From positions 1-64,000 of the forward strand of contig NZ_BAOS01000031.1 in the NCBI RefSeq assembly GCF_002443295.1: DNA of 64,000 nucleotides, in the 5' to 3' direction. The notes under the pieces were generated by a model. It saw only the letters and a program-made list of their open reading frames with translations. It made no database searches and had not been told where the DNA came from. Position numbers and translations under genes: made by a program. This document shows, in pieces, positions 1-64,000 of the stretch. How positions within the stretch are numbered: the stretch's first letter is position 1; every line of letters starts with the position of its first letter. This DNA is from Candidatus Scalindua japonica (GTDB lineage: Bacteria > Planctomycetota > Brocadiia > Brocadiales > Scalinduaceae).

Positions 1-44
1 TGGCAGTTTTTAACCGTTTTTATAGCCTTTTCAGGAGTGAAATC

Positions 45-1031
45 ATGTGTAAATGTGCAGTGAAAAAAGAGAAAAAATCTAGAGTTATGACCGTTAAAAA
101 TAGCTGGCGGTTAAGGGCTTTATTTCGTATTGAAAAGCTTATCCGGGAAGTTGGCCAGGAAGCAAGAGCAAAACGAATGGGTTATTGTGGAAATACTATT
201 TTCGTGAAGGTTAAAAAAGGAGACCCATCCAATGTTTTATATGAACCGCAACTACGTTGTAAAGACAGGGTTTGTCCAGTGTGTAATTCATATCGTGCTT
301 CTATTCTATCTCGAAAGGTAGAAAAACTTGGTAAAGATATGGAAAACCCTCATTTACTGACAATAACTGCTAATACATTAAACAGGGATAGTTTAAAAAC
401 TGCTGTTAATTATTTTAAGAAATCAACAAGTTTACTTAAAAAAGAGCGTTCATGGTGGAAAAGATATATCCGGGGAGGCGTGGAACATATTGAAATTACA
501 TACAAAGAAGGAACCGGCTGGCATGTTCACTCACACATGTTAGTTGATCTGGCCGTTGATCGTAAAGTTGAGAATATGCAGCTTACAGACAATGGTTATT
601 TTCTAGACCCACTGAAGAAAGACCTTGAGCATGTTCTTTTAAAAGTTGGTCTTGGCACTATTTCAGATATCAGGCCGGTAACCGAAGGATATGGAAAGGA
701 AATCTCAAAGTATTCCATGAAGTTTGATCTTGATATTGAAGAAGCTCGACTTAAGGAGATAATTGTTGATATGAAGGGTAAAAGGATGGTGTTAAGGTTT
801 GGTAACTGTTATGGCCAGAAAGAGATGGAAGAACTTACACCGAAAGAGGAAGAACAATATGAAACACTTGGAACTATTAAGGAAGTTGTTGATAAGTGCT
901 TTAAAGAGACGGGTGTTGATAGTGAGCTGGTCGGGTTTGCACTCGGAGCGGTAAAGATCGGACTCATAGAGTTATGGTCAGCTAGCTATGAACCTGAACC
1001 TTTTCAAGGCGTGAAAAATGATTCATCCTAA
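45..1031 (+). CDS. Rolling-circle replication initiator-like protein (HUH endonuclease, Rep_1 type)
   Basis: This is a putative single-strand nicking and joining enzyme that starts rolling-circle replication of the element. Visible motifs, in order, are a zinc-like CxxxxCPVC cluster (Cys72, 77, 80), motif 1 with NPHLLTITAN near 101-110, and the metal-binding HUH motif GWHVHSHMLVD at about 159-169. A likely catalytic tyrosine lies in SKYSMK near 221-226. This order fits the Rep_1 family of plasmid initiators. The start ATG follows a CAGGAG ribosome site. A close paralog lies at 15251-16255 and most residues appear identical by eye. The integrase at 1445 follows. No relaxase, coupling protein or capsid gene is seen, so whether it supports plasmid-like replication or transfer is inference. 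Confidence 0.8.
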   Translation: MCKCAVKKEKKSRVMTVKNSWRLRALFRIEKLIREVGQEARAKRMGYCGNTIFVKVKKGDPSNVLYEPQLRCKDRVCPVCNSYRASILSRKVEKLGKDMENPHLLTITANTLNRDSLKTAVNYFKKSTSLLKKERSWWKRYIRGGVEHIEITYKEGTGWHVHSHMLVDLAVDRKVENMQLTDNGYFLDPLKKDLEHVLLKVGLGTISDIRPVTEGYGKEISKYSMKFDLDIEEARLKEIIVDMKGKRMVLRFGNCYGQKEMEELTPKEEEQYETLGTIKEVVDKCFKETGVDSELVGFALGAVKIGLIELWSASYEPEPFQGVKNDSS

Positions 1032-1251
1032 CATGATTTCTACTTCCCTGATCCTTTAGTAAAAAAACGGAAAGGGAAATCACAAAATCCTTTTCATTTA
1101 CACTTTTTTTATAATGCTTTTAAACTAAAGGTTTCTGGAAGTATGTAAAGGCATGACAAAACGCCTTATCTTTGGCGTGATTTTTCATACTGTAAGAAAT
1201 TTCAATATTAAAAAGGGATTTACATAAAAGTTAGTAATGCAGTGATACTTA

Positions 1252-1324
1252 GTATTTGTAATATGTTTTTTACTCCAGGATGATTGCTTTTAAAACGAAA
1301 CCAAAAAAAACTTTTTACAAATAC
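1252..1324. repeat. Conserved 10-bp inverted repeat in the rep-int spacer (copy 1)
   Basis: GTATTTGTAA at 1252-1261 and its exact reverse complement TTACAAATAC at 1315-1324 are separated by 53 bases. The same pair with almost the same spacing occurs in the second element (16689-16760). The surrounding spacer 1032-1444 has no convincing gene but is partly conserved between the two elements. A small hairpin (ACGCC/GGCGT, about 1160-1180) lies just upstream. Likely roles are integrase arm sites, an excision-factor site or a replication origin. Confidence 0.6.
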
Positions 1325-1444
1325 GGCTATAACAAAAGGTGCTGAAAACAGTTAATAAAATATTGGAGACCTTCATGGCAATTGTATATAATGCAGCCGA
1401 TAGCGACATGCAGACGCGATCAGGCTTCGGGAAGGGAGGAGTAT

Positions 1445-2500
1445 ATGTTTAAACGAAGCGGTGTCTGGTGGGCGTGTATAAGGCACAATGGTAGGAAGAT
1501 TCAGAAGAGCCTTGAAACCTCTGATAAAAAGCTGGCGAAAGCAATTGAAGCAAAGATTCGAACAGCAATTGTTGAAGGAAAGTATTATGAAAAGCCTATA
1601 GAACGTGATAAGACCTTCGCGCAGTTGATGGATAAGTTTATGAAGGAACATGCACCAAAGGTGTCAGACAGTATGCAGAGAAGTTATGCTTCATATTTAA
1701 AGCATCTTATTCCTTATTTTGGGGATTCAACTTTATTGTTAGTATCCCGTAAAAAGATATCCGGTTATAAGGTCTTAAGAAAGGATGAAGGAGCCAGGCC
1801 AGCTACTATCAATCGTGAGTTGGCAATGGTATCTAAGGCTTTTACATTAGCCCTTGAGGATTGGGAATGGATTGATGGCAATGACAAGCCTTTTTCCAAA
1901 ATGTCATACGAGAAGGAGAACAACGTGCGTGACAGATGGCTGACAGAAGAGGAAGAAAAGAGGCTTCTTGAAAGTAGTCCTGGGTGGTTGCGTGAGATAA
2001 TTAACTTTGCATTGAATACCGGCTTAAGACAGGATGAATTACTTTCCCTTGAATGGAACAGAACAAATCTTTTCCGTAAAACCATTCTTATCAAGAAAAC
2101 AAAGAATGGAAAACCTAAGACTGTTCCATTGAATCGAAACGCAATGGAGGTGATTGAGCGGAAGTCCGAGGAAAAGGTAAGGATACTTAAAAACGATTTT
2201 GTATTTGTCAGCAGTCATGGAACAAAGATTGATCGGCATAATCTCAGAAGGGCCTTTAATAATGCTGTAAGAAGGGCTGAGATTGAAGATTTCAGGTTCC
2301 ATGATCTGAGACATTGCTTCTGTACCAAGCTGGCACAAAGAGGAGTAGATATATACAAAATTGCTAAGCTGGCCGGACATGAAGACATTCGGATGACTCA
2401 AAGATACTCTCACCATTGCCCGGAAAGTTTGAGAGATGGAGTCGAAGCTTTAGAAGTTGACTACAATCTGACTACAATGGAAGAAAAAAGAGGATTTTAA
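1445..2500 (+). CDS. Tyrosine recombinase / integrase
   Basis: This is a site-specific recombinase expected to integrate and excise the left element at tRNA-Pro. I chose the ATG at 1445 because GGGAAGGAGGAG sits just upstream; the open frame extends back to 1382 without a ribosome site. This gives 351 residues, normal for the family. The catalytic domain shows NTGLRQDELLSLEW (first Arg), FHDLRHCF (HxxR), LAGHEDIRMTQRYSH (final His and the nucleophilic Tyr). The N-terminal part has a SAM-like core-binding region. It stops 30 bases before the att copy at 2531, unlike the second integrase, whose end runs into the att site. Confidence 0.9.
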   Translation: MFKRSGVWWACIRHNGRKIQKSLETSDKKLAKAIEAKIRTAIVEGKYYEKPIERDKTFAQLMDKFMKEHAPKVSDSMQRSYASYLKHLIPYFGDSTLLLVSRKKISGYKVLRKDEGARPATINRELAMVSKAFTLALEDWEWIDGNDKPFSKMSYEKENNVRDRWLTEEEEKRLLESSPGWLREIINFALNTGLRQDELLSLEWNRTNLFRKTILIKKTKNGKPKTVPLNRNAMEVIERKSEEKVRILKNDFVFVSSHGTKIDRHNLRRAFNNAVRRAEIEDFRFHDLRHCFCTKLAQRGVDIYKIAKLAGHEDIRMTQRYSHHCPESLRDGVEALEVDYNLTTMEEKRGF

Positions 2501-2530
2501 GCATGACAGAATTAGTCATAACCCTTTTGC

Positions 2531-2584
2531 AGGAAATGGTCGGGGCGACTGGATTCGAACCAGCGACCTCTTGAACCCCATTCA
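2531..2584 (-). repeat. att site: tRNA-Pro 3' fragment (direct repeat copy 1)
   Basis: These 54 bases are identical to 18219-18272. Read on the minus strand they are the anticodon loop, variable loop, T arm, acceptor 3' strand and CCA of tRNA-Pro(GGG), plus 6 flanking bases. The similarity stops inside the anticodon stem, so this is not a functional tRNA but the junction between the two tandem elements. Confidence 0.9.
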
Positions 2585-2972
2585 GTTCCATTGGTATAAA
2601 TTGTTTTTTATTTTAATTCTAACTGTTTTAGTTTATTTGGCTTATAGGCACATTTCCACAATCTAATTTTAGTCTATTTCAGGGTGTTTTGAGATATTTT
2701 GGGTACAATTTGGGCACAGTAAACCTCTTTTTTGGCACTCAAGAGACTGGGGGCGAATCCCTGTTTCGGCTATGATAACAATTTTGTATTCAAGTGCTTA
2801 GTATTTTTAACAAGGCAAAAATACCGTTACTAGGTGAAAATATGCTGTGAATGGATAGTTATGTGGATATCTTTACTGCAAAAATATATCTAACTTATGC
2901 AAGCCAATGGCATTCATTTTGCGAATTTCAAACTGTTGTGGGCTTGATACGCGAATATATCAATAAACGGAG
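2585..2972. other. Gene-free left end of the integrative element
   Basis: I see no convincing gene in these 388 AT-rich bases. Around 2695-2740 there are phrases resembling coding sequence for the C-terminal tail of other tyrosine integrases (GYNLGTV-like translation), possibly a relic of an older integration, but too short to call. Confidence 0.4.
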
Positions 2973-3000
2973 TTGACAATTTTTTAATAATTCTCATAAT
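2973..3000 (+). promoter_or_regulatory. Sigma70-like promoter, probably giving a leaderless mRNA
   Basis: TTGACA at 2973-2978 and CATAAT at 2995-3000 are separated by 16 bases. The ATG at 3008 lies only 7 bases after the -10 box, where transcription would start, and no ribosome site is visible. The DUF6941-like gene may therefore be translated from a leaderless message. Confidence 0.55.
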
Positions 3001-3007
3001 AAAGCGG

Positions 3008-3415
3008 ATGAATAAAAAAACACTCCCAGAACCTACGGTACTTGCCTTTATTATTTGTGATACTGTGGTTGAAGATAAGTTAACAAATAAAAAAAGTCTA
3101 ATAGGCTTATTTAGTAATGTTAATGCAACCCATTTCCCATGCACGTTACCAGTAATCAATGTTTTTGTTAGTTTAACGGGAGGACATGGCGAATATCAAT
3201 GTTCATTGTCTTGCATGAAAGACGATGGAAGCAATGAAATTCTTAAACTATCAGGTCCAATTAAATTTGAAAACCCCTTAGCGATTGTGGAATCAAATTT
3301 TACCATAGGAGGGGCATCTTTTCCGGATGCAGGTATATACCGCTTTGAATTTTCATGTAACGATATACCTATAATTTCTAGGAAATTTCAAGTTATAGAA
3401 AGGAAAAATTCATGA
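3008..3415 (+). CDS. Uncharacterised DUF6941-like protein
   Basis: This 135-residue protein has no signal peptide or membrane segment. The pattern PEPTVLAFIICDTVVEDKLTNKK followed by a GLFSNVNATHFPC segment and a beta-rich C-terminal half resembles the conserved family I know as DUF6941, whose function is unknown. It overlaps the next gene by 4 bases (ATGA), so it is the first gene of a three-gene unit ending in a MazF-like toxin. It could be cargo unrelated to the toxin. The family assignment is from memory of the motif, not a search. Confidence 0.6.
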   Translation: MNKKTLPEPTVLAFIICDTVVEDKLTNKKSLIGLFSNVNATHFPCTLPVINVFVSLTGGHGEYQCSLSCMKDDGSNEILKLSGPIKFENPLAIVESNFTIGGASFPDAGIYRFEFSCNDIPIISRKFQVIERKNS

Positions 3416-3663
3416 GCTTAGTTGCTGAACAGGAAATGAAAGTTTTTAAGAAAGGCAATGCGGAAGTGGAAACTTCTAAAGATGGCCCAGAGTTGAAATG
3501 TTATTTTTACCACTTCACTGTTGACTTACACCCTGTGATAGTCCCATGTCAAGAATTAACAGATGAAGAGATTGTGACCCTTGCAGAAAAATCAGGTTCT
3601 TTTGATTTCCTTTATGAACCAGAGGAGGACATTTACAGCCCTTCAGATGGTACTCCAATATGA
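3412..3663 (+). CDS. Small acidic protein, candidate antitoxin
   Basis: This 83-residue protein has overlapping starts and stops with both neighbours (ATGA at each junction). I do not recognise a DNA-binding motif. The sequence is acidic, especially at the C-terminus (FDFLYEPEEDIYSPSDG). Its place directly before a MazF/PemK toxin and its size suggest an antitoxin, but this is by position only. It lacks the usual AbrB-like N-terminus of MazE antitoxins. Confidence 0.5.
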   Translation: MSLVAEQEMKVFKKGNAEVETSKDGPELKCYFYHFTVDLHPVIVPCQELTDEEIVTLAEKSGSFDFLYEPEEDIYSPSDGTPI

Positions 3664-4004
3664 AAAAAGGTGATGTTGTATTAATTACTTTTCCTTTTAC
3701 TGATTTATCATCTGTCAAAGTAAGGCCAGCACTTGTCATTTCCAATGATAGCTACAATGAAATCCAGGATGATACCGTATTGCTTTTAATAACCTCTAAT
3801 ATTACAAGGTTATCACCTGATGACTACCTTCTTGAATCAGAAAATCCTGAATTTGCGAATACAGGACTAAAAAACCCTTCAGTTTTTAGAGTGGGAAAAA
3901 TACATACATTAAAAAAAACACTTTTACGTAGTAAACTGGGCTTTGTGGGTTCTGGTATTTTAAAGGAAATAGAAGACCGGTTACGTAACTTGTTACAGCT
4001 TTGA
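3660..4004 (+). CDS. MazF/PemK-type toxin (endoribonuclease)
   Basis: This 114-residue protein starts KKGDVVLITFPFTDLSS and continues KVRPALVISND, the hallmark N-terminus of PemK/MazF toxins, including the conserved Arg of the catalytic strand. The C-terminal LRSKLGFVGSGILKEIEDRL matches the family's last strand and helix. Members cleave mRNA and stabilise plasmids or islands. It is the last gene of a translationally coupled trio and converges on the restriction gene ending at 4108. The 103-bp gap between them has no clear terminator. Confidence 0.8.
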   Translation: MKKGDVVLITFPFTDLSSVKVRPALVISNDSYNEIQDDTVLLLITSNITRLSPDDYLLESENPEFANTGLKNPSVFRVGKIHTLKKTLLRSKLGFVGSGILKEIEDRLRNLLQL

Positions 4005-4107
4005 TATTAATATTTACAAGTACGAAAAAAAGTAATTGAAAAATTATAGCTTTTAAAGCTTGCCCGTTTTCAATGCTGAAACTACGAAGGTTAAGATAAT
4101 TTTCTAT

Positions 4108-6699
4108 TTAAATATTAATTCCATGTCCTAAAATAAATTTCAAATCAGATGTATTTGTTACTGCTGTTTCTGGAATCAATTTGTATTCCCAAGGTTTATC
4201 TTTCAGCTCTTTTGTTGCGACTTCTGCCCATTTTATTGCGACCCTTGCTTTTTCTTTTACATCCTCCTTTATAGTAGGTTGTAAATCCCTCATGCCTTTT
4301 ATTTCAATGAGATATTTTTTGTTCTCTGTTTCCGCTATAAAATCTGGTGTATAGGAATGCCCTCGATGATAAATAGGAATTTTGCCCTCTGGTGGCCTTA
4401 TCCATTTAATAACGGCATTGTCTTTTTCAAGGATCGCAGAAAATTCCTTTTCGGGCACAGAATCAAAAGGTATTAATGGGTAAATTGTCTTCTCGAATCC
4501 CTCAAACAGATAGCTTTTGATACGAGAGGCTTCAACATTGTCATTATAGTGTAATACTCCCTTTTCAAGATAAACTGTTTTGGAATATTCTTTTGGAAAT
4601 CTTAAGGGATTTTTTCTGATAGAAACCTCAACTTCATTTTCTTCGTGAATATTAGCTTCAATCTGATTTCTTAAATCATTAATAATTGCTTTACGATATA
4701 AATGAACTATCTTTTTTATATCCTTTTCATCCACATTCATCCTTTCTATGTATTTCTTTGCCAAATCAAGTGCCACTTCTTTGTCATTTTCCGCAGCCAG
4801 TTCCTCAACCTCATCAATAAGACGGCCTGCAATAAAAACGACCGGATTTTCTACTTCTAACAGATCTACCTCCTGGCTTTGCCGCTCAAGACCGGAAGCT
4901 AAGTCATGCTCTATAATTCTTTGCGAAACCAACTCAAAGGGACCAGTTTGCACTTGTACTTCAAAAGTAGCAATGTCACGCTTAGGATAGATATCTAAAA
5001 AAATATGAGGGACATCAATTGTTAATTTAGCATAATTGACAAGTATCTCTTTGTATTTTCGCTTTATTTCTTCAGGATTGATTTCAGGAAGCGCCTCTTT
5101 TTCATCATCAAATAGAGTTAACTGAGCGGAGTTATCCTTTTCTTTTGAGTCTGGATGAATGTTAGATTCTAATTTTTCTTTTTTCTCCTCAAACGCCTTT
5201 ATGTCTCTATTTACAAGCTGCTCAACAACTTCGTCAATTTTTTCTTGCTGTGTATAGTGTGAAGCAAATAGGCTTAAATCCAATTCCTGCATTTTGTCGA
5301 GTACTTTTTCGGTATCAATAAATTTTCGCTGTACTTTTACTGTTTTTCTCGGTGTTGTATCTGATTCATCTATTTGTCTAATCTTAAAGAGAGGGCTGTT
5401 TTTAGACGCATCAATCAGTTTTGCGTAATTATCGTGGCTGATAATCTCTAACGAGTCTAAATCAACATCATCGGTTATGGTTCCAAAAGGCAATCGCAAA
5501 CCTCTGCCGATTGTCTGTTCGGTCAGAATTTCGCTTATTGATGCCCTTAGCGGGATAATCGTATAAAGATTTTTAACGTCCCATCCTTCCTTAAGCATAT
5601 TAACGTGAATCACAATTTCAACAGAACTTCTATAGCTTTCAACAGAAAGCAATTGTTTTATGTTTTCATCACTTTCTACGCCTGTTTTACCTGAATGAAC
5701 CTCTATAACCTTTCCTTTGTATTGCCCTTCAAAGAAAGAATCAGATTCTATTCTTTTTCTCACTTCACTTGCATGTGTTGTGTCTTTTGTTGAGATAAGT
5801 ACAAATGGTTTAACAGGCGGCAAATTGTTAGCGGCGCAATATTCAAGAAGCCGTCCTTTTTTTATTTCATGAAGCGTCATACCATCCATGAGTTTTAATG
5901 TCTCTATCTCTTCGGCATCTGAAGTTGTAAGATTGCTTCTTGTTACAACAGTTGGTGTTTTTATAAATCGGCCTATTGATTCCGCTAGAGTAAAAGAATA
6001 AATTACATTATCTTTGGTCTTAGGGGTAGCGGTATATTCAAGTCCTAAAACAGGCTTTAAATGATTAATCGCTTTTAAAGATGCAGGTGCTCTGTATCTG
6101 TGGCTTTCATCCATTAAAATAACAAGGTCACCCATTTCCCGTAAAATCGCTGAAAATGAATCCCCCAGTTGTTCATGAAAGCGGTGAAATCGGAAATCCG
6201 CATCACCACGCTTAAATATCTTACTGATATTAAAAATGAAAATATTGGCTTCGTCATAAATTGTTAACTGGTCAGGGTTAAATCGTAAATAATTATCACC
6301 ATCCCATATTGATGGCTGTGGAAAATCAGAAAGCCCGACAAACATATATTTTGGGTGTGATGCATGAAGTTCTGCTCTCAGCTTATCGTAAATGGTGATA
6401 TTTGGAGAGAGAATAAAGAAGTTTTTATATCCCCTGGTTTTCCACAAATAATAGATAGACGCGCCCATAAGCCGTGTTTTTCCAACTCCCGTTGCAAGGG
6501 CAAAGCAGAAAGAGGGAAAGTCCGTATCAAATTTAATCGGTGTTGTCGCTTTGCTCTTTTCACTGGCCCTGGCTTCAACAGTTTCAAGTGTTGCGGTTTT
6601 ATAATCAAGTCCATTGCTTATGGTATCCAGTAATTCCAGAGCTTTTTCCTGCGGCTCTCTCAAACTCATATATTGTTTTATTAAATAAGGTAAGTTCAT
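4108..6699 (-). CDS. res: Type III restriction helicase-endonuclease subunit (Res)
   Basis: This 863-residue protein would hydrolyse ATP, move along DNA and cut it with its methylase partner. Motifs are Walker A ATGVGKT (69-75), DESH box (197-200), EYTATPKT motif III, ML(K)EGWDVKNL near 368-377 and QTIGRGLRLP (395-404). The C-terminus has a PD-(D/E)xK nuclease: PDFIA at 785-789 and EIK at 799-801. Length is close to the usual 900-1000. Its ATG overlaps the end of mod by 4 bases, so the two are translationally coupled. It is the last gene of the five-gene operon. Confidence 0.9.
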   Translation of the reverse strand: MNLPYLIKQYMSLREPQEKALELLDTISNGLDYKTATLETVEARASEKSKATTPIKFDTDFPSFCFALATGVGKTRLMGASIYYLWKTRGYKNFFILSPNITIYDKLRAELHASHPKYMFVGLSDFPQPSIWDGDNYLRFNPDQLTIYDEANIFIFNISKIFKRGDADFRFHRFHEQLGDSFSAILREMGDLVILMDESHRYRAPASLKAINHLKPVLGLEYTATPKTKDNVIYSFTLAESIGRFIKTPTVVTRSNLTTSDAEEIETLKLMDGMTLHEIKKGRLLEYCAANNLPPVKPFVLISTKDTTHASEVRKRIESDSFFEGQYKGKVIEVHSGKTGVESDENIKQLLSVESYRSSVEIVIHVNMLKEGWDVKNLYTIIPLRASISEILTEQTIGRGLRLPFGTITDDVDLDSLEIISHDNYAKLIDASKNSPLFKIRQIDESDTTPRKTVKVQRKFIDTEKVLDKMQELDLSLFASHYTQQEKIDEVVEQLVNRDIKAFEEKKEKLESNIHPDSKEKDNSAQLTLFDDEKEALPEINPEEIKRKYKEILVNYAKLTIDVPHIFLDIYPKRDIATFEVQVQTGPFELVSQRIIEHDLASGLERQSQEVDLLEVENPVVFIAGRLIDEVEELAAENDKEVALDLAKKYIERMNVDEKDIKKIVHLYRKAIINDLRNQIEANIHEENEVEVSIRKNPLRFPKEYSKTVYLEKGVLHYNDNVEASRIKSYLFEGFEKTIYPLIPFDSVPEKEFSAILEKDNAVIKWIRPPEGKIPIYHRGHSYTPDFIAETENKKYLIEIKGMRDLQPTIKEDVKEKARVAIKWAEVATKELKDKPWEYKLIPETAVTNTSDLKFILGHGINI

Positions 6700-8237
6700 C
6701 TTTTATCCTCATCAAAATCACATTTTTCCAATAAGTTCCTGGGTATCTTTTTAATCTCAACATTATCAGGTATTTTAAGATTTCTGGATTTCCTGGTGCA
6801 GTAAATTAACAATGACTGGTCTTTGCCAATATCTTCCGATAGTGATTCCATATAAGCTTGTGTGAGCAGGCGGGTTGTTACATGCAAAAAACGCTGTTCG
6901 CTGCTGATTCCGTGTAAACGGCCATCTTTTCGATAACGGAAATTTTCAATTTTGCAAATTGATTTTATAAGTAAGGTCTCGTCATATTTTGGATTGATAA
7001 TATATACAGGATGTTTGTCCGTGGAGAGGTCTTTGTCTTTTACAAGCAAAGATTCCGCAAGACGGTAATATTTAAAACTGCCGCCGCCTTTCCAGTTGAC
7101 TGCTTCGGATATTCCGCCTTGGTCTGTGCCGTCTATTACTTTCTGCATTCTGGGGATAATATGGGTATGGCAATGTTCTCCCAACTCGCACATTATCCAT
7201 TTGCGCCCCATTTTGTGCGCTACAGCTCCGGTAGTACCGGAACCTGCGAAAGAGTCAAGAACAAGGTCGCCGAGATTTGTGGAAATATGAATTATTCTCT
7301 GCAAAATTCTTTCAGGCTTTGGTGTGTCAAAAGGTATCACCTCTGGAAATAGCGCTTGAACCTCTCTTTTCGCCTCTTGCGTATGCCCCACTTCATCATG
7401 TGGCCACCAAGTGCGGGGGACAAGACCACTCTGAACTTCATTAAGATAGAGTTTGATTGCAGGTATGTTGTTTCCTTTCTTCCCGAAGCTTATTCTACCA
7501 TCTTTAACCATGCGCCAAAAATCACTTTCAATCATGCGCCAATGGCTCCCTTTGGGAGGGCTGACTTCTCGACCGGATGGTGTAACAACGGTATACATAA
7601 GACCAGCGTGTCGTTCTTCAGCGGCAAAAATTGGACCAAGACGCCATGATCCCTTGGGATCGTTATCCGGATTCTTATAGTTCTTAGAGCTTTTCGCATC
7701 TCTTTCAAGCAAATTTCGTTTGTGCCGCCAGTCCAAACCAAGAGGCGAGTACACAAGTAGATAATTGTGCCCAGGTGAAATGGCAGCAGCATTGCTACGT
7801 CCATAGAAGTTCTCCCAAACAACAGTAGAAACGAATGCCTTTCTCCCACAGATTTCGTCACATAATACCTTCAGATAATGCCCCTCATTGTCGTCAATGC
7901 TGATCCAGATGGCCCCATCAGAGCGCAATAACTTCCAAAGTATTTCAATTCTATCTCGCATGAGTCCCAGCCAAAGAGAGTGTTCCACCCCATCATCATA
8001 ATGTTCAAAAGCACTGCCTGTATTATAGGGAGGGTCAATATATATACACTTTATCTTCCTTGCAAAATCCTGCTCCAATGCTTTTAAGGAAAGTAGATTA
8101 TCCCCAAAGATAAGCATGTTTTCACTATTCGGGTCACCGTAGCTTTTTTTCGACTCTTCTATCAGTACACGGGGTTCCAGTTTTACCCGCTCATCTTTAC
8201 CTACCCAAGTGAGTTCTAATTTCTGTTTCTTTGCCAT
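6696..8237 (-). CDS. mod: Type III-like DNA adenine methyltransferase (Mod)
   Basis: This 513-residue protein transfers a methyl group from S-adenosylmethionine to DNA, protecting host sites and giving the restriction complex its specificity. The catalytic motif DPPY is at 68-71 and the cofactor motif DSFAGSG at 328-334. This order, catalytic motif first with the recognition region between, is the beta class typical of type III enzymes. The stop overlaps the res start (ATGA). It starts 17 bases after the SMC-like gene ends. Confidence 0.9.
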   Translation of the reverse strand: MAKKQKLELTWVGKDERVKLEPRVLIEESKKSYGDPNSENMLIFGDNLLSLKALEQDFARKIKCIYIDPPYNTGSAFEHYDDGVEHSLWLGLMRDRIEILWKLLRSDGAIWISIDDNEGHYLKVLCDEICGRKAFVSTVVWENFYGRSNAAAISPGHNYLLVYSPLGLDWRHKRNLLERDAKSSKNYKNPDNDPKGSWRLGPIFAAEERHAGLMYTVVTPSGREVSPPKGSHWRMIESDFWRMVKDGRISFGKKGNNIPAIKLYLNEVQSGLVPRTWWPHDEVGHTQEAKREVQALFPEVIPFDTPKPERILQRIIHISTNLGDLVLDSFAGSGTTGAVAHKMGRKWIMCELGEHCHTHIIPRMQKVIDGTDQGGISEAVNWKGGGSFKYYRLAESLLVKDKDLSTDKHPVYIINPKYDETLLIKSICKIENFRYRKDGRLHGISSEQRFLHVTTRLLTQAYMESLSEDIGKDQSLLIYCTRKSRNLKIPDNVEIKKIPRNLLEKCDFDEDKR

Positions 8238-8254
8238 TTTTTAATTTGTTTCCA

Positions 8255-10624
8255 TTATGGCATTTCCAACGGATATAATTGCATTTTTCCGCATTGACAT
8301 TGCCAGTAACTACCGCTTTTATTTCTATTCGGCAAGTTTCCACAAATACTGCAAGTCAGAGTTTCACATAATAAAATTGTATGCTCTGCAAAATCTTTCA
8401 CCTGGGTATCTGAGAGTAATGAACCTGATATATTCCAATGACTTCCTACTTGATTTCTAATAAAAGACATATTTTCAAGTTTTTCGATAAGAGGTTTTAT
8501 TTCAAGCTCAATTTTTGTTCCATCATCATTATGTTGTATAGTTTTCAGGTGTTTTCTATGCTTTGATAAACTATCAAAAAGAATCCCTAATCCAAACTGC
8601 TGTAATGGTTGTCGTGGCACTAATAACCTGTATCTCAGAGCAAGTTGGTCAAGAATACCCTCCAAAAGAATTCCTGCTTTAGATGCAATATTCTGTCGAT
8701 TATCAACGGTAATATTCTCTTTTAATGTTTTTAGTTCATCAATTAACAACTTCGATTTTGAGTGTCTTATTCCTGCTTGTTTAGTCCAAAGTTGTAAATC
8801 AATAAATTGTACTTTGTTAGCCGGTCCACCACCGATACGATAAAAATCCCGCCACGGCCTATAATGTGTGGTAACAACCATATGGGAAAAATTATCAGAT
8901 TCATCATGCAGTATATTCAGGAAGCGTTCTCTATGTGCTTCATCTGCGGATGTTACAACATCATCAAGAACAATAATTGTGTTGTCATCATTGAAGTATT
9001 TTGCCAATGCAAGAAACGTACAAATTCCCAAAGTGTCAAGATGTGCATCACTATAAAATGCTTGCGGTGGTATACCGGTAGAACCCTGAAAAACACAATC
9101 ATATTCTAACGAACCTCGTACATTTGCCTTTAAGTATAAGCGTATACCTCCCAATCCTTCTTCTGGATGTATTGTCTGATAAAGCCGCTCTACTTCACTT
9201 GAGACTGCTGTAAGGATATTATCGACATATTGCTTTCTTACTGTGGGAACTATTCTTTCAAATTTTTTTAACCGTTCAAGAATGGCAGCATCCTTTTTGC
9301 TTTTCGCTTCTTTTTCTTTTATGGATTCAAGCAAGGATTTTACTGTTGCTTTTTGATGTTGTTTTTTCCCAGCTCTATCTTTCTGCTCTTCCAGGAATGC
9401 TTTATATTTGCCATACTTTTCTAATTCTTTTTTTGCTTTCTCTACATCTGGTTTATTATCAGTATCAGTATCAGTATCAGTATCAGTATCAGTATCAGTA
9501 TCAGTATCAGTCAATTCAAAAATTAATTTATCATAATCTATTTTACTTTCGTCTTCTACAGCTCCTTTTTTTTGGGTGGCTTCAATTTTTAGAACTAAGT
9601 CAGAAGTACATTTCTTATAATCCTCTTCTCTCGTTTTTACTAATCTGTTAGCAGACTCTTTTTCCTTTTGTGCATTTCCTAAAATACCTATAAGCGTTGT
9701 CAAACCTGTCATATCAGATAGTCTTTGTATTAGCCTATTTAAAATATCACCACTACTAATTTTCTTTTCACAAACAGGGCAAATATCAATTTGTTCGTTA
9801 TTAGTGAAATAATCTTTTGCTGTATTGAGAAGCTTTTGTAAATCTTCTTTTGAAGTCTCTTTTTCCTGGAATTTATCCAGTTCTGTAACGGCAAGTTTTT
9901 CTTTTTCAGATTGTTCTGCAAAGACTTGTTTTGCTTTTTCTAATGCTATCTTTGTAGTTGTATATTTTTCTTGTAATGTTTGTATTTCTTCTGCATTTTT
10001 AATAATTTTTTTGAGTTCGTCTTCCTTTATTTCCGTTACTTCTTTAGCCCATTCTTCTGCTGATTTATTGCTTTCATTTAGTTCCTGTTGTAATTTTTCC
10101 AGTGCTTCCTTTGCTTGTGTTACGGAGCGTGTGCTTTCGCTATATTCACTCTCCTGATTACGAATTGCATCTCGTAACGCATTTTCACATTTTTCTATGT
10201 ATGGAACTGAAAGAAATTGGGAAAGAGTTTCATATCGCTTACTTGGTGGAGCATCTATCAACTTTAAAATATTACTGCGTCTTAAAATATTAGCTACCGG
10301 AAAGCCGGAAGGTTCAGTTTCTGGTTCGGCTCCCTGATGTTGGGCTATCCATTCTTTTCCATTAAATTTTAGAGTAACGGAGACATCACCTTTAGTTTTA
10401 CCTATGGCCGGGAGGTGTAATTTTTTCTTTATAGAACTCTTCTCTTCAATGCTTCCGTATTTCTGATTACAAATAAAGTCTAATGCGTCAACAATTGATG
10501 ATTTACCTGTTCCATTTTCACCAAAAATCATTACCATTGGTTTGGATTTATCAAAATCAAGTTCCAAGGGTGTAGTTGCACCACGAAAGTCTTTAATTGT
10601 TAGCTTTTCAATCCTTTTTGACAT
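8255..10624 (-). CDS. SMC/Rad50-like ATPase with zinc hook
   Basis: This 789-residue protein is an ABC-type ATPase split by a coiled coil. It has Walker A GENGTGKSS (35-43), a long coiled coil, a CPVC zinc-hook-like pair (282-285), more coiled coil, and Walker B IIVLDDVVTSADEA (about 550-563). The C-terminal extension ends with four cysteines (CSICG...CQCG), probably a zinc finger. Such proteins (RecF/SbcC/RloC relatives) act at DNA ends or as defence ATPases. A hexanucleotide repeat encodes a Thr-Asp run (372-389). Its start lies within the small upstream gene (17-base overlap), placing it firmly in the operon. Confidence 0.82.
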   Translation of the reverse strand: MSKRIEKLTIKDFRGATTPLELDFDKSKPMVMIFGENGTGKSSIVDALDFICNQKYGSIEEKSSIKKKLHLPAIGKTKGDVSVTLKFNGKEWIAQHQGAEPETEPSGFPVANILRRSNILKLIDAPPSKRYETLSQFLSVPYIEKCENALRDAIRNQESEYSESTRSVTQAKEALEKLQQELNESNKSAEEWAKEVTEIKEDELKKIIKNAEEIQTLQEKYTTTKIALEKAKQVFAEQSEKEKLAVTELDKFQEKETSKEDLQKLLNTAKDYFTNNEQIDICPVCEKKISSGDILNRLIQRLSDMTGLTTLIGILGNAQKEKESANRLVKTREEDYKKCTSDLVLKIEATQKKGAVEDESKIDYDKLIFELTDTDTDTDTDTDTDTDTDNKPDVEKAKKELEKYGKYKAFLEEQKDRAGKKQHQKATVKSLLESIKEKEAKSKKDAAILERLKKFERIVPTVRKQYVDNILTAVSSEVERLYQTIHPEEGLGGIRLYLKANVRGSLEYDCVFQGSTGIPPQAFYSDAHLDTLGICTFLALAKYFNDDNTIIVLDDVVTSADEAHRERFLNILHDESDNFSHMVVTTHYRPWRDFYRIGGGPANKVQFIDLQLWTKQAGIRHSKSKLLIDELKTLKENITVDNRQNIASKAGILLEGILDQLALRYRLLVPRQPLQQFGLGILFDSLSKHRKHLKTIQHNDDGTKIELEIKPLIEKLENMSFIRNQVGSHWNISGSLLSDTQVKDFAEHTILLCETLTCSICGNLPNRNKSGSYWQCQCGKMQLYPLEMP
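9457..9510. repeat. Hexanucleotide tandem repeat (TATCAG x9) within the ATPase gene
   Basis: Nine perfect TATCAG units run from 9457 to 9510. On the coding (minus) strand they encode alternating Asp-Thr. Gains or losses of units keep the frame and change the length of a linker in the coiled-coil region of the SMC-like protein. Confidence 0.95.
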
Positions 10625-10817
10625 TACTCACTCCTTCATTACTTTCAATTGAAAGTTCTGCCATTAATTTCCAGTCTTCTTCTGAAATATTGCCTGATGA
10701 TAATTTATCGACAATGTCAGACAAATATCTGTCTTTAAGAAGGTTTGCTTCTTTAAGTTTCTTGTGAATCGACTCGGCTACGATTTTATCCGGTTTTTCA
10801 ATCATGTAACTCTCCAT
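10608..10817 (-). CDS. Small protein between the SNF2 and SMC genes
   Basis: This 69-residue mostly helical, charged protein has no motif I recognise. It overlaps the SNF2 gene by 16 bases and the ATPase gene by 17 bases, so its translation is likely coupled to both. The conserved-looking position suggests a component or adaptor of the same system. That is inference from context only. Confidence 0.65.
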   Translation of the reverse strand: MESYMIEKPDKIVAESIHKKLKEANLLKDRYLSDIVDKLSSGNISEEDWKLMAELSIESNEGVSNVKKD

Positions 10818-13696
10818 CGAATAATAAAAATCTCATCCAATTCTACTGATTGTTTCAGTTTTGCTTCAATTTCTGAAATCAAATTTTCTTTTCTGTTGTC
10901 AACTTCATCTTGAGTTTCAAAGAGACTGCGCCTTTTATCTTTACGCTTCTTCTCTAAATCCTTGGCATCTTTATGCAAGGCAACTTTCTTATCGAGTTCG
11001 GCTTCTTTTCTCGCTTCTTTTTTTGTCTCTTTTATTTCTCTGTCCAGATTTTTTAATTCCTGCTCAAGCTGAAATTTTAAATCATCAGCCCATTTATCCA
11101 GCTTTTCCATCTCGGACTCAAAATAGTGACCATTACGCTCTGTAATTTCCATTGTAATAACGTTAGTCAACGTTTCTGTTATGGAAGTCAGTTTATCTTC
11201 GATATTATCAGGTATGGATGTTTCCAGGCCGGTTTTTCCTGGAACATTGAATAGTTTCTTGCAAGTATCAGGATCGAGAATAGTTACATCATCGGTAATG
11301 CCGGAAAAAAGTAAACGCTCTTCTGCCTCAATTGCTGATACTTTTAAAACAGACAGTTTCAACCATCCGCTCTGATTTAACAGTTGCTCAATTACTGATA
11401 TTCTTTTGGGATGATTACTGCAATTAAAAGATATTTCTCTGCACGGTAGTTCTTTTAATTTAGATTTTTCTATCAATTGTTCTGCCAGAGGATGCCCAAG
11501 TCTATAAAAGTGTTCGGTATTACTATTTTTTTGAGTAACAAGGCTGTAATTTCCTTTTGAGATTAAAGAAGAGTTAATATCAGTGGGGATATCTTTTAAG
11601 TGAAACATGTATTGTGCATCATCAAATTCAGCATGATCTGATAGTTCATAACGGGTTAACTCCCAAAGCCATTTTTCAAAATTATCTATTTGGATTTTTG
11701 TTTCATCTTGATTGAGCTTTAAGCGCTTATGTACGTCCTCGTCAAAATGTTCCATGAGTTTTATGTGTGCATCTTCCATTCTGTTTTGGATGCCTGCATC
11801 TAATTCTGTCTGGAGTTCATCAAAAGCTTGTTTTATTTCTTCAGAAGTCCTGCATGTTTGATATATCGCATTTATACGCTTCTCAAAGTCTACACCGGAT
11901 TCTAAAGCTCCCAAAATATCATCAGATGCTCCGAAAACACCATCAAACAAGCGCAATTTTTGTGATAAAAGTTCAAAAACTCGCTGGTCTGCTTCGTTCT
12001 TACGATTAAGGAAGTTTATAACAACAACATCGAATTCCTGTCCGTATCTATGGCAACGCCCAATCCTCTGTTCAATTCTTTGAGGGTTCCACGGCAAATC
12101 ATAATTTACAACAAGGTTGCAGAATTGCAGATTTAATCCTTCGGCCCCGCTTTCAGTCGCTATCATGATTGATTTATGGTTTCTGAATTCATCAACTAAT
12201 GCCGCTCGCATATCAACACTTTTTGAGCCGGAAATACAGTCTCTTCCTTCATTCTCTTTTAACCAGCTTTTATATATTTCTGTTGACTCTTTTTCAGTGT
12301 TAGTGCCATTTAATAAAACAAGTTGTCTGTCATAGCCATTTTCTTTGAGGTGATTGAATAAATATTGTTGTGTTCTTCGAGATTCGGTAAAGATAAGTGC
12401 TTTTTGAGGGGCATTAAGCTCACCAAGTTTTTTAAATCCATTTTCAAGGGCTTTAAGCAGGGCTTCTCCTTTTGCGTTAACAGTTATTGCCCTTGCTAAT
12501 GCCTGATAGTTTTTAAGTTCTACAACTTCCTGTTGAATAGCTTTTCTTATAATAGTTTTTTCTTCTTCATCGCTTAAACTTCTTGCTTCATCAATGTTAT
12601 TTTCATCACCCTGCCATTCTTCTTTTAATTCATCAATAGTTTCGTATTCATCATTTAAGATGTCTGCATCATATGTATTACTTTCAGATATACTGTTTTC
12701 AAGGCGATTTACTAATTTATCCAATGTTGAGCAGATCGCAAAAGTTGAAGAAGCGAGAATTTTACGGACAACCAGAGTTATCAGTGTTCTTTGACTGTTC
12801 GGCAGGGCATATGTAGAATTACGTTGCAAATAAGCAGAAACATACTCATAAAGCTCAAATTCTTTATCTGTCGGTGTAAAATCTTGTGTAATGGAAATTC
12901 TGTTTGTGTACTGGATATATTCCAGAACTTGTCTTCTAAGTGTTCTTTGGCAAACAGGGCTAATACGGTCACGTAAATTCTCATAAAAGGCTTCTTGTGC
13001 AACTCCTGATCTCACATATTGTTCTCTGAAAGACTGTGTACTTCCAAAAATATGTGAATCAATAAAACTTACAAGACCATATAATTCCATTAAGCTGTTT
13101 TGAAGTGGTGTTGCCGTTAACAATATTTTGGGACTGTTTCCAATTGCAGCTTGAATCGCTTTTGCGATCTTATTGCTTTTTTTATATACATTTCTCAAAC
13201 GATGCGCTTCATCAATAATCACTAAATCCCATGGAATAGCCATTATATTATCTGATTTACTTCTGGCAAAATGGTACGAGCAGATTACTATTCTATTACT
13301 CAAGTCAAAAGGGTTTATATCTTCATCTCTGATGGAACGATTAAAATTCCTTGATTCAAGAATAGTGGATTCGATAAAAAATTTCTCCGATAATTCTCGT
13401 TCCCACTGTTTTCTTAATGAAGCTGGAGTGATACAGAGTATTTTCCTTTTTCTTTCCGCCCATAGTTGGCTTACTATGAGTCCTGCTTCGATGGTTTTTC
13501 CTAATCCAACTTCATCGGCAAGAATTGCACCTCTGGATAATGGAGATCGAAAGGCAAAAAGAGCTGCATCCAACTGGTGTGGATTTAAATCGACAGTGGC
13601 ATTGAATATAGACTTACTGAGCTTCTCCAACTGATGAGAAGAGCATTTTTTAGTCAATTCGTATGCGTAATATTTTGTATGGTATTGGGTGCTCAT
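10802..13696 (-). CDS. SNF2/RapA-type DEAD/DEAH helicase, first gene of the defence operon
   Basis: This 964-residue superfamily 2 helicase or translocase has Walker A DEVGLGKT (61-68), DEAH (162-165), LLTATPLQN near 192-200 and the C-terminal helicase motif IEQRIGRCHRYGQ (541-553). The last 300 residues end in a long charged coiled coil (about 860-930). An AAGGCGGTGA ribosome site precedes the ATG. SNF2-like proteins of this HepA/DrmD type are common in restriction and DISARM loci, but the DISARM partners (DUF1998, phospholipase D) are absent here. It heads the operon of five tightly packed genes. Confidence 0.88.
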   Translation of the reverse strand: MSTQYHTKYYAYELTKKCSSHQLEKLSKSIFNATVDLNPHQLDAALFAFRSPLSRGAILADEVGLGKTIEAGLIVSQLWAERKRKILCITPASLRKQWERELSEKFFIESTILESRNFNRSIRDEDINPFDLSNRIVICSYHFARSKSDNIMAIPWDLVIIDEAHRLRNVYKKSNKIAKAIQAAIGNSPKILLTATPLQNSLMELYGLVSFIDSHIFGSTQSFREQYVRSGVAQEAFYENLRDRISPVCQRTLRRQVLEYIQYTNRISITQDFTPTDKEFELYEYVSAYLQRNSTYALPNSQRTLITLVVRKILASSTFAICSTLDKLVNRLENSISESNTYDADILNDEYETIDELKEEWQGDENNIDEARSLSDEEEKTIIRKAIQQEVVELKNYQALARAITVNAKGEALLKALENGFKKLGELNAPQKALIFTESRRTQQYLFNHLKENGYDRQLVLLNGTNTEKESTEIYKSWLKENEGRDCISGSKSVDMRAALVDEFRNHKSIMIATESGAEGLNLQFCNLVVNYDLPWNPQRIEQRIGRCHRYGQEFDVVVINFLNRKNEADQRVFELLSQKLRLFDGVFGASDDILGALESGVDFEKRINAIYQTCRTSEEIKQAFDELQTELDAGIQNRMEDAHIKLMEHFDEDVHKRLKLNQDETKIQIDNFEKWLWELTRYELSDHAEFDDAQYMFHLKDIPTDINSSLISKGNYSLVTQKNSNTEHFYRLGHPLAEQLIEKSKLKELPCREISFNCSNHPKRISVIEQLLNQSGWLKLSVLKVSAIEAEERLLFSGITDDVTILDPDTCKKLFNVPGKTGLETSIPDNIEDKLTSITETLTNVITMEITERNGHYFESEMEKLDKWADDLKFQLEQELKNLDREIKETKKEARKEAELDKKVALHKDAKDLEKKRKDKRRSLFETQDEVDNRKENLISEIEAKLKQSVELDEIFIIRWRVT

Positions 13697-14064
13697 TCAC
13701 CGCCTTTATTTTTTCTTTTGATTAATCCGGCATGGACGACGGATTTTTATAAACGAGCATGTTTTTTAACATATTATCTCTGTTGACCATGCGTCATCAC
13801 GTCTTTGATAATTATGATCAACTTTATATTTGTTCATATTATTAATGTAATCTTGAAGTTTGTACTTCCGTCCTTAATGGATAATAACAAGTTTTTTTAC
13901 ATTTTATGGGTAGTAACGAATTTTATAGTATATCTGAGTTGTTTCAAGTGTATTCTTAATAGTCACATAGCTGTATGGAAAGACCATTCAAAAAGAAGAG
14001 CATCCTTCACTCTTTGCAAAATTAGGCAAAGAAGAGTATTTAAAGATTTTACTAAGAAAAGGGC
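13697..14064. other. Divergent intergenic region, no convincing gene
   Basis: This separates the minus-strand defence operon from the plus-strand regulator. It is very AT-rich and should hold the operon promoter, but I cannot place one confidently. From about 13974 to 14097 a frame without an ATG translates to a plausible protein tail (KEEHPSLFAKLGKEEYLKIL), possibly a relic of a lost gene. Confidence 0.4.
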
Positions 14065-14169
14065 TTGACAATACATTGCTTATTATGTATATACATTAAT
14101 AGCAATGTTAAGCGTAACAATAGCAAAGTAAATGAACAGTACAAATAATAATGTATATACAATAATAGT
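14065..14169 (+). promoter_or_regulatory. Promoter with two near-identical palindromic operators
   Basis: TTGACA at 14065-14070 and TATATA at 14088-14093 are spaced by 17 bases. The palindrome ATGTATATACAT overlaps the -10 box (within 14083-14102), and a second copy TAATGTATATACAATAATAG lies about 66 bases downstream (about 14150-14169), just before the regulator's ATG at 14176. Paired palindromes of this kind suit autoregulation by the ribbon-helix-helix protein encoded next. Confidence 0.6.
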
Positions 14170-14175
14170 TTCTAT

Positions 14176-14790
14176 ATGTCAAAAAAAGAAGATATAATAG
14201 TAATGCGGATTGGAAAGGAACATAAAGCTTTCCTTCAAAAAAAGGCGAAGGAAATGGGTGTCTCCTTATCAAAACTAATTGAAGAAAGTCTTCATGATAC
14301 TTTTAAAAGTGATAAAGAACAAATTTTAGATTTCATTAACAAAAGAAAAGAAGAAAGACCTACATACTGGAAAACATTAGATGAATCACCAATAGCAAGG
14401 GGATTTGAAAATTATATCGTGTCTCTTTTTACCGAATTTGTAAATCCAATATCAAGAAATCCTTGGAGTCAGCCAGTTGTACTATTGGGATGGATTAAAC
14501 AGCTTTTAGAGGTAACCATTAAGTATTTTGATTCAATTCCTGAAGAAAATAAAAAAATGGCTGCTGATTATATAATAATGGCAGGAAAAACACTTATTGA
14601 TGGATTTACATACGTAGAATCCGAAGATAAAGAAACGCAAGAACACATAATAGATATGAAAAAAGAACTTGCTGAAAAGGCAAGCTACCATTTTACTGCG
14701 TTGGCCTTTGAAAAGGAATCGTATAACACAATAAAGAGGGAACTTGAAAAAGTCCGTGAGAAACTAGTTAAAGAATTGAAAGAAAAATAA
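14176..14790 (+). CDS. Ribbon-helix-helix-type regulator with helical C-terminal domain
   Basis: This 204-residue protein has an N-terminus (about 5-45: DIIVMRIGKEHKAFLQKKAKE then a GVSLSKLIEESL helix) that fits a CopG/RHH DNA-binding fold: one strand followed by two helices. The remaining 150 residues are mainly helical and unrecognised. Two palindromes in its leader are probable operators. It lies divergently from the defence operon and upstream of rep, so it may control either the cargo or replication. Confidence 0.6.
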   Translation: MSKKEDIIVMRIGKEHKAFLQKKAKEMGVSLSKLIEESLHDTFKSDKEQILDFINKRKEERPTYWKTLDESPIARGFENYIVSLFTEFVNPISRNPWSQPVVLLGWIKQLLEVTIKYFDSIPEENKKMAADYIIMAGKTLIDGFTYVESEDKETQEHIIDMKKELAEKASYHFTALAFEKESYNTIKRELEKVREKLVKELKEK

Positions 14791-14791
14791 G

Positions 14792-14869
14792 ATGACTAGT
14801 AAACTTCTTATTAATCGTAGGTGTCCGAGATGTAAAACAGGAATAAAAATTGATGCAGATTTTATTTGA
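14792..14869 (+). CDS. 25-residue CPRC mini-ORF
   Basis: The ATG follows the stop of the RHH gene by one base. The product is MTSKLLINRRCPRCKTGIKI plus DADFI. It contains a single CPRC knuckle like the start of a zinc ribbon. It could be a real mini-protein or the truncated front of a lost zinc-ribbon gene. Confidence 0.3.
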   Translation: MTSKLLINRRCPRCKTGIKIDADFI

Positions 14870-14942
14870 CATGAAAAGCAGGTGAAATACCTATTTACTC
14901 ATTTTAACTTTCTGTTTTTAGTTTTATTATTAGAAAAAAATA

Positions 14943-15100
14943 GGAAGACATAAGCGGCAACTTATGCCTTCCGGATAATTATTCCCATTCACCAATGAAA
15001 AAGAATAATAGACTGTTCATAGTAGTTAAAAAATTTAATATATCAACTAAAAAACCAGTGTTGAGTACGCCCACCAAGCGCACGCAAACACTGGTTTTTT
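14943..15100. promoter_or_regulatory. Two strong hairpins upstream of rep (origin or terminator candidates)
   Basis: GGAAGACATAAG (14943-14954) pairs with CTTATGCCTTCC (14961-14972) with one mismatch and a 6-base loop. A second hairpin has perfect 14-base arms, AAAAAACCAGTGTT (15049-15062) and AACACTGGTTTTTT (15087-15100), around a GC-rich 24-base loop. The second would also serve as a bidirectional terminator. Their place just before a rolling-circle rep gene makes a replication origin possible. Otherwise 14870-15250 holds no gene I can support. Confidence 0.6.
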
Positions 15101-15250
15101 TTTGGCTTTCTTTTGGCCTGTTTTTGGGAAAGAGGCTATAGACTTGATACTAAGAAGTAATTGACACCCGGATTTTTAAGTTATTGAAATGACAGAATTT
15201 ACAATGTGGCCTTTTTTGGCCATTTTTATAACCTTTTCAGGAGAAAAATT

Positions 15251-16255
15251 ATGTGTAAATGCGCAGTGAAAAAAGAGGAAAAATCTAGAGTTGTAACCGT
15301 TAAAAATAGCTGGAGACTTAGAGCTCTTTTCCGTATTGAGGGCCTTATCAAGGAAATCGGCCAAAAATCAAGAGCTAAGAGGATGGGTATATGTGGAAAT
15401 ACTATTTTTGTAAAAGTTAAGAAAGGAGACCCATCCAATGTTTTGTACGATCCGCAACTACGTTGTAAAGATAGAGTCTGTCCTGTGTGTAATTCATACC
15501 GTGCATCTATTCTTTCCAGAAAGGTAGAAGAACTTGGTAAAGATATGACAAATCCTCATCTTTTAACCGTTACTGCAAATGATCAGAATAGATCAAGCTT
15601 AAAAATTGCTTTCAAATGCTATAAGGAATCAATAAGACAATTAAAGCGTGAGAAAACTTGGTGGAAAAAGTATATCAGGGGAGGGGTTGAACACATAGAG
15701 GTCACATACAATGAGGGTACCGGCTGGCATGTTCACTCTCATATGCTCGTTGATCTGGCTGTTGGTCGTAAGGTTGAGAATATGCAGCTTACAGACAATG
15801 GCTATTTCCTAGACCCACTAAAAAAAGACCTTGAACATGTTCTCTTAAAAGTTGGCCTTGGCACTATTTCAGATATCAGACCGGTAACTGAAGGATACGG
15901 AAAAGAGATTTCAAAGTACTCTATGAAGTTTGGTCTTGATATTGATGATGACAGGCTTAAAGAGATTATAGTTAATATGAAAGGTAAAAGAATGGTGTCA
16001 AGGTTTGGGAATTGTTATGGACGCAAAGATATAGACGGTACTGATGGAGAGAACATGGTAACGCTTTCACCGAAAGACGAAAAAGAGTACATAACCTTGG
16101 GAACCATTAAGGAGGTTGTTTATAAGTGTTTTAATGAAACTGGGATTGATAGTGCTCTGGTAGGTTATGCTTTGGGAGCAGTAAAGATAGGGCTCATAAA
16201 GATATGTTCTGCTGACAATAAACTATTTCAAGATGAGGAAGTAGATTCATCTTGA
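15251..16255 (+). CDS. Rolling-circle replication initiator-like protein, second copy
   Basis: This is a paralog of the protein at 45-1031 with the same motif set: RCKDRVCPVC, NPHLLTVTAND, GWHVHSHMLVD (HUH) and SKYSMK with the probable nicking Tyr. The open frame reaches back to 15206, but the ATG at 15251 has a CAGGAG site and matches the start of the first copy, giving 334 residues. Compared with copy 1 it has a small insertion near residue 260. It belongs to the complete element and is followed by the small 16279 gene, the excisionase-like gene and the integrase. Confidence 0.82.
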   Translation: MCKCAVKKEEKSRVVTVKNSWRLRALFRIEGLIKEIGQKSRAKRMGICGNTIFVKVKKGDPSNVLYDPQLRCKDRVCPVCNSYRASILSRKVEELGKDMTNPHLLTVTANDQNRSSLKIAFKCYKESIRQLKREKTWWKKYIRGGVEHIEVTYNEGTGWHVHSHMLVDLAVGRKVENMQLTDNGYFLDPLKKDLEHVLLKVGLGTISDIRPVTEGYGKEISKYSMKFGLDIDDDRLKEIIVNMKGKRMVSRFGNCYGRKDIDGTDGENMVTLSPKDEKEYITLGTIKEVVYKCFNETGIDSALVGYALGAVKIGLIKICSADNKLFQDEEVDSS

Positions 16256-16278
16256 ATCTTTTAGAAAGGTGACAAGTG

Positions 16279-16521
16279 ATGATAGTAGATTGCATGATTG
16301 CAAGCGTTGTAAACGTCTCTGATAAAGGTGTCGGGTTTCAGGTAATGTGTAAAGAGCTTAGAGATACGTTTAGAGTTTTTATTCCCATGGATAAAGTGAA
16401 TGGTGAACAGTTATTAAATATGGGAGATTTTGTCAAGGTTGATTTCAACGAGTTCTTTCCGTTTGGAAATGAAGTTCGGATGGAAGTAAAGAGCGTTACT
16501 CTCGATAATGATACAAAGTGA
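16279..16521 (+). CDS. Small beta-rich protein downstream of rep
   Basis: About 80 residues, ATG at 16279 after an AAAGGTGAC ribosome site; a GTG three bases earlier is possible. The alternating hydrophobic pattern (MIVDCMIASVVNVSDKGVGF) suggests a five-strand barrel of OB type, so a single-stranded DNA-binding accessory for rolling-circle replication is conceivable. I do not recognise the family. The left element has no counterpart. Confidence 0.55.
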   Translation: MIVDCMIASVVNVSDKGVGFQVMCKELRDTFRVFIPMDKVNGEQLLNMGDFVKVDFNEFFPFGNEVRMEVKSVTLDNDTK

Positions 16522-16688
16522 TTTGATTTCCAAATGTTTGGAGTGTGGCTAGTGTTTTTAAACGAGACGTTTCTGGAAGTATATAAAAGCATGATAAGAG
16601 CTTTTTTATGGCATGATTTTTTTTACTTACAGAAATTTCAAAATGGAAAAAGGAAAGTCCTGGAAATATTCAAAAAGACAGTGTCTTA

Positions 16689-16760
16689 GTATTTGTAATA
16701 TGTTTTTTGCTCCGGGATGATCTCTTAATAAAGAAACTAGAAAAAACTTTTTACAAATAC
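16689..16760. repeat. Conserved 10-bp inverted repeat in the rep-int spacer (copy 2)
   Basis: GTATTTGTAA (16689-16698) and TTACAAATAC (16751-16760) are separated by 52 bases. The same pair, with similar flanks such as CTTAGTATTTGTAATATG and CAAATACGGCTA, occurs at 1252-1324. Conservation of arms and spacing across two elements whose spacer has otherwise diverged points to a functional protein-binding site. Confidence 0.65.
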
Positions 16761-16815
16761 GGCTAAAACAAAGAATGTTGAAATGGCGATGTTAAGCGTT
16801 CAACCAGTCTGAATT

Positions 16816-17136
16816 ATGAAAATTGAAATTGATGACAATTCACTTATAGATGAGATCGTTAAAAGGGTCGTTGTGCAGTTAAAACCAATGCTTAATAACT
16901 CTCATAACTCCGTAGATGATGAGCTAATGGATGTAAAGGGATTAGCTAAGTATCTCAAGGTTAAAGAATCATGGGTGTATGAGAAAATACACACAAAGCA
17001 AATACCATTTCAAAAAGCAGGTAGATTCCCTCGGTTCAGAAAGAAGAATATTGACAAATGGCTTGAAAATCCTTACTCTTCCCTTTATGTGTCTATAGGC
17101 CGCTCAAAAAGGAAGGAGGGCATGTATAATGAGTAG
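16816..17136 (+). CDS. HTH excisionase-like / AlpA-type protein
   Basis: This is a 106-residue protein. Residues 35-85 form a MerR-like helix-turn-helix with wing: LMDVKGLAKYLKVKESWVYE, then GRFPRFRKKNIDKWLEN. This is the HTH_17 pattern of excisionases and directionality factors. It overlaps the integrase start by 8 bases, the usual arrangement of xis-int pairs. It probably biases the integrase toward excision, or regulates it. Confidence 0.82.
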   Translation: MKIEIDDNSLIDEIVKRVVVQLKPMLNNSHNSVDDELMDVKGLAKYLKVKESWVYEKIHTKQIPFQKAGRFPRFRKKNIDKWLENPYSSLYVSIGRSKRKEGMYNE

Positions 17137-18262
17137 GCTCTATAAGCGAGGGAATGTATATTGGTTTGATTTTCGAATCAATGGCATAAGATATAGACAA
17201 AGTACTGGTCAAACAAAAAGAAGGGATGCAGAGGATTTTTTACATGACGAGAGAGAGAAGGCAAAGACGGGAGAATGTGCAGGTACAAAAAAGATTAAGG
17301 ATTGCACAGTAACTGTTCTGGCTGCTGAATATTCAAAATGGGTAAAATTTCAAAAGTCTTACGGTAGTAAGCGATTTTTTATCAAGCACATTGTAGAGAC
17401 ATTTGGAAATTTAAGAGTAAGAGACCTTAATGCCAGAATCGTTGAACAATGGCAAACCATGCGACTGGAACGCCGTAAGCCCGCCACTATAAACCGGATT
17501 ACAAGTTGTTTAAGGCATATGATTACTCAAGGGCAAAAATGGGAAATGGTGGACGAAGAAACAGCAAAGCGTGTTAAAAGTGTGAAACTACTGAAGGAAG
17601 ATAATAAGAGACTGCGATTCTTAACCCTTGAAGAGTGCCATAGGCTGATAGATTGTTGTCAGGAGCACTTAAAACCTATTGTCACCATTGCCCTTCATAC
17701 AGGTATGAGGCGGGGAGAAATCCTGGGCTTAAAATGGGAACAGGTGGATTTAAAGCATGGTTTTATTTTGCTTGATATCAGCAAGAACGGTGAAAGAAGG
17801 GAAATCCCGATTAACACAACGCTCGAATATCTTTTTAAAGAAATACCACGTAGTGTTGAAAGTATGTATGTATTTGCCGGCAAAAATGGAAACCCATTAA
17901 CCGACATAAAGAATAGCTTTCACGCAGCACTAAAAAACGCTGGAATACTTGATTTTAGATTCCATGACCTCCGACATACCTTTGCAAGTCATCTAGTCAT
18001 GGCTGGTGTAGATTTAACCAGTGTTAAAGAACTTCTGGGCCACAAGGATATAACAATGACGTTAAGGTATTCACACCTTGCCCCAGGGCATAAAAGAAAA
18101 GCGGTTCAAGTACTCGATAGGATCATGGAGAAGGATGAAGATATGGTCTTAAATAATGGGCACAATTTGGACACAATTTTAGAGAAAAACCAAAATGGTG
18201 ATTGTCCTAAGTCCTTGGAGGAAATGGTCGGGGCGACTGGATTCGAACCAGCGACCTCTTGA
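17129..18262 (+). CDS. Tyrosine recombinase / integrase of the complete element
   Basis: This 377-residue enzyme inserts the element into the 3' part of tRNA-Pro. Catalytic motifs are HTGMRRGEILGLKWEQ (Arg), FHDLRHTFASH (HxxR), LLGHKDITMTLRYSHL (His and Tyr). The N-terminal domain (1-60) resembles arm-type DNA-binding domains. Its last 13 residues, EMVGATGFEPATS, are encoded by the 54-bp att repeat, that is, by the antisense of tRNA-Pro. Excision or reintegration therefore restores or changes the tail of the integrase itself. Confidence 0.93.
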   Translation: MSRLYKRGNVYWFDFRINGIRYRQSTGQTKRRDAEDFLHDEREKAKTGECAGTKKIKDCTVTVLAAEYSKWVKFQKSYGSKRFFIKHIVETFGNLRVRDLNARIVEQWQTMRLERRKPATINRITSCLRHMITQGQKWEMVDEETAKRVKSVKLLKEDNKRLRFLTLEECHRLIDCCQEHLKPIVTIALHTGMRRGEILGLKWEQVDLKHGFILLDISKNGERREIPINTTLEYLFKEIPRSVESMYVFAGKNGNPLTDIKNSFHAALKNAGILDFRFHDLRHTFASHLVMAGVDLTSVKELLGHKDITMTLRYSHLAPGHKRKAVQVLDRIMEKDEDMVLNNGHNLDTILEKNQNGDCPKSLEEMVGATGFEPATS

Positions 18263-18272
18263 ACCCCATTCA
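18219..18272 (-). repeat. att site: direct repeat copy 2, inside tRNA-Pro
   Basis: Identical to 2531-2584 over 54 bases and overlapping both the 3' end of the intact tRNA-Pro and the end of the integrase frame. It marks the right boundary of the complete element. Confidence 0.92.
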
Positions 18273-18303
18273 AGTGCGCTAAGCCAAGCTGCGCTACGCC
18301 CCG
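18225..18303 (-). tRNA. tRNA-Pro (anticodon GGG)
   Basis: Read on the minus strand, 79 bases fold as a cloverleaf: acceptor CGGGGCG/CGCCCCG, D stem GCGC/GCGC, anticodon stem CTTGA/TCAAG with loop ATGGGGT (anticodon GGG), T arm with loop TTCGAAT, discriminator A and an encoded CCA. It is the integration target of the tandem elements and remains intact because the incoming elements restored its 3' end. Confidence 0.97.
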
Positions 18304-18840
18304 ACAAGAAAATGTATTGTAGTATTTGAGCAGGAAATTATATCAAATATCTCTTTTTCTTCAAGTACTTTCGCACATTTCATCTTACCACAACTGCCCT
18401 TTATATAAAAGCTTATAAGCTTTCGTGTGAAAGTTTGAGATTACATTCCCCGGCCCTTTATGGTATTTACACTACAAAACTATGAACTTTTTTCTCAATA
18501 TTATATGGTCTAAAGAGTTGTTTTTAGATTTTATGAAACTGAAGTTCGAAGTTATATGGTTCAGGTAAATACTCCGTAGTATTCGGTCAGGTATGCTCTC
18601 CGCTTAAGCCGGAATCTAGAGTAAACGAGCCATCTGGATACCCGATAAGAAATGCGGGTTTGACAAAAGCATTGTTCGTAAAAACTTAACCTGACAATGC
18701 TGACAAATAATATTATTTATTGTATCAAAAAATATTCTGGCTACAATGTATCAGGATCAGTATCGCAGAATAGATTTCAAGGGAAATAGTATTGAAGTTG
18801 CTCGTTTATTTCTGATAAGATTTTAAATGGGTTTTTGGAA
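18304..18840. other. Gene-free region after tRNA-Pro
   Basis: I find no convincing gene in these 537 bases. The tRNA promoter should lie near 18310-18350 on the minus strand. Two similar TTATATGGT phrases (about 18503 and 18553) are the only repeats I notice. Confidence 0.4.
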
Positions 18841-19515
18841 ATGTTTATTCTCAATCAGATTGTAGGTATTGGAAGCTTTAGTGTAATGGATAATTTGCGT
18901 TTGATTGTTATCGTCGCTATTTTTATTGGTATCATTGTTGTGCTTTTATACTTTAGATTTTCGAAAAGTGGGAGACAAACGAATAGGAAATATATGCAGG
19001 CAACTAATTCACATGATAGTAGCAGTAAAGAGGGCAAACGTCTTGCCGGTATAGTAGATGATTTATTGAGTATAGAAGATGAGATAAAAGAGAAGTGTGG
19101 TAAGAGGGCCTCAGGATCGGAAGTAGGAATAGAGGAGAAACCGGTTATTGATCTTGAAACAATTGAAGAAAATGTAAAGAATAGAGAGGTGGAACTTACT
19201 GCAAAGTTTACTACAGAATTAGACACTATAAGAGGAGAATTCACTGCAAAAATTAAAGGATTAATTTCAAAGATAGAGGAGAGAGAGAAAGAGGTTGTAG
19301 ATATAATAGAAAATATTATCGATGCAAAAGTACAAGAAAATTTATCTGAGATGAGTGGCAGGATTAGTGAGGCGCTTAAAACTCAAAAAAATTCAACGGT
19401 TTCGGTCTTGGAAAAACTCGTTGATTCTTTACGTAAAGAAGAGGTGTTCGATGAAAAAATTGATAGTGCGGATGTGGGAAAGAAAGATTTCCGGAGTTTT
19501 TTGAATAATAGATGA
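18841..19515 (+). CDS. Membrane-anchored coiled-coil protein
   Basis: About 224 residues from the ATG at 18841; an alternative start with a GGAAG site is Met at 18886. A single hydrophobic helix (LIVIVAIFIGIIVVLLYF) is followed by a charged region and a predicted coiled coil (about 110-200). It has no family I recognise. It may be a membrane-tethered structural or adaptor protein. It stands alone before the convergent gpsA gene. Confidence 0.65.
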   Translation: MFILNQIVGIGSFSVMDNLRLIVIVAIFIGIIVVLLYFRFSKSGRQTNRKYMQATNSHDSSSKEGKRLAGIVDDLLSIEDEIKEKCGKRASGSEVGIEEKPVIDLETIEENVKNREVELTAKFTTELDTIRGEFTAKIKGLISKIEEREKEVVDIIENIIDAKVQENLSEMSGRISEALKTQKNSTVSVLEKLVDSLRKEEVFDEKIDSADVGKKDFRSFLNNR

Positions 19516-19528
19516 AAATGTTTTAGCA

Positions 19529-19708
19529 ATGGATGAAGGCGACTCTGCCGGTTTTGATATTATATTAAAGAGTTACTGGAAGAATTGGGAGATCTTCCTT
19601 CTGAAGAAAACCCGGAATCTGAAAAGTGATGAAACGAGTTTAACTGACTTGAGATTGTCTTATGCTCTGTATCACACCTGGTATGAAATTCTTATTTATA
19701 TTAAGTGA
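19529..19708 (+). other. Short frame with signs of frameshift decay
   Basis: A 59-codon frame starts MDEGDSAGFDIILK, but its later part looks non-coding. The other frame over 19575-19629 reads as a natural-looking tail (IKELLEELGDLPSEENPESEK, then stop). Joining the two suggests a small gene, or an old extension of the upstream gene, broken by a frameshift near 19570. Confidence 0.3.
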
Positions 19709-20720
19709 CGTCTATTTCTGGTTTTGGTTCACGGAGCATTAGCTCTTTTACCGCTTTCATTGGATCTTTATCTTCATAAAGTACGTTAAAGATTTCGTTT
19801 GTAATTGGCATTTCAACATTATATTTTTTTGCTAATTTGCAGACCGACTTTGTGGTTAATATTCCTTCCGCAATCTGGTCCATCTCTTCCAATACCTGGG
19901 ACAGCTTTTTGCCTTTTGCAATAAACTCACCTACCTTACGATTTCTACCGTAGGGACTGACACAGGTGGTTATTAGATCTCCCAGTCCAGCAAGCCCTGA
20001 AAATGTTTCTCTTTGCCCTCCCATTGCGACACCTAAACGTGTTGTTTCTGCCAGCCCTCTTGTTATCAGAGCCGCTTTGGAATTGTCCCCAAATCCGAGA
20101 CCGTCACATATTCCTGCCGCGATTGCTATGACATTCTTAACTGATGTTCCAATCTCGACACCAGTTACATCGCTGTTTGTGTAAACACGAAAGTGTTCAG
20201 TAATAAATATCTCCTGGATTTTCGTTGCCAGTTTAATATCTTCAGATGTAACTACAACGGTAGTCGGTAGTCTTCTCGCCACTTCCTCCGCGTGACTTGG
20301 TCCCAGGAGTAGGGCTATTGGTGGTCCATTAAATACCTCACTAAGTATTTCGCTTCCGCGCATGAGTGTTTCGTTTTCAATACCCTTGATTACGCTTACA
20401 ATTGGTGTTCCGGGAGTATAATAGTTTGTAAATGGTTGAAGGGTTTTTCTCGCATAAGGAGTTGGTATGGCAACTACTATTAAATCGGTGTCTTTTTGTG
20501 ATCTTTCAATATCTGATGTTATTTTCAAGTCAGTGGGAATTTCGATACCCTTCAGGTATTTGGTATTTTCTCTCTGTTTTTTTAATAATTCAACATAGCC
20601 GGGTGATGAGCCCCAGAGAGTAACATCGTGTCCTTTGCTGTGTAGCACAAGTGAAAGCGCAGTGCCCCAACCACCTGTACCAAGGACTGCTATTTTTTTA
20701 GTTGTTTTTGGTTTTTCCAT
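19701..20720 (-). CDS. gpsA: Glycerol-3-phosphate dehydrogenase [NAD(P)+]
   Basis: This 339-residue soluble enzyme makes sn-glycerol 3-phosphate from dihydroxyacetone phosphate for phospholipid synthesis. The N-terminal Rossmann motif VLGTGGWGTALSLVL is at about 12-26. The catalytic domain includes the conserved SVKNVIAIAAGICDGLGFG segment with the active-site Lys and the GRNRKVGE substrate site. Length is typical. It lies downstream of prfB and glyA on the same strand but is separated from glyA by 203 bases holding a palindromic repeat, so co-transcription is uncertain. Confidence 0.96.
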   Translation of the reverse strand: MEKPKTTKKIAVLGTGGWGTALSLVLHSKGHDVTLWGSSPGYVELLKKQRENTKYLKGIEIPTDLKITSDIERSQKDTDLIVVAIPTPYARKTLQPFTNYYTPGTPIVSVIKGIENETLMRGSEILSEVFNGPPIALLLGPSHAEEVARRLPTTVVVTSEDIKLATKIQEIFITEHFRVYTNSDVTGVEIGTSVKNVIAIAAGICDGLGFGDNSKAALITRGLAETTRLGVAMGGQRETFSGLAGLGDLITTCVSPYGRNRKVGEFIAKGKKLSQVLEEMDQIAEGILTTKSVCKLAKKYNVEMPITNEIFNVLYEDKDPMKAVKELMLREPKPEIDVT

Positions 20721-20798
20721 GGGATTTCAGTCTGGCCGTCTCGGTTCAGGATGGAAAATAGTTTGAAAAAAATCAAGAGTCGCCGTATTAGGTTTTTG

Positions 20799-20872
20799 CG
20801 TGTACCGTCATACCCGCCCGCCTGAATAGGTACCAGTCACCGCCAGAACAGCCTAGCCGGAATGACAGTCTT
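20799..20872. repeat. REP-like palindromic repeat between glyA and gpsA
   Basis: The stretch with CCCGCCCGCCTGAATAGGTA and ending CGGAATGACAG resembles the repeat at 48236-48322 (GCCTGTACCTATTCGGGCAG in the other orientation). It is a degenerate member of a dispersed palindromic family. Confidence 0.5.
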
Positions 20873-20923
20873 TTAGCATTAATTTGAACACGCCTAAATC
20901 TAACAGGATACTACTGAAAGTAA

Positions 20924-22180
20924 TTAGTCTTCAAAATCCGTGATATCTTTGTAGAGAGGGTAAGTAGCGCAAAACGCTACAACCTCACTTTTAATCTCTT
21001 TTAATTTGTTGTCATCATTACTGGCTTTTAGTGCGAGATCAATCCAGTTGGCAATTTTTGGCATTTCCGGCTCTTTCATCCCGCGTGTTGTAACCGAAGG
21101 GGTACCCATTCTTATTCCACTTGGGTCGTTTGCGCTCCTTTTGTCAAATGGGATCATATTTCTGTTAAGAATAATACCCGCTTTTTCCAAGGCTACCTGT
21201 GCTTCGGTTCCTGTGATATTTTTGTTTGAAAGGTCAATGAGGAAAAGGTGGTTGTCTGTGCCGCCTGAAACGATTGTATAGTCCTTGTTTTGTAACTCAC
21301 TACATAGCTTATTTGTGTTTTTAAGTGTCTGGGCCTGCGCGTCTTTAAATTCCTGAGTATTTGCCTCTTTGAATGCTACAGCTTTTGCCGCTATAACGTG
21401 CATCAGTGGTCCGCCCTGGATGCCCGGAAATATATGCTGATCTATTTTAGAAGCGTATTTAGATTTGCAGAGTATTATCCCCCCCCTCGGGCCTCTCAGG
21501 GTTTTATGTGTTGAGGTTGTTACAAAATCCGCGAGTGGTACGGGATCCTGGTGTAGTCCTGCTACGATCAATCCTGCTATATGAGCAACATCTGCTAATA
21601 ACAACGCTCCTACCTCATCCGCAATCTTTTTGAATTCCGCAAAATCCAGCTCTCTTGGGTAAGCGCTTGCCCCCGCAATTATCATGTGTGGATTACTCTC
21701 TTTTGCAATTTTCCTTAATTCATCATAATCTATAAATCCTGTCTTTTTACTTACTCCATAAGTAATTTTCTCGTATAACTGCCCTGAAAAGTTCTTTTTA
21801 AAGCCATGCGTAAGATGTCCGCCATGTGAAAGGTCCATACTCAGGATTTTATTTCCCGGAGTTAATGAGGAGAACAATACTGCCATATTTGCCGACGAAC
21901 CTGAATGTGGTTGGACATTAACATGCTCTGCTCCAAATATATCCTTTGCTCTCTGAACTGCAAGTTTTTCAGCTATGTCAATCGTCCCACAACCGGCATA
22001 CCAGCGTTTGTCAGGATATCCTTCGGCATACTTATTAGTCATTATTGAACCTTGTGCCTGCATTACCGCGGTACTGCAATAATTTTCAGAAGCAATCAAT
22101 TCAATGTGAGTCTGCTGTCGTTTTACTTCATCGCGGATTGCCGCGTAAATTTCAGGATCAACTTTTTTTAGCGTATTCAT
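20924..22180 (-). CDS. glyA: Serine hydroxymethyltransferase
   Basis: This 418-residue PLP enzyme interconverts serine and glycine with tetrahydrofolate and supplies one-carbon units. The PLP lysine lies in TSTHKTLRGPRGG (about 225-238). The N-terminal HIELIASENY and SGSSANMAV motifs match the family, and the length is typical. It starts 50 bases after prfB ends, so the two are probably co-transcribed. Confidence 0.97.
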   Translation of the reverse strand: MNTLKKVDPEIYAAIRDEVKRQQTHIELIASENYCSTAVMQAQGSIMTNKYAEGYPDKRWYAGCGTIDIAEKLAVQRAKDIFGAEHVNVQPHSGSSANMAVLFSSLTPGNKILSMDLSHGGHLTHGFKKNFSGQLYEKITYGVSKKTGFIDYDELRKIAKESNPHMIIAGASAYPRELDFAEFKKIADEVGALLLADVAHIAGLIVAGLHQDPVPLADFVTTSTHKTLRGPRGGIILCKSKYASKIDQHIFPGIQGGPLMHVIAAKAVAFKEANTQEFKDAQAQTLKNTNKLCSELQNKDYTIVSGGTDNHLFLIDLSNKNITGTEAQVALEKAGIILNRNMIPFDKRSANDPSGIRMGTPSVTTRGMKEPEMPKIANWIDLALKASNDDNKLKEIKSEVVAFCATYPLYKDITDFED

Positions 22181-22230
22181 AATAGTTTTTGAGTGTATTC
22201 GTTTAAAATATTAAGTAAATTCAGATAAAT

Positions 22231-23341
22231 TTATTTGCCGATCTTCCATTTTAAATATGATGTAAGAAAACCATCAATTTCACCGTCAAGGAACGCCTGT
22301 GCTTTACCGGTTTCTTCTCCAGTTCGTAAGTCCTTTATCATTGTATAGGGTTGCAGTACATACGACCTGATCTGATGACCCCACGCAATTTCACCCTTTT
22401 CATCATATGCATTCGAAAACTCTTTCTCGCGTTCTTTTTCTTTTATTTGATATAGCTTTGATTTCAACATTTTCATGGCCGTAGCTCTGTTTTTATGCTG
22501 AGATCTGTCGTTCTGGCATTGTACAATAATGCCTGTTGGTATATGTGTAATTCTAACAGCAGAAGATGTTTTGTTGACGTGCTGGCCTCCTGCGCCGGAA
22601 GAACGGTAAGTATCGGTTTTTAAATCTTTTTCGTTAATTTCTATATCTATGTCAGCATCAATTTCAGGGATGACATCAATTGCTACAAATGAGGTATGGC
22701 GCCTGCTATTAGAATCGAATGGCGATATACGGACCAGACGGTGGACACCAATCTCTGATTTTAGATAACCAAAGGCGTAACTACCTTTAATCATTGTAGT
22801 TACTCTTTTAATCCCCGCCTCTTCACCGGGCAAAAGATCAATTGTTTCCATGGAAAAATTGTTTCTTTCGGCCCACATGCTATACATTCTTAAAAGCATA
22901 GAGGCCCAATCGCATGATTCAGTACCTCCAGCACCGGCATGTATATTAAGAAATGCGTTACAACTATCATTTGGCCCGTTCAGCATCATACGTAACTCAA
23001 GTTTTTCAAGCTGCTGGGTAAATGACTGCAGGTCTTTCGCTATTTCCGCTTCAAGCTCTGCATCGCCGTCCTCGCTCTCTTCTTCTGCAAGTTCTGATAA
23101 ATCAACAACATCATTTAGCGTTTTTTGTAATTCGTGAAAAGGAACGGTCAGTTCTTTTAATTCCTTGAGCCTTTTTATCGTAGATTGTGCTTTTTCCTTG
23201 TCGTTCCAGAAATCAGCATCTGCAAGCTGCGTCTCTATCTCTTCCTGCTCTTTTTCCTTGGAAGTCAGGTCAAAGAGAGTCCCTTAAATGTACTAGCCTG
23301 TTTTCTAACGGATTTAGCTGCTTTTCAATACTATTGATCAT
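22231..23341 (-). CDS. prfB: Peptide chain release factor 2, expressed by programmed +1 frameshift
   Basis: RF2 ends translation at UAA and UGA. The first frame starts at the ATG at 23341, with an AGAGG ribosome site just upstream, and runs 23 codons to an in-frame UGA (23272-23270). A +1 shift at CUU UGA C joins it to the long frame that ends at 22231. The main frame holds the RF2 tripeptide SPF (RISPFDSN), the peptidyl-hydrolysis motif SSGAGGQHVNKT, and the C-terminal RF fold. The total of about 369 residues is normal. It is followed by glyA. Confidence 0.95.
23269..23287 (-). promoter_or_regulatory. prfB programmed frameshift site
   Basis: On the minus strand the site reads AAGGGACTCTCTTTGAC: an internal Shine-Dalgarno-like AAGGGA a few bases before CUU, the UGA stop and a following C. 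This is the classical RF2 autoregulatory recoding signal. Low RF2 lets ribosomes slip +1 and make more RF2. Confidence 0.92.
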
Positions 23342-23385
23342 TTTCAACCTCTTGTTATCAAATGGTTTCCTGAATTTGATCCAGA

Positions 23386-23414
23386 ATTATAGTTTATGGA
23401 AATATTAAAGTCAA
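23386..23414 (-). promoter_or_regulatory. Sigma70-like promoter of prfB
   Basis: On the minus strand, TTGACT (23414-23409), a 17-base spacer and a perfect TATAAT (23391-23386) lie about 45 bases before the prfB start. No competing gene overlaps it. Confidence 0.75.
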
Positions 23415-24074
23415 ATTGTTTTTGACTTGACAGTTAAAACATATATTAATTCAAAAGTTATAAACGAAGCATTTCAGGATAGTTTACACAGAGATTATTG
23501 ACAAACTCGAAGGGTTTGCACAAAAATCCTCATTCGCATAGTTTTCTCTCCTTAGTATGGTTAGGTAAGTTCCGTATCTATTGATTTTGTCAGACGCGTA
23601 TTTTTAATCATTCTTGTATCAATATTATCAATTTCATCTGAAATAGATCCTGGTATGTCATTTTCCATTCTTATTATCTTGTAAATACTAAGGTATGCAT
23701 CAGGTAGTACAGTTTACATAAATTCACCTGATTCGGGGAAACTTCCGTACAGGTAGACGGATACAATAAAACCTTGTAATAAAAACAGTTATTTGTAAAA
23801 TATTTTCAAAAACTTAGCAACCTTAGAGATCCCGAAACCAGTTTGGGATGACAATTGCGACACGTCATGGCCACAGAAATAATTATTACCGACTTTCCGC
23901 CTGCCGTCGGCGAGGCCATTATATCAATGGGAAAATATGGATTGCATTTTCCCCGTGCAAAGGGCCTGGCAGGGTGGGCGTGATGATGCGTATTAAAGCA
24001 GTATCACGGTTACTGCACTCCAAAGCAGGTAGGTACAAAAGTACATGTCCTGTTTTTATCGAAAGTAACGTATT
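23415..24074. other. Gene-poor spacer with a dispersed repeat
   Basis: These 660 bases have no gene I can support. A 37-codon frame (23867-23980, MATEIIITDFPPAVGEAIIS...) looks like natural protein but ends early; it may be a relic. An imperfect palindrome of the type GATCCCGAAACCAGTTTGGG ATGACA at 23828-23853 recurs at about 35996-36022. Confidence 0.4.
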
Positions 24075-24785
24075 ATGAACCTTATCATTCTGTCTAAAAA
24101 TGATTTTATAGAAGGTACAGAACAGGTCAGTATTCAGGACTACCGACTTGAACATATCATTAACGTAAATAAGTCATCAGTTGGAGATGGTCTGCGTGTG
24201 GGTTTGGTAAACGGAAATATTGGAAACGGCATGATTACACGTATTGAAGAGAACAAGGTTGAAATGAATGTGGTCCTGGACAGGAAACCACCTGCACCAC
24301 TTCAACTCACACTTATCTTTGCTATGGTAAGGCCCAGAGTTTTTAAACGTGTCATCACGCAGGTCAGTGCGATGGGAATCAAAAAAATCATAGTTATTAA
24401 CTCATATCGTGTAGAGAAAAGTTTCTGGAAAAGTCCTGTGTTGGGGAAAAAAAGTTTAAACAAATATCTGATTACCGGACTTGAGCAGGGGCAGGACACT
24501 ATTGTTCCGGATGTTTTGGTTCGTCCATTGTTTAAGCCTTTTGTGGAAGATGAACTGCCTGATATTATAAAAGGCACAGAGCCATTCGTCGCCCACCCAT
24601 ACACGTCAGAACCATGCCCATACAATATTGGAAGTCCAGTAACGCTTGCAATAGGTCCTGAAGGGGGATTCATCCCGTATGAAGTCGAAAAACTAATTGA
24701 GTGCGGATTTACTGCTGTCCATCTGGGAGAAAGGACCCTGCATGTAGAGAGTGTGATTTCCGGCCTTGTATTAAGATTGATGTAG
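24075..24785 (+). CDS. rsmE: 16S rRNA (uracil1498-N3)-methyltransferase
   Basis: This 236-residue SPOUT-class enzyme methylates U1498 in the decoding centre of 16S rRNA. The C-terminal knot motifs are present: LAIGPEGGFIPYEV and HLGERTLHVES. The N-terminal PUA-like domain is recognisable though short. No clear ribosome site precedes the ATG. It stands alone; a GGGCAATGCCC palindrome (24789-24799) right after the stop may be a repeat or a weak terminator. Confidence 0.9.
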   Translation: MNLIILSKNDFIEGTEQVSIQDYRLEHIINVNKSSVGDGLRVGLVNGNIGNGMITRIEENKVEMNVVLDRKPPAPLQLTLIFAMVRPRVFKRVITQVSAMGIKKIIVINSYRVEKSFWKSPVLGKKSLNKYLITGLEQGQDTIVPDVLVRPLFKPFVEDELPDIIKGTEPFVAHPYTSEPCPYNIGSPVTLAIGPEGGFIPYEVEKLIECGFTAVHLGERTLHVESVISGLVLRLM

Positions 24786-24843
24786 GCTGGGCAATGCCCG
24801 CCATACACTAACTAATAGAGAAATGGATTTTAATTCTAACTTC

Positions 24844-25395
24844 TTATAGTTTGTTTTTGAGCCTGAGTTCACATTTTTTGCACATACCATGTGAAATCCT
24901 GGGGAGCACAGGTTGATCAAATAGCCTCATTTTATTCACTGCCTGCTCCACTTCCAGCCAGACTCCGTTGGTTTTTACACACTTACACCAAGCGCACATT
25001 ACTATGAACTCTGTCCCACGTTTTGCATCTATATCAAGCAGTTCTATTTCAGGACGTGGCACCTCACGGAGAATGCGTGTTTCAAATTCAATTGCATCTT
25101 CGTCAACATATAGTATTTTCATAAACATATAACGGCGTAATTTTGGACTGTCGCAACGAAAAGGAAACTCCATGGATTGTTTTGTGTTTCGTGATTTCTC
25201 AAATATTAATCTGTATAGATGCTTAACTTCCATTCCTGAAAAAAAGTCTAAAAGCGGTTGGCCTTTGACATTTTCTTCACACAGCTCAGGTGTGCCATTT
25301 TCACGCGCAAATATATCCCAACTTTTACTAACATAGGTGATTTTATTATCACGGTCAATTCTATAGATAAACGTTTGATTCTGTTGCTCTATCAT
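24844..25395 (-). CDS. PAS-domain protein with a CxxC/HGxCxxC zinc-like tail
   Basis: A 183-residue protein. Residues 5-115 fit a PAS fold (FIYRIDRDNKITYVSKSWDI ...). The C-terminal 50 residues contain CAWCKC and SHGMCKKC. This pair is common at the ends of sensory and response-regulator proteins and may bind a metal. There is no output domain such as a kinase or cyclase, so it is a stand-alone sensor or adaptor. Confidence 0.75.
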   Translation of the reverse strand: MIEQQNQTFIYRIDRDNKITYVSKSWDIFARENGTPELCEENVKGQPLLDFFSGMEVKHLYRLIFEKSRNTKQSMEFPFRCDSPKLRRYMFMKILYVDEDAIEFETRILREVPRPEIELLDIDAKRGTEFIVMCAWCKCVKTNGVWLEVEQAVNKMRLFDQPVLPRISHGMCKKCELRLKNKL

Positions 25396-25453
25396 TGCTT
25401 TCCTTATTTAACCTTTCTTTTTTCAAAATATTTCAGATGATGATTTTTCTTTT

Positions 25454-25970
25454 TCAACGGAGTTGTTCCTCTGACTTTGTTGTTCGAACACAGAATAGAT
25501 GAATAATGATCTTTGAATTCAGAAGCAGACGGTCTCTGGTTATGATAATACGGTTTTCCTGTAAGGCCATCTTGATAATCTAAGGACCATCATAATCAAT
25601 CTTGTACACGGTGTCAAAACGCAGCATCCTGAGCATCCGGACAAAATTTCCCCAAATGAACATCAAGGATGAAGGCGTCCTTTCTCATAGGCTTGTCCCT
25701 GAGCTTTACAACTGGTTTTAACGTAATGCCTGAAGCAATAGGGTACACAAGTACACTGTCACCTTGATGTGATCGGTATCCAAGACCAATAGAATGCCCA
25801 TTAACAACGATGATGTCTTCCTTTGTATGAGCTACTCCGATTGCTTCTATAGGATCTTTGATTAATGGGTTTCCATTAAAATGGTATGAAAAGAATCGTT
25901 GCTGTTGCCAGGAGGAAGAAAGCTGTTCAGCTCTTCACGAAATTTAAATCGTGGTACAAATTCAAAGGAA
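25454..25970 (-). pseudogene. Mut7-C-type protein (ubiquitin-like plus RNase-like domain), frameshifted
   Basis: Reading three frames in turn gives a recognisable Mut7-C protein. FKFREELNSFLPPGN (about 25908-25960) is followed by NPLIKDPIEAIGVAHT, then VLDVHLGKF-like and VRMLRMLRFDTVYKIDYD, then MALQENRIIITRDRLLL and CVRTTKSEEQLR, stop at 25454. Frame changes fall near 25890 and 25645, with an in-frame TAG at 25582-25580. Intact members have an N-terminal beta-grasp domain and a C-terminal PIN-like nuclease domain. Three lesions mean it no longer makes the protein. Confidence 0.7.
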
Positions 25971-26200
25971 CGTCTGTATGGTTTAGACATAAATCTATCC
26001 ATCGACTTTAATGAATATCCATTTCTGAGGCAACTCGCTGATTCAACACTGATAACAGTAGCTCTGTTATCAGTAATATCTATCTGCACAACCTGATGTT
26101 TTGTTAAAGGATAAGCCAGATGGATTATGGAGGTAATTTTATCAGGTGCAATACAGGTAATAACGTTTAAAAACTCCAGCCATTCTCTTATATCTTCCAT
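25862..26200 (-). CDS. Hypothetical protein whose tail runs into the Mut7-C relic
   Basis: This is a 112-residue open frame. Its first 75 residues (MEDIREWLEFLNVITC...) are unrecognised. From RRSFEFVPRFKFREELNSFL on it is the start of the broken Mut7-C gene, and it ends at the frameshift. The ATG overlaps the end of the 26188-26970 gene by 13 bases, so it is translated, if at all, in an operon with it. The fusion probably arose by decay. Confidence 0.45.
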   Translation of the reverse strand: MEDIREWLEFLNVITCIAPDKITSIIHLAYPLTKHQVVQIDITDNRATVISVESASCLRNGYSLKSMDRFMSKPYRRSFEFVPRFKFREELNSFLPPGNSNDSFHTILMETH

Positions 26201-26970
26201 TCGTTCTTCTGGCCTTCAAGGATCTCCATATCATTGCAGATTTCATATATCACATCATCGGAAGAAACGGCCTGTCCTGTTGCCATCCTCCCCCAGATAT
26301 ACACTTTTCCATCGTTCCAGACAGGATGTCCCTTTTCCCGCAACCTGTCATGCAGTGAGTTAGAAACATGAATCCATTCGCCAATCTCCTGCATTTGGCC
26401 TAACGTGTTTTCAATGTCCGATAAGCAGTTCTCCAGTTCTATTATTCTTTCATCTATATCTGCCTGGTTTGTTTTATTTGTCTCCTCGGTTATCTCTCCA
26501 TCTGCCAATATCATTTCACTGAAATTCTCTTCCCCTTTTAATTCAGCGATCTTTTCCATTATCTCTTTAACAACACTTTCTCTTTCTGTTTGCAGTACAT
26601 CACTCCGGGACAGCTTTACCTTTTTATGGACTTTCAGGTTTCTGGTTTCAGGAATATCAATGCGATATTTGTAAAGGTTCTCTATCTCACGGAGTATCTC
26701 ACAGTTCTTGTCTACATTAATTGATTCCATTAATGCACCAGTACGCTCAAGAATCTCTCTCTCAGCAGAACCATCCTTGCGGCCGCTTTTGATAATATCT
26801 TCCATTAATATAGTCATGGATCTCAGGATATCTCTTTCAATAGATACCTCTTTTTTTTCACACTTAATGATCCTTTCCATTAATGAACTGATACATCCAA
26901 AGACCTCTCTGTCTACAAACTTTTCCTTAATGGTCTGGTTTTTTTCTGAAATCTTATCTACCGTACTCAT
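26188..26970 (-). CDS. Coiled-coil protein with short N-terminal repeats
   Basis: This 260-residue soluble, charged protein is not recognised. Residues 17-95 show three related units of about 28 residues, each starting with [D/E]RE or ERD, then a hydrophobic helix with LM (VDREVFGCISSLMERI, ERDILRSMTILMEDI, EREILERTGALMESI). A coiled coil follows and the C-terminus is compact (GKVYIWGRMATGQAVSSDD). The downstream gene overlaps it. There is no evidence for a specific function. Confidence 0.6.
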   Translation of the reverse strand: MSTVDKISEKNQTIKEKFVDREVFGCISSLMERIIKCEKKEVSIERDILRSMTILMEDIIKSGRKDGSAEREILERTGALMESINVDKNCEILREIENLYKYRIDIPETRNLKVHKKVKLSRSDVLQTERESVVKEIMEKIAELKGEENFSEMILADGEITEETNKTNQADIDERIIELENCLSDIENTLGQMQEIGEWIHVSNSLHDRLREKGHPVWNDGKVYIWGRMATGQAVSSDDVIYEICNDMEILEGQKNEWKI

Positions 26971-27241
26971 CTACAGCCCCTTTCTGATAATTGACCATAA
27001 ACTCTTCGTGTTGTCCTGTCCATATAATCTACTTGCATCTATTTTCCATGTTTTTCTGAAGAATGTCCACTTCTTTTCTTTACATTTCTTACTTTATTGA
27101 AAAGTACCTGCTATCTCCTCCTTAATTATTATTTATCTAATGGCCTGCTCAAAAAAAACTTGCCTAATTCCCTCCTGAGTCTATAATCAATTCTTTCAAA
27201 ATTTTCTCTTATATTTTTAATTTCTCAACCAATGTTATAAA

Positions 27242-27850
27242 ATGAAAAAATATCTACTACCTATTCTGATCGTATCATTTGCACTTCTTTCAGTTCCTGT
27301 AACACAGGCAGAAGAAGAATCGCAGATAACCCTGCGTTCAACTTATAGAGATTTAATTACTTTTCAGGTGCAGGTAATCATGAACACTTTTATCGTCAAT
27401 AAACATAATTATGGGTTTTACGGACATAGTACAATCAATAATAATTTTGAAAGCAAGTCTGTTGATGGAGATAGCGTGGTAATAGATCATACCACAGGCT
27501 TAAGTTGGCTTCAATCCGGCTCTGAAAGTGAAATGGATTGGGCTAAAGCGAAGCAATGGGTAAAGGATTTAAACGACACAGGATATGCGGGGTATTCTGA
27601 CTGGAGATTACCTACTGTGGAAGAAGCAATATCACTGCTGGAGCCAGTTATAAATACCAGTAACCTTTACATTGATCCTCTTTTCGATGCAAAGCAAACC
27701 GGTATCTGGACAGGCGATGAAAACGATAGCGCCAGTTATCTGGATGGAGCGTGGTGTGTGCGCTTCGTTGGTGGTTACGGCGGTGGTAACGCGTGCTGGG
27801 TATATGATAATGCCAGCAACTATGTGCGACCGGTCCGCTCAGTTGACTAA
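27242..27850 (+). CDS. Secreted DUF1566 (Lcl C-terminal) domain protein
   Basis: This 202-residue protein has a signal peptide (1-23, cleavage near VTQAEE). From about residue 80 it follows the DUF1566 pattern: VVIDHTTGLSWLQSG, W..AK.WVKDLN, GYSDWRLPTVEE, LYIDPLFDA, TGIWTGDEN, and the terminal NYVRPVRSVD. The fold is C-type-lectin-like and often appears in exported ligand-binding proteins. No variable-region machinery is nearby. Confidence 0.82.
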   Translation: MKKYLLPILIVSFALLSVPVTQAEEESQITLRSTYRDLITFQVQVIMNTFIVNKHNYGFYGHSTINNNFESKSVDGDSVVIDHTTGLSWLQSGSESEMDWAKAKQWVKDLNDTGYAGYSDWRLPTVEEAISLLEPVINTSNLYIDPLFDAKQTGIWTGDENDSASYLDGAWCVRFVGGYGGGNACWVYDNASNYVRPVRSVD

Positions 27851-28419
27851 GTACAATAGGAGGAGGGTGTGCCCCGATTGCGAAAATTACAATCAGGGCA
27901 CCAACATGAAAAAAATTCTTCCACATTGAGAAAACCGTTATCATTTCCCACAAGCTTCTCATTAACCAGTTTATTGACCATCAATAAGATGTTCTATATA
28001 AATTTTGTCACGAAAACTAGTTTTTATACAAAATATGAGTTGAGTAGGTTACCTGTCCGTAACGGCAGGAAAGGAGGCCGACAAACTACCGTAACGGACA
28101 GGTGAAAAATCGTTCAATATTTACAGTAGAAATTTATTTATAACTACTCAAAAATAAGAAGCAAAAAGCATTCCTAAACAAGTGCTATAAACAAAAAAAC
28201 AGTCTTGGTAGCTACAAGGCTTATTCTGGTATAGAGTTATATGATTTAGCCATAGAGAACCATCGTTGAAATAATAAGGGTTCGTTTGGTACATTGCTTC
28301 TCATTTGTATAATATTGAAACAGTCTTTCACTCCATTCCTGGGTTTTTGCAACAAAAGAGCTCCTCTCTTTCGATTTTATATATCTGTCACTATAGGTTA
28401 CTTCTCAATTAAAGACTCT
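27851..28419. other. Intergenic region with two hairpins
   Basis: TGCCCCGATTG and CAATCAGGGCA (about 27869-27900) form a stem after the DUF1566 gene and may end its transcript. ACCTGTCCGTAACGG (about 28050-28064) and CCGTAACGGACAGGT (about 28090-28104) form a second, longer palindrome containing the CCTGTCCGT word shared with the repeats at 58492 and 60338. No gene is seen. Confidence 0.5.
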
Positions 28420-29694
28420 TCACCTCACTTCACCAAACCAACCATCTAACTTATGATACAGTTCAATAGCTCTATAAGGTAACGGGGAAGCTTTGTTATC
28501 AGTTTCTGTTATCTCTTCAGTTCTGTCAAACATCTTCTTAATCATCTTCCATGCCACTAATACATCATCCACTTTTTTCTTCTTTAGAGCGTTCTTTAAC
28601 CCTTTAACCTGATTTTGCATTTCTTTTGACACCATGGTATCGAAATCAATCAGGACCTTGTTAATTTCTTTTTCGTTGTTGATATAGTTGTCTATAACAG
28701 ACATTTTGATCTCTTGAACCGAGGCTGAGTCAGGCCTCATCACCATTCCAGGACGATCAATCAGACCTTTATTCACAATATCCACCGTCACCTGGAAAGG
28801 CTGACTGAATACATTAGGCGCCTCCAGGTGAGGTTCATAAATATCAAGATTTTTTAGACCGACACACAACTGTTTATTCTTTTTGATTATTTCTAAAAGA
28901 TTGTTGTCAAGATCACGATTTTCATATTCTTGCACAATCATACCCCCAATTTTCTCCAGATCGCTGTTACTATCATCTTTTAACGTGAAAATGATTCTGT
29001 TCATTTCCAATTCCATCCCAACAATACCTATCTCTACCTTATACATTTTGTTTATTTTTCCAATTATTCTGCATATCTTATAGAGATCCGGTATGAGTAA
29101 ACCTCCGCTCAGTAAAAGTTTAATAGTCGGTATCATTTTATACTTCTCTTCAAACTGTTTTTTTGCAAATTCTACCCTGCTCCCTACCCGTTCTACTTCA
29201 GATGCAAAAAATGGATAATTATAAATATGTGTACATTTAATTCCATCAATTTTCCATCCATATGTTTTATAGTGAAAAATATTTGCACCGGAGATATCCG
29301 CATTTGTCAGATCAGCGTTCTCGAAATCTGCCGACACAAGACATGAATTTCTCAAATTGGCATTTTTTAAGTTTGAATTTTGAAGATTGGCATTCTTGAG
29401 ATCCGAATTTTTGAGGTTAGCGTCCTTGAGATTGACACCATCCAGATTCGCATTATTAAGATTTGCATTTTCAAGAATAGCATCGTGAAGTTTGGCATTG
29501 CTGAGGTCTGCTCCACTGAGGTCTGCTCTACTCAGGTTGACATAGCCGAGAAAAGCACCGGTGAACCTGACGCCTCGAAATTTTGCATCGCTGAGATCGG
29601 CACAGCTGAAATCCAGTTTACTCAGGTCTGCTCTTTCGAGACTCTGGCCTCTCTTAATTCTCTTTATAATTTTTTCTCGGGTGATATCTGCCAT
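28420..29694 (-). CDS. Pentapeptide-repeat protein
   Basis: This is a 424-residue protein. Residues about 15-140 are A(D/N)LxX pentapeptide repeats (LSRADLSGADLSNAKL..., LKNANLQNSNLKNANL), which fold into a right-handed square helix. The remaining 280 residues are an unrecognised domain with some hydrophobic segments (LLLSGGLLIPDLYKICRIIG) and a helical C-terminal part. No signal peptide is visible. Pentapeptide proteins often act as protein-binding or DNA-mimic scaffolds; no specific role can be assigned. Confidence 0.85.
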   Translation of the reverse strand: MADITREKIIKRIKRGQSLERADLSKLDFSCADLSDAKFRGVRFTGAFLGYVNLSRADLSGADLSNAKLHDAILENANLNNANLDGVNLKDANLKNSDLKNANLQNSNLKNANLRNSCLVSADFENADLTNADISGANIFHYKTYGWKIDGIKCTHIYNYPFFASEVERVGSRVEFAKKQFEEKYKMIPTIKLLLSGGLLIPDLYKICRIIGKINKMYKVEIGIVGMELEMNRIIFTLKDDSNSDLEKIGGMIVQEYENRDLDNNLLEIIKKNKQLCVGLKNLDIYEPHLEAPNVFSQPFQVTVDIVNKGLIDRPGMVMRPDSASVQEIKMSVIDNYINNEKEINKVLIDFDTMVSKEMQNQVKGLKNALKKKKVDDVLVAWKMIKKMFDRTEEITETDNKASPLPYRAIELYHKLDGWFGEVR

Positions 29695-29800
29695 TATTTA
29701 CCAGACAGTAATTTTCAGTCATCCAAACCAATAACACAATTATTCAAGCCGTTAGTTTTTCGCTTGCTTTTTCTCTGATTTGTTTATACAATTTCGTCCG

Positions 29801-29952
29801 TGGTGTGCGTGACTTTGTGTGAGTATTTATTATTCTATCTTTTTGATTTTAATTTTATTTTATTAGCATTTTAGAAATTTTAACTTTATTGTTTTTTCTG
29901 ATTTTGTTAGTAGTGATGAGATGTTAGTTTGAAAGAATAGTCGCGCACACCA
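29801..29952. repeat. 152-bp MITE-like segment with 14-bp inverted ends
   Basis: TGGTGTGCGTGACT (29801-29814) and AGTCGCGCACACCA (29939-29952) are inverted copies with one mismatch. They flank an AT-rich core without a gene. I see no clear target-site duplication. The rest of 29695-29994 is empty. Confidence 0.4.
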
Positions 29953-29994
29953 TATTTTTCACTTTTTAATAAATAATAGTTCTCTTTTTTTCTG

Positions 29995-30240
29995 TTAACC
30001 TGTGTCATTTCTTTCCCCGAATCTATCTGTCTTCTTTGTGACTCTCTTTTTAATGTTTCTTTTTATTTGCTCCAGAGATCTACCTGAGAGAATCTGCCTC
30101 ATAGCCCAGAATCGAGGGCTCTGGAATTTATGGGCTTGAGCTTCTTCGATTAATGAGTGAAACAGTCTGGCCTTTTCATCCTTCTCCTCCTCGTTGAGTG
30201 TATTTAAATACGCAGTTAATTTCCTGGGAAATTCTTCCAT
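29995..30240 (-). CDS. Small basic hypothetical protein
   Basis: This 81-residue protein is acidic and helical at the N-terminus and strongly basic at the C-terminus (KRNIKKRVTKKTDRFGERND). It is not recognised. It sits between the pentapeptide gene and another small gene on the same strand. The composition looks coding, but it could be spurious. Confidence 0.45.
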   Translation of the reverse strand: MEEFPRKLTAYLNTLNEEEKDEKARLFHSLIEEAQAHKFQSPRFWAMRQILSGRSLEQIKRNIKKRVTKKTDRFGERNDTG

Positions 30241-30421
30241 AATTAATTTTATTTTTAGTTTGTAATAATAACTTCATCCACCGCTCGTATGGCAAAAGGC
30301 GGCGAGGACAAGAAGCAGCAAATAATGCTAAGAATAATTTGACTACATATCAAAATATTTAAAGCTTAGTTCCAAAATAATTATTGATAGAAACCTGAAA
30401 TTTCAATTCGAATATCACAAT

Positions 30422-30706
30422 TTATTTCGTCTTCTTCCCGCGGTTTCCTAAGGCAAAGGCTTTTACATTACTTTCTGTCATACCTTCATTCTCTATGTAA
30501 AACCCATCCTGAAATATCCACCAGGACCTGTTTTTTTGCTGGTCAGTCATAATCTTTACAGGATCAAGGCGTTGTATTTGAAGCAAAGAGTTATATTTGG
30601 ATTTAGACAGTTTAGTCTGGCTTATTTTCTTGCCGACACTGAACTGATATTTTGTAGAGAAAGTACCGCTTTGAATAAAGTTACCCTTCTTTTCTTTCCT
30701 AATCAT
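30422..30706 (-). CDS. Small conserved-type hypothetical protein (WWIFQDGFY motif)
   Basis: This 94-residue protein ends with SWWIFQDGFYIENEGMTESN and VKAFAL, a pattern I recall from short bacterial proteins of unknown function often near nucleic-acid genes. It has a basic N-terminus. The downstream partner on the same strand is the small 29995 gene and the upstream one the SDR gene, 52 bases away. No function can be given. Confidence 0.55.
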   Translation of the reverse strand: MIRKEKKGNFIQSGTFSTKYQFSVGKKISQTKLSKSKYNSLLQIQRLDPVKIMTDQQKNRSWWIFQDGFYIENEGMTESNVKAFALGNRGKKTK

Positions 30707-30758
30707 GACTGTACGATTGTAAAAGTAATGGTAAAAATAGCAATGAAAAAAGGAAAAG

Positions 30759-32297
30759 TTACCAGTCGATTGGGAAGTAGTCCTTCAGAAATTTCCCGAC
30801 CCAATGCTTACCCGTAAGAATTCCATCAAAGAACGGATCACAAACTCTCGCCGCACCATCCACAATATCCAAGGGGGGTTCAAAGTCATGTACTTTTTGT
30901 TTAAATTGTGAAAGTTCGGTCGGGTCTTCATCAGTCACCCAACCGGTATCTACTGCATTCATAAAAATACCATATTTTGCAAAATCGCCTGCGGAGGTAT
31001 GGGTCAACATATTTAATGCGGCCTTTGCCATATTTGTATGGGGATGGCGATCTGACTTTTTAAATCGGTAAAACTTTCCTTCCACTGCTGTTACGTTCAC
31101 AATGTGTTTTTGTCCGGTATTATTGCGTTTCATCAAATTCGCCAGGCGATTACACAAAACAAATGGAGCGACAGCATTCACCAATTGTACTTCCAACATT
31201 TCCGGGGTTTCAATCTCACCAAGCTTCAGGCGCCAACTATTTGTTTTTCGTAAATCAACCTGCTGAAGATCAACATCGAATTTGCCTTTTGGAAATACAT
31301 CAGCGGCAACTATAGAATTGTCAAATTTATACGGAATTTGCGAAAGACTTGCGGATGCACGCAACCCAATCCCAGGACCTTGTCCGTGCCATGTAACAGG
31401 AAGAGAGGCGCTTTGTTCTGTTCCGTTCCGGCAAAGCACTGTCAACTGACTTTTGCAGGCTTCAAAGTCACCAAGAAGGCACTGTACATCTTCCGATAAG
31501 CCGTCTAATTGTTTTGATTCATTTTCTATTAAATGCGCGTAAAATCCTGGAGGACGTCGAACAGTCTGAGCAGCATTATTAATCAGTATGTCAAGGCGAT
31601 CATAGCTCTGCTCTATATAGCTGGCAAAAATTTCTACACTTGGAGTATGACGCAAATCAAGTCCATGAATATGCAGACGCCCTTTCCAATCAACAAAATC
31701 TTCTTCCTTTTCAAATCTCTCTGCAGAATCAACAGGGAAACGAGTGGTGGCAATCACCGTAGCACCAGCACGAAGCAGCTTCAATGTCGCATGATAACCA
31801 ATCTTGAGCCGTGATCCGGTAATTAACGCAACTTTCCCGTTAAGTGATGCTGTTTGAAACCGTTTTCTATAATTCAGATCACCACAGGATTTACACATAG
31901 AATCATAAAAATGATGAAGCGTTGTAAACTCAGCTTTACAGACGTAACAATTACGCCCTGAACTCAGTTCTTCAGGTTTAAGCTCCAATTCGATACGGTC
32001 CATCGGCAATTCTTTCGGAGCACTGAATACCTCTTTTCGTCTGGCATCACGTATTCCGGTATTGCGTCTGGCAATTCGGTCCGCTTTTTTTAGTCCCTGT
32101 TTTTTTGCAATCTTTTCATCTTTACGGCGCTTTTTCCTCTCTTCAGTCGATGGCCTTGCAATTTTACCCGCTGCCGTAAATAATCTTTTTTTTTCATGAC
32201 TGCTTAAAGAGGCAAGCTGTTTGCTGTCTTTAACCAAAGTTTCAAGGGTTACAATACATTCTTGTATGTTTTGTAATGTATATTTTCTGTTTTTCAT
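30759..32297 (-). CDS. Atypical SDR-family protein with N-terminal zinc-ribbon
   Basis: This is a 512-residue protein. A basic helical leader (1-110) is followed by four cysteines (117, 120, 135, 138; CYVC...CKSC). A Rossmann dehydrogenase domain comes next, with [11 protein letters not shown] (about 158-167) and the NNA motif ([11 protein letters not shown]). The usual YxxxK catalytic pair is replaced by HTNMAK, so the Tyr is missing while the Lys remains. The TGWVTDE tail is typical of this SDR subgroup. It is likely NAD(P)-binding; a redox activity is doubtful. Confidence 0.78.
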
Positions 32298-32381
32298 AAT
32301 TCAGCTTGTAAAATTGCCTTTTCGCGGTTCCTGATGCAGTGGATTTTATGTGTTTGTTGATTTGGACATTGATGGGAAAAA

Positions 32382-33176
32382 TCACCCAGTCCGAAAAGCT
32401 AGTATTTTCTGTTTATCGATTATATCAGAATATCTGCAGAAAGACTGAGCTTGCTGGTCTATACCAAAAACAGACATACGATCTGCCAACTCATTACCTT
32501 CGATCCCAATATGAGCTTGAACATGTAAAACAAGAACATTGTTTCTTATCCTGTTATATAATTCATGAGCCTGCTGAATAATTTCAAGATTTTTTATGTC
32601 TCCATCCTTCTTTCTCTTCCACCCCTTTTTCTTCCAGCTAAATGCCCAATTAGTTATACAATCAATCGCGTATCGTGAATCACATAATATTTGAACATCT
32701 TTGCCATTTTCTATTTCTCCTTTTGCAATGGTTAATGCTTGATGTAAAGCGTTAAGTTCTGCTGAGTTGTTTGTCCCCTGTGAATTATATAGACCATACC
32801 ATAGTTCTGACAGCTTTCCATCACGATAAACGGACAAACCCGATCCTGCTTCTCCCGGGTTTGGATCACAGGCGCCATCACAGTAAATATTAACACTAAA
32901 GCTTTTCGATGATGCAATAGGCATATCTGGCGGTTTTGCAGCTGCACTCTTCACGGCCGTTTGCGTCTTTATCGTGGACGCTTTTGCCTCCCCTTTCACC
33001 ATGTTTTTGCCATAAGTATAGCGTCCTGTGGTATAAGCAGTGTCTGCCTCATCACGCGTTTTGAACGATTTGTACTTTGCTTGTGGAAACTTATCAATCA
33101 GCTTTCTGGTATAAGCCCAACTGGTGAACACACCGGTTTCACGACCGACCCATACGACATAATATTTTTTCGGCAT
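32382..33176 (-). CDS. rnhA: Ribonuclease H with viroplasmin-like N-terminal domain
   Basis: This 264-residue protein has an N-terminal viroplasmin/caulimovirus-type domain (KKYYVVWVGRETGVFTSW...YKSFKTRDEADTAY), known to bind RNA-DNA hybrids. The RNase HI domain follows, with catalytic residues in IYCDGACDPNPG (Asp), NNSAELNAL (Glu), LCDSRYAI (Asp) and GNELADRM (Asp). It removes RNA from RNA-DNA hybrids. The domain order matches eukaryotic RNase H1 and many bacterial homologs. An 84-base gap separates it from the SDR gene. Confidence 0.93.
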   Translation of the reverse strand: MPKKYYVVWVGRETGVFTSWAYTRKLIDKFPQAKYKSFKTRDEADTAYTTGRYTYGKNMVKGEAKASTIKTQTAVKSAAAKPPDMPIASSKSFSVNIYCDGACDPNPGEAGSGLSVYRDGKLSELWYGLYNSQGTNNSAELNALHQALTIAKGEIENGKDVQILCDSRYAIDCITNWAFSWKKKGWKRKKDGDIKNLEIIQQAHELYNRIRNNVLVLHVQAHIGIEGNELADRMSVFGIDQQAQSFCRYSDIIDKQKILAFRTG

Positions 33177-33406
33177 GCTTTTTTCCTATAGTTCAGAAAG
33201 AACAATATTCAGTTCTTTTCTCCCTGGCAGGATTCAAAGTTTCAAGTTCTTACTTCCTTAAATAAATTGTGTTGCCAATTGTACGACAGCAAATCTGGTT
33301 GTCAAGAGCTTTAAGGTGAAACGTCTGAGAAAGGTTTAATGTCTAATCATGAAATATTATGCAGCAAACCTGCAGTTTATTACTATATAGCAGAGAAGAA
33401 AGGCCC

Positions 33407-35191
33407 CTATAAGGATTTATATTCTTCTAATAATTTCCTGAATTTATTTATCGTCACTTCATACACCTTTTTTCCCGTCAAGTCGACTCCGGCATCTTTC
33501 AGTATTTCAAGTGGTTCTTTGTGTGAACCTGCTCCCAGAAATTTCAGATAATCTTCCACCGCACCTTCCTCAAATGAGCTTACACGTTCAGCCAGGGCTA
33601 TTGCGGCGGACAAACTGGTAGCGTATTTGTAGACATAAAAAGCATTGTAGAAATGGGGTATCCGTGCCCACTCGCAATGCAACTGTTCATCGATAACCAT
33701 TCCTTCTCCAAGATAAGCTTCAAGATTCTTGCGGTAGATATCAGTGATACTCTTCGCGATTAATACCTGGCCTGATTCAGCCATCACATGAATCTCTTTC
33801 TCAAAACTTGCGAACATGGTCTGTCTGAAGAAAGTGGCTTCAATCCTTTTCATGTTGTGATAGAGAAAGAACTTTTTCTCCTCTAGTGAATCAGCAATCT
33901 TTGACATATGATCAAATAATAGAGCCTCGTTAAATGTTGAGGCTATCTCTGCCAGAAAGATCGGGTTCTGGTAATAGATAAATGGTTGATTTTGAATAGA
34001 GTAATCCCGATGCAGGCAATGACCAAACTCATGCGCAAATGTTGAAACATCAGAAAACTTTCCCGTGTGATTCAGAAAAACCAGCCCTCGACTCGCGTAA
34101 CTCCCCCATGAAAACGCCCCCGATCTTTTACCCACCGATTCAAAAACATCAATTACCCGTGCGTTAACTGTAGCATCGTACTTCTCTATATATTCTGAGC
34201 CAAGGGGTTGTAGTGCCGTACGGACCAGATCAATTGTCTCTTCATAGGAATACTCCTTATCAACATCAGGAACCAGGGGAATATAATTATCATAGAAGTG
34301 CAGTTCCTTAACTCCAAGCGCTTCCCGTTTCAGAGAATTGAAATCACTGATCACATCGATATTCTCTTTCGCAACCTCAACCAGATTTGTGAAGACCGTG
34401 GTTGGAAGATAATCGGGAAAGAGAGCACTTTCCAGCATCGACTTGTAGTGACGGATCTTAGTCAGTTTGATATTTGTGAGTACTGTTGTGGCATAGGTAT
34501 TTGCCAGCACATCTATATTCTGCAGGAAAGGCTTGTAATAGTATTCGAATGCCTTTTGACGAAGTTCCCGATCAGGTGATTCTAATATCTGGGCATACTT
34601 AGCGTGAGAAAGGTGGACCTCTTTTCCATTATGTTCAAATAGCTCGAATGAAATATTGTTATCATTAAAGGCCGAGAAAATATCATCAGGTTTTCCCAGA
34701 GCAATCCCCAGTTCTGCCAAAACCTTTTCTGACTCTTCAGAAAGGATATGGGGTCGGTACCTGGCATAGCCATCCAGAAAAAATCGATACCCTGACAATT
34801 GAGAGTTTTCATTAATTATTTTCTCGATATCTTCTTCTGATAGAGAGGATAGCTCTTTTTTTATAAAAACAGTTTCTGATGAAATCTTTGAAACCAGCAG
34901 TTCAATTCTACCCTTCATCTCTTCATATGTTGTATTACCGGTATCTTCAAAAAAACGTACGTTCGCGTATACATATAAATTTTCTTTAACGATAGAAAAG
35001 TCAATATATGTCCGCATGAACTGATCGAGTTTACGGGATTCAGACAGAAAACCTTTGAACTCCAGAAGTTGGGAAAGCTGAGTTTCCAACTTTTTGTAAT
35101 CACCTTCCCAACATTCGTCTGATTCGTACAAAACAGACAGGTCCCATTTGTATTTATCTTCTATCTCATCTCTGGTTTTATTTTTACTCAT
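33407..35191 (-). CDS. pepF: Oligoendopeptidase F (M3 metallopeptidase)
   Basis: This 594-residue cytoplasmic zinc peptidase degrades short peptides. The zinc-binding HEFGH lies in STFAHEFGHCLHRDYS, with the downstream Glu in LAEIASTFNEALLFDH. The N-terminal part (YKWDLSVLYESDECWE...) is the family's typical opening. Length is standard. It is monocistronic as far as can be seen. Confidence 0.94.
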   Translation of the reverse strand: MSKNKTRDEIEDKYKWDLSVLYESDECWEGDYKKLETQLSQLLEFKGFLSESRKLDQFMRTYIDFSIVKENLYVYANVRFFEDTGNTTYEEMKGRIELLVSKISSETVFIKKELSSLSEEDIEKIINENSQLSGYRFFLDGYARYRPHILSEESEKVLAELGIALGKPDDIFSAFNDNNISFELFEHNGKEVHLSHAKYAQILESPDRELRQKAFEYYYKPFLQNIDVLANTYATTVLTNIKLTKIRHYKSMLESALFPDYLPTTVFTNLVEVAKENIDVISDFNSLKREALGVKELHFYDNYIPLVPDVDKEYSYEETIDLVRTALQPLGSEYIEKYDATVNARVIDVFESVGKRSGAFSWGSYASRGLVFLNHTGKFSDVSTFAHEFGHCLHRDYSIQNQPFIYYQNPIFLAEIASTFNEALLFDHMSKIADSLEEKKFFLYHNMKRIEATFFRQTMFASFEKEIHVMAESGQVLIAKSITDIYRKNLEAYLGEGMVIDEQLHCEWARIPHFYNAFYVYKYATSLSAAIALAERVSSFEEGAVEDYLKFLGAGSHKEPLEILKDAGVDLTGKKVYEVTINKFRKLLEEYKSL

Positions 35192-35339
35192 ATTATTAAA
35201 TTATTTATCCTCACACAAAGACATGAAGAGCACAACAAGTGTGTCTTTATTTCGGTTAAAAGGTTTAAAATAAAAACCCTATCTAATTGAAAAATAATGG
35301 TACGATGTACATCGTGCCCCTAAAAATTATTAATGCCAG

Positions 35340-35846
35340 TTAAAATCCTGGCAGTGTTCCCAGATATTCCCAACCTGTACATTTCCAATTTTTTGCTTCA
35401 AACGTATTTGTAGCACATTGCTGGTAGATAACTTGTCCGGCTTCTTTGAAAAAACCTTTTCCATCATCACGAGGGTTGAAGAGAATTCTAACTGTTGCTT
35501 TACGAAAAGTATTACCGATAATACTGAATGTATACTGGGGATATACTATAGATGCCTGTGCATTATCAAGTTCTACATAGCCGTCCTCGTTCACGAAAGC
35601 ACTGGCGTTCTCATAATAGTAAACCCAGTTGCTATCCTTACCTATATGACGAAGATGTAGGCGGAATGTCTTTTTTTTTCTGTCAATATCTCCAACATAA
35701 AGCTGCCCACCATCAATAGGAGAAAGAGTGGCGGCCAGTTTGAACGAAGGGTCAGGTTCTTTCAATTCACTCGCAAATGCTTTTAATGTTATAAACAGTC
35801 CGACAAGAAGCACAGCACTTATTATTGATACCATTTTAATAATCAT
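35340..35846 (-). CDS. Secreted hypothetical protein
   Basis: This 168-residue protein has a signal peptide (1-25, cut near KAFASEL). The mature part is beta-rich with two cysteines near the end (QQCATNTF, KCTGW) that could form a disulfide. I do not recognise the family. It has no close neighbours on its strand other than pepF downstream. Confidence 0.65.
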   Translation of the reverse strand: MIIKMVSIISAVLLVGLFITLKAFASELKEPDPSFKLAATLSPIDGGQLYVGDIDRKKKTFRLHLRHIGKDSNWVYYYENASAFVNEDGYVELDNAQASIVYPQYTFSIIGNTFRKATVRILFNPRDDGKGFFKEAGQVIYQQCATNTFEAKNWKCTGWEYLGTLPGF

Positions 35847-36168
35847 AAATGTTCCTTTATTTTAATAGAGAAGCGACCTGAAACCAGTAACATCTTCATA
35901 CAGACAGCAATTTGTATCTGTTAAAGGAAATCCAAGGTCCAAAAATCTCAATCTGAATCTATTTCAAAATCTATATGTAGTTAATATGTTAAGAGATCCT
36001 GAAACGCGTTGAGGATGACAAAAACGTATTTCTACAACAAAGTCTAATTATATTAGCATGGGTGTGTTTTGCAATATAAAACATTCTTCTCCGTGATGTA
36101 CAAAGGAGAAACATTGTAATGAGATACTCAATTGAGTTCTACTGCCCTCAACATAGTAGTAACAGGTG
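35847..36168. other. Spacer with dispersed palindrome
   Basis: These 322 bases have no gene. GATCCTGAAACGCGTTGAGG ATGACA at 35996-36021 is another copy of the repeat seen at 23828-23853. Confidence 0.45.
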
Positions 36169-39100
36169 CTATTTCTGACTTGTTACATTATCCCTCTTCG
36201 CCAACTCAAAAGGTCTGATTTTGAGTTCGATATCTGCTTCGTGAAGATGCTTCCAGATGCGGTTCCATACTTCATCACGTATCATATATCGTTTGTGATA
36301 ATCATCCGCATACCACCAGGGCCAATATTGCATCATACTTGCATTCTCAAAAACCTGCATACCTGCCAGCATGGTACCTTTTGCCATATCCTGCTTAATT
36401 AATGTACATTCTGATAAAGCCTGGTTTATCAACTGAATTACTTTCTGTGGATCATTGTCAGGTGCTACATAAACGCTAATGTAATCACCACCCGGAAGTG
36501 CTTTTGTATAATTCAGTATAGTTGACTCTGCTACCTGGCTGTTTGGTACGCTAAAATGATAATCGAATGGATTAATCAGTCTTGTTGTACGCCATGTCAT
36601 ATCTACTACCTTACCCGCCTGCATAGATCCAATTTGTATTGTATCACCAATAGTAAAAGGACGCTCAATGAAAATCATAATCCCACCCAATATATTGGCA
36701 AGAGTCTCTTTTGCCGCCAGGGCAATTGCTAAACCGCCTATTCCCAGACCCGCAAGAAAAGCGCCTACTTTAAAGCCGAGATTGCTCATTAACATAACAA
36801 TAGCAATAATCCAGATACTGATCTTTAAAAAGGTCTTTAAGAAGGAAAGTACAAATTTAGTTTGTGGTTTTTTTTCAATATCTGATGTCATGAACCGGGT
36901 GATCACGCGTTTGACTAACCATACCAGAAATATGGCAATCAGAACAATGCTTACCAGCTTTATTAAAATAAGGATTATCTCCTGTCTTCGTATTTTGTAA
37001 CGTTCCGGCCGTAATACGCCAATCTCACCTTGCAGAAATTGAAGCATGTCAATTGCAGTTTCGGGTTTTTCATCAGGTTCCAGTTTTGTCAACTCATCCG
37101 GAGAATGACCTGCAATATATTGAATTCGGCGTTGAATGCTGGAGGCTTTAGCATTCAACGCTCCCAGTCCTTCATGATATGTATCGATTTCTACCTCAAT
37201 GCCTGAAGGAGAAAGCTTCTGTTCGAAGAAACGGGTCCACTTATTTACTGCCATGATTTTCATGTGACGAAAGAAAAGAAGCGGAGCCAGCTCTTTAATC
37301 AGAGCGGCCTTATTCTTTTCCAAAACCGGCACCTGTGAATGTGCATGGTGCCCTGTTTTTGCTCTAGATGAATGGTGACCTGGCTCTGCTTTATGGGGCC
37401 CAAATTGTTCTCTGATCTTTATCCATTCCTCTTCTTCTTCATGTATTAATTGCACTGCCTGCTTATTAAGAATCAGTAACAGTTTTTGACTAATTGATTC
37501 TTCCTCTTCTGCGAGCTGTATCAAGTGTTCGGTATTTCCTTTCTGCTCCTTCAGATTCTCCCGTTTCATGCCCAGTTCCGCCAGTTCCACATAATAGGCA
37601 CGCAAAAGATCACTCAGTTCTTTCGTCTGCTCTGACGGCACAAAACTGAGAAAATATTCTATGATTTTATCTTCAGACTCCATATGGCGAAGAGCTGTTT
37701 GTTCGAGACTTTTCAATGCTGTCTCAGGAAGATCCTCCCTTTTTTGTTGAAAGTCCTGGTCCTGTTTCTGTAATTCCCGGAGTATATCAAGTCGTTTGCT
37801 GACCAGACTCCGCATTTCCTTTAACAAGGGCAGGGTTTCTCTGAGTGCTACATCCGGCTGGTGAAGTTCTTCTATCTGTCGCTTGACGTTCGTCTGATAG
37901 TTCAGCAATTCTGTTATCTCTGTTTCAGGTTGAATTATCAGATCGTGTGATAAAGCCTCAGTAATACCATCCGGAATTTCATTACTACTCAGTTGACCAC
38001 GACCCATACGCTTCTTTATTTCCTTGGCATTTGCATGATGCTTCATTGCCAGTTCCAGGGTTTCAGACAGCATGACTACATATTGTTCAACATGTTGATT
38101 CAGAGATTTAATAACATTCAGGAGTTTTGTGCGTTGTTTCTGCTGTTCTTCAATAATTCTGATTCTGGTTGATAGCAGGTTCTGGTATTGCACTGTCTGA
38201 GAAGTAAGGGTGTTATTATTCGAATATTTGATTAAGGGGTTTTTATTTACTTTATCAGCAGCAGTGGATGATTCTGATCTAAACGAAGCTCGTGTTAATT
38301 CCTCCGGTAAATTTAATCCGGCAAGTTTAAAGAGTTTTTTTAAAATATTTTGCTTTTCCTCCAGGAATTCATGTTGTATTAAACGCAATAATGGGTCTTT
38401 TAAATATCCAAGTTTTTGCTTTGCCTCTTCAACTCCCATTTGAGTTTTTTTAAATTTATCACGAAACTTTTGCAAAGTAATGCTATTTTCCCTAAGTTTT
38501 TCTGAACTCTTCTTAAAACTTTGAACAAGCTGTTGAATTGACATTTCTTTAAGCGTTGACTCCCATTGCTTGGCATGTAAAGCTGACTCCTGAATTTCTT
38601 TCAGACTTGCCAGGCTATCTGCCTCTTCTTTCCGGGCTGCCTCGTATTCTGCTATCTGTTCGTCAACCAGAACAAGCTGATCCCTGGCCTTCTGAACTGC
38701 AAGCAAAGCTTCTGATATATACTCTGAAACACTATTTCCTGCAGCTATGATAGTATCGGATTGGTTGCCTTCCGAAATTAAATCTGGTACACTTTCCCCC
38801 TCAACAACAGAATTTTCATGAATTTCAACAATAACCTGCATTTTGAAAAGATGTTCACTGAGAATTACAGCATCTCCTTTAAGAGATTCTCCATTCTCTA
38901 TCAAAGACTGCAGCTCCAACCGGAGTCTTCTCAGTTTTTTTGTTCTTGTGCCATGTTGTTGAGAGATTTTTTCTTTAGTAACAATGGTTTTATGATGATC
39001 TTTTTCTGCTGTTGTATGGTGATCTTTCTCACTTGCGTGATGATTTTTTTTAATAGAGTGGTGGTCTTTTTCAACATGCTTTTCATGATACCTTGTTTTT

Positions 39101-40089
39101 TTCGGCTTTGAAAGTTCTTCAAGTTCCTTCTGTACCCGGACTACATTCTCTTGACTGCTTCTGAATTTATTGAGCGAGAGATTAAAATTTTCAGTTAGCC
39201 ATACCCGTTCTTTCTGTAACTCTAAAATTTTTTCCTGTAGTCTCTCAAGTGTCTGTCTCAGATATTCCTGTTCCAGGTCCTGCCGGTGAAGTTCCTGGAA
39301 ATATATTTCCCTAGCAGAAGAGTGTTGGGCTTCTGCCTTGAAAATTTCTTTTCTGGTTTCTTCGATACGTGGAGCAATTTTACCAAGTCTCTGTTGAGTA
39401 GTCGCTGCCTCCTTCTTCAACTTGTTTTGTTGACTCTTAAATTTCTGCTTTTGTATCTCCATCCTTTGTGGGTTAAACAAGTCGGGGATCTCTTCAGATG
39501 CCAGCGTTCCATCATTGACTCGTAAATTGATTTCAAACAGAAATGGCATCATGCTTTCAAGTGATTCAACAAAAGCATTGGCGGCTGACTGAGCTGATTC
39601 TATATGAGTAATCTGCTGATTTAAAAGCATCTTTTCTGCGTGAATCAACTCAAGTCGGTTTTTATAAGCATCAAGCCTTTTCTTTGTATGACCCAGAGTA
39701 ATTCTGGCAACTTCTACAGGGAGGATGCCGTCTGATGGAATCTTAGGTTTTTCTTCAGGTATCTTTAAAGATCCGGTTTCCTCCATTCCATGATCAAGCA
39801 ATATTCCGCCTTTGTTTACCCTGCGTAACTGTGCCAGAAACCTGCCGGATGCTTCATTAATTATGGTCTGAGCCTGTTTAAGTAATTCACTATTACTTAG
39901 ATTATGGAGGGTCGGTGTTTGTAATTTTTTCTCTTTTTTATGTGCAACATCTGAAAACGCAGACAGAGAAGAAAAAGAGATGATGATTGTAATCGATAGA
40001 GCTACTAGACATCCTTTGAATATCGGTAGTTTTACCCCATAGAAATGTCTATGAAGGCAGGCATGTCGAGGAATAAATGAGTTGTTCAT
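36169..40089 (-). CDS. Very large MscS-family mechanosensitive channel with His-rich linkers
   Basis: This 1306-residue envelope protein has an N-terminal signal/anchor (about 22-48) and then roughly 1000 residues of mostly coiled coil, as in MscK/MscM-type channels. Near the C-terminus are three membrane helices (IILILIKLVSIVLIAIFLVW, then ISIWIIAIVMLMSNLGF, then GAFLAGLGIGGLAIALAAKE), followed by the MscS beta domain (PFTIGDTIQIGSMQAGKVVD, FSVPNSQVAESTILNY). It opens under membrane tension. Unusual His-rich repeats occur at about residues 325-350 (EKDHHSIKKNHHASEKDHHT) and again near 905-925 (GHHSSRAKTGHHAHS). Confidence 0.88.
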   Translation of the reverse strand: MNNSFIPRHACLHRHFYGVKLPIFKGCLVALSITIIISFSSLSAFSDVAHKKEKKLQTPTLHNLSNSELLKQAQTIINEASGRFLAQLRRVNKGGILLDHGMEETGSLKIPEEKPKIPSDGILPVEVARITLGHTKKRLDAYKNRLELIHAEKMLLNQQITHIESAQSAANAFVESLESMMPFLFEINLRVNDGTLASEEIPDLFNPQRMEIQKQKFKSQQNKLKKEAATTQQRLGKIAPRIEETRKEIFKAEAQHSSAREIYFQELHRQDLEQEYLRQTLERLQEKILELQKERVWLTENFNLSLNKFRSSQENVVRVQKELEELSKPKKTRYHEKHVEKDHHSIKKNHHASEKDHHTTAEKDHHKTIVTKEKISQQHGTRTKKLRRLRLELQSLIENGESLKGDAVILSEHLFKMQVIVEIHENSVVEGESVPDLISEGNQSDTIIAAGNSVSEYISEALLAVQKARDQLVLVDEQIAEYEAARKEEADSLASLKEIQESALHAKQWESTLKEMSIQQLVQSFKKSSEKLRENSITLQKFRDKFKKTQMGVEEAKQKLGYLKDPLLRLIQHEFLEEKQNILKKLFKLAGLNLPEELTRASFRSESSTAADKVNKNPLIKYSNNNTLTSQTVQYQNLLSTRIRIIEEQQKQRTKLLNVIKSLNQHVEQYVVMLSETLELAMKHHANAKEIKKRMGRGQLSSNEIPDGITEALSHDLIIQPETEITELLNYQTNVKRQIEELHQPDVALRETLPLLKEMRSLVSKRLDILRELQKQDQDFQQKREDLPETALKSLEQTALRHMESEDKIIEYFLSFVPSEQTKELSDLLRAYYVELAELGMKRENLKEQKGNTEHLIQLAEEEESISQKLLLILNKQAVQLIHEEEEEWIKIREQFGPHKAEPGHHSSRAKTGHHAHSQVPVLEKNKAALIKELAPLLFFRHMKIMAVNKWTRFFEQKLSPSGIEVEIDTYHEGLGALNAKASSIQRRIQYIAGHSPDELTKLEPDEKPETAIDMLQFLQGEIGVLRPERYKIRRQEIILILIKLVSIVLIAIFLVWLVKRVITRFMTSDIEKKPQTKFVLSFLKTFLKISIWIIAIVMLMSNLGFKVGAFLAGLGIGGLAIALAAKETLANILGGIMIFIERPFTIGDTIQIGSMQAGKVVDMTWRTTRLINPFDYHFSVPNSQVAESTILNYTKALPGGDYISVYVAPDNDPQKVIQLINQALSECTLIKQDMAKGTMLAGMQVFENASMMQYWPWWYADDYHKRYMIRDEVWNRIWKHLHEADIELKIRPFELAKRDNVTSQK

Positions 40090-40104
40090 TTAGATTGGTC
40101 TCCA

Positions 40105-43100
40105 TTATCGGCAGGGTATGAATCGTACCATGGTCTTCTTGTCTCTGATGACTTCTCCAAGAAGATCAATAGTGCGATCGATTTCTTCCATCGTATTACC
40201 AAGTCCAAGCGAAAAACGCAGAGCACAATGCGCCTCTTCTTCGGAAAGTCCCATTGCCAGTAATGCGTGTGAAGGCTTCGGTGAACCGGCCCGGCATGCC
40301 GACCCGGAAGAGAGAGAAACACCTTTCTGGTCCAGGGCGAGAACTACCGACTCTCCACGTATTCCGGGAAAAGTCATATTCAATGTGTTTGGCAACAGTG
40401 CCTCCGGATTTCCGTTCAACTTCGCATCTTTCATTAATTCGCGTATCCCTTTTTCCAGTTTGTCACGCATCCTTTTGATCCTGACCATTTCATGGATTCG
40501 TTGAACCGCCAGCTCTGCTGCCTTGCCCAGCCCGACAATCCCTAATACATTTTCTGTACCCGCACGCATTCCATTCTCCTGCTTCCCACCACTCACCAGT
40601 GGCTCCATTACAACATCTTTTCGAATATAAAGAGCCCCAATACCTTTCGGGCCATATATTTTATGCCCAGACATTGTGAGCAAATCCACACCGAGGGCTT
40701 CTACATCTATTGGAATTTTTCCAATCGCCTGTACACAATCAGTATGAAACAGAATGTTCCGTTCTTTCGCTATCGTGACCAGATCTGCTATCGGATTAAT
40801 TGAACCGGTCTCGTTGTTTGCCATCATCACACTCACCAGGCATGTTTTATCTGTAATTGCAGATTTCAACTCTTCCTGGTTAATCTTCTTTGTTTTATCA
40901 ATGTTGAGGTATGTTACGGTAAACCCGTGCCTTTCAAGCCACTGACATGTATCAATAACAGAAGGATGTTCTATGGAAGTGGTTATAATATGGTTCCTTG
41001 TGTTCCAGTTTGCGAAAGCAACTCCTTTTATAGCGAGATTGTTGGCCTCGGAACCGCTACCGGTAAAGGTTATCCGCCTTGCAGTACAATTGAGTAACTG
41101 GGCAACACTTCGCCTCGCCGCCTCAACAGCAAACCTCGCTTCCTTTCCTTCGGTATAGATACTGGATGGATTTCCATGACCATTTTCAGCAAACTGGAGC
41201 ATGATCTTCCTGACTTCCGGGTCTAAAGGAGTTGTGGCATTGTGATCAAGATAAATACGCTTCTCAATATGCTGAGACTCTGAGTCTGACTCTATCATCC
41301 CGGTAGTATCATTGTATTCACCTGAATCTACCGCAAGTGCCTTGTCTCTCTCTGTTACTTTAACTACTTCACACAAGAGAGTTTTATATACAGGAAAGCC
41401 AGATATTGGGTCATACCGCTGGAGATCAGTCAAATCATTTACATTGCAATTCTGCCACTTCTCCGGCCCAACGGGTCCGCCGCCACCCATATTGGCATCA
41501 ATGGCACCCTGAACAATATCATCGGTGACCAGTGCACACATGGTAACCTTACCACGCTTAGTCATAATGTCCACAAGGTCTCCGCTTTTGATACTACGAG
41601 CTTCCGCATCCAGGGTATTGATTGTTACCGTTGGCTCAGGCCTCTCTTTCAGAAGCCCTGAGACGCCATGATGCTGTGAACGGAAATCTGTAGTTACACG
41701 TGATCCCGAATTGAATATCAGGGGAAATTCCTCTGCAAGATCTGGCTGAGAGTGAGGTCCTTCACCAGGTTCTGTATAGACTGGTAGAGGGTCATACCCA
41801 TGCTCTTCAAGTATTGTGGAAGCTATTTCAAACTTTCCTGTCGGAGTTTCGAACCCGGGCTTACCATCAGTACGCAGTAATCCCTTCTCCCATTTCTTGT
41901 ACTGCGTTAAGACTGATGGCACCTGTACTGTTCCATTTGAACCCCGAACATCTTCAAGGGAAAAACCGGACCCTTTTAGCACGTGTCGAAGGAGTTCTTC
42001 CTCATCTGCCGGATAAAGATGCCCGTAGCCAAGACGTTCAGCAAGTTCTGTCAAAATAAAGAAATCATTCCGCGCCTCACCTACCGGCTCAGCAATTTTC
42101 TCTCTGATTCGAAAGATCGGTCCATACGTCATATATGATTCAATTTCATACATGGTAGTTGCGGGAAGGACTATATCTGCATACGCTGCATCTGCTGTCA
42201 ATTGACGATCAATACTTACAAGAAAATCAAGATTATTCAATGTCTTGCGCCAGATAGCCGGTTGAGGCCAGGAAGTAATAATTGATCCTCCAAGTATGAT
42301 AAGAGAACGAATAGGATAGGGTTTTCCTTCCAGGACAGACTCCGGTAATGCAATTGCATGGGATTCCCCCCGATATTGACTGTAAACAGGAAAGCGATCT
42401 CTGCCCAGTGCTTTTCGTACATCAGGATTGGGAATATGACCTTCACGGTTTAAAGGAAAATTGTTTTCTTTCATCGTAAAACAACGCCCTCCCGGCACAT
42501 CAAGCTGTCCCCCAAGTGCCCAGAGGACCATTGTCGCTCGTATTGCCTGCACACCGCTGTCACTATACTCAAGCCCGCTGTACATAACCGGAGATGCACC
42601 ATTTACTTCTGCAATTCTTCTGGCAAGAGACCTGATTGTGTCAGCAGGAACCCCCGTAATGTTTTCAACAGCATCCGGCCTGAAGTGTTGTACATATCTT
42701 GCAAGGTCATCGAACCCAACTGACCAGTTTTTTACAAAGTCCTCGTCATAGAGTTCTTCTTCTATAAGAATATTGCACATACCGAGAGCCAGGGCGCCAT
42801 CAGTACCAGGACGTATTGGAATCCACTCTGCATCAGTAAGCTTTGCCGTCATGGTTTTCCGCGGATCTATAACAACAACCTGTGCTCCTTGTTTTTGTGC
42901 ACTGATAATCCTGTTAAGATCCAGCGGTGGACAATCGGTTGCAGGATTTGTCCCCCATACCACTATCATCTGGGCATTCTCGATATCGGAAAACATATTA
43001 ATCAACATCCCCCCCATAGTGATATGAGGCGCAATCATAGCAAACGAGACGTAGCAGAGAGCACCTACTCCCAGAGTATTTGGAGAACCAAATGGAAACA

Positions 43101-43512
43101 AAACACTTGACGCAGAAGATACGGCCACATCCTTTGGCTGAAACACATCACACATGGAAAGCTCAAAGCTTCCCCTCCCTGTGTATATAGCAGTAGCCTC
43201 CGGGCCCGACTCCTCCTTAATAGTATTTAAGTTTTCAACGATAATTTCATAGGCACTGTCCCAGGAAATTCTCTCAAACTCATAGGTACCTTTTGGGCCC
43301 TTTCTCCTCAGCGGATAGCGAAGCCGGTCTTTGGAATATACAATTTCAGAAGAGTGTTCACCGAGTTTGCAAATCATTCCTAGATGAGAGCTTTCATCAG
43401 GTCTTACCTCCGCAATCCTTCCCTCCTTATCATAGCTGACGGTAACCCAGCACCCAGCAGGACAAATACCGCAGATTGCATGTTTTTCATTACTACTGTT
43501 CTTTGATCCCAT
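40105..43512 (-). CDS. Molybdopterin oxidoreductase fused to cysteine desulfurase
   Basis: This is a single 1135-residue frame. Residues 1-700 are a DMSO-reductase-family enzyme: [4Fe-4S] ligands Cys14, 17, 21 and 48, a probable Mo-ligand Cys153 (ALCYVSF), and two pterin-binding halves. Residues 753-1135 are a NifS/IscS-type cysteine desulfurase: YLDHNATTP, PLP Lys951 (SGHKIYGPKG) and catalytic Cys1073 (SSGSACRAG). The join is at about 41256, after a linker with acidic residues. Free desulfurases (IscS) supply the sulfur that FdhD transfers to the Mo cofactor of formate dehydrogenases, so in-cis sulfuration is a plausible role (inference). No signal peptide. Confidence 0.92.
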   Translation of the reverse strand: MGSKNSSNEKHAICGICPAGCWVTVSYDKEGRIAEVRPDESSHLGMICKLGEHSSEIVYSKDRLRYPLRRKGPKGTYEFERISWDSAYEIIVENLNTIKEESGPEATAIYTGRGSFELSMCDVFQPKDVAVSSASSVLFPFGSPNTLGVGALCYVSFAMIAPHITMGGMLINMFSDIENAQMIVVWGTNPATDCPPLDLNRIISAQKQGAQVVVIDPRKTMTAKLTDAEWIPIRPGTDGALALGMCNILIEEELYDEDFVKNWSVGFDDLARYVQHFRPDAVENITGVPADTIRSLARRIAEVNGASPVMYSGLEYSDSGVQAIRATMVLWALGGQLDVPGGRCFTMKENNFPLNREGHIPNPDVRKALGRDRFPVYSQYRGESHAIALPESVLEGKPYPIRSLIILGGSIITSWPQPAIWRKTLNNLDFLVSIDRQLTADAAYADIVLPATTMYEIESYMTYGPIFRIREKIAEPVGEARNDFFILTELAERLGYGHLYPADEEELLRHVLKGSGFSLEDVRGSNGTVQVPSVLTQYKKWEKGLLRTDGKPGFETPTGKFEIASTILEEHGYDPLPVYTEPGEGPHSQPDLAEEFPLIFNSGSRVTTDFRSQHHGVSGLLKERPEPTVTINTLDAEARSIKSGDLVDIMTKRGKVTMCALVTDDIVQGAIDANMGGGGPVGPEKWQNCNVNDLTDLQRYDPISGFPVYKTLLCEVVKVTERDKALAVDSGEYNDTTGMIESDSESQHIEKRIYLDHNATTPLDPEVRKIMLQFAENGHGNPSSIYTEGKEARFAVEAARRSVAQLLNCTARRITFTGSGSEANNLAIKGVAFANWNTRNHIITTSIEHPSVIDTCQWLERHGFTVTYLNIDKTKKINQEELKSAITDKTCLVSVMMANNETGSINPIADLVTIAKERNILFHTDCVQAIGKIPIDVEALGVDLLTMSGHKIYGPKGIGALYIRKDVVMEPLVSGGKQENGMRAGTENVLGIVGLGKAAELAVQRIHEMVRIKRMRDKLEKGIRELMKDAKLNGNPEALLPNTLNMTFPGIRGESVVLALDQKGVSLSSGSACRAGSPKPSHALLAMGLSEEEAHCALRFSLGLGNTMEEIDRTIDLLGEVIRDKKTMVRFIPCR

Positions 43513-43579
43513 TAAATATTCCTTTTAAAGTTTGTCGTAACAGTATGCACTACGGTAAAAGGTGCGCCCTGTTAAAATT

Positions 43580-44581
43580 TTAATCAGCAGCTGGTGCGAA
43601 AAGGTTCAGGCTGAAAAGTTGTTCAGTATCAAACCATTGTTGTTCCACATAAAGACCTGTCTCTTCTGCCAGAGCATTAATATCGTCTGGAGAATACTTG
43701 AATGAGTGTTCCGTGTGAATAGTTTCATCAGCCATAAATGAAACCTCTAAATCAAGTTCACTGATAAAAACCTTCTGATCTATATGACTGATCAGGTACA
43801 TCTCAATTCGTCCAATTTCTTCATTATAAATTGCCTTGTGAAAAAATTTATCTACGTCAAAATTGCCCCCCAGTTCTCTATTTACATGTGTAAGGAGGTT
43901 TAAGTTGAACTCTGCAGTAACACCCTGTGTATCATTGTAGGCATTTTCCAAAATAGTTTTCTCTTTTTTCAAATCAATACCTACCAGAAACCTGTCATTG
44001 GGAAGCATTATTTTCTGTAGATGTCGTAAAAAATCAGTTACCTCAGATCTATTAAAATTGCCTATACTTGATCCTAACCATGTAATCAGGTTCTGTTGCT
44101 CTTTCAGGATGTTCAGGTGATCAATTCCTTCATTATACCTGGCAGCAATGGCGTTTATTACCAGATCCGGATATGCTTCGAGCAGGGAATAAGCGCTCTC
44201 CTCAAGTATCTTATGGGAGACATCAATAGGTGTATAATGAGCAAGGCGCTGACGTTCAAGAAACGCCTCTATCAGTATCCTTGTTTTTGTAGAACTACCA
44301 CTACCTAATTCGACGAGGACTGTTTCTCCCGTAAATAGGGAAACAATATCATCTGCGTTTGCTTCAAGGATATCTGTTTCCGTACGTGTCAGGTAATATT
44401 CCGGAAGTCCACAGATTTTCTCAAATAACTGTGATCCGGCATGATCATAGAAATAGACAAAGGGGAGGTGCTTTGATTCAGAAGTAAGACCGCTTTTAAC
44501 ATCTCTGGAGAAGTTGTTTATGAAATTCTTCCTATCGATTGTTACTAGTGAAAATCGTCCTTCAATTCCTGAAATTGTCAC
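43580..44581 (-). CDS. EgtD-like histidine N-methyltransferase
   Basis: This 333-residue S-adenosylmethionine enzyme belongs to the EgtD family, which trimethylates histidine as the first step to ergothioneine. Seen are the N-terminal KHLPFVYFYDHAGSQLFEKI and LPEYYLTRTETDIL, then VLVELGSGSSTKT as the cofactor loop. The partner EgtB is not nearby. The only SUMF1-type gene (62064) is far away and lacks EgtB features that I can see. It starts 67 bases after the fusion gene, on the same strand order, so an operon with it is possible. Confidence 0.85.
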   Translation of the reverse strand: MTISGIEGRFSLVTIDRKNFINNFSRDVKSGLTSESKHLPFVYFYDHAGSQLFEKICGLPEYYLTRTETDILEANADDIVSLFTGETVLVELGSGSSTKTRILIEAFLERQRLAHYTPIDVSHKILEESAYSLLEAYPDLVINAIAARYNEGIDHLNILKEQQNLITWLGSSIGNFNRSEVTDFLRHLQKIMLPNDRFLVGIDLKKEKTILENAYNDTQGVTAEFNLNLLTHVNRELGGNFDVDKFFHKAIYNEEIGRIEMYLISHIDQKVFISELDLEVSFMADETIHTEHSFKYSPDDINALAEETGLYVEQQWFDTEQLFSLNLFAPAAD

Positions 44582-44799
44582 TTTATTTACTCCATATCTA
44601 AAATCACTATTATAAAGTATTTATATTACAATATACTCCACTTGAAAATCAAGAAAACTCACAATAAAACTAGCCTCAGTTATGACAAAAGAATTTGGTA
44701 TTAAATTTGCTTAAATTTAAAAATATTCAATACTGGAACAATAACGCTAACACTTTTACACAAGCATTAACTTTATTTTAAAATTTTAAAAAGATTGCC

Positions 44800-45913
44800 A
44801 GTGGTATCAAGGAGATTGAAACCATAGCAGCATGGAGAGAATCAGAGAGATTGGAGGCGGAAGAGTATAATAAAAAAAAGAGATTTTAGATATAAATGAG
44901 AAAATAATGGAAAACGATATCGCTGGTGATCCAATGAATGAAAAAAGATGGAGCAAAAAGACAGCCTATGCACTTAAAGATGATTTAACGAACACCTATT
45001 TTGAAGGGAGCAAGAGAGGTAGTAAAGTAGCTGGGTATGGCAAATCAAAAGAGAAGCGCAATGATTGTCCAATGGTTACACTATCGCTTACAATAGATGA
45101 AGAGGGATTTCCTAAGCAGAGCAAAGTGTGGAAAGGCAATGTGTCAGAGCCGGATACGCTTGAGGGTATTTTGTTGGGGTTAAAAGAAGAAGAAAGCTTG
45201 TTTTCGAGTCAGAGAACGATTGTTATGGATGCAGGGATTGCTACGGAAGATAATATTGCATTGATTAAAAAGAACGGCTTTAAATATATAGCAGTCTCAC
45301 GCAAGAGAACGTATGATGATGCCCTCTGGTCTGGAGTGCAAGAGGAGAAGGTCGCATTATCGGAGGGGAAAACAATATTGAGTATGAAATTAGCCCGAAC
45401 AGAAGAAGAGGTGTTTCTTTTATGCCACTCTGAAGCAAAAGAGGCCAAAGAGAGTGCAATTCTTTTCCGTCGTGAGCAGAAATTTGAACAAGAGTTAACA
45501 GCGATACAAGAGGGATTAAAGAAGAAAAGGACGCTCAAGAAAAAGGTAGTTTTAGAAACATGAAAGGCAATCTGGGTTTGTGTCCAAACTTTCATCATGA
45601 CGATATCCCAACTATTGCTCATGTACATATCACGGTATTGGCTTATCATATGCTTGCAGGGATATTAAAAAAGTTACGAACAGCGGATGTGCATTATAAT
45701 TGGAATACGATTCGTAATATTCTTGCAACACATGTAAGGGTAACAACCACTATGAACACAGAGGATGGACACGTTATTGACGTCAGAACATGCATAACAT
45801 CCACAGAAAAGCAATATATGATTTACAATAAGCTACATATTAAACATACTTCTTTGGAGAGAAAACATATGAAATCATCGGTTAAGACCCAAAGATGTAG
45901 TGCCGAAAATTGA
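44800..45913 (+). pseudogene. Remnant of an IS1634-family transposase
   Basis: The frame at 44907-45563 holds the DDE-type core (KDDLTNTYFEGSKRGSKVAG, TIVMDAGIATEDNIALIKKN). It then breaks, and the last part continues in another frame at 45560-45913 (NFHHDDIPTIAHVHITVLAY), the C-terminal region of the same family. The N-terminal third is missing or scrambled (44800-44906). An internal deletion between the halves is evident from the missing residues. No clear terminal repeats were found. The element is inactive. Confidence 0.8.
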
Positions 45914-46170
45914 GACGCGGAAAACTTAGTTGCCTGCAATTATTAGAGATACAACTTTTGCTTGTCGAACTTTGCATAGCAATGCTAAGTCGAGGATTTT
46001 GTGATTGAGAAAAATCTATAAGTTCTTGCGAAATCTGGTAAAGAAAACCGAAAACCAATTCGTGATGGGTATAGTATGACAAACATCTGGAACGAAGAGA
46101 CCATTCGGCAGAGAGTCTCACCTTGAGTTACTCACAAAGGGGTCCCCTTAGCAGCTGGTCTAGCCGGAAT

Positions 46171-48186
46171 TTATTCACGAAGGTTTACACCAAGAGAATT
46201 GTTAAGATTTACAAGAATCTTTTCCTGCAAGATATCTACTTCTTCGCTCTTCAATGTTTTGTTATCTGCCCTGAATACAATTCTGAATGCGATACTCTTC
46301 CTACCCTTTTCAACCTGTTTGCCCCTGTATACATCAAGGAATTTTATCTCATTAACATAGTCTATCTTGAGGGACTCAATGCATTTTTCTATATCTGCCC
46401 ATGTGACCTGCTCATCACTTACGATGGCCAGATCTCTTGTCACTATGGGAAATGATGGTATTTTTTGGTATGAACTATCAAGGTTTGTTTTATCTAGCAG
46501 TAAGTTAAAATCAAGTTCAGCTACGCACGGCTTACTCCTGAAATCATAGTCACTGATTACTTCTCTGCTTAACTCTCCAATAAATCCCAGAACCGTGTTT
46601 CCAAGCCTCAACTCTGCAGATTTTTGAGAGCTGAACAGAGCAAAATCAAAAAACTTACTTTCTAGACTTTCAACAATATTAAGATGAATGAGTATTGTCT
46701 CTATAACGCCTTTTAAAGCCAGGTACCCATCCTCTCCGAGAATACATAAACACTCTTTCTCTTCCGGCAACTGGTCATCTTCTCGAGGCAGATAAACCTT
46801 AGACAATTCATATATATCAGTTTTTTCTGCACCATAGTTCTGATTATGTTTCTTTACCCGTAGAAGATTATGTACCAGTGCCTTCCTTAGAAGGTCCTCG
46901 TCCTGACGTATCGGATTGAGGATCTTCAAACTGCTCATTTCAGACCAGATGGTACCATATCTATCCTGTGAATCACCTACAATGCTGTCGGTAATAACTT
47001 CATTAAAACCCAGTCCGGCCATAACATTTTTTGTCTTTTCAGTGATTTTATCAAACTTATTATCATGTGCCAGCTTCACACCTATACTACTTTTCACGGG
47101 AATTTTGTCGTATCCATGTATCCTGGCAACTTCCTCTATCAGGTCTATTTCCCGATAAACGTCTCCCCTGAAACTGGGCACATCCACGCTGAAACCATCT
47201 TCCGTTTCACTATTTATTCTAAACTGAAGGTGTTCCAGAATATTCTTCGCCGTGTCTTTTTCTATCTGAAGTCCCAACAGTCGGTTCAAACGGGACATAC
47301 TTAAAGTAACACACACCTTTTTTTCTTCCAGGAAGTTCTGGTCAATTATGCCATCCACAATAGTACCACCCGCTATTTCTAATATCATCCTGGCTGCTCT
47401 CTTTGATGCCCAGTCGACACACTCAGGATCAACGCGTCGCTCAAAACGATAAGACGAGTCAGACATCAGGGCAAGTTTTCTGGATGTTCTTCTCACACTT
47501 CTCGGATCAAAAAAGCCGCTTTCCAGAAGGATGTTCCTTGTTGCTTCTGAGACTTCTGTCTCTTTTCCTCCCATTATACCTGCAACAGCAACCGGTTTCT
47601 GCGAATCCGCAATCACCAGCATGTCATCAGAAAATGTACACCTGCTGCCATCAATTGCCTCCATAGTTTCACCCATCTTTGCCTTTCTGACAACAATCCT
47701 GTTTTCACTCAACTTATCAAAGTCAAAGGCATGTAAAGGCTGACCACTCTCCATCAATACGTAGTTTGTAATATCTACTATATTATTTACAGGACGCAAC
47801 CCGATACTACTGATTTTCTTCTTCAGCCAATCCGGAGATGGCCCCATTTTCACATCTTTTATAATTTGTGCCGTATATCGCTGACACAATTCATTTTCTT
47901 CTATTGTGACACCCGTTATATCATTTATATTTTCATTAGTTGTATCATAACCCACATCCGGAATTTCAAGTTTTCCGCTAACGATGGTGGCTACTTCTCT
48001 TGCTACTCCTATAAAGCCCAGGCAGTCAGGCCTGTTTGAGGTCACCTCTACCTCCAGGCAATAATCATCATCTACAGGGTCCATAGTGTCAACTACCAGT
48101 CCAGCATTCGTTAAACATTCTGCCAATTCCTCTACGGAAAGATCGTGTTTACAATAATCCTTTAGCCAGTTGTAACTGATTTTCAT
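46171..48186 (-). CDS. pheT: Phenylalanine-tRNA ligase beta subunit, short form
   Basis: This 671-residue protein is the beta half of the (alpha-beta)2 enzyme. It begins MKISYNWLKDYCKHDLSVEE and passes directly to LEVEVTSNRPDCLGFIGVAR. The EMAP/OB-type tRNA-binding insert (about 110 residues) present in most bacterial beta subunits is therefore absent. The B3/B4 editing-like region, B5 and the C-terminal ferredoxin-like anticodon domain (PSFPIVTRDLAIV) are present. It follows pheS after a 160-base gap with palindromic repeats. Confidence 0.95.
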   Translation of the reverse strand: MKISYNWLKDYCKHDLSVEELAECLTNAGLVVDTMDPVDDDYCLEVEVTSNRPDCLGFIGVAREVATIVSGKLEIPDVGYDTTNENINDITGVTIEENELCQRYTAQIIKDVKMGPSPDWLKKKISSIGLRPVNNIVDITNYVLMESGQPLHAFDFDKLSENRIVVRKAKMGETMEAIDGSRCTFSDDMLVIADSQKPVAVAGIMGGKETEVSEATRNILLESGFFDPRSVRRTSRKLALMSDSSYRFERRVDPECVDWASKRAARMILEIAGGTIVDGIIDQNFLEEKKVCVTLSMSRLNRLLGLQIEKDTAKNILEHLQFRINSETEDGFSVDVPSFRGDVYREIDLIEEVARIHGYDKIPVKSSIGVKLAHDNKFDKITEKTKNVMAGLGFNEVITDSIVGDSQDRYGTIWSEMSSLKILNPIRQDEDLLRKALVHNLLRVKKHNQNYGAEKTDIYELSKVYLPREDDQLPEEKECLCILGEDGYLALKGVIETILIHLNIVESLESKFFDFALFSSQKSAELRLGNTVLGFIGELSREVISDYDFRSKPCVAELDFNLLLDKTNLDSSYQKIPSFPIVTRDLAIVSDEQVTWADIEKCIESLKIDYVNEIKFLDVYRGKQVEKGRKSIAFRIVFRADNKTLKSEEVDILQEKILVNLNNSLGVNLRE

Positions 48187-48235
48187 AAGTTTTCAGATAA
48201 ACAATTGATTAAGTTAGATACTTCATTCTGCTTCC

Positions 48236-48322
48236 GTGCCTGTACCTATTCGGGCAGGCCCGCCTGGACTAGCCATTCGGGCAGGCCTGCATTCAGAATG
48301 ACAAGTCAGCATGTCATTCTGA
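48236..48322. repeat. REP-like palindromes between pheS and pheT
   Basis: CCTATTCGGGCAGGCCCGCC and a second CATTCGGGCAGGCCTGC unit are followed by a perfect hairpin, TCAGAATGACA (48293-48303) / TGTCATTCTGA (48312-48322). They lie inside the pheS-pheT operon and may modulate message stability. Confidence 0.65.
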
Positions 48323-48346
48323 GGAATGTACTGCCATGTTTAGATT

Positions 48347-49366
48347 TCAAAATTGTGATAAAAATCTCAAATCATTTTCAAAAAAAAGTCTGATATTATC
48401 TATTCCATACTTTAGCATGGTAAGTCTTTCCACGCCGATTCCAAATGCAAATCCGGTATATTTTTCTGAATCGTAGCCAACAGTGTCAAATACATTGGGA
48501 TCCACCATTCCCGCGCCCAGAACCTCAACCCATCCACTGTTGGAGCAGACGCTACATCCTTTTCCTTTACAGATAGAACAGGAAATATCTATTTCTGCGC
48601 TGGGTTCGGTAAAGGGGAAGAATGAAGGACGGAATCTCATCTTTATATCCTGCCCGAAGTACGACTGGGCAAACAGGGTTAAAACATATTTCAGATCGCT
48701 GAAGCTGACACCTTCATCAACCATCAGCCCTTCAATCTGGTGAAACATCGAAGCGTGTCGAGCATCAACGGTATCCGGTCTGAAAACCTTTCCCGGGGCA
48801 ATCATTCTGATCGGAGGTTTTTTCTTTTCCATCACTCTTATCTGGACAGTTGATGTCTGGCTTCTCAAGAGGCGTTTATTGCCCAGGTAAAATGTATCAA
48901 AATCTTCTCTGGAAGGATGATCCGAGGGGATATTCAGAGCGTCAAAGTTGTAGTATTCGTGCTCTACCTCTGGGCCGTATTCTATATCAAAACATAACTT
49001 TCTGAAAATTTCTTTAATTTCATCGATTGTCTGTGTGAGCGGATGTTTATGCCCATAGGGTTTGTATTCGCCAGGCAGAGACAAATCAAAAATCTCTTTA
49101 GACCCCAAAGCCTGATCTTTGCCAACAAACTTCGCTTTTGCCTCTTCAATATATTTACTGATTTCCTGCTTAAGTATATTTGCCGACTTTCCGGTAGACG
49201 ATCTCTGTTCGGGAGGCAAACCGGGAATTGATTTGATTATTTCGTTAATAATGCCGCCTTTTCTCCCGAGATATCTTGCCTTTATCTTTTCTACTTCTTC
49301 CGGAGATCCGGCTTTCGCCAGGTCTTCTTTCGCCTTATTTTGTATTTCGCTTAATTTTTCCTGCAT
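48347..49366 (-). CDS. pheS: Phenylalanine-tRNA ligase alpha subunit
   Basis: This 339-residue catalytic subunit charges tRNA-Phe. Class II motifs are seen: motif 2 region FHQIEGLMVDEGVSFSDLK and motif 3 GIGVERLTMLKYGI. The N-terminal coiled coil that contacts tRNA is present (1-90). Two CxxC pairs (CSICKGKGCSVC, about 275-290) sit in an insertion between motifs 2 and 3, possibly binding zinc. It is placed after rplT in the standard translation cluster. Confidence 0.96.
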   Translation of the reverse strand: MQEKLSEIQNKAKEDLAKAGSPEEVEKIKARYLGRKGGIINEIIKSIPGLPPEQRSSTGKSANILKQEISKYIEEAKAKFVGKDQALGSKEIFDLSLPGEYKPYGHKHPLTQTIDEIKEIFRKLCFDIEYGPEVEHEYYNFDALNIPSDHPSREDFDTFYLGNKRLLRSQTSTVQIRVMEKKKPPIRMIAPGKVFRPDTVDARHASMFHQIEGLMVDEGVSFSDLKYVLTLFAQSYFGQDIKMRFRPSFFPFTEPSAEIDISCSICKGKGCSVCSNSGWVEVLGAGMVDPNVFDTVGYDSEKYTGFAFGIGVERLTMLKYGIDNIRLFFENDLRFLSQF

Positions 49367-49462
49367 AATCAGATGATAAATATTTTTTCAAGGAGGAATT
49401 ATAATGTGCAATCGTAATCGTTAAATATTAAGTGGGATTTTATGCTGCATAACCCATGTGTC

Positions 49463-49492
49463 AACCCCGCTTTCACGGGGGTTCCATGGACC
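49463..49492. repeat. Palindrome AACCCCG...CGGGGGTT between rplT and pheS
   Basis: CAACCCCGCTTTCACGGGGG TT forms a stem-loop in the 289-base gap between rplT and pheS. It resembles the widespread AACCCCGC/GCGGGGTT dispersed repeats and could act as an attenuator or terminator in the operon. Confidence 0.5.
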
Positions 49493-49655
49493 ATACCAGT
49501 TTCTTCAAGTCTGAGCAGTTTGTTTCAGGCAGGCTAAAAGAAAGAGTCTTACTATAACAATATTCTAAATTGTGGATTGGTTATTAAGGATTGTCAGTCA
49601 AAAGAACAATCCAGAAAGAGTGAAAAGCCAGAATGCATGTATATGCATCCAGACT

Positions 49656-50009
49656 TTAAACATGTTGCTTTGACAACTCGACCAATTCATCAAAAGCTGC
49701 AGGATCATTTACTGCTACTTCTGCTAATATTTTCCTGTCAACTACAACATTGGCTTTTGTTAACCCATTGATAAAACGACTATAATTTATCCCGCGCATT
49801 TTAGCAGCCGCATTTATGCGTATTATCCAGAGTTTTCTGAAATTTCTCTTTTTACACTTCCTGTCTCTATACGCAAAGGCCATTGCCCTCACATACGTTT
49901 CACTTGCCTTTCTATATAGGTTACCTCTACCGCCCCAATACCCTTTTGTTTCATTGAGAAGTCTTTTCCTTGCTTGTTTCCTTGCTGATCCTTTTCTTAC
50001 TCTTGGCAT
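49656..50009 (-). CDS. rplT: 50S ribosomal protein L20
   Basis: This 117-residue, very basic protein starts PRVRKGSARKQARKRLLNET and contains the conserved AYRDRKCKKRNFRKLWIIRIN. It binds 23S rRNA early in assembly and, in other bacteria, represses its own operon. Its position after rpmI is canonical. Confidence 0.98.
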   Translation of the reverse strand: MPRVRKGSARKQARKRLLNETKGYWGGRGNLYRKASETYVRAMAFAYRDRKCKKRNFRKLWIIRINAAAKMRGINYSRFINGLTKANVVVDRKILAEVAVNDPAAFDELVELSKQHV

Positions 50010-50045
50010 CTTAAAAACCTTTCTTGTGCTTATTCTAAAAAATGA

Positions 50046-50243
50046 CTATGCTTTTCCTAATGCGCGCATCAACGGTCTGATAAATCCCTTAGATACAAGG
50101 CTAGTTCTCTTGAGCGCTCTCTTGCGATTACCGGTTTTCCCTGACATTAAGTGGCCGGCAAAAGCTTTCCTTCTCTTAATCTTACCGTTAGGAGAAACTT
50201 TGACCCTTTTCGTAAGACCTTTATGTGTTTTTAATTTTGGCAT
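50046..50243 (-). CDS. rpmI: 50S ribosomal protein L35
   Basis: This 65-residue basic protein has PKLKTHKGLTKRVKVSPNGK at the start and LMRALGKA at the end, a full-length L35. Gaps to infC and rplT are under 40 bases, so it is co-transcribed with them. Confidence 0.97.
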   Translation of the reverse strand: MPKLKTHKGLTKRVKVSPNGKIKRRKAFAGHLMSGKTGNRKRALKRTSLVSKGFIRPLMRALGKA

Positions 50244-50281
50244 TCCAATACTCCTTTGCTTTCTAAGCTTTAACTCTGTTA

Positions 50282-50782
50282 TTATACTTTCGGTGTTAAG
50301 ATAATCCCCATACTTCTCCCCGTTGACTTTGCCTGAGATTCTACCTTGGCAATATCTTCCAGAGACCTGATAATTTCATCAAATATTTCTTTAGCCATAT
50401 CCCTGTGTGCCCTCTCTCGACCTCTGAACATCATGTTAACCAGGACCCTGTCCTTTCTTGCGAGAAATTTCCTGGCATTCTTGATTTTTGTCTGCAAATC
50501 ATGCGCGCCTATTTTTGGTCTGACCCTGATCTCTTTTAATTGAACAACTCGGCTTTTCTGATGTGACTTTTTGCTCAGTTTATATTTGTATTTACCATAA
50601 TTCAGAAGACGGCACACTGGCGGATCAGTATCCGGTGAAACTTCAACCAGATCAAGCCCCAGCTCCATTGCCTTGCTGAGTGCATCGTGTTTCTTTAATA
50701 CACCCAACTGAGTACCATCTTCAGCAACAAGTCTCACAGTTTTAGCATATATTCTTTCATTAATTCTCTGATATTTCGAGAT
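50282..50782 (-). CDS. infC: Translation initiation factor IF-3, likely AUC start
   Basis: IF-3 keeps the 30S subunit free and proofreads start codons. An ATG-only reading would start at Met within the conserved VRLVAEDGTQLG and lose the essential N-terminus. Extending upstream in frame gives SKYQRINERIYAKTVRLV, matching the family's RIN...VR(L) start. The first good initiator is an AUC (50782-50780) preceded by GGGGGTG at 5-6 bases. Rare AUU/AUC starts are the known autoregulatory feature of infC. The product is then 166 residues, the normal length. Confidence 0.93.
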   Translation of the reverse strand: MSKYQRINERIYAKTVRLVAEDGTQLGVLKKHDALSKAMELGLDLVEVSPDTDPPVCRLLNYGKYKYKLSKKSHQKSRVVQLKEIRVRPKIGAHDLQTKIKNARKFLARKDRVLVNMMFRGRERAHRDMAKEIFDEIIRSLEDIAKVESQAKSTGRSMGIILTPKV

Positions 50783-50868
50783 CTCTACACCCCCATTTAA
50801 AAGGTTCAGAATTTACATTTAGTGCAAAAATACCCGGTAAACGCAAACTCCCAAATATAAAGAGACAC

Positions 50869-52791
50869 TTAAGTTCTATTCTTAGCCTCTCTTTCAACAC
50901 GCACAAGGAATTCTGACAACGGCAGAGATCCCTCATCTCCATTCTTACGGCTCCTGACTGACACAGTCTCTTCATCCACCTCTCTATCACCTATAATGAG
51001 TAGATAAGGGATTTTCTCCAATGTACCTTCTCTGATCTTAAAGCCGGTCTTCTCGTTTCTTAAATCACAATCAGCTCGGATCCCTGTCTCGGATAATCGA
51101 TCCTTTATTTTTTTACTATATTCATCATGGGCATCTGTTATTGGTAAAATTCTTACCTGTGTAGGCGCCAGCCACAAAGGGAAGTCACCGGCATAATGTT
51201 CCAGCAGGCACCCGACAAATCTCTCCATGGCGCCAAGCACGGTACGATGTACCATCACCACTTTATGCTTTTTGCCGTCAGAAGCGATATAGTTAACGTC
51301 AAACCTTTCAGGTAAATTAAAATCTACCTGAATAGTTGGCCCCTGCCAACCCCTTCCCAGCGCGTCCTTAATTTTTATATCTATTGCCGGCCCATAGAAC
51401 TTTGCCTCCCCTTCCTCCCTCGTATATTCCAACTCTTTCTGTTCGAGGGCGTTTTTTAAAGCCTCTTCGGCAAGGTCCCAATTTTCATTTTCACCTATAT
51501 ACTTTTCGGATTCTCCTTTACCTCTCACCGCAAGTTCTATTTCATATTCATTAAACCCGAAACTTTCCAGCATATATTGCGCCAGATCTATAATTCCAAC
51601 TATTTCATCCTTTAACTGGTCCGGCCTGCAGAAGACATGGGCATCGTCCTGAGTGAAACCGCGGACCCTCAAAAGTCCATGCAAAACACCAGATCTCTCA
51701 TATCTATAAACAGTGCCAAGTTCACCCCACCTTTGCGGCAGATCGCGATAACTACGGACCTTTGTCTGGTACATAAGAATTGCAAAAGGACAATTCATCG
51801 GTTTCAATATATACTCCTGCCCGTCAACTTCTATAGGGGAAAACATACTCTCTTTATAGAAGTGCAGATGTCCGCTTGTTTTCCAGAGATCTATTTTTGC
51901 AATGTGAGGACTATAAACTATTTCATATCCTCGTTTATAATGCTCTTCTCTCCAGAATGTTTCTATAATGCTCCTTATTCTTGCTCCTTTTGGGTGCCAG
52001 AATACAAGACCGGGACCACCCTGGTCATGGAAGCTGTAAAGGTCTAACGCGGTACCCACTTTTCTGTGGTCGCGTTTTTTAGCCTCTTCTAAAAGCTTCA
52101 AATGTACCCTTAAATCCTTCTTATTTGTAAACGCCGTACCATATATCCTCTGAAGCATCGGGTTGGTTTCTTTACCGCGCCAGTATGCTCCGGCAACACT
52201 TAGCAGTTTAAATGCCGTAATCTTCTTAGTACTTGCCAAATGCGGGCCTCTGCACAAGTCCACAAAATCACCCTGTCTGTAAAAGGAAATAGTTTGATCT
52301 TCCAGGCCCTTAATCAACTCAACCTTGTAATCCTGCCCAGACTCTTTCATCATTTTTATGGCAATATCACTGGTCTCTTCAAAACGGTCAAATGTCTCGT
52401 CAGACTCAATAATCCTCTTCATCTCCGCCTCTATCTTCTCAAGATCTTCTTCTGTCAGGGTTGTGTCCAGATCAAAGTCATAGTAGAAACCGTCCTTGAT
52501 GGAAGGGCCAATCCCGAGCCTGGCATTCGGATATAGATTAGTGACTGCCTGGGCCATAACGTGGGCGGTGCTATGCCTGAGTATCTCCAGTCCATCTTCA
52601 GAGTCTGCCATCACAAGGTCCAGGGCCGTATCTGTTTCGATCTGGCTCTCAAGATCGACAAGCATGCTGTTAACCTTACCGGCTATTGCCATACCTCGGC
52701 TCTGTCCGGCAATATCGCAAGCCACGTCCTTTACAGTGACCTTATCTTCATATTTTCTTTCAATACCGTCGGGTAGAGTTATCTTAACCAT
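50869..52791 (-). CDS. thrS: Threonine-tRNA ligase
   Basis: This is a full-length, 640-residue class II synthetase. The N-terminal TGS domain (1-60) is followed by the editing domain with HSTAHVMAQ (HxxxH), then the catalytic core with the zinc Cys in PMNCPFAIL and motif 3 HRTVLGAMERF, and a C-terminal anticodon domain. It heads the cluster thrS-infC-rpmI-rplT-pheS-pheT. The 464-base leader on its 5' side shows no T-box-like structure that I can recognise. Confidence 0.97.
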   Translation of the reverse strand: MVKITLPDGIERKYEDKVTVKDVACDIAGQSRGMAIAGKVNSMLVDLESQIETDTALDLVMADSEDGLEILRHSTAHVMAQAVTNLYPNARLGIGPSIKDGFYYDFDLDTTLTEEDLEKIEAEMKRIIESDETFDRFEETSDIAIKMMKESGQDYKVELIKGLEDQTISFYRQGDFVDLCRGPHLASTKKITAFKLLSVAGAYWRGKETNPMLQRIYGTAFTNKKDLRVHLKLLEEAKKRDHRKVGTALDLYSFHDQGGPGLVFWHPKGARIRSIIETFWREEHYKRGYEIVYSPHIAKIDLWKTSGHLHFYKESMFSPIEVDGQEYILKPMNCPFAILMYQTKVRSYRDLPQRWGELGTVYRYERSGVLHGLLRVRGFTQDDAHVFCRPDQLKDEIVGIIDLAQYMLESFGFNEYEIELAVRGKGESEKYIGENENWDLAEEALKNALEQKELEYTREEGEAKFYGPAIDIKIKDALGRGWQGPTIQVDFNLPERFDVNYIASDGKKHKVVMVHRTVLGAMERFVGCLLEHYAGDFPLWLAPTQVRILPITDAHDEYSKKIKDRLSETGIRADCDLRNEKTGFKIREGTLEKIPYLLIIGDREVDEETVSVRSRKNGDEGSLPLSEFLVRVEREAKNRT

Positions 52792-53255
52792 TTTTCTCTC
52801 AATTAATAGTAATTTTTCCGCACATTATGGGAAACAGTCAATTTACCCGATTTTTATCTTCATTTCAACAAATAAGTCGAGTATTTTATATATTTCATAT
52901 ATAAACCACTTATTAATGATAGATATGAATTTTTACCCAATCCTTAAGAAAGGGTTGATGGAAACCAGAGATTTAACATTTGCTCCAGTTATTTTAGCCT
53001 TATAAAACACACTAAAGATGAACAGGGATATAGTCCCTGAAATAAACCCGCCGATCAATGACGGGTAATTGCAGCGATGCCTACTCTTCTGTTGACAACT
53101 AAATTTTCAAATTGTAATCTCTTGCATATAATAACATTATAAGAGGCGAAAGATCAGAGTAAGAAGAAATATTGCCTGTTACTCCGATCTTTCGCCTAGA
53201 TTTTCTGATTTATTTAATGGATGGTAGCAACTTTTGTGTAATTTATTGATTATAA
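52792..53255. other. Divergent promoter region with a long hairpin
   Basis: This lies between divergent thrS and the symporter gene. AGGCGAAAGATCAGAGTAA (53144-53162) and TTACTCCGATCTTTCGCCT (53179-53197) form a 19-bp stem with one mismatch and a 16-base loop, 58 bases before the symporter start. It cannot be a terminator for either neighbour, so it could be a regulatory leader or a two-arm operator. CCCGCCGATCAATGACGGG at about 53047-53065 is a smaller hairpin. No gene is seen. Confidence 0.55.
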
Positions 53256-54785
53256 ATGATATCCACACTTGACTGGCTCGTACTTCTGGCCTATGCAGGC
53301 GTAGTTACCACCTTTGGTTTTTTGGCAGGTAAAAAGGAGAGTACATCTGAAGACTACTTCCTTGGTGGTCGTAAGATGCCATGGTTGTCTGTTATGGTTT
53401 CCATTTACGCCACTTCGCTTTCCGCTCTTACATTTATAGGTGTTCCGGGCGCCGCGTTTGGAGGTGATTTTGTTTATCTTCAGTTGGCAATCGGTGATCT
53501 GGCCGGACGCATTCTCGTCTCAACCCTGCTATTAACAGCGTACTACAAGAGCCAGGTAACTACCATTTATGAGTTTCTGGGAAAGCGCTTTGGTCCAAGG
53601 AGCCGTGATGCCGGGACAGGGTTTTTTATACTTACCCGTATAGTGGCAAGTGGTGTTCGCCTGGCAGGGTGTGCCATAGCGCTTTCTGTTGTATTTGAGA
53701 TTCCACTTAACGGAGCAATTGTATTAATCGCGGTTGTAGCGCTTGTGTACACTGCCCTGGGAGGAATTAAGGCGGTCATATGGACAGACGCGCTTCAGTT
53801 TTTCCTTCTCCTGGGTGGAGCAATTGTAACATTATCTGTTATCTGGTCTGCAATTCCGGGGGGATTTAATGAGTTTTTTCAGATTGGGTCTGAATTTGAG
53901 AAATTCAGGATTTTTCATGTCTCTGCTTCGCCGTCCCATCCTGAATTTTTTTTGAATTTCAACAATCCCAATGCCCTTGCTGCAGGTCTGCTATTTGGGT
54001 GTTTCACAACATTTGCGGTGTTAGGTACCGATCAGGACCTCGTACAGCGGATGTTGACATGCGACCATGTAAAAAAAGGTCAAAAGGCCTTACTATGGAC
54101 GGCAGCACTTAATTTCCCCATAACATTACTTTTTTTAAGCGTGGGTGCTGCCCTTTTTGCCTATTACAAAGTTGTTCCTGACGCTGCGGTAGATGCTTTT
54201 GCTACGGCACAACATAATGATTATATCTTTCCCCATTTCATAAAAACAGTACTTACTCCCGGATTGCGGGGGTTACTGATTGCTGCACTGCTTGCTGCTG
54301 CCATGTCATCTCTTGATTCAGCTCTTAATGCTCTCTCTTCCACATTTTATATTGATATTTACAAAAGATATATAAGACCTGAAACAGATGAGAAAGGAGC
54401 TGTTACTTTATCCAGATACTCTGTGATTATATTTGCCGCTATTCTGGCGTTTGTGGCAATGCAGTGTGGTAAAACCGAATCTGTTTTATGGCTTGGGTTC
54501 AAAGCCTTTGGTTATACCTACGGTGCTATGATTGGGGTTTTCCTCATTGCGGTCCTCACAAATAAACGCGGTAATGACATTGCCAATGTTGCAATAATGG
54601 TTACGAGTGTGCTTATGGTCCTGTTTTTAACGGCTGATTCAATTGGGCCGCTACAGGAAATCCGTTCAACCCTTCTTTCTCCACTGGGAATTGAGAAAAT
54701 ATCCTGGAAATGGTCGATTATTATAGGGTCGATATGGACGTTTGGTATTGGTGTTATTTTCTCAGGAAAACCATTAAAAAGTTAA
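53256..54785 (+). CDS. Sodium:solute symporter (SSS family)
   Basis: This 509-residue integral membrane protein has about 13 hydrophobic helices. The family signature lies in EDYFLGGRKMPWLSVM near the start and ALGGIKAVIWTDALQF in the fifth/sixth helix region. It couples Na+ to uptake of a small solute; the substrate cannot be told. A paralog faces it at 54846-56462. A long hairpin lies in its leader. Confidence 0.92.
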   Translation: MISTLDWLVLLAYAGVVTTFGFLAGKKESTSEDYFLGGRKMPWLSVMVSIYATSLSALTFIGVPGAAFGGDFVYLQLAIGDLAGRILVSTLLLTAYYKSQVTTIYEFLGKRFGPRSRDAGTGFFILTRIVASGVRLAGCAIALSVVFEIPLNGAIVLIAVVALVYTALGGIKAVIWTDALQFFLLLGGAIVTLSVIWSAIPGGFNEFFQIGSEFEKFRIFHVSASPSHPEFFLNFNNPNALAAGLLFGCFTTFAVLGTDQDLVQRMLTCDHVKKGQKALLWTAALNFPITLLFLSVGAALFAYYKVVPDAAVDAFATAQHNDYIFPHFIKTVLTPGLRGLLIAALLAAAMSSLDSALNALSSTFYIDIYKRYIRPETDEKGAVTLSRYSVIIFAAILAFVAMQCGKTESVLWLGFKAFGYTYGAMIGVFLIAVLTNKRGNDIANVAIMVTSVLMVLFLTADSIGPLQEIRSTLLSPLGIEKISWKWSIIIGSIWTFGIGVIFSGKPLKS

Positions 54786-54845
54786 AAGTGAACTAAAACG
54801 CCTGAAGTTGAAAAAGAAAATTGTCCTTCCTTTAACTTTAGCCAC

Positions 54846-56462
54846 TTACCCTGGTATTAAATGTAAAACCCTTGAAACTATTATTGAGATAATGATTATA
54901 ACAAAAGTATATACCAAAAGCGCATAGACTCTCTTGTCTCTAAGCCAGCTCTTCTTTTCCGGGTGTTTCTTTAAAATTCCTTTTAATGTCCAGTCTACAG
55001 AGACTGGTGAGGCAGTTGTGGATATTTTTGAATATATAAGTGAAATACATAGTGTCGTACAGAACCCGATTGGTCCCCACCAGAGCCATGAGATTGAAGG
55101 TACGTATTGCCCCAGGAGGAAGTTAAGTGTAGTACCAGCTATTATGCCGGTGATGATAGCGGAACCTGTTATCGACCTGAATAAAATACCGGCTAAAAAA
55201 GTAGCCAGAATCGGGCCGGAAAATGCCGAACCTATCATGTTTACTATTTCTATTACGGTGGAAGAAGATCTTGCTACAAAGTAAGCCCCTCCCGCACAGA
55301 GTATACCCCAGAACAGTGTTATGAGTTTTGAGAGGCGAAGCATCTTGAGGGGTTTTTGTGCAATGTCAGGTCTGAATTTCAGGACAAAATCTGAAACAGT
55401 TACGGCAGATAATGAATTAAAAGCTGAATCTATGCTCGACATGGAAGCGGCAAATAGACCTGCCATTACCAGGCCTACCACGCCAACCGGCAGATAGTTG
55501 ATCATAAATGTAGGTACCAGGTAATCCGGATTTTTGTCCTGGATCTTAGTGGCAAAGTCAGGTTGACTTTGAATAAAGGCCGCCAGGACAACTCCAAAAA
55601 TAATATAGGTGAGAACTATCGGAAACCTGATTAATCCGTTAATCATGAGCGCGTTCTGTGCCTGGCGGACATCCGGTGTGGCAAGTAATCTCTGGGCCTG
55701 GCTCTGGTCACATCCATAATAGCCTACATAAAGAAAGATACACCCGATAATCATGGGCCAGAAGGCAAAGGTCTGGCCGTCTCCAAAACCGTGATGGGAA
55801 AAATCTATTGAATTCAGGCGGGCCGGATCAATTGAGATGGAGGAAAAATCTTTACCCAAAATACTTATAGATACAATTAGTGCGACAAGTACACCGCCGT
55901 ACAGGATGATAAGCTGGAGAATGTCGCTGTATACGTCTGCCATTATTCCACCAATTGTTGTGTACGCAATGGAAACTATGGCCATAATAATCATAGTCGT
56001 AACAATAGGCAGATCCATTATTACAGAAAGTACCAGTGCTGATGTGTAGAGGATTACGCTTGTTGAAAGCCCACGTGAAAACATAAAAAGGGCTGACAGT
56101 GTGAACCGTGTTCTCTTCCCGAATCGTCGTTCAGCATATTCATATACCGATGAACCGGAGAGCTGTCGGAAAACGGGGACCAGTAAAAACATTATGGCAA
56201 TCATGGAAACCGGTACGGCAAACTCGAATTGCAGCCATTTGATACCTCCTCCTGTCTTGAGCGCTACAAACGCGGGGGCGCTGACCAGGCTTATCGCACT
56301 TACCTGGTTTGCGGCGAGAGATATGGCAATAACAGTGGGTCCCATCTTTCTTCCACCAAGAAAGTAGTCATCGGTGGATTGTTGACGTCTTGCCAGCCAG
56401 ACGCCAAGTCCAATAATACCAATCAAATAGGTTGTCAATACAACCCAGTCTATATTAGTCAT
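54846..56462 (-). CDS. Sodium:solute symporter (SSS family), second
   Basis: This 538-residue membrane protein starts NIDWVVLTTYLIGIIGLGVW and has QSTDDYFLGGRKMGP and TIGGIMADVYSDILQL. About 14 helices are expected, with an extra C-terminal helix compared with the neighbour. It converges with the first symporter; the 60-base gap has only a weak inverted repeat. The two share the family fold but are too different to be a recent duplicate. Confidence 0.92.
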   Translation of the reverse strand: MTNIDWVVLTTYLIGIIGLGVWLARRQQSTDDYFLGGRKMGPTVIAISLAANQVSAISLVSAPAFVALKTGGGIKWLQFEFAVPVSMIAIMFLLVPVFRQLSGSSVYEYAERRFGKRTRFTLSALFMFSRGLSTSVILYTSALVLSVIMDLPIVTTMIIMAIVSIAYTTIGGIMADVYSDILQLIILYGGVLVALIVSISILGKDFSSISIDPARLNSIDFSHHGFGDGQTFAFWPMIIGCIFLYVGYYGCDQSQAQRLLATPDVRQAQNALMINGLIRFPIVLTYIIFGVVLAAFIQSQPDFATKIQDKNPDYLVPTFMINYLPVGVVGLVMAGLFAASMSSIDSAFNSLSAVTVSDFVLKFRPDIAQKPLKMLRLSKLITLFWGILCAGGAYFVARSSSTVIEIVNMIGSAFSGPILATFLAGILFRSITGSAIITGIIAGTTLNFLLGQYVPSISWLWWGPIGFCTTLCISLIYSKISTTASPVSVDWTLKGILKKHPEKKSWLRDKRVYALLVYTFVIIIISIIVSRVLHLIPG

Positions 56463-56722
56463 GTTTCATAGCGGGTTTTACTTCAGGTACTAAAGTTACT
56501 TCAAACTTGCTATATTGACATGTAGTATGAGTTTGCATATCTTTAAAATCAAGGCAAAAAGATGATGGTGGTTATTGAGATTTATTCCTTAAGTTTTTGT
56601 GGATATATCCGATACTAAATACATAAGAGTTTTAACTCTGTTTAATGTATTAAGCATCCTGTCGGCCAACAGGCAGGTAATAACACGAAAAACACTCTGA
56701 ATTACAGAAAGGGGAGAATGAG

Positions 56723-56938
56723 GTGGGAATAAACAGGTTATTTCTGGGTCCATTTAATGCTAAGATCTTTGGTGAGGAGATCAAAGAGAAGCAAGATAAG
56801 GTATTTGACGAGATTCTACAGGAGGAACATGTAAAGTTTGAACAACTGATATCAAAGATAGAAAAGAAATGGAATACAGAAAATCATTGCCGGGAATATA
56901 ATCTTAAAGAAAAATACCATTTGCCGTCTACTGAGTAA
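56723..56938 (+). CDS. Small helical protein, GTG start
   Basis: This 71-residue charged protein is not recognised. A GGGGAG ribosome site precedes the GTG at 56723, and no ATG gives a full frame. The middle is a likely coiled coil (EIKEKQDKVFDEILQEEHVK). A strong terminator hairpin follows directly, supporting a real gene. Confidence 0.6.
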   Translation: MGINRLFLGPFNAKIFGEEIKEKQDKVFDEILQEEHVKFEQLISKIEKKWNTENHCREYNLKEKYHLPSTE

Positions 56939-56943
56939 TCATT

Positions 56944-56978
56944 CATTGCACCCAGCGGCTTGTTTAGCGGGTGCAATG
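56944..56978. terminator. Bidirectional terminator between convergent genes
   Basis: CATTGCACCC (56944-56953) and GGGTGCAATG (56969-56978) form a perfect 10-bp stem, followed by a T-rich tract on the plus strand. It lies between the ends of the small gene (plus) and greA (minus). Confidence 0.8.
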
Positions 56979-57013
56979 AACTATTTCTTTCTTTCTTGTT
57001 CTGCAAGGTTATA

Positions 57014-57484
57014 TTAGTATTCAATCTTCAATATTTTATAACGCAATACACCTGCCGGCGCATTTACCTCAACTTCATCATTTACTTTGTGCTCTAAGAA
57101 TGCCTGTGCGAAAGGTGAAGAGACCAGTATTTTGTCATTTATCGGATCATCGTCACCCGCGCCTACCAATTCGTAGTTTTCGATATCTCCTGTATCCAGG
57201 TCCTTGACCTCTACTTTTGCTCCAAAATGAACAGCATCAGTTGGGATATTGGAGGAGTCTACAATTTCTGTCCTTGCAAGTTTGTCTTCAAGTTGTCTGA
57301 TCTTTGCTTCGAGCATCCCCTGCGCTTCTCTGGCGGCGTGGTATTCTGCATTTTCTTTAAGGTCGCCATATGCTCTTGCTGTTGCGATCGCTTCCTGGAT
57401 CTCAGGCCTCTTTACATTTTTCATTTCATCTAACTCTTTTTTTAATTTTTCGAAGCCATCTTGTGACATATAAACTTTTTCCAT
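57014..57484 (-). CDS. greA: Transcription elongation factor GreA
   Basis: This 156-residue factor rescues backtracked RNA polymerase. The N-terminal coiled coil (YMSQDGFEKLKKELDEMKNV ... ARAYGDLKENAEYHAAREAQ) carries the acidic tip; the C-terminal FKBP-like domain ends LRYKILKIEY. I chose the ATG at 57484, preceded by CAGGAG; the longer frame from 57523 has no ribosome site. Confidence 0.97.
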   Translation of the reverse strand: MEKVYMSQDGFEKLKKELDEMKNVKRPEIQEAIATARAYGDLKENAEYHAAREAQGMLEAKIRQLEDKLARTEIVDSSNIPTDAVHFGAKVEVKDLDTGDIENYELVGAGDDDPINDKILVSSPFAQAFLEHKVNDEVEVNAPAGVLRYKILKIEY

Positions 57485-57677
57485 CTTATATCTCCTGGAT
57501 TTATTTGGTAATAAAAAGATCATTTAAAATAATTTTAAACATAATGTCAATAAGATTATGCTGTTTAATTTAGTAGATTTATTTTTATATCTTGTGTAGT
57601 GTAGTTATCTATCCGTGCCAATCGGGGCAATTCGTGTCTTAGTGTTGAGCCGGACTGGCTGAAAGGAGCTTAATTCT

Positions 57678-58442
57678 GTGAATCTAAAGAAAAATATTAC
57701 AATTTCCTTATTACTGATTTTTTCTTTAACCTCTTTTTGTTCAACTGCATTCTCCAGACAGGGGACCTTAGTCGGACAAATAGTAGATGGTTTTGACAAA
57801 GTGGTAAAAGATGTTGAAGTTAAGATTAAGGGGACTAAGTTTGCTGCAAAGAGTGATGAGAATGGTAAATTTCGGATAAAATCCAACCCCGGTAAATTAG
57901 AAATAACGTTCAGAAAGAAAGGTTATGCGAAGCAGACAATTCCTGTAAACATGTTTGACACTTCAGATATCCACTTACCACAATTAGCTTTCTGGAAATA
58001 TCCTGAGAGCGGCGGGGTCTTTCTGGTTAGAGTAAATGATTACAAAAAGATTGAATACTCAAGTTTTTATTCGGAACGTGATGACAGCAGCATAAGTTTT
58101 TATGTTAAAGGAGAGTCGACGAAGATTGAGTGTCCGAAAGAGGCGTTTGAACAGGGTAAAATCTGGCTGATGATGCTTGATTACTCTAAGGATGAACCGA
58201 TAGTAGTGGGTAAAAACCTCTACAGGGTTACAGATACCAACCTTTTAGGTAACATTGCATTTGAGTCAGGGGACTGGGCTGTGGAAAAGGTTGACGATAA
58301 GTATTCAGAGGTATCAAACAGGGTAGGCATTCGTTATCTAACGCTTGAGCCTGGAAAGTATTACTATTGTATCGGGCAACTTACATTAAGATCAAAGATA
58401 GGCTTCGGTTATTATTTTGAGATTGTGGATCCCACCCCTTAA
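57678..58442 (+). CDS. Secreted protein with carboxypeptidase-regulatory-like domain
   Basis: This 254-residue protein starts at a GTG with GAAAGGAG upstream. A signal peptide (1-26) is followed by a beta-sandwich of the CarboxypepD_reg type (GTLVGQIVDGFDKVVKDVEV ... SDENGKFRIKSNPGKLEITF). The C-terminal 150 residues are unrecognised and probably beta-rich. It is likely periplasmic or surface-located. No partner gene is obvious. Confidence 0.75.
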   Translation: MNLKKNITISLLLIFSLTSFCSTAFSRQGTLVGQIVDGFDKVVKDVEVKIKGTKFAAKSDENGKFRIKSNPGKLEITFRKKGYAKQTIPVNMFDTSDIHLPQLAFWKYPESGGVFLVRVNDYKKIEYSSFYSERDDSSISFYVKGESTKIECPKEAFEQGKIWLMMLDYSKDEPIVVGKNLYRVTDTNLLGNIAFESGDWAVEKVDDKYSEVSNRVGIRYLTLEPGKYYYCIGQLTLRSKIGFGYYFEIVDPTP

Positions 58443-58491
58443 ATACCAAGCTGTATGGCCGGTATCCCCAGTCCAAACTGATACATCCCGG

Positions 58492-58530
58492 TGGCATGGA
58501 CAAGCAGTTTTTTGCCTGTCCGTGTTAGAA
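58492..58530. repeat. Dispersed palindromic repeat (ATGGACA...TGTCCGT), copy 1
   Basis: GGTGGCATGGACAAGCAGTT followed by TTTTGCCTGTCCGTGTTAG is nearly the same as 60338-60377. The arms CATGGACA and TGTCCGTG form a stem. Confidence 0.6.
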
Positions 58531-58744
58531 AAAAAGAGGTAAGGACGAATCTACATATAAATTAGCCGAAGTCTTTTGCAGGTTACATCTTATAGATTGA
58601 ATCGAAACGTTAAATGGTTGCTATGCACATATTTACAAATAACTGAGAGTGCAGAAAAAACATCCAGAGAAAACCCGGAATAGAGGCGGAAAGTTAAAAT
58701 GGACCAAATCACTATTTTCAGGGTAAAAAGGGTTAGTAATAATT

Positions 58745-59798
58745 TCAGATGTGTTTACGACACTCTTTCTGAAAGGAGTTACACGTAAACCCGGACAATC
58801 CATAAAGGAGGCTTTGGGCCGTAATCCAGAGCATGAGATTAAGGAAGCAAAAAGAGAGTTCCAGGCGTCTGCCTGGAACGGATTTCCATGTAGTTGAACT
58901 TGAGCTGTTCAAAGACGAGCAGATCAAGGCATTTGCCGAAACATGGTATATGGTTACGGGAGAGTGGAAAGGGTGGCGACAGTACGCTGCGCGCTAATAT
59001 TCTCCGTGAAGACCTGTGTCAGGAGTTAGCGTCAGCCCCAGGAATTTACTGGAACCAGGCCGAAAAAATAATTGTCTATATCCAGTAGAGGGTCGGCGTC
59101 TTACAGGCGAGAGATAATAAGATTTTTGCCTTTCCACACAGGACATTTCAGGAGTATCTTACCGCTTCATGTATCAAAAGAAAGTGAGATTTTGAAGTCT
59201 ATTTAAGGGACAGGGTCAATGCGGACCTTTTCCATGGTGGAGAGAGATCTTTCTTCTAGTGGCTGGTTCTTGCAGAAATACACCAGAAAATATATACGAA
59301 CTCATTGATGCTTTGGTGCCCAATGATTACGACGAAAAAAGTTTATTTCGGGCCACAATCTTTCATGCCCAATTGGCTGCCCGCGCTATGGAGGAAACAG
59401 GTTTTTTGGCCTTTGTGGATGAGGAGTTGATTAAAGGGCCGGGTCGATTTGCCAAAATTCACAAACGTATTCAGGGGTGGTTGCTGCAGGCGATTACGGC
59501 TGATACAAAATTAAGTCCTACCGAAAGAAGCTCTGCCGGGACGGCGCTTGCGAAAATCGGAGACCCTCGAATTGATCCTGAAAAGTGGTTTTTGCCGAAA
59601 GAGGAGGATTTCGGATTTATTCGTATTGAGGCCGGTGGATTTATAATGGGAAGTGATAACCCCTTTGGTTTGCAGGATATGAATGGTAATGTCTGGAAAT
59701 GGGCACTACATAGTTTTTTAGCATACAAATCATTGTTTTATGAGGAGTCATTAAAGGAAAGTGTGATTGACTTACGGTGTAATATTAGATATAAATAA
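58745..59798 (+). pseudogene. Decayed NACHT NTPase with C-terminal SUMF1 domain
   Basis: Reading frames in turn recovers pieces of one large protein: DFHVVELELFKDEQIKAFAE and TWYMVTGEW (58885-58965, NACHT-associated), STLRANILREDL, IFAFPHRTFQEYLTASCIKR (about 59130-59185, end of the NACHT module), then the frame 59259-59798 with helical repeats and SUMF1 pieces (FIRIEAGGFIMGSD and QDMNGNVWKWALH). The Walker A region is missing, several frameshifts and stops occur, and most of the SUMF1 domain between GSD and DMNGNVW is deleted. Intact relatives are NLR-like sensors, some antiviral. Confidence 0.7.
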
Positions 59799-59854
59799 CC
59801 TATGTAAAATGGGTTGGACTTAAATTTCTATTCATGTAGAAAGGGGTATAGATA

Positions 59855-60196
59855 GTGTTAAAAGGATTAAAAAGAGACTTAATTACGATACTGACGATTT
59901 GTGTGGTAGTTTTTGGCGGATCTCTTTACAGTGCCAATAATATTAATGCGGAAGAGGGTAAAAAGAAGACTATTTATATCTGTTACTGTGCCGGTGGCTG
60001 TCTCTGTGCCTATGAGACGTATGAGCCCGGTGGAAGATGTGTCTGCGGCCTGGCTACGATACCATCAGACAGGGAAGAGATGAGTGACGAGTACGAATAT
60101 GAGTGTGACTGCGGCACCATGTGTGAATGTGGAACAGTGGCCGATGAACCGGGCCTGTGTCATTGCGGAATATTGGAAATGAAGGAAGTGGAGTAA
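59855..60196 (+). CDS. Exported Cys-repeat protein, putative metal binder
   Basis: This 113-residue protein starts at a GTG with GAAAGGGG upstream. An N-terminal signal or anchor (about 8-33, ending INAEEG) precedes two copies of a CxCxxxCxC...EPGxCxCG unit: CYCAGGCLC...EPGGRCVCG and CDCGTMCECG...EPGLCHCG. Twelve cysteines in 70 residues, paired as CxC, suggest binding of a soft metal such as copper or zinc. I do not know a named family. Confidence 0.7.
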   Translation: MLKGLKRDLITILTICVVVFGGSLYSANNINAEEGKKKTIYICYCAGGCLCAYETYEPGGRCVCGLATIPSDREEMSDEYEYECDCGTMCECGTVADEPGLCHCGILEMKEVE

Positions 60197-60592
60197 GCCG
60201 GGTGTAAAAGTGAAAGGGTGTTGTTCATCCTGATCTCTATATGAGAGGTTCCTGATTATTTAATATGATATCGTTTGGTAAGTTCAAACGTTATTCAAAC
60301 AGTTGTTTCGTTATCTACTTAATTAACAGAAAGTCGGGTGGCATGGACAAACTGCTGTTTGCCTGTCCGTGTTTGTTAACACTTCATAGACCTTAGTACT
60401 TGTCTTCTGTATCGTTACCAAACGAGCTACATAACAAAGAGGCCGTTTGGAAAACTGTCCCATACCTTTCTTGATTGAGGGCAGTTCATTTAACCAGGTG
60501 AAGAGGTGCTATTGCAGAAGAAGATAATTGCAGTCTGTCTCACAATTAAATTATACAAACCGACGTAGACTTGTGAATTCCCGACTCAAGGT
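60197..60592. repeat. Intergenic repeat cluster (palindrome inside an 11-bp inverted pair)
   Basis: TCGTTTGGTAA (60271-60281) and TTACCAAACGA (60415-60425) are exact inverted copies 155 bp across. Between them lies GGTGGCATGGACAAACTGCT plus GTTTGCCTGTCCGTG (60338-60377), a copy of the 58492 repeat. The rest holds no gene. Confidence 0.5.
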
Positions 60593-61738
60593 TTACTCAT
60601 ATTTTGCTTGATAATTCTGCCCTGAAAAATCCACTGTTTTTACAGCAAGCTCCTTTTCAAGTGCGCGTAAATCACCATTAAGTTTTTTACAAAGGGCCCT
60701 TTGTATTTTTGCTTCACTTCCCTGTTCTATCATTTTCTCAGCAAAGTTGATGTGATGTTCTGCATGAAGTTCTTTCGCCTTAGGTACGGTCAGACCAATA
60801 AGACGTTTTAGTTGATCGCTGATCGAAATGATTTCTCCCGTCTCAGGTTCTATCATGTCCGTGTTGATCCCATATCTTATAGCCTTCCACCAGTTTTCTT
60901 CAAGGTACCCTTCATTAAGGCTGCTTATGGGTATTCCCGCAAAGAACCTGTCTTGATATGTGTCTACGGCTGCCTGTATAAGCGCGGCAAATGCCCCGAT
61001 ACGGCGGACGGATGTGGGAATGTCAAAGATACGAAACTCAACAGTGCCCAGTGGTGGTTGGGGACGAATAATCCACCATAAATCACCCGGCTGCCTAATG
61101 TCTCCTGCCGCAAGGAATTTTTCGTAGAAATCTATAAGTTCTGCAAATGATTTAAAGGGTGGGGCAAATTTTGTTCGAGGCATAGAATGAAACAGGTGCG
61201 CGCGTGTGGAAACCAGACCGGTGTCTACACCATCGTAGTATGGGGAATTTGCGGACAGGGCTAAGAGAGGATAAGCCCAGCGCCGCATTTCATTCATGAT
61301 ATAGATTGCTGCTTCAGCATTTTTTACACCGACATGTATATGTAATCCAAAAGAGAGCATTCGGTGGGCAATATATCTGCAATTATTACGCACCCATTGA
61401 TAATGTTCGCTGTCGACGAAGGGCTGTTTTTTCCAATCGGAAAAGGGGTGACTACCGGCGGCAACAATGTTCACATTAAGTTTACTGCAGCAATCAGCCA
61501 GGATAGTTCTGCCGTTTGATGTTTCTCGTAAAAGTTCATCTACCGTTTCATAAACACCGGTACGTGTCTCTAAAACGCATTGTAATAGTTCATAACAAAC
61601 TCTTTCCCGGAAATCAGGTTCAAGGAGTGCCATAACTTCATTTACAGTAGGAGTAAGTTCTGCAGTTTCTTGGTCTATCAGATGTAGTTCTTCTTCTATT
61701 CCTAATGTAGGAAAGTCATTTCTCTTAAACGGTTTCAC
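60593..61738 (-). CDS. Carboxylate-amine ligase, glutamate-cysteine ligase family 2 (YbdK-like)
   Basis: This 381-residue ATP-grasp-like ligase joins a carboxylate to an amine, as in gamma-glutamylcysteine synthesis. The family start TLGIEEELHLIDQETAEL is clear, with AAGSHPFSDWKKQP, GLHIHVGVKNAEA and VEFRIFDIPTSVRR downstream. Whether it makes gamma-glutamylcysteine is not certain; E. coli YbdK has weak activity. No glutathione synthetase gene is near. Confidence 0.88.
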   Translation of the reverse strand: MKPFKRNDFPTLGIEEELHLIDQETAELTPTVNEVMALLEPDFRERVCYELLQCVLETRTGVYETVDELLRETSNGRTILADCCSKLNVNIVAAGSHPFSDWKKQPFVDSEHYQWVRNNCRYIAHRMLSFGLHIHVGVKNAEAAIYIMNEMRRWAYPLLALSANSPYYDGVDTGLVSTRAHLFHSMPRTKFAPPFKSFAELIDFYEKFLAAGDIRQPGDLWWIIRPQPPLGTVEFRIFDIPTSVRRIGAFAALIQAAVDTYQDRFFAGIPISSLNEGYLEENWWKAIRYGINTDMIEPETGEIISISDQLKRLIGLTVPKAKELHAEHHINFAEKMIEQGSEAKIQRALCKKLNGDLRALEKELAVKTVDFSGQNYQAKYE

Positions 61739-62063
61739 GATTCCTGTTTCCTTCTTTTTCTTTGACTGAAAACCTGAATTGTCAGTTCAGTCGGGTAGCC
61801 GCAACCTTCAGGTTGCGTTGTTTAAGTAATTTTTCATCTATACAATGTTTCAGGCAAACGAAGGCTAACTTCCTGTACCTGTTCGGGCGGGAAGTGTGCG
61901 ATTACAATAAGATTTAATAAGGAAACTCAACACTTTTAAGAATATCTTTTGACATATCGTAAATCAAGTAAAAGATCCGTAATAAAAATTACTTATGAAC
62001 ACTTTCCGTGTTTACTAGAAAGACTATTTGACATAAAAACATTCTGTGATAAGCTTTAGTACT
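61739..62063. other. Spacer with REP palindromes and possible promoter
   Basis: CGCAACCTTCAGGTTGCG (61800-61817) is a perfect palindrome of a type common in bacterial intergenic repeats. CCTGTACCTGTTCGGGCGGG at about 61874-61893 matches the 48236 repeat. TTGACA at 62028-62033 is a possible -35 box for the SUMF1 gene, but the -10 is weak. Confidence 0.45.
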
Positions 62064-62966
62064 ATGATAACAAAACATAATGAAAAGCAGGATATTCCCG
62101 AAGAGATGGTACTGGTCCCAGAAGGTCTGTTTTTAATGGGAAGCACGGAGGATGATATTAAAAAATTGTTAGAACTTGATCGCAATGTTGAGGCGAGCAG
62201 GTTTGATGTAGAGATCCCGCAGAGAGAGGTCTATATTGGCCCTTATCTGATTGATAAGTGTCCGGTTACCAATGCGGAATATAAGAGGTTTATAGAATCG
62301 GGTGGTTATAAGAATAGAGCTTTCTGGTCGAAGGCAGGATGGGATTATGTTTTAAAAATAAAACCTCTGGACGGTGACAGTGTGAACAGCGCCATGGATG
62401 GTGAAGATGATTGTCCGGTGGTAAATATTTCATGGTATGAGGCAGAAGCCTTTGCAGAATATATGGGAAAAAGACTCCCTACTGAAGCAGAATGGGAAAA
62501 AGCTGCTCGTGGTACGGATGGCAGGTTATATCCTTGGGGAAATGAATTTGATAAAACAAAACTGAATTGCTCCGAATCCGGAATTGAAAGCACAACCCCT
62601 GTTGTAAAATACTTACAAGGCAGAAGTGAATATGGATGCTTCGATATGGCGGGAAACGTCTGGGAGTGGACAGCAGACTGGTTTGACAGTCAGTATTACC
62701 GTTCTGCCCCAGACAGAGATCCGCAGGGGCCTGATAAAGCTGAGGATAAGCCGTTTTTCGGGAGACCGGAAGATGTGGGTACTTCTATTTACGAATTGGA
62801 GCCCTCAAAGGCAGGTAACAGCTCACTGAGCGATTGTAAGGTGTTACGTGGTGGTTCATGGAACGGTGGAGGTGTTATTCATATCCGTTGCGCAAATCGT
62901 GATTACGATGAACCTGATTACAGAAATGATACTATTGGTTTCAGATGTGCCAGATCTTTAATGTAA
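62064..62966 (+). CDS. SUMF1/formylglycine-generating-enzyme-fold protein
   Basis: This is a 300-residue protein from the ATG at 62064; a GTG at 62046 is possible. It shows the complete family pattern: EEMVLVPEGLFLMGSTEDD, YLIDKCPVTNAEYKRFIESG, PVVNISWYEAEAFAEYMGKR, LPTEAEWEKAARG, MAGNVWEWTADWF, LRGGSWNGGG and IGFRCARS. The two catalytic cysteines of true copper-dependent formylglycine enzymes are not seen at the expected place after RGGSW. An oxidase role is therefore unlikely, and a structural or other function is more probable. Confidence 0.88.
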   Translation: MITKHNEKQDIPEEMVLVPEGLFLMGSTEDDIKKLLELDRNVEASRFDVEIPQREVYIGPYLIDKCPVTNAEYKRFIESGGYKNRAFWSKAGWDYVLKIKPLDGDSVNSAMDGEDDCPVVNISWYEAEAFAEYMGKRLPTEAEWEKAARGTDGRLYPWGNEFDKTKLNCSESGIESTTPVVKYLQGRSEYGCFDMAGNVWEWTADWFDSQYYRSAPDRDPQGPDKAEDKPFFGRPEDVGTSIYELEPSKAGNSSLSDCKVLRGGSWNGGGVIHIRCANRDYDEPDYRNDTIGFRCARSLM

Positions 62967-63063
62967 ATTATCATATTGAGTTTTACGTTGATCAGACGGA
63001 ATGAAAACGTAATATTATTTTAACTATATAGAATTAAATAACTTTGAAAGTGAATAAGAAAAA

Positions 63064-64000
63064 ATGAAAGAAAAAGAGAACCTGGATAAGCTGTGCATAG
63101 ATACTATTCGAACATTATCAATTGATGCAGTTCAAAAGGCTAATTCCGGACATCCCGGCGCCCCCATGGGTCTTGCACCTGTCGCATTTACGCTTTGGGA
63201 TAGGTTTATGCGTCACATTCCTCAGAATACTGATTGGCCAAATCGAGATCGTTTTGTGCTATCAGCCGGGCATGCGTCCATGCTTTTGTATAGTATATTA
63301 CACTTATTCGGATACGATGTCAGTCTTGACGATATTAAGAATTTTAGACAATTGCACAGTAAATGTGCCGGACATCCGGAGTATGGTATGGCGCCGGGTG
63401 TTGAAGTTACTACTGGACCTCTTGGGCAGGGAGCGGCAAACAGTGTTGGTATGGCCATGGCAGAAAGGTGGCTCCGGACATATTTCAATCGTCCCGGTCA
63501 TGAGATAATTAATTATAATATATTTGCTATTGCGGGTGATGGGTGCATGATGGAAGGGATTTCCGGTGAAGCGGCATCTCTGGCAGGACATCTCGGCTTG
63601 AGTAACCTGGTGTGGATTTATGATAATAATAATATCACTATTGAAGGTGAAACATCGCTGGCATTCAGTGAAGATGTTGCTGTTCGATTCAAGGCATACG
63701 GTTGGAATGTGCGGCATGTTGCAGATGCTAATGATCTGGAAATCCTGGAGAAGGAAATTAAAGGGGCTATAGAAGAATTAAATCGCCCGTCTATAATTAT
63801 TGTTGATAGTCATATCGCATATGGCAGTCCTAATAAGCAGGATTCGGCCGGCGCTCATGGTGCGCCTCTGGGTGTAGATGAAGTAAGAGCGACAAAAGAA
63901 AATTATGGTTGTGATCCGGACAAAACATTTTATGTGCCTGATGAAGTTGCGAAGTATAAAGAAGATGTAATTGAAAAGGGCGCAAAACTGGAAGAAGAAT
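63064..64000 (+). CDS. tkt: Transketolase, N-terminal part (runs off the window)
   Basis: At least 312 residues, open at the end. It transfers two-carbon units in the pentose phosphate and related pathways using thiamine diphosphate. The start [20 protein letters not shown], then [32 protein letters not shown] and the cofactor motif [20 protein letters not shown] with the NN metal site (YDNNNIT) are all present. The ATG at 63064 is preceded by a weak purine-rich site. Confidence 0.96.

Follow-up and report, generated by a model that had tools for sequence, protein, structure and literature searches.

The fused gene described here, located on the minus strand of the analysed window (the whole stretch of 64,000 nucleotides from Candidatus Scalindua japonica), in all likelihood encodes a metallopterin-dependent ergothioneine synthase (MES) that, together with egtD, forms a two-gene ergothioneine cassette in Candidatus Scalindua; judging from sequence and gene context, we give this reading a probability of about 0.94. 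MES was described in Caldithrix abyssi (Beliaeva & Seebeck 2022, PMC9516567). That is, the fusion would be an ortholog of an enzyme already published in 2022, of which only the marine anammox host may be new, and a striking-looking fusion would thus be resolved as a published enzyme with a named substrate.

Structure of the fused gene

The fusion of a metallopterin enzyme with a cysteine desulfurase at this locus is real (Table 1). It occupies a single uninterrupted open frame of 1,135 codons, the strand of which the preliminary description of this DNA had left unstated; the plus strand of the same interval contains many stops and is not open. Pfam and NCBIfam models place a molybdopterin oxidoreductase module at residues 10-711 and a NifS/IscS-type cysteine desulfurase at residues 753-1129, in agreement with the description's claim that one frame joins a molybdopterin enzyme to a complete desulfurase. 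In the homologue alignment, the linker (about residues 719-750) is the least conserved region (7-74% identity vs. 58-93% for both domains), and a variable linker between two conserved domains is the pattern expected of a genuine fused enzyme. Further, single-frame, full-length homologues of 1129-1136 aa run across the same linker in independent genomes of several phyla; hence, a frame error between the halves, which had been raised as a way in which the fusion could prove artefactual, is ruled out in practice. As a separate observation, one single-contig Brocadiales genome (G029:C1:3234543-3237934) carries MES in two overlapping frames, split around residues 460-465, due either to a frameshift or to a sequencing error.

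Table 1. Positions in the window of the predicted MES gene, its modules and the adjacent egtD.
Feature	Positions	Strand	Basis
Predicted MES ortholog, 1135 aa: N-terminal metallopterin module and C-terminal cysteine desulfurase	40105..43512	minus	
Metallopterin (bis-MGD) module, residues 1-718	41359..43512	minus	Pfam matches, invariant residues
Variable interdomain linker, residues 719-750	41263..41358	minus	identity 7-74%
Cysteine desulfurase module, residues 751-1135	40108..41262	minus	PF00266, TIGR03402, residue conservation
egtD, L-histidine N-alpha-methyltransferase, 333 aa, GTG start	43580..44581	minus	TIGR03438, PF10017

The N-terminal module is a member of the DMSO-reductase family, with matches to Pfam Molybdopterin (residues 63-493, E=1.8e-44), Molydop_binding (residues 600-711, E=2.3e-16) and, slightly under the cut-off of 22.7, Molybdop_Fe4S4 (residues 10-60, 20.2 bits). 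The 4Fe-4S ligands that the preliminary description had reported are present as C14, C17, C21 and C48, numbered identically to those of the C. abyssi enzyme (CaMES) and invariant in 16 sequences, and C153, the predicted Mo/W ligand, is invariant in the homologue alignment as well (invariance of catalytic residues was scored over 15-16 homologues, and the roles of residues in this module were taken from the C. abyssi ortholog, PMC9516567). Among molybdopterin enzymes of solved structure, acetylene hydratase (2E7Z, E=3e-73) is nearest to this module, and the same holds for CaMES (PMC9516567). A metallopterin protein encoded on a Dehalococcoidales contig (L026, 6001-8058) is 34% identical to MES residues 1-721, has no desulfurase module and may be a free-standing relative.

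The C-terminal module matches Pfam Aminotran_5 (PF00266; residues 753-1113, E=4.1e-84) and the NifS model TIGR03402 (487 bits, under the equivalog cut-off of 531). The PLP lysine (K951) and the persulfide cysteine (C1073) lie exactly where they had previously been placed; the module also has C1096 and, near the C-terminus, the relay cysteine C1134 (roles are from the C. abyssi ortholog; C1134 is unread in both Tectomicrobia copies, L015 and L016, the contigs of which end there). In a phylogenetic tree, the MES desulfurase modules fall together with full support, and the free-standing desulfurases that were sampled, five of them from the Scalindua genome under study, lie outside this group.

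Correspondence with the Caldithrix abyssi enzyme

MES was discovered as a protein encoded alongside histidine methyltransferases where genomes had neither EgtB nor EanB, and expression of four MES homologues in E. coli gave ergothioneine (PMC9516567). The desulfurase module converts cysteine to alanine, and each of the CaMES substitutions K952A, C1074S, C1135S and C153S abolished ergothioneine production (PMC9516567). All residues tested or named in that study map one to one onto the Scalindua protein; specifically, K952, C1074, C1097 and C1135 of CaMES correspond to K951, C1073, C1096 and C1134 here, the numbering being shifted by one residue beyond the linker. The comparison was made with a MAG copy labelled Caldithrix abyssi HyVt-577 (L008), which is 72% identical to the Scalindua protein and carries the published CaMES numbering exactly (952, 1074, 1097, 1135), and with the residue numbers given in PMC9516567.

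Recurrence of the fusion and its pairing with egtD

Copies of the fusion with 60-92% identity occur in Scalindua and other Brocadiales as well as in Nitrospirota, Calditrichota, Tectomicrobia and Methanomicrobiales; the closest (91-92% identical) are those of Candidatus Scalindua MAGs (Brocadiales). Full-length copies, in which the catalytic residues are invariant while the linker varies, were found in Scalindua and in all four of the groups outside the Brocadiales; recurrence in related genomes, which had been proposed as a check, was thus observed across several phyla.

The gene located 67 bp upstream of the fusion, on the same strand, is egtD, the product of which scores 369 bits against TIGR03438 (curated cut-off 290.9), with E=8e-110 against PF10017 and E=1e-63 against the M. 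smegmatis EgtD structures. The equivalents of M. smegmatis Y39, Y56, N166, Y206, M252, E282 and S284, which we take to be the histidine-pocket residues, are identical in the EgtD alignment, and this is the sole strong egtD in the genome. Across the Brocadiales, MES was detected in 16 of 62 genomes; 14 of these 16 carry a strong egtD, always within ~0.8 kb and on the same strand, vs. only three of the 46 MES-less genomes with a strong egtD anywhere (Fisher p=2.5e-9, a value that is not corrected for the relatedness of the genomes). One of the two MES-bearing genomes without a detected strong egtD has only a MES fragment. The order of the two genes differs among lineages: egtD lies upstream of MES in Scalindua but downstream of it in Nitrospirota, Methanomicrobiales and some Brocadiales. 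The pair is kept nonetheless, and with such differences in order the pairing is poorly explained by simple inheritance of a single neighbourhood. Three genomes of the order (G001, G002 and G008) have a strong egtD and no MES match, and may use another enzyme to sulfurate trimethylhistidine (TMH).

Within the Scalindua genome, no match to EgtB over the cut-off was found (only FGE-domain matches below it). By their length and domains, none of the rhodanese frames (135-570 aa) is an EanB-like multi-rhodanese protein, and the fusion is thus the one remaining candidate TMH sulfurator. The best EgtB match of the genome, a sulfatase-modifying-factor (FGE) domain protein at 62046-62966 (+), was rejected as an EgtB candidate (FGE domain only, 132 bits vs. 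a cut-off of 360); there are at least ten FGE-like places in the genome.

As for the surrounding genes, a weak DDE transposase match (PF01609) at 44907-45913 (+), between egtD and pheT, suggests insertion-sequence remnants bordering the egtD-MES cassette. An MscS-family mechanosensitive channel of 1306 aa (36169-40089, minus strand), the N-terminal region of which is very long, begins 15 bp downstream of MES and was rejected as part of the pathway, there being no match to it in any MES locus. This gene looks inserted between MES and the gene at 35340-35846, the homologue of which comes straight after MES in the loci L002 and L004.

Proposed mechanism and alternative functions

According to the mechanism that we propose, EgtD would trimethylate histidine to TMH, while the PLP-dependent desulfurase (K951) would move sulfur from L-cysteine onto C1073. 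The persulfide would be relayed via C1134, at the tail of the protein, to the Mo/W-bis-MGD centre held by C153, where the metal sulfido ligand would be re-formed in each cycle, and the imidazole C2 of TMH would accept the metal-bound sulfur to give ergothioneine without oxygen. The order of the persulfide relay and the Mo=S electrophile are proposals for the C. abyssi enzyme (PMC9516567), and we infer from orthology that the Scalindua protein works in the same way. Two differently inactivated CaMES chains fail to complement each other, showing that the sulfur transfer is intramolecular (PMC9516567), and the desulfurase of the Scalindua fusion very probably likewise hands its sulfur to the Mo/W centre in cis. 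The in-cis delivery envisaged by the preliminary description is therefore retained in part, i.e., as the intramolecular transfer shown for the C. abyssi ortholog, but not as maturation of a formate dehydrogenase cofactor, which is unsupported. The genome also encodes a MobA-like protein, which scores below the curated cut-off.

Alternatively, the fusion might be a related sulfurtransferase that performs the same chemistry on a heterocycle other than TMH, given that the metallopterin superfamily is diverse and that the TMH specificity of the Scalindua enzyme is a prediction. We consider this very improbable, however, since the histidine-pocket residues of the adjacent egtD are conserved and the protein has all catalytic residues and is 72% identical to the copy in the MAG labelled C. 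abyssi.

Less probable still, to the point of being almost negligible, is the earlier main reading, namely a formate dehydrogenase or other oxidoreductase in which the attached desulfurase would sulfurate the Mo cofactor in cis once only, during maturation: Mo cofactors elsewhere do get sulfurated by desulfurases, and Fdh-alpha (TIGR01591) is the best-scoring molybdopterin NCBIfam model, but its 296.7 bits are well under the cut-off of 666.25, the nearest solved enzyme is acetylene hydratase and the conserved neighbour is egtD. The fdhD gene that had been suggested as a possible neighbour was not found anywhere in the genome (no PF02634 match in an assembly 96.8% complete, with the same search positive in 8 of 14 control genomes). 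Further, CaMES K952A retains the exchange of sulfur between ergothioneine and TMH (PMC9516567), so that in CaMES the desulfurase is required for turnover and not for activation of the metal site. A passing alternative in the preliminary description, that the released sulfur is used as substrate, came closest to MES, in which each turnover consumes sulfur. A molybdopterin oxidoreductase relative encoded elsewhere in the genome (G000:C28:278727-280682) shares 29% identity with the N-terminal module and has one in-frame TGA that was read through; it is possibly a selenocysteine formate dehydrogenase, in a genome that yielded no fdhD.

Implications and relation to known systems

Anammox bacteria are anaerobes, and the nearest copies of the fusion belong to Candidatus Scalindua, an anammox bacterium; the host is thus anaerobic, as for MES. 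No paper in the searched literature contains 'ergothioneine' together with 'anammox' or 'Scalindua' (the list of 55 genomes in the supplement of PMC9516567 lay outside the search), and the occurrence of MES in marine anammox bacteria appears to be previously unremarked in that literature. Our reading would extend oxygen-independent ergothioneine synthesis to anammox bacteria, and the role of ergothioneine without oxygen could then be tested in bacteria that deal with hydrazine and nitric oxide. We see about even odds that ergothioneine is made anaerobically in Scalindua and several further Brocadiales, via a patchily distributed egtD-MES cassette, and serves an undescribed oxygen-independent purpose (e.g., nitrogen-oxide or sulfide stress).

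With MES of C. abyssi, the Scalindua protein shares the domain order, the Fe-S cysteines, Cys153, the PLP lysine, the persulfide and relay cysteines, a co-encoded EgtD-type methyltransferase and almost its length (1135 vs. 1136 aa), whereas it differs in its host, a marine anammox member of the Planctomycetota, and in sequence (~72% identical to L008, from the MAG labelled C. abyssi). Acetylene hydratase (2E7Z), the nearest solved relative of the metallopterin module, likewise has a Cys metal ligand but hydrates acetylene and is without a desulfurase module. EgtB, the sulfoxide synthase, also places sulfur onto TMH after EgtD, yet needs oxygen and iron, while EanB, the rhodanese-like ergothioneine synthase of Chlorobium, shares the oxygen-independent sulfuration of TMH but has an unrelated fold and a polysulfide donor. 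Finally, the maturation of formate dehydrogenase by FdhD and IscS, and cofactor sulfuration by XdhC and Aba3, have in common with MES that desulfurase-derived sulfur is placed onto Mo; in these systems, however, this is a one-time maturation of the cofactor before its insertion, whereas in MES it is a step of turnover within the enzyme's own polypeptide.
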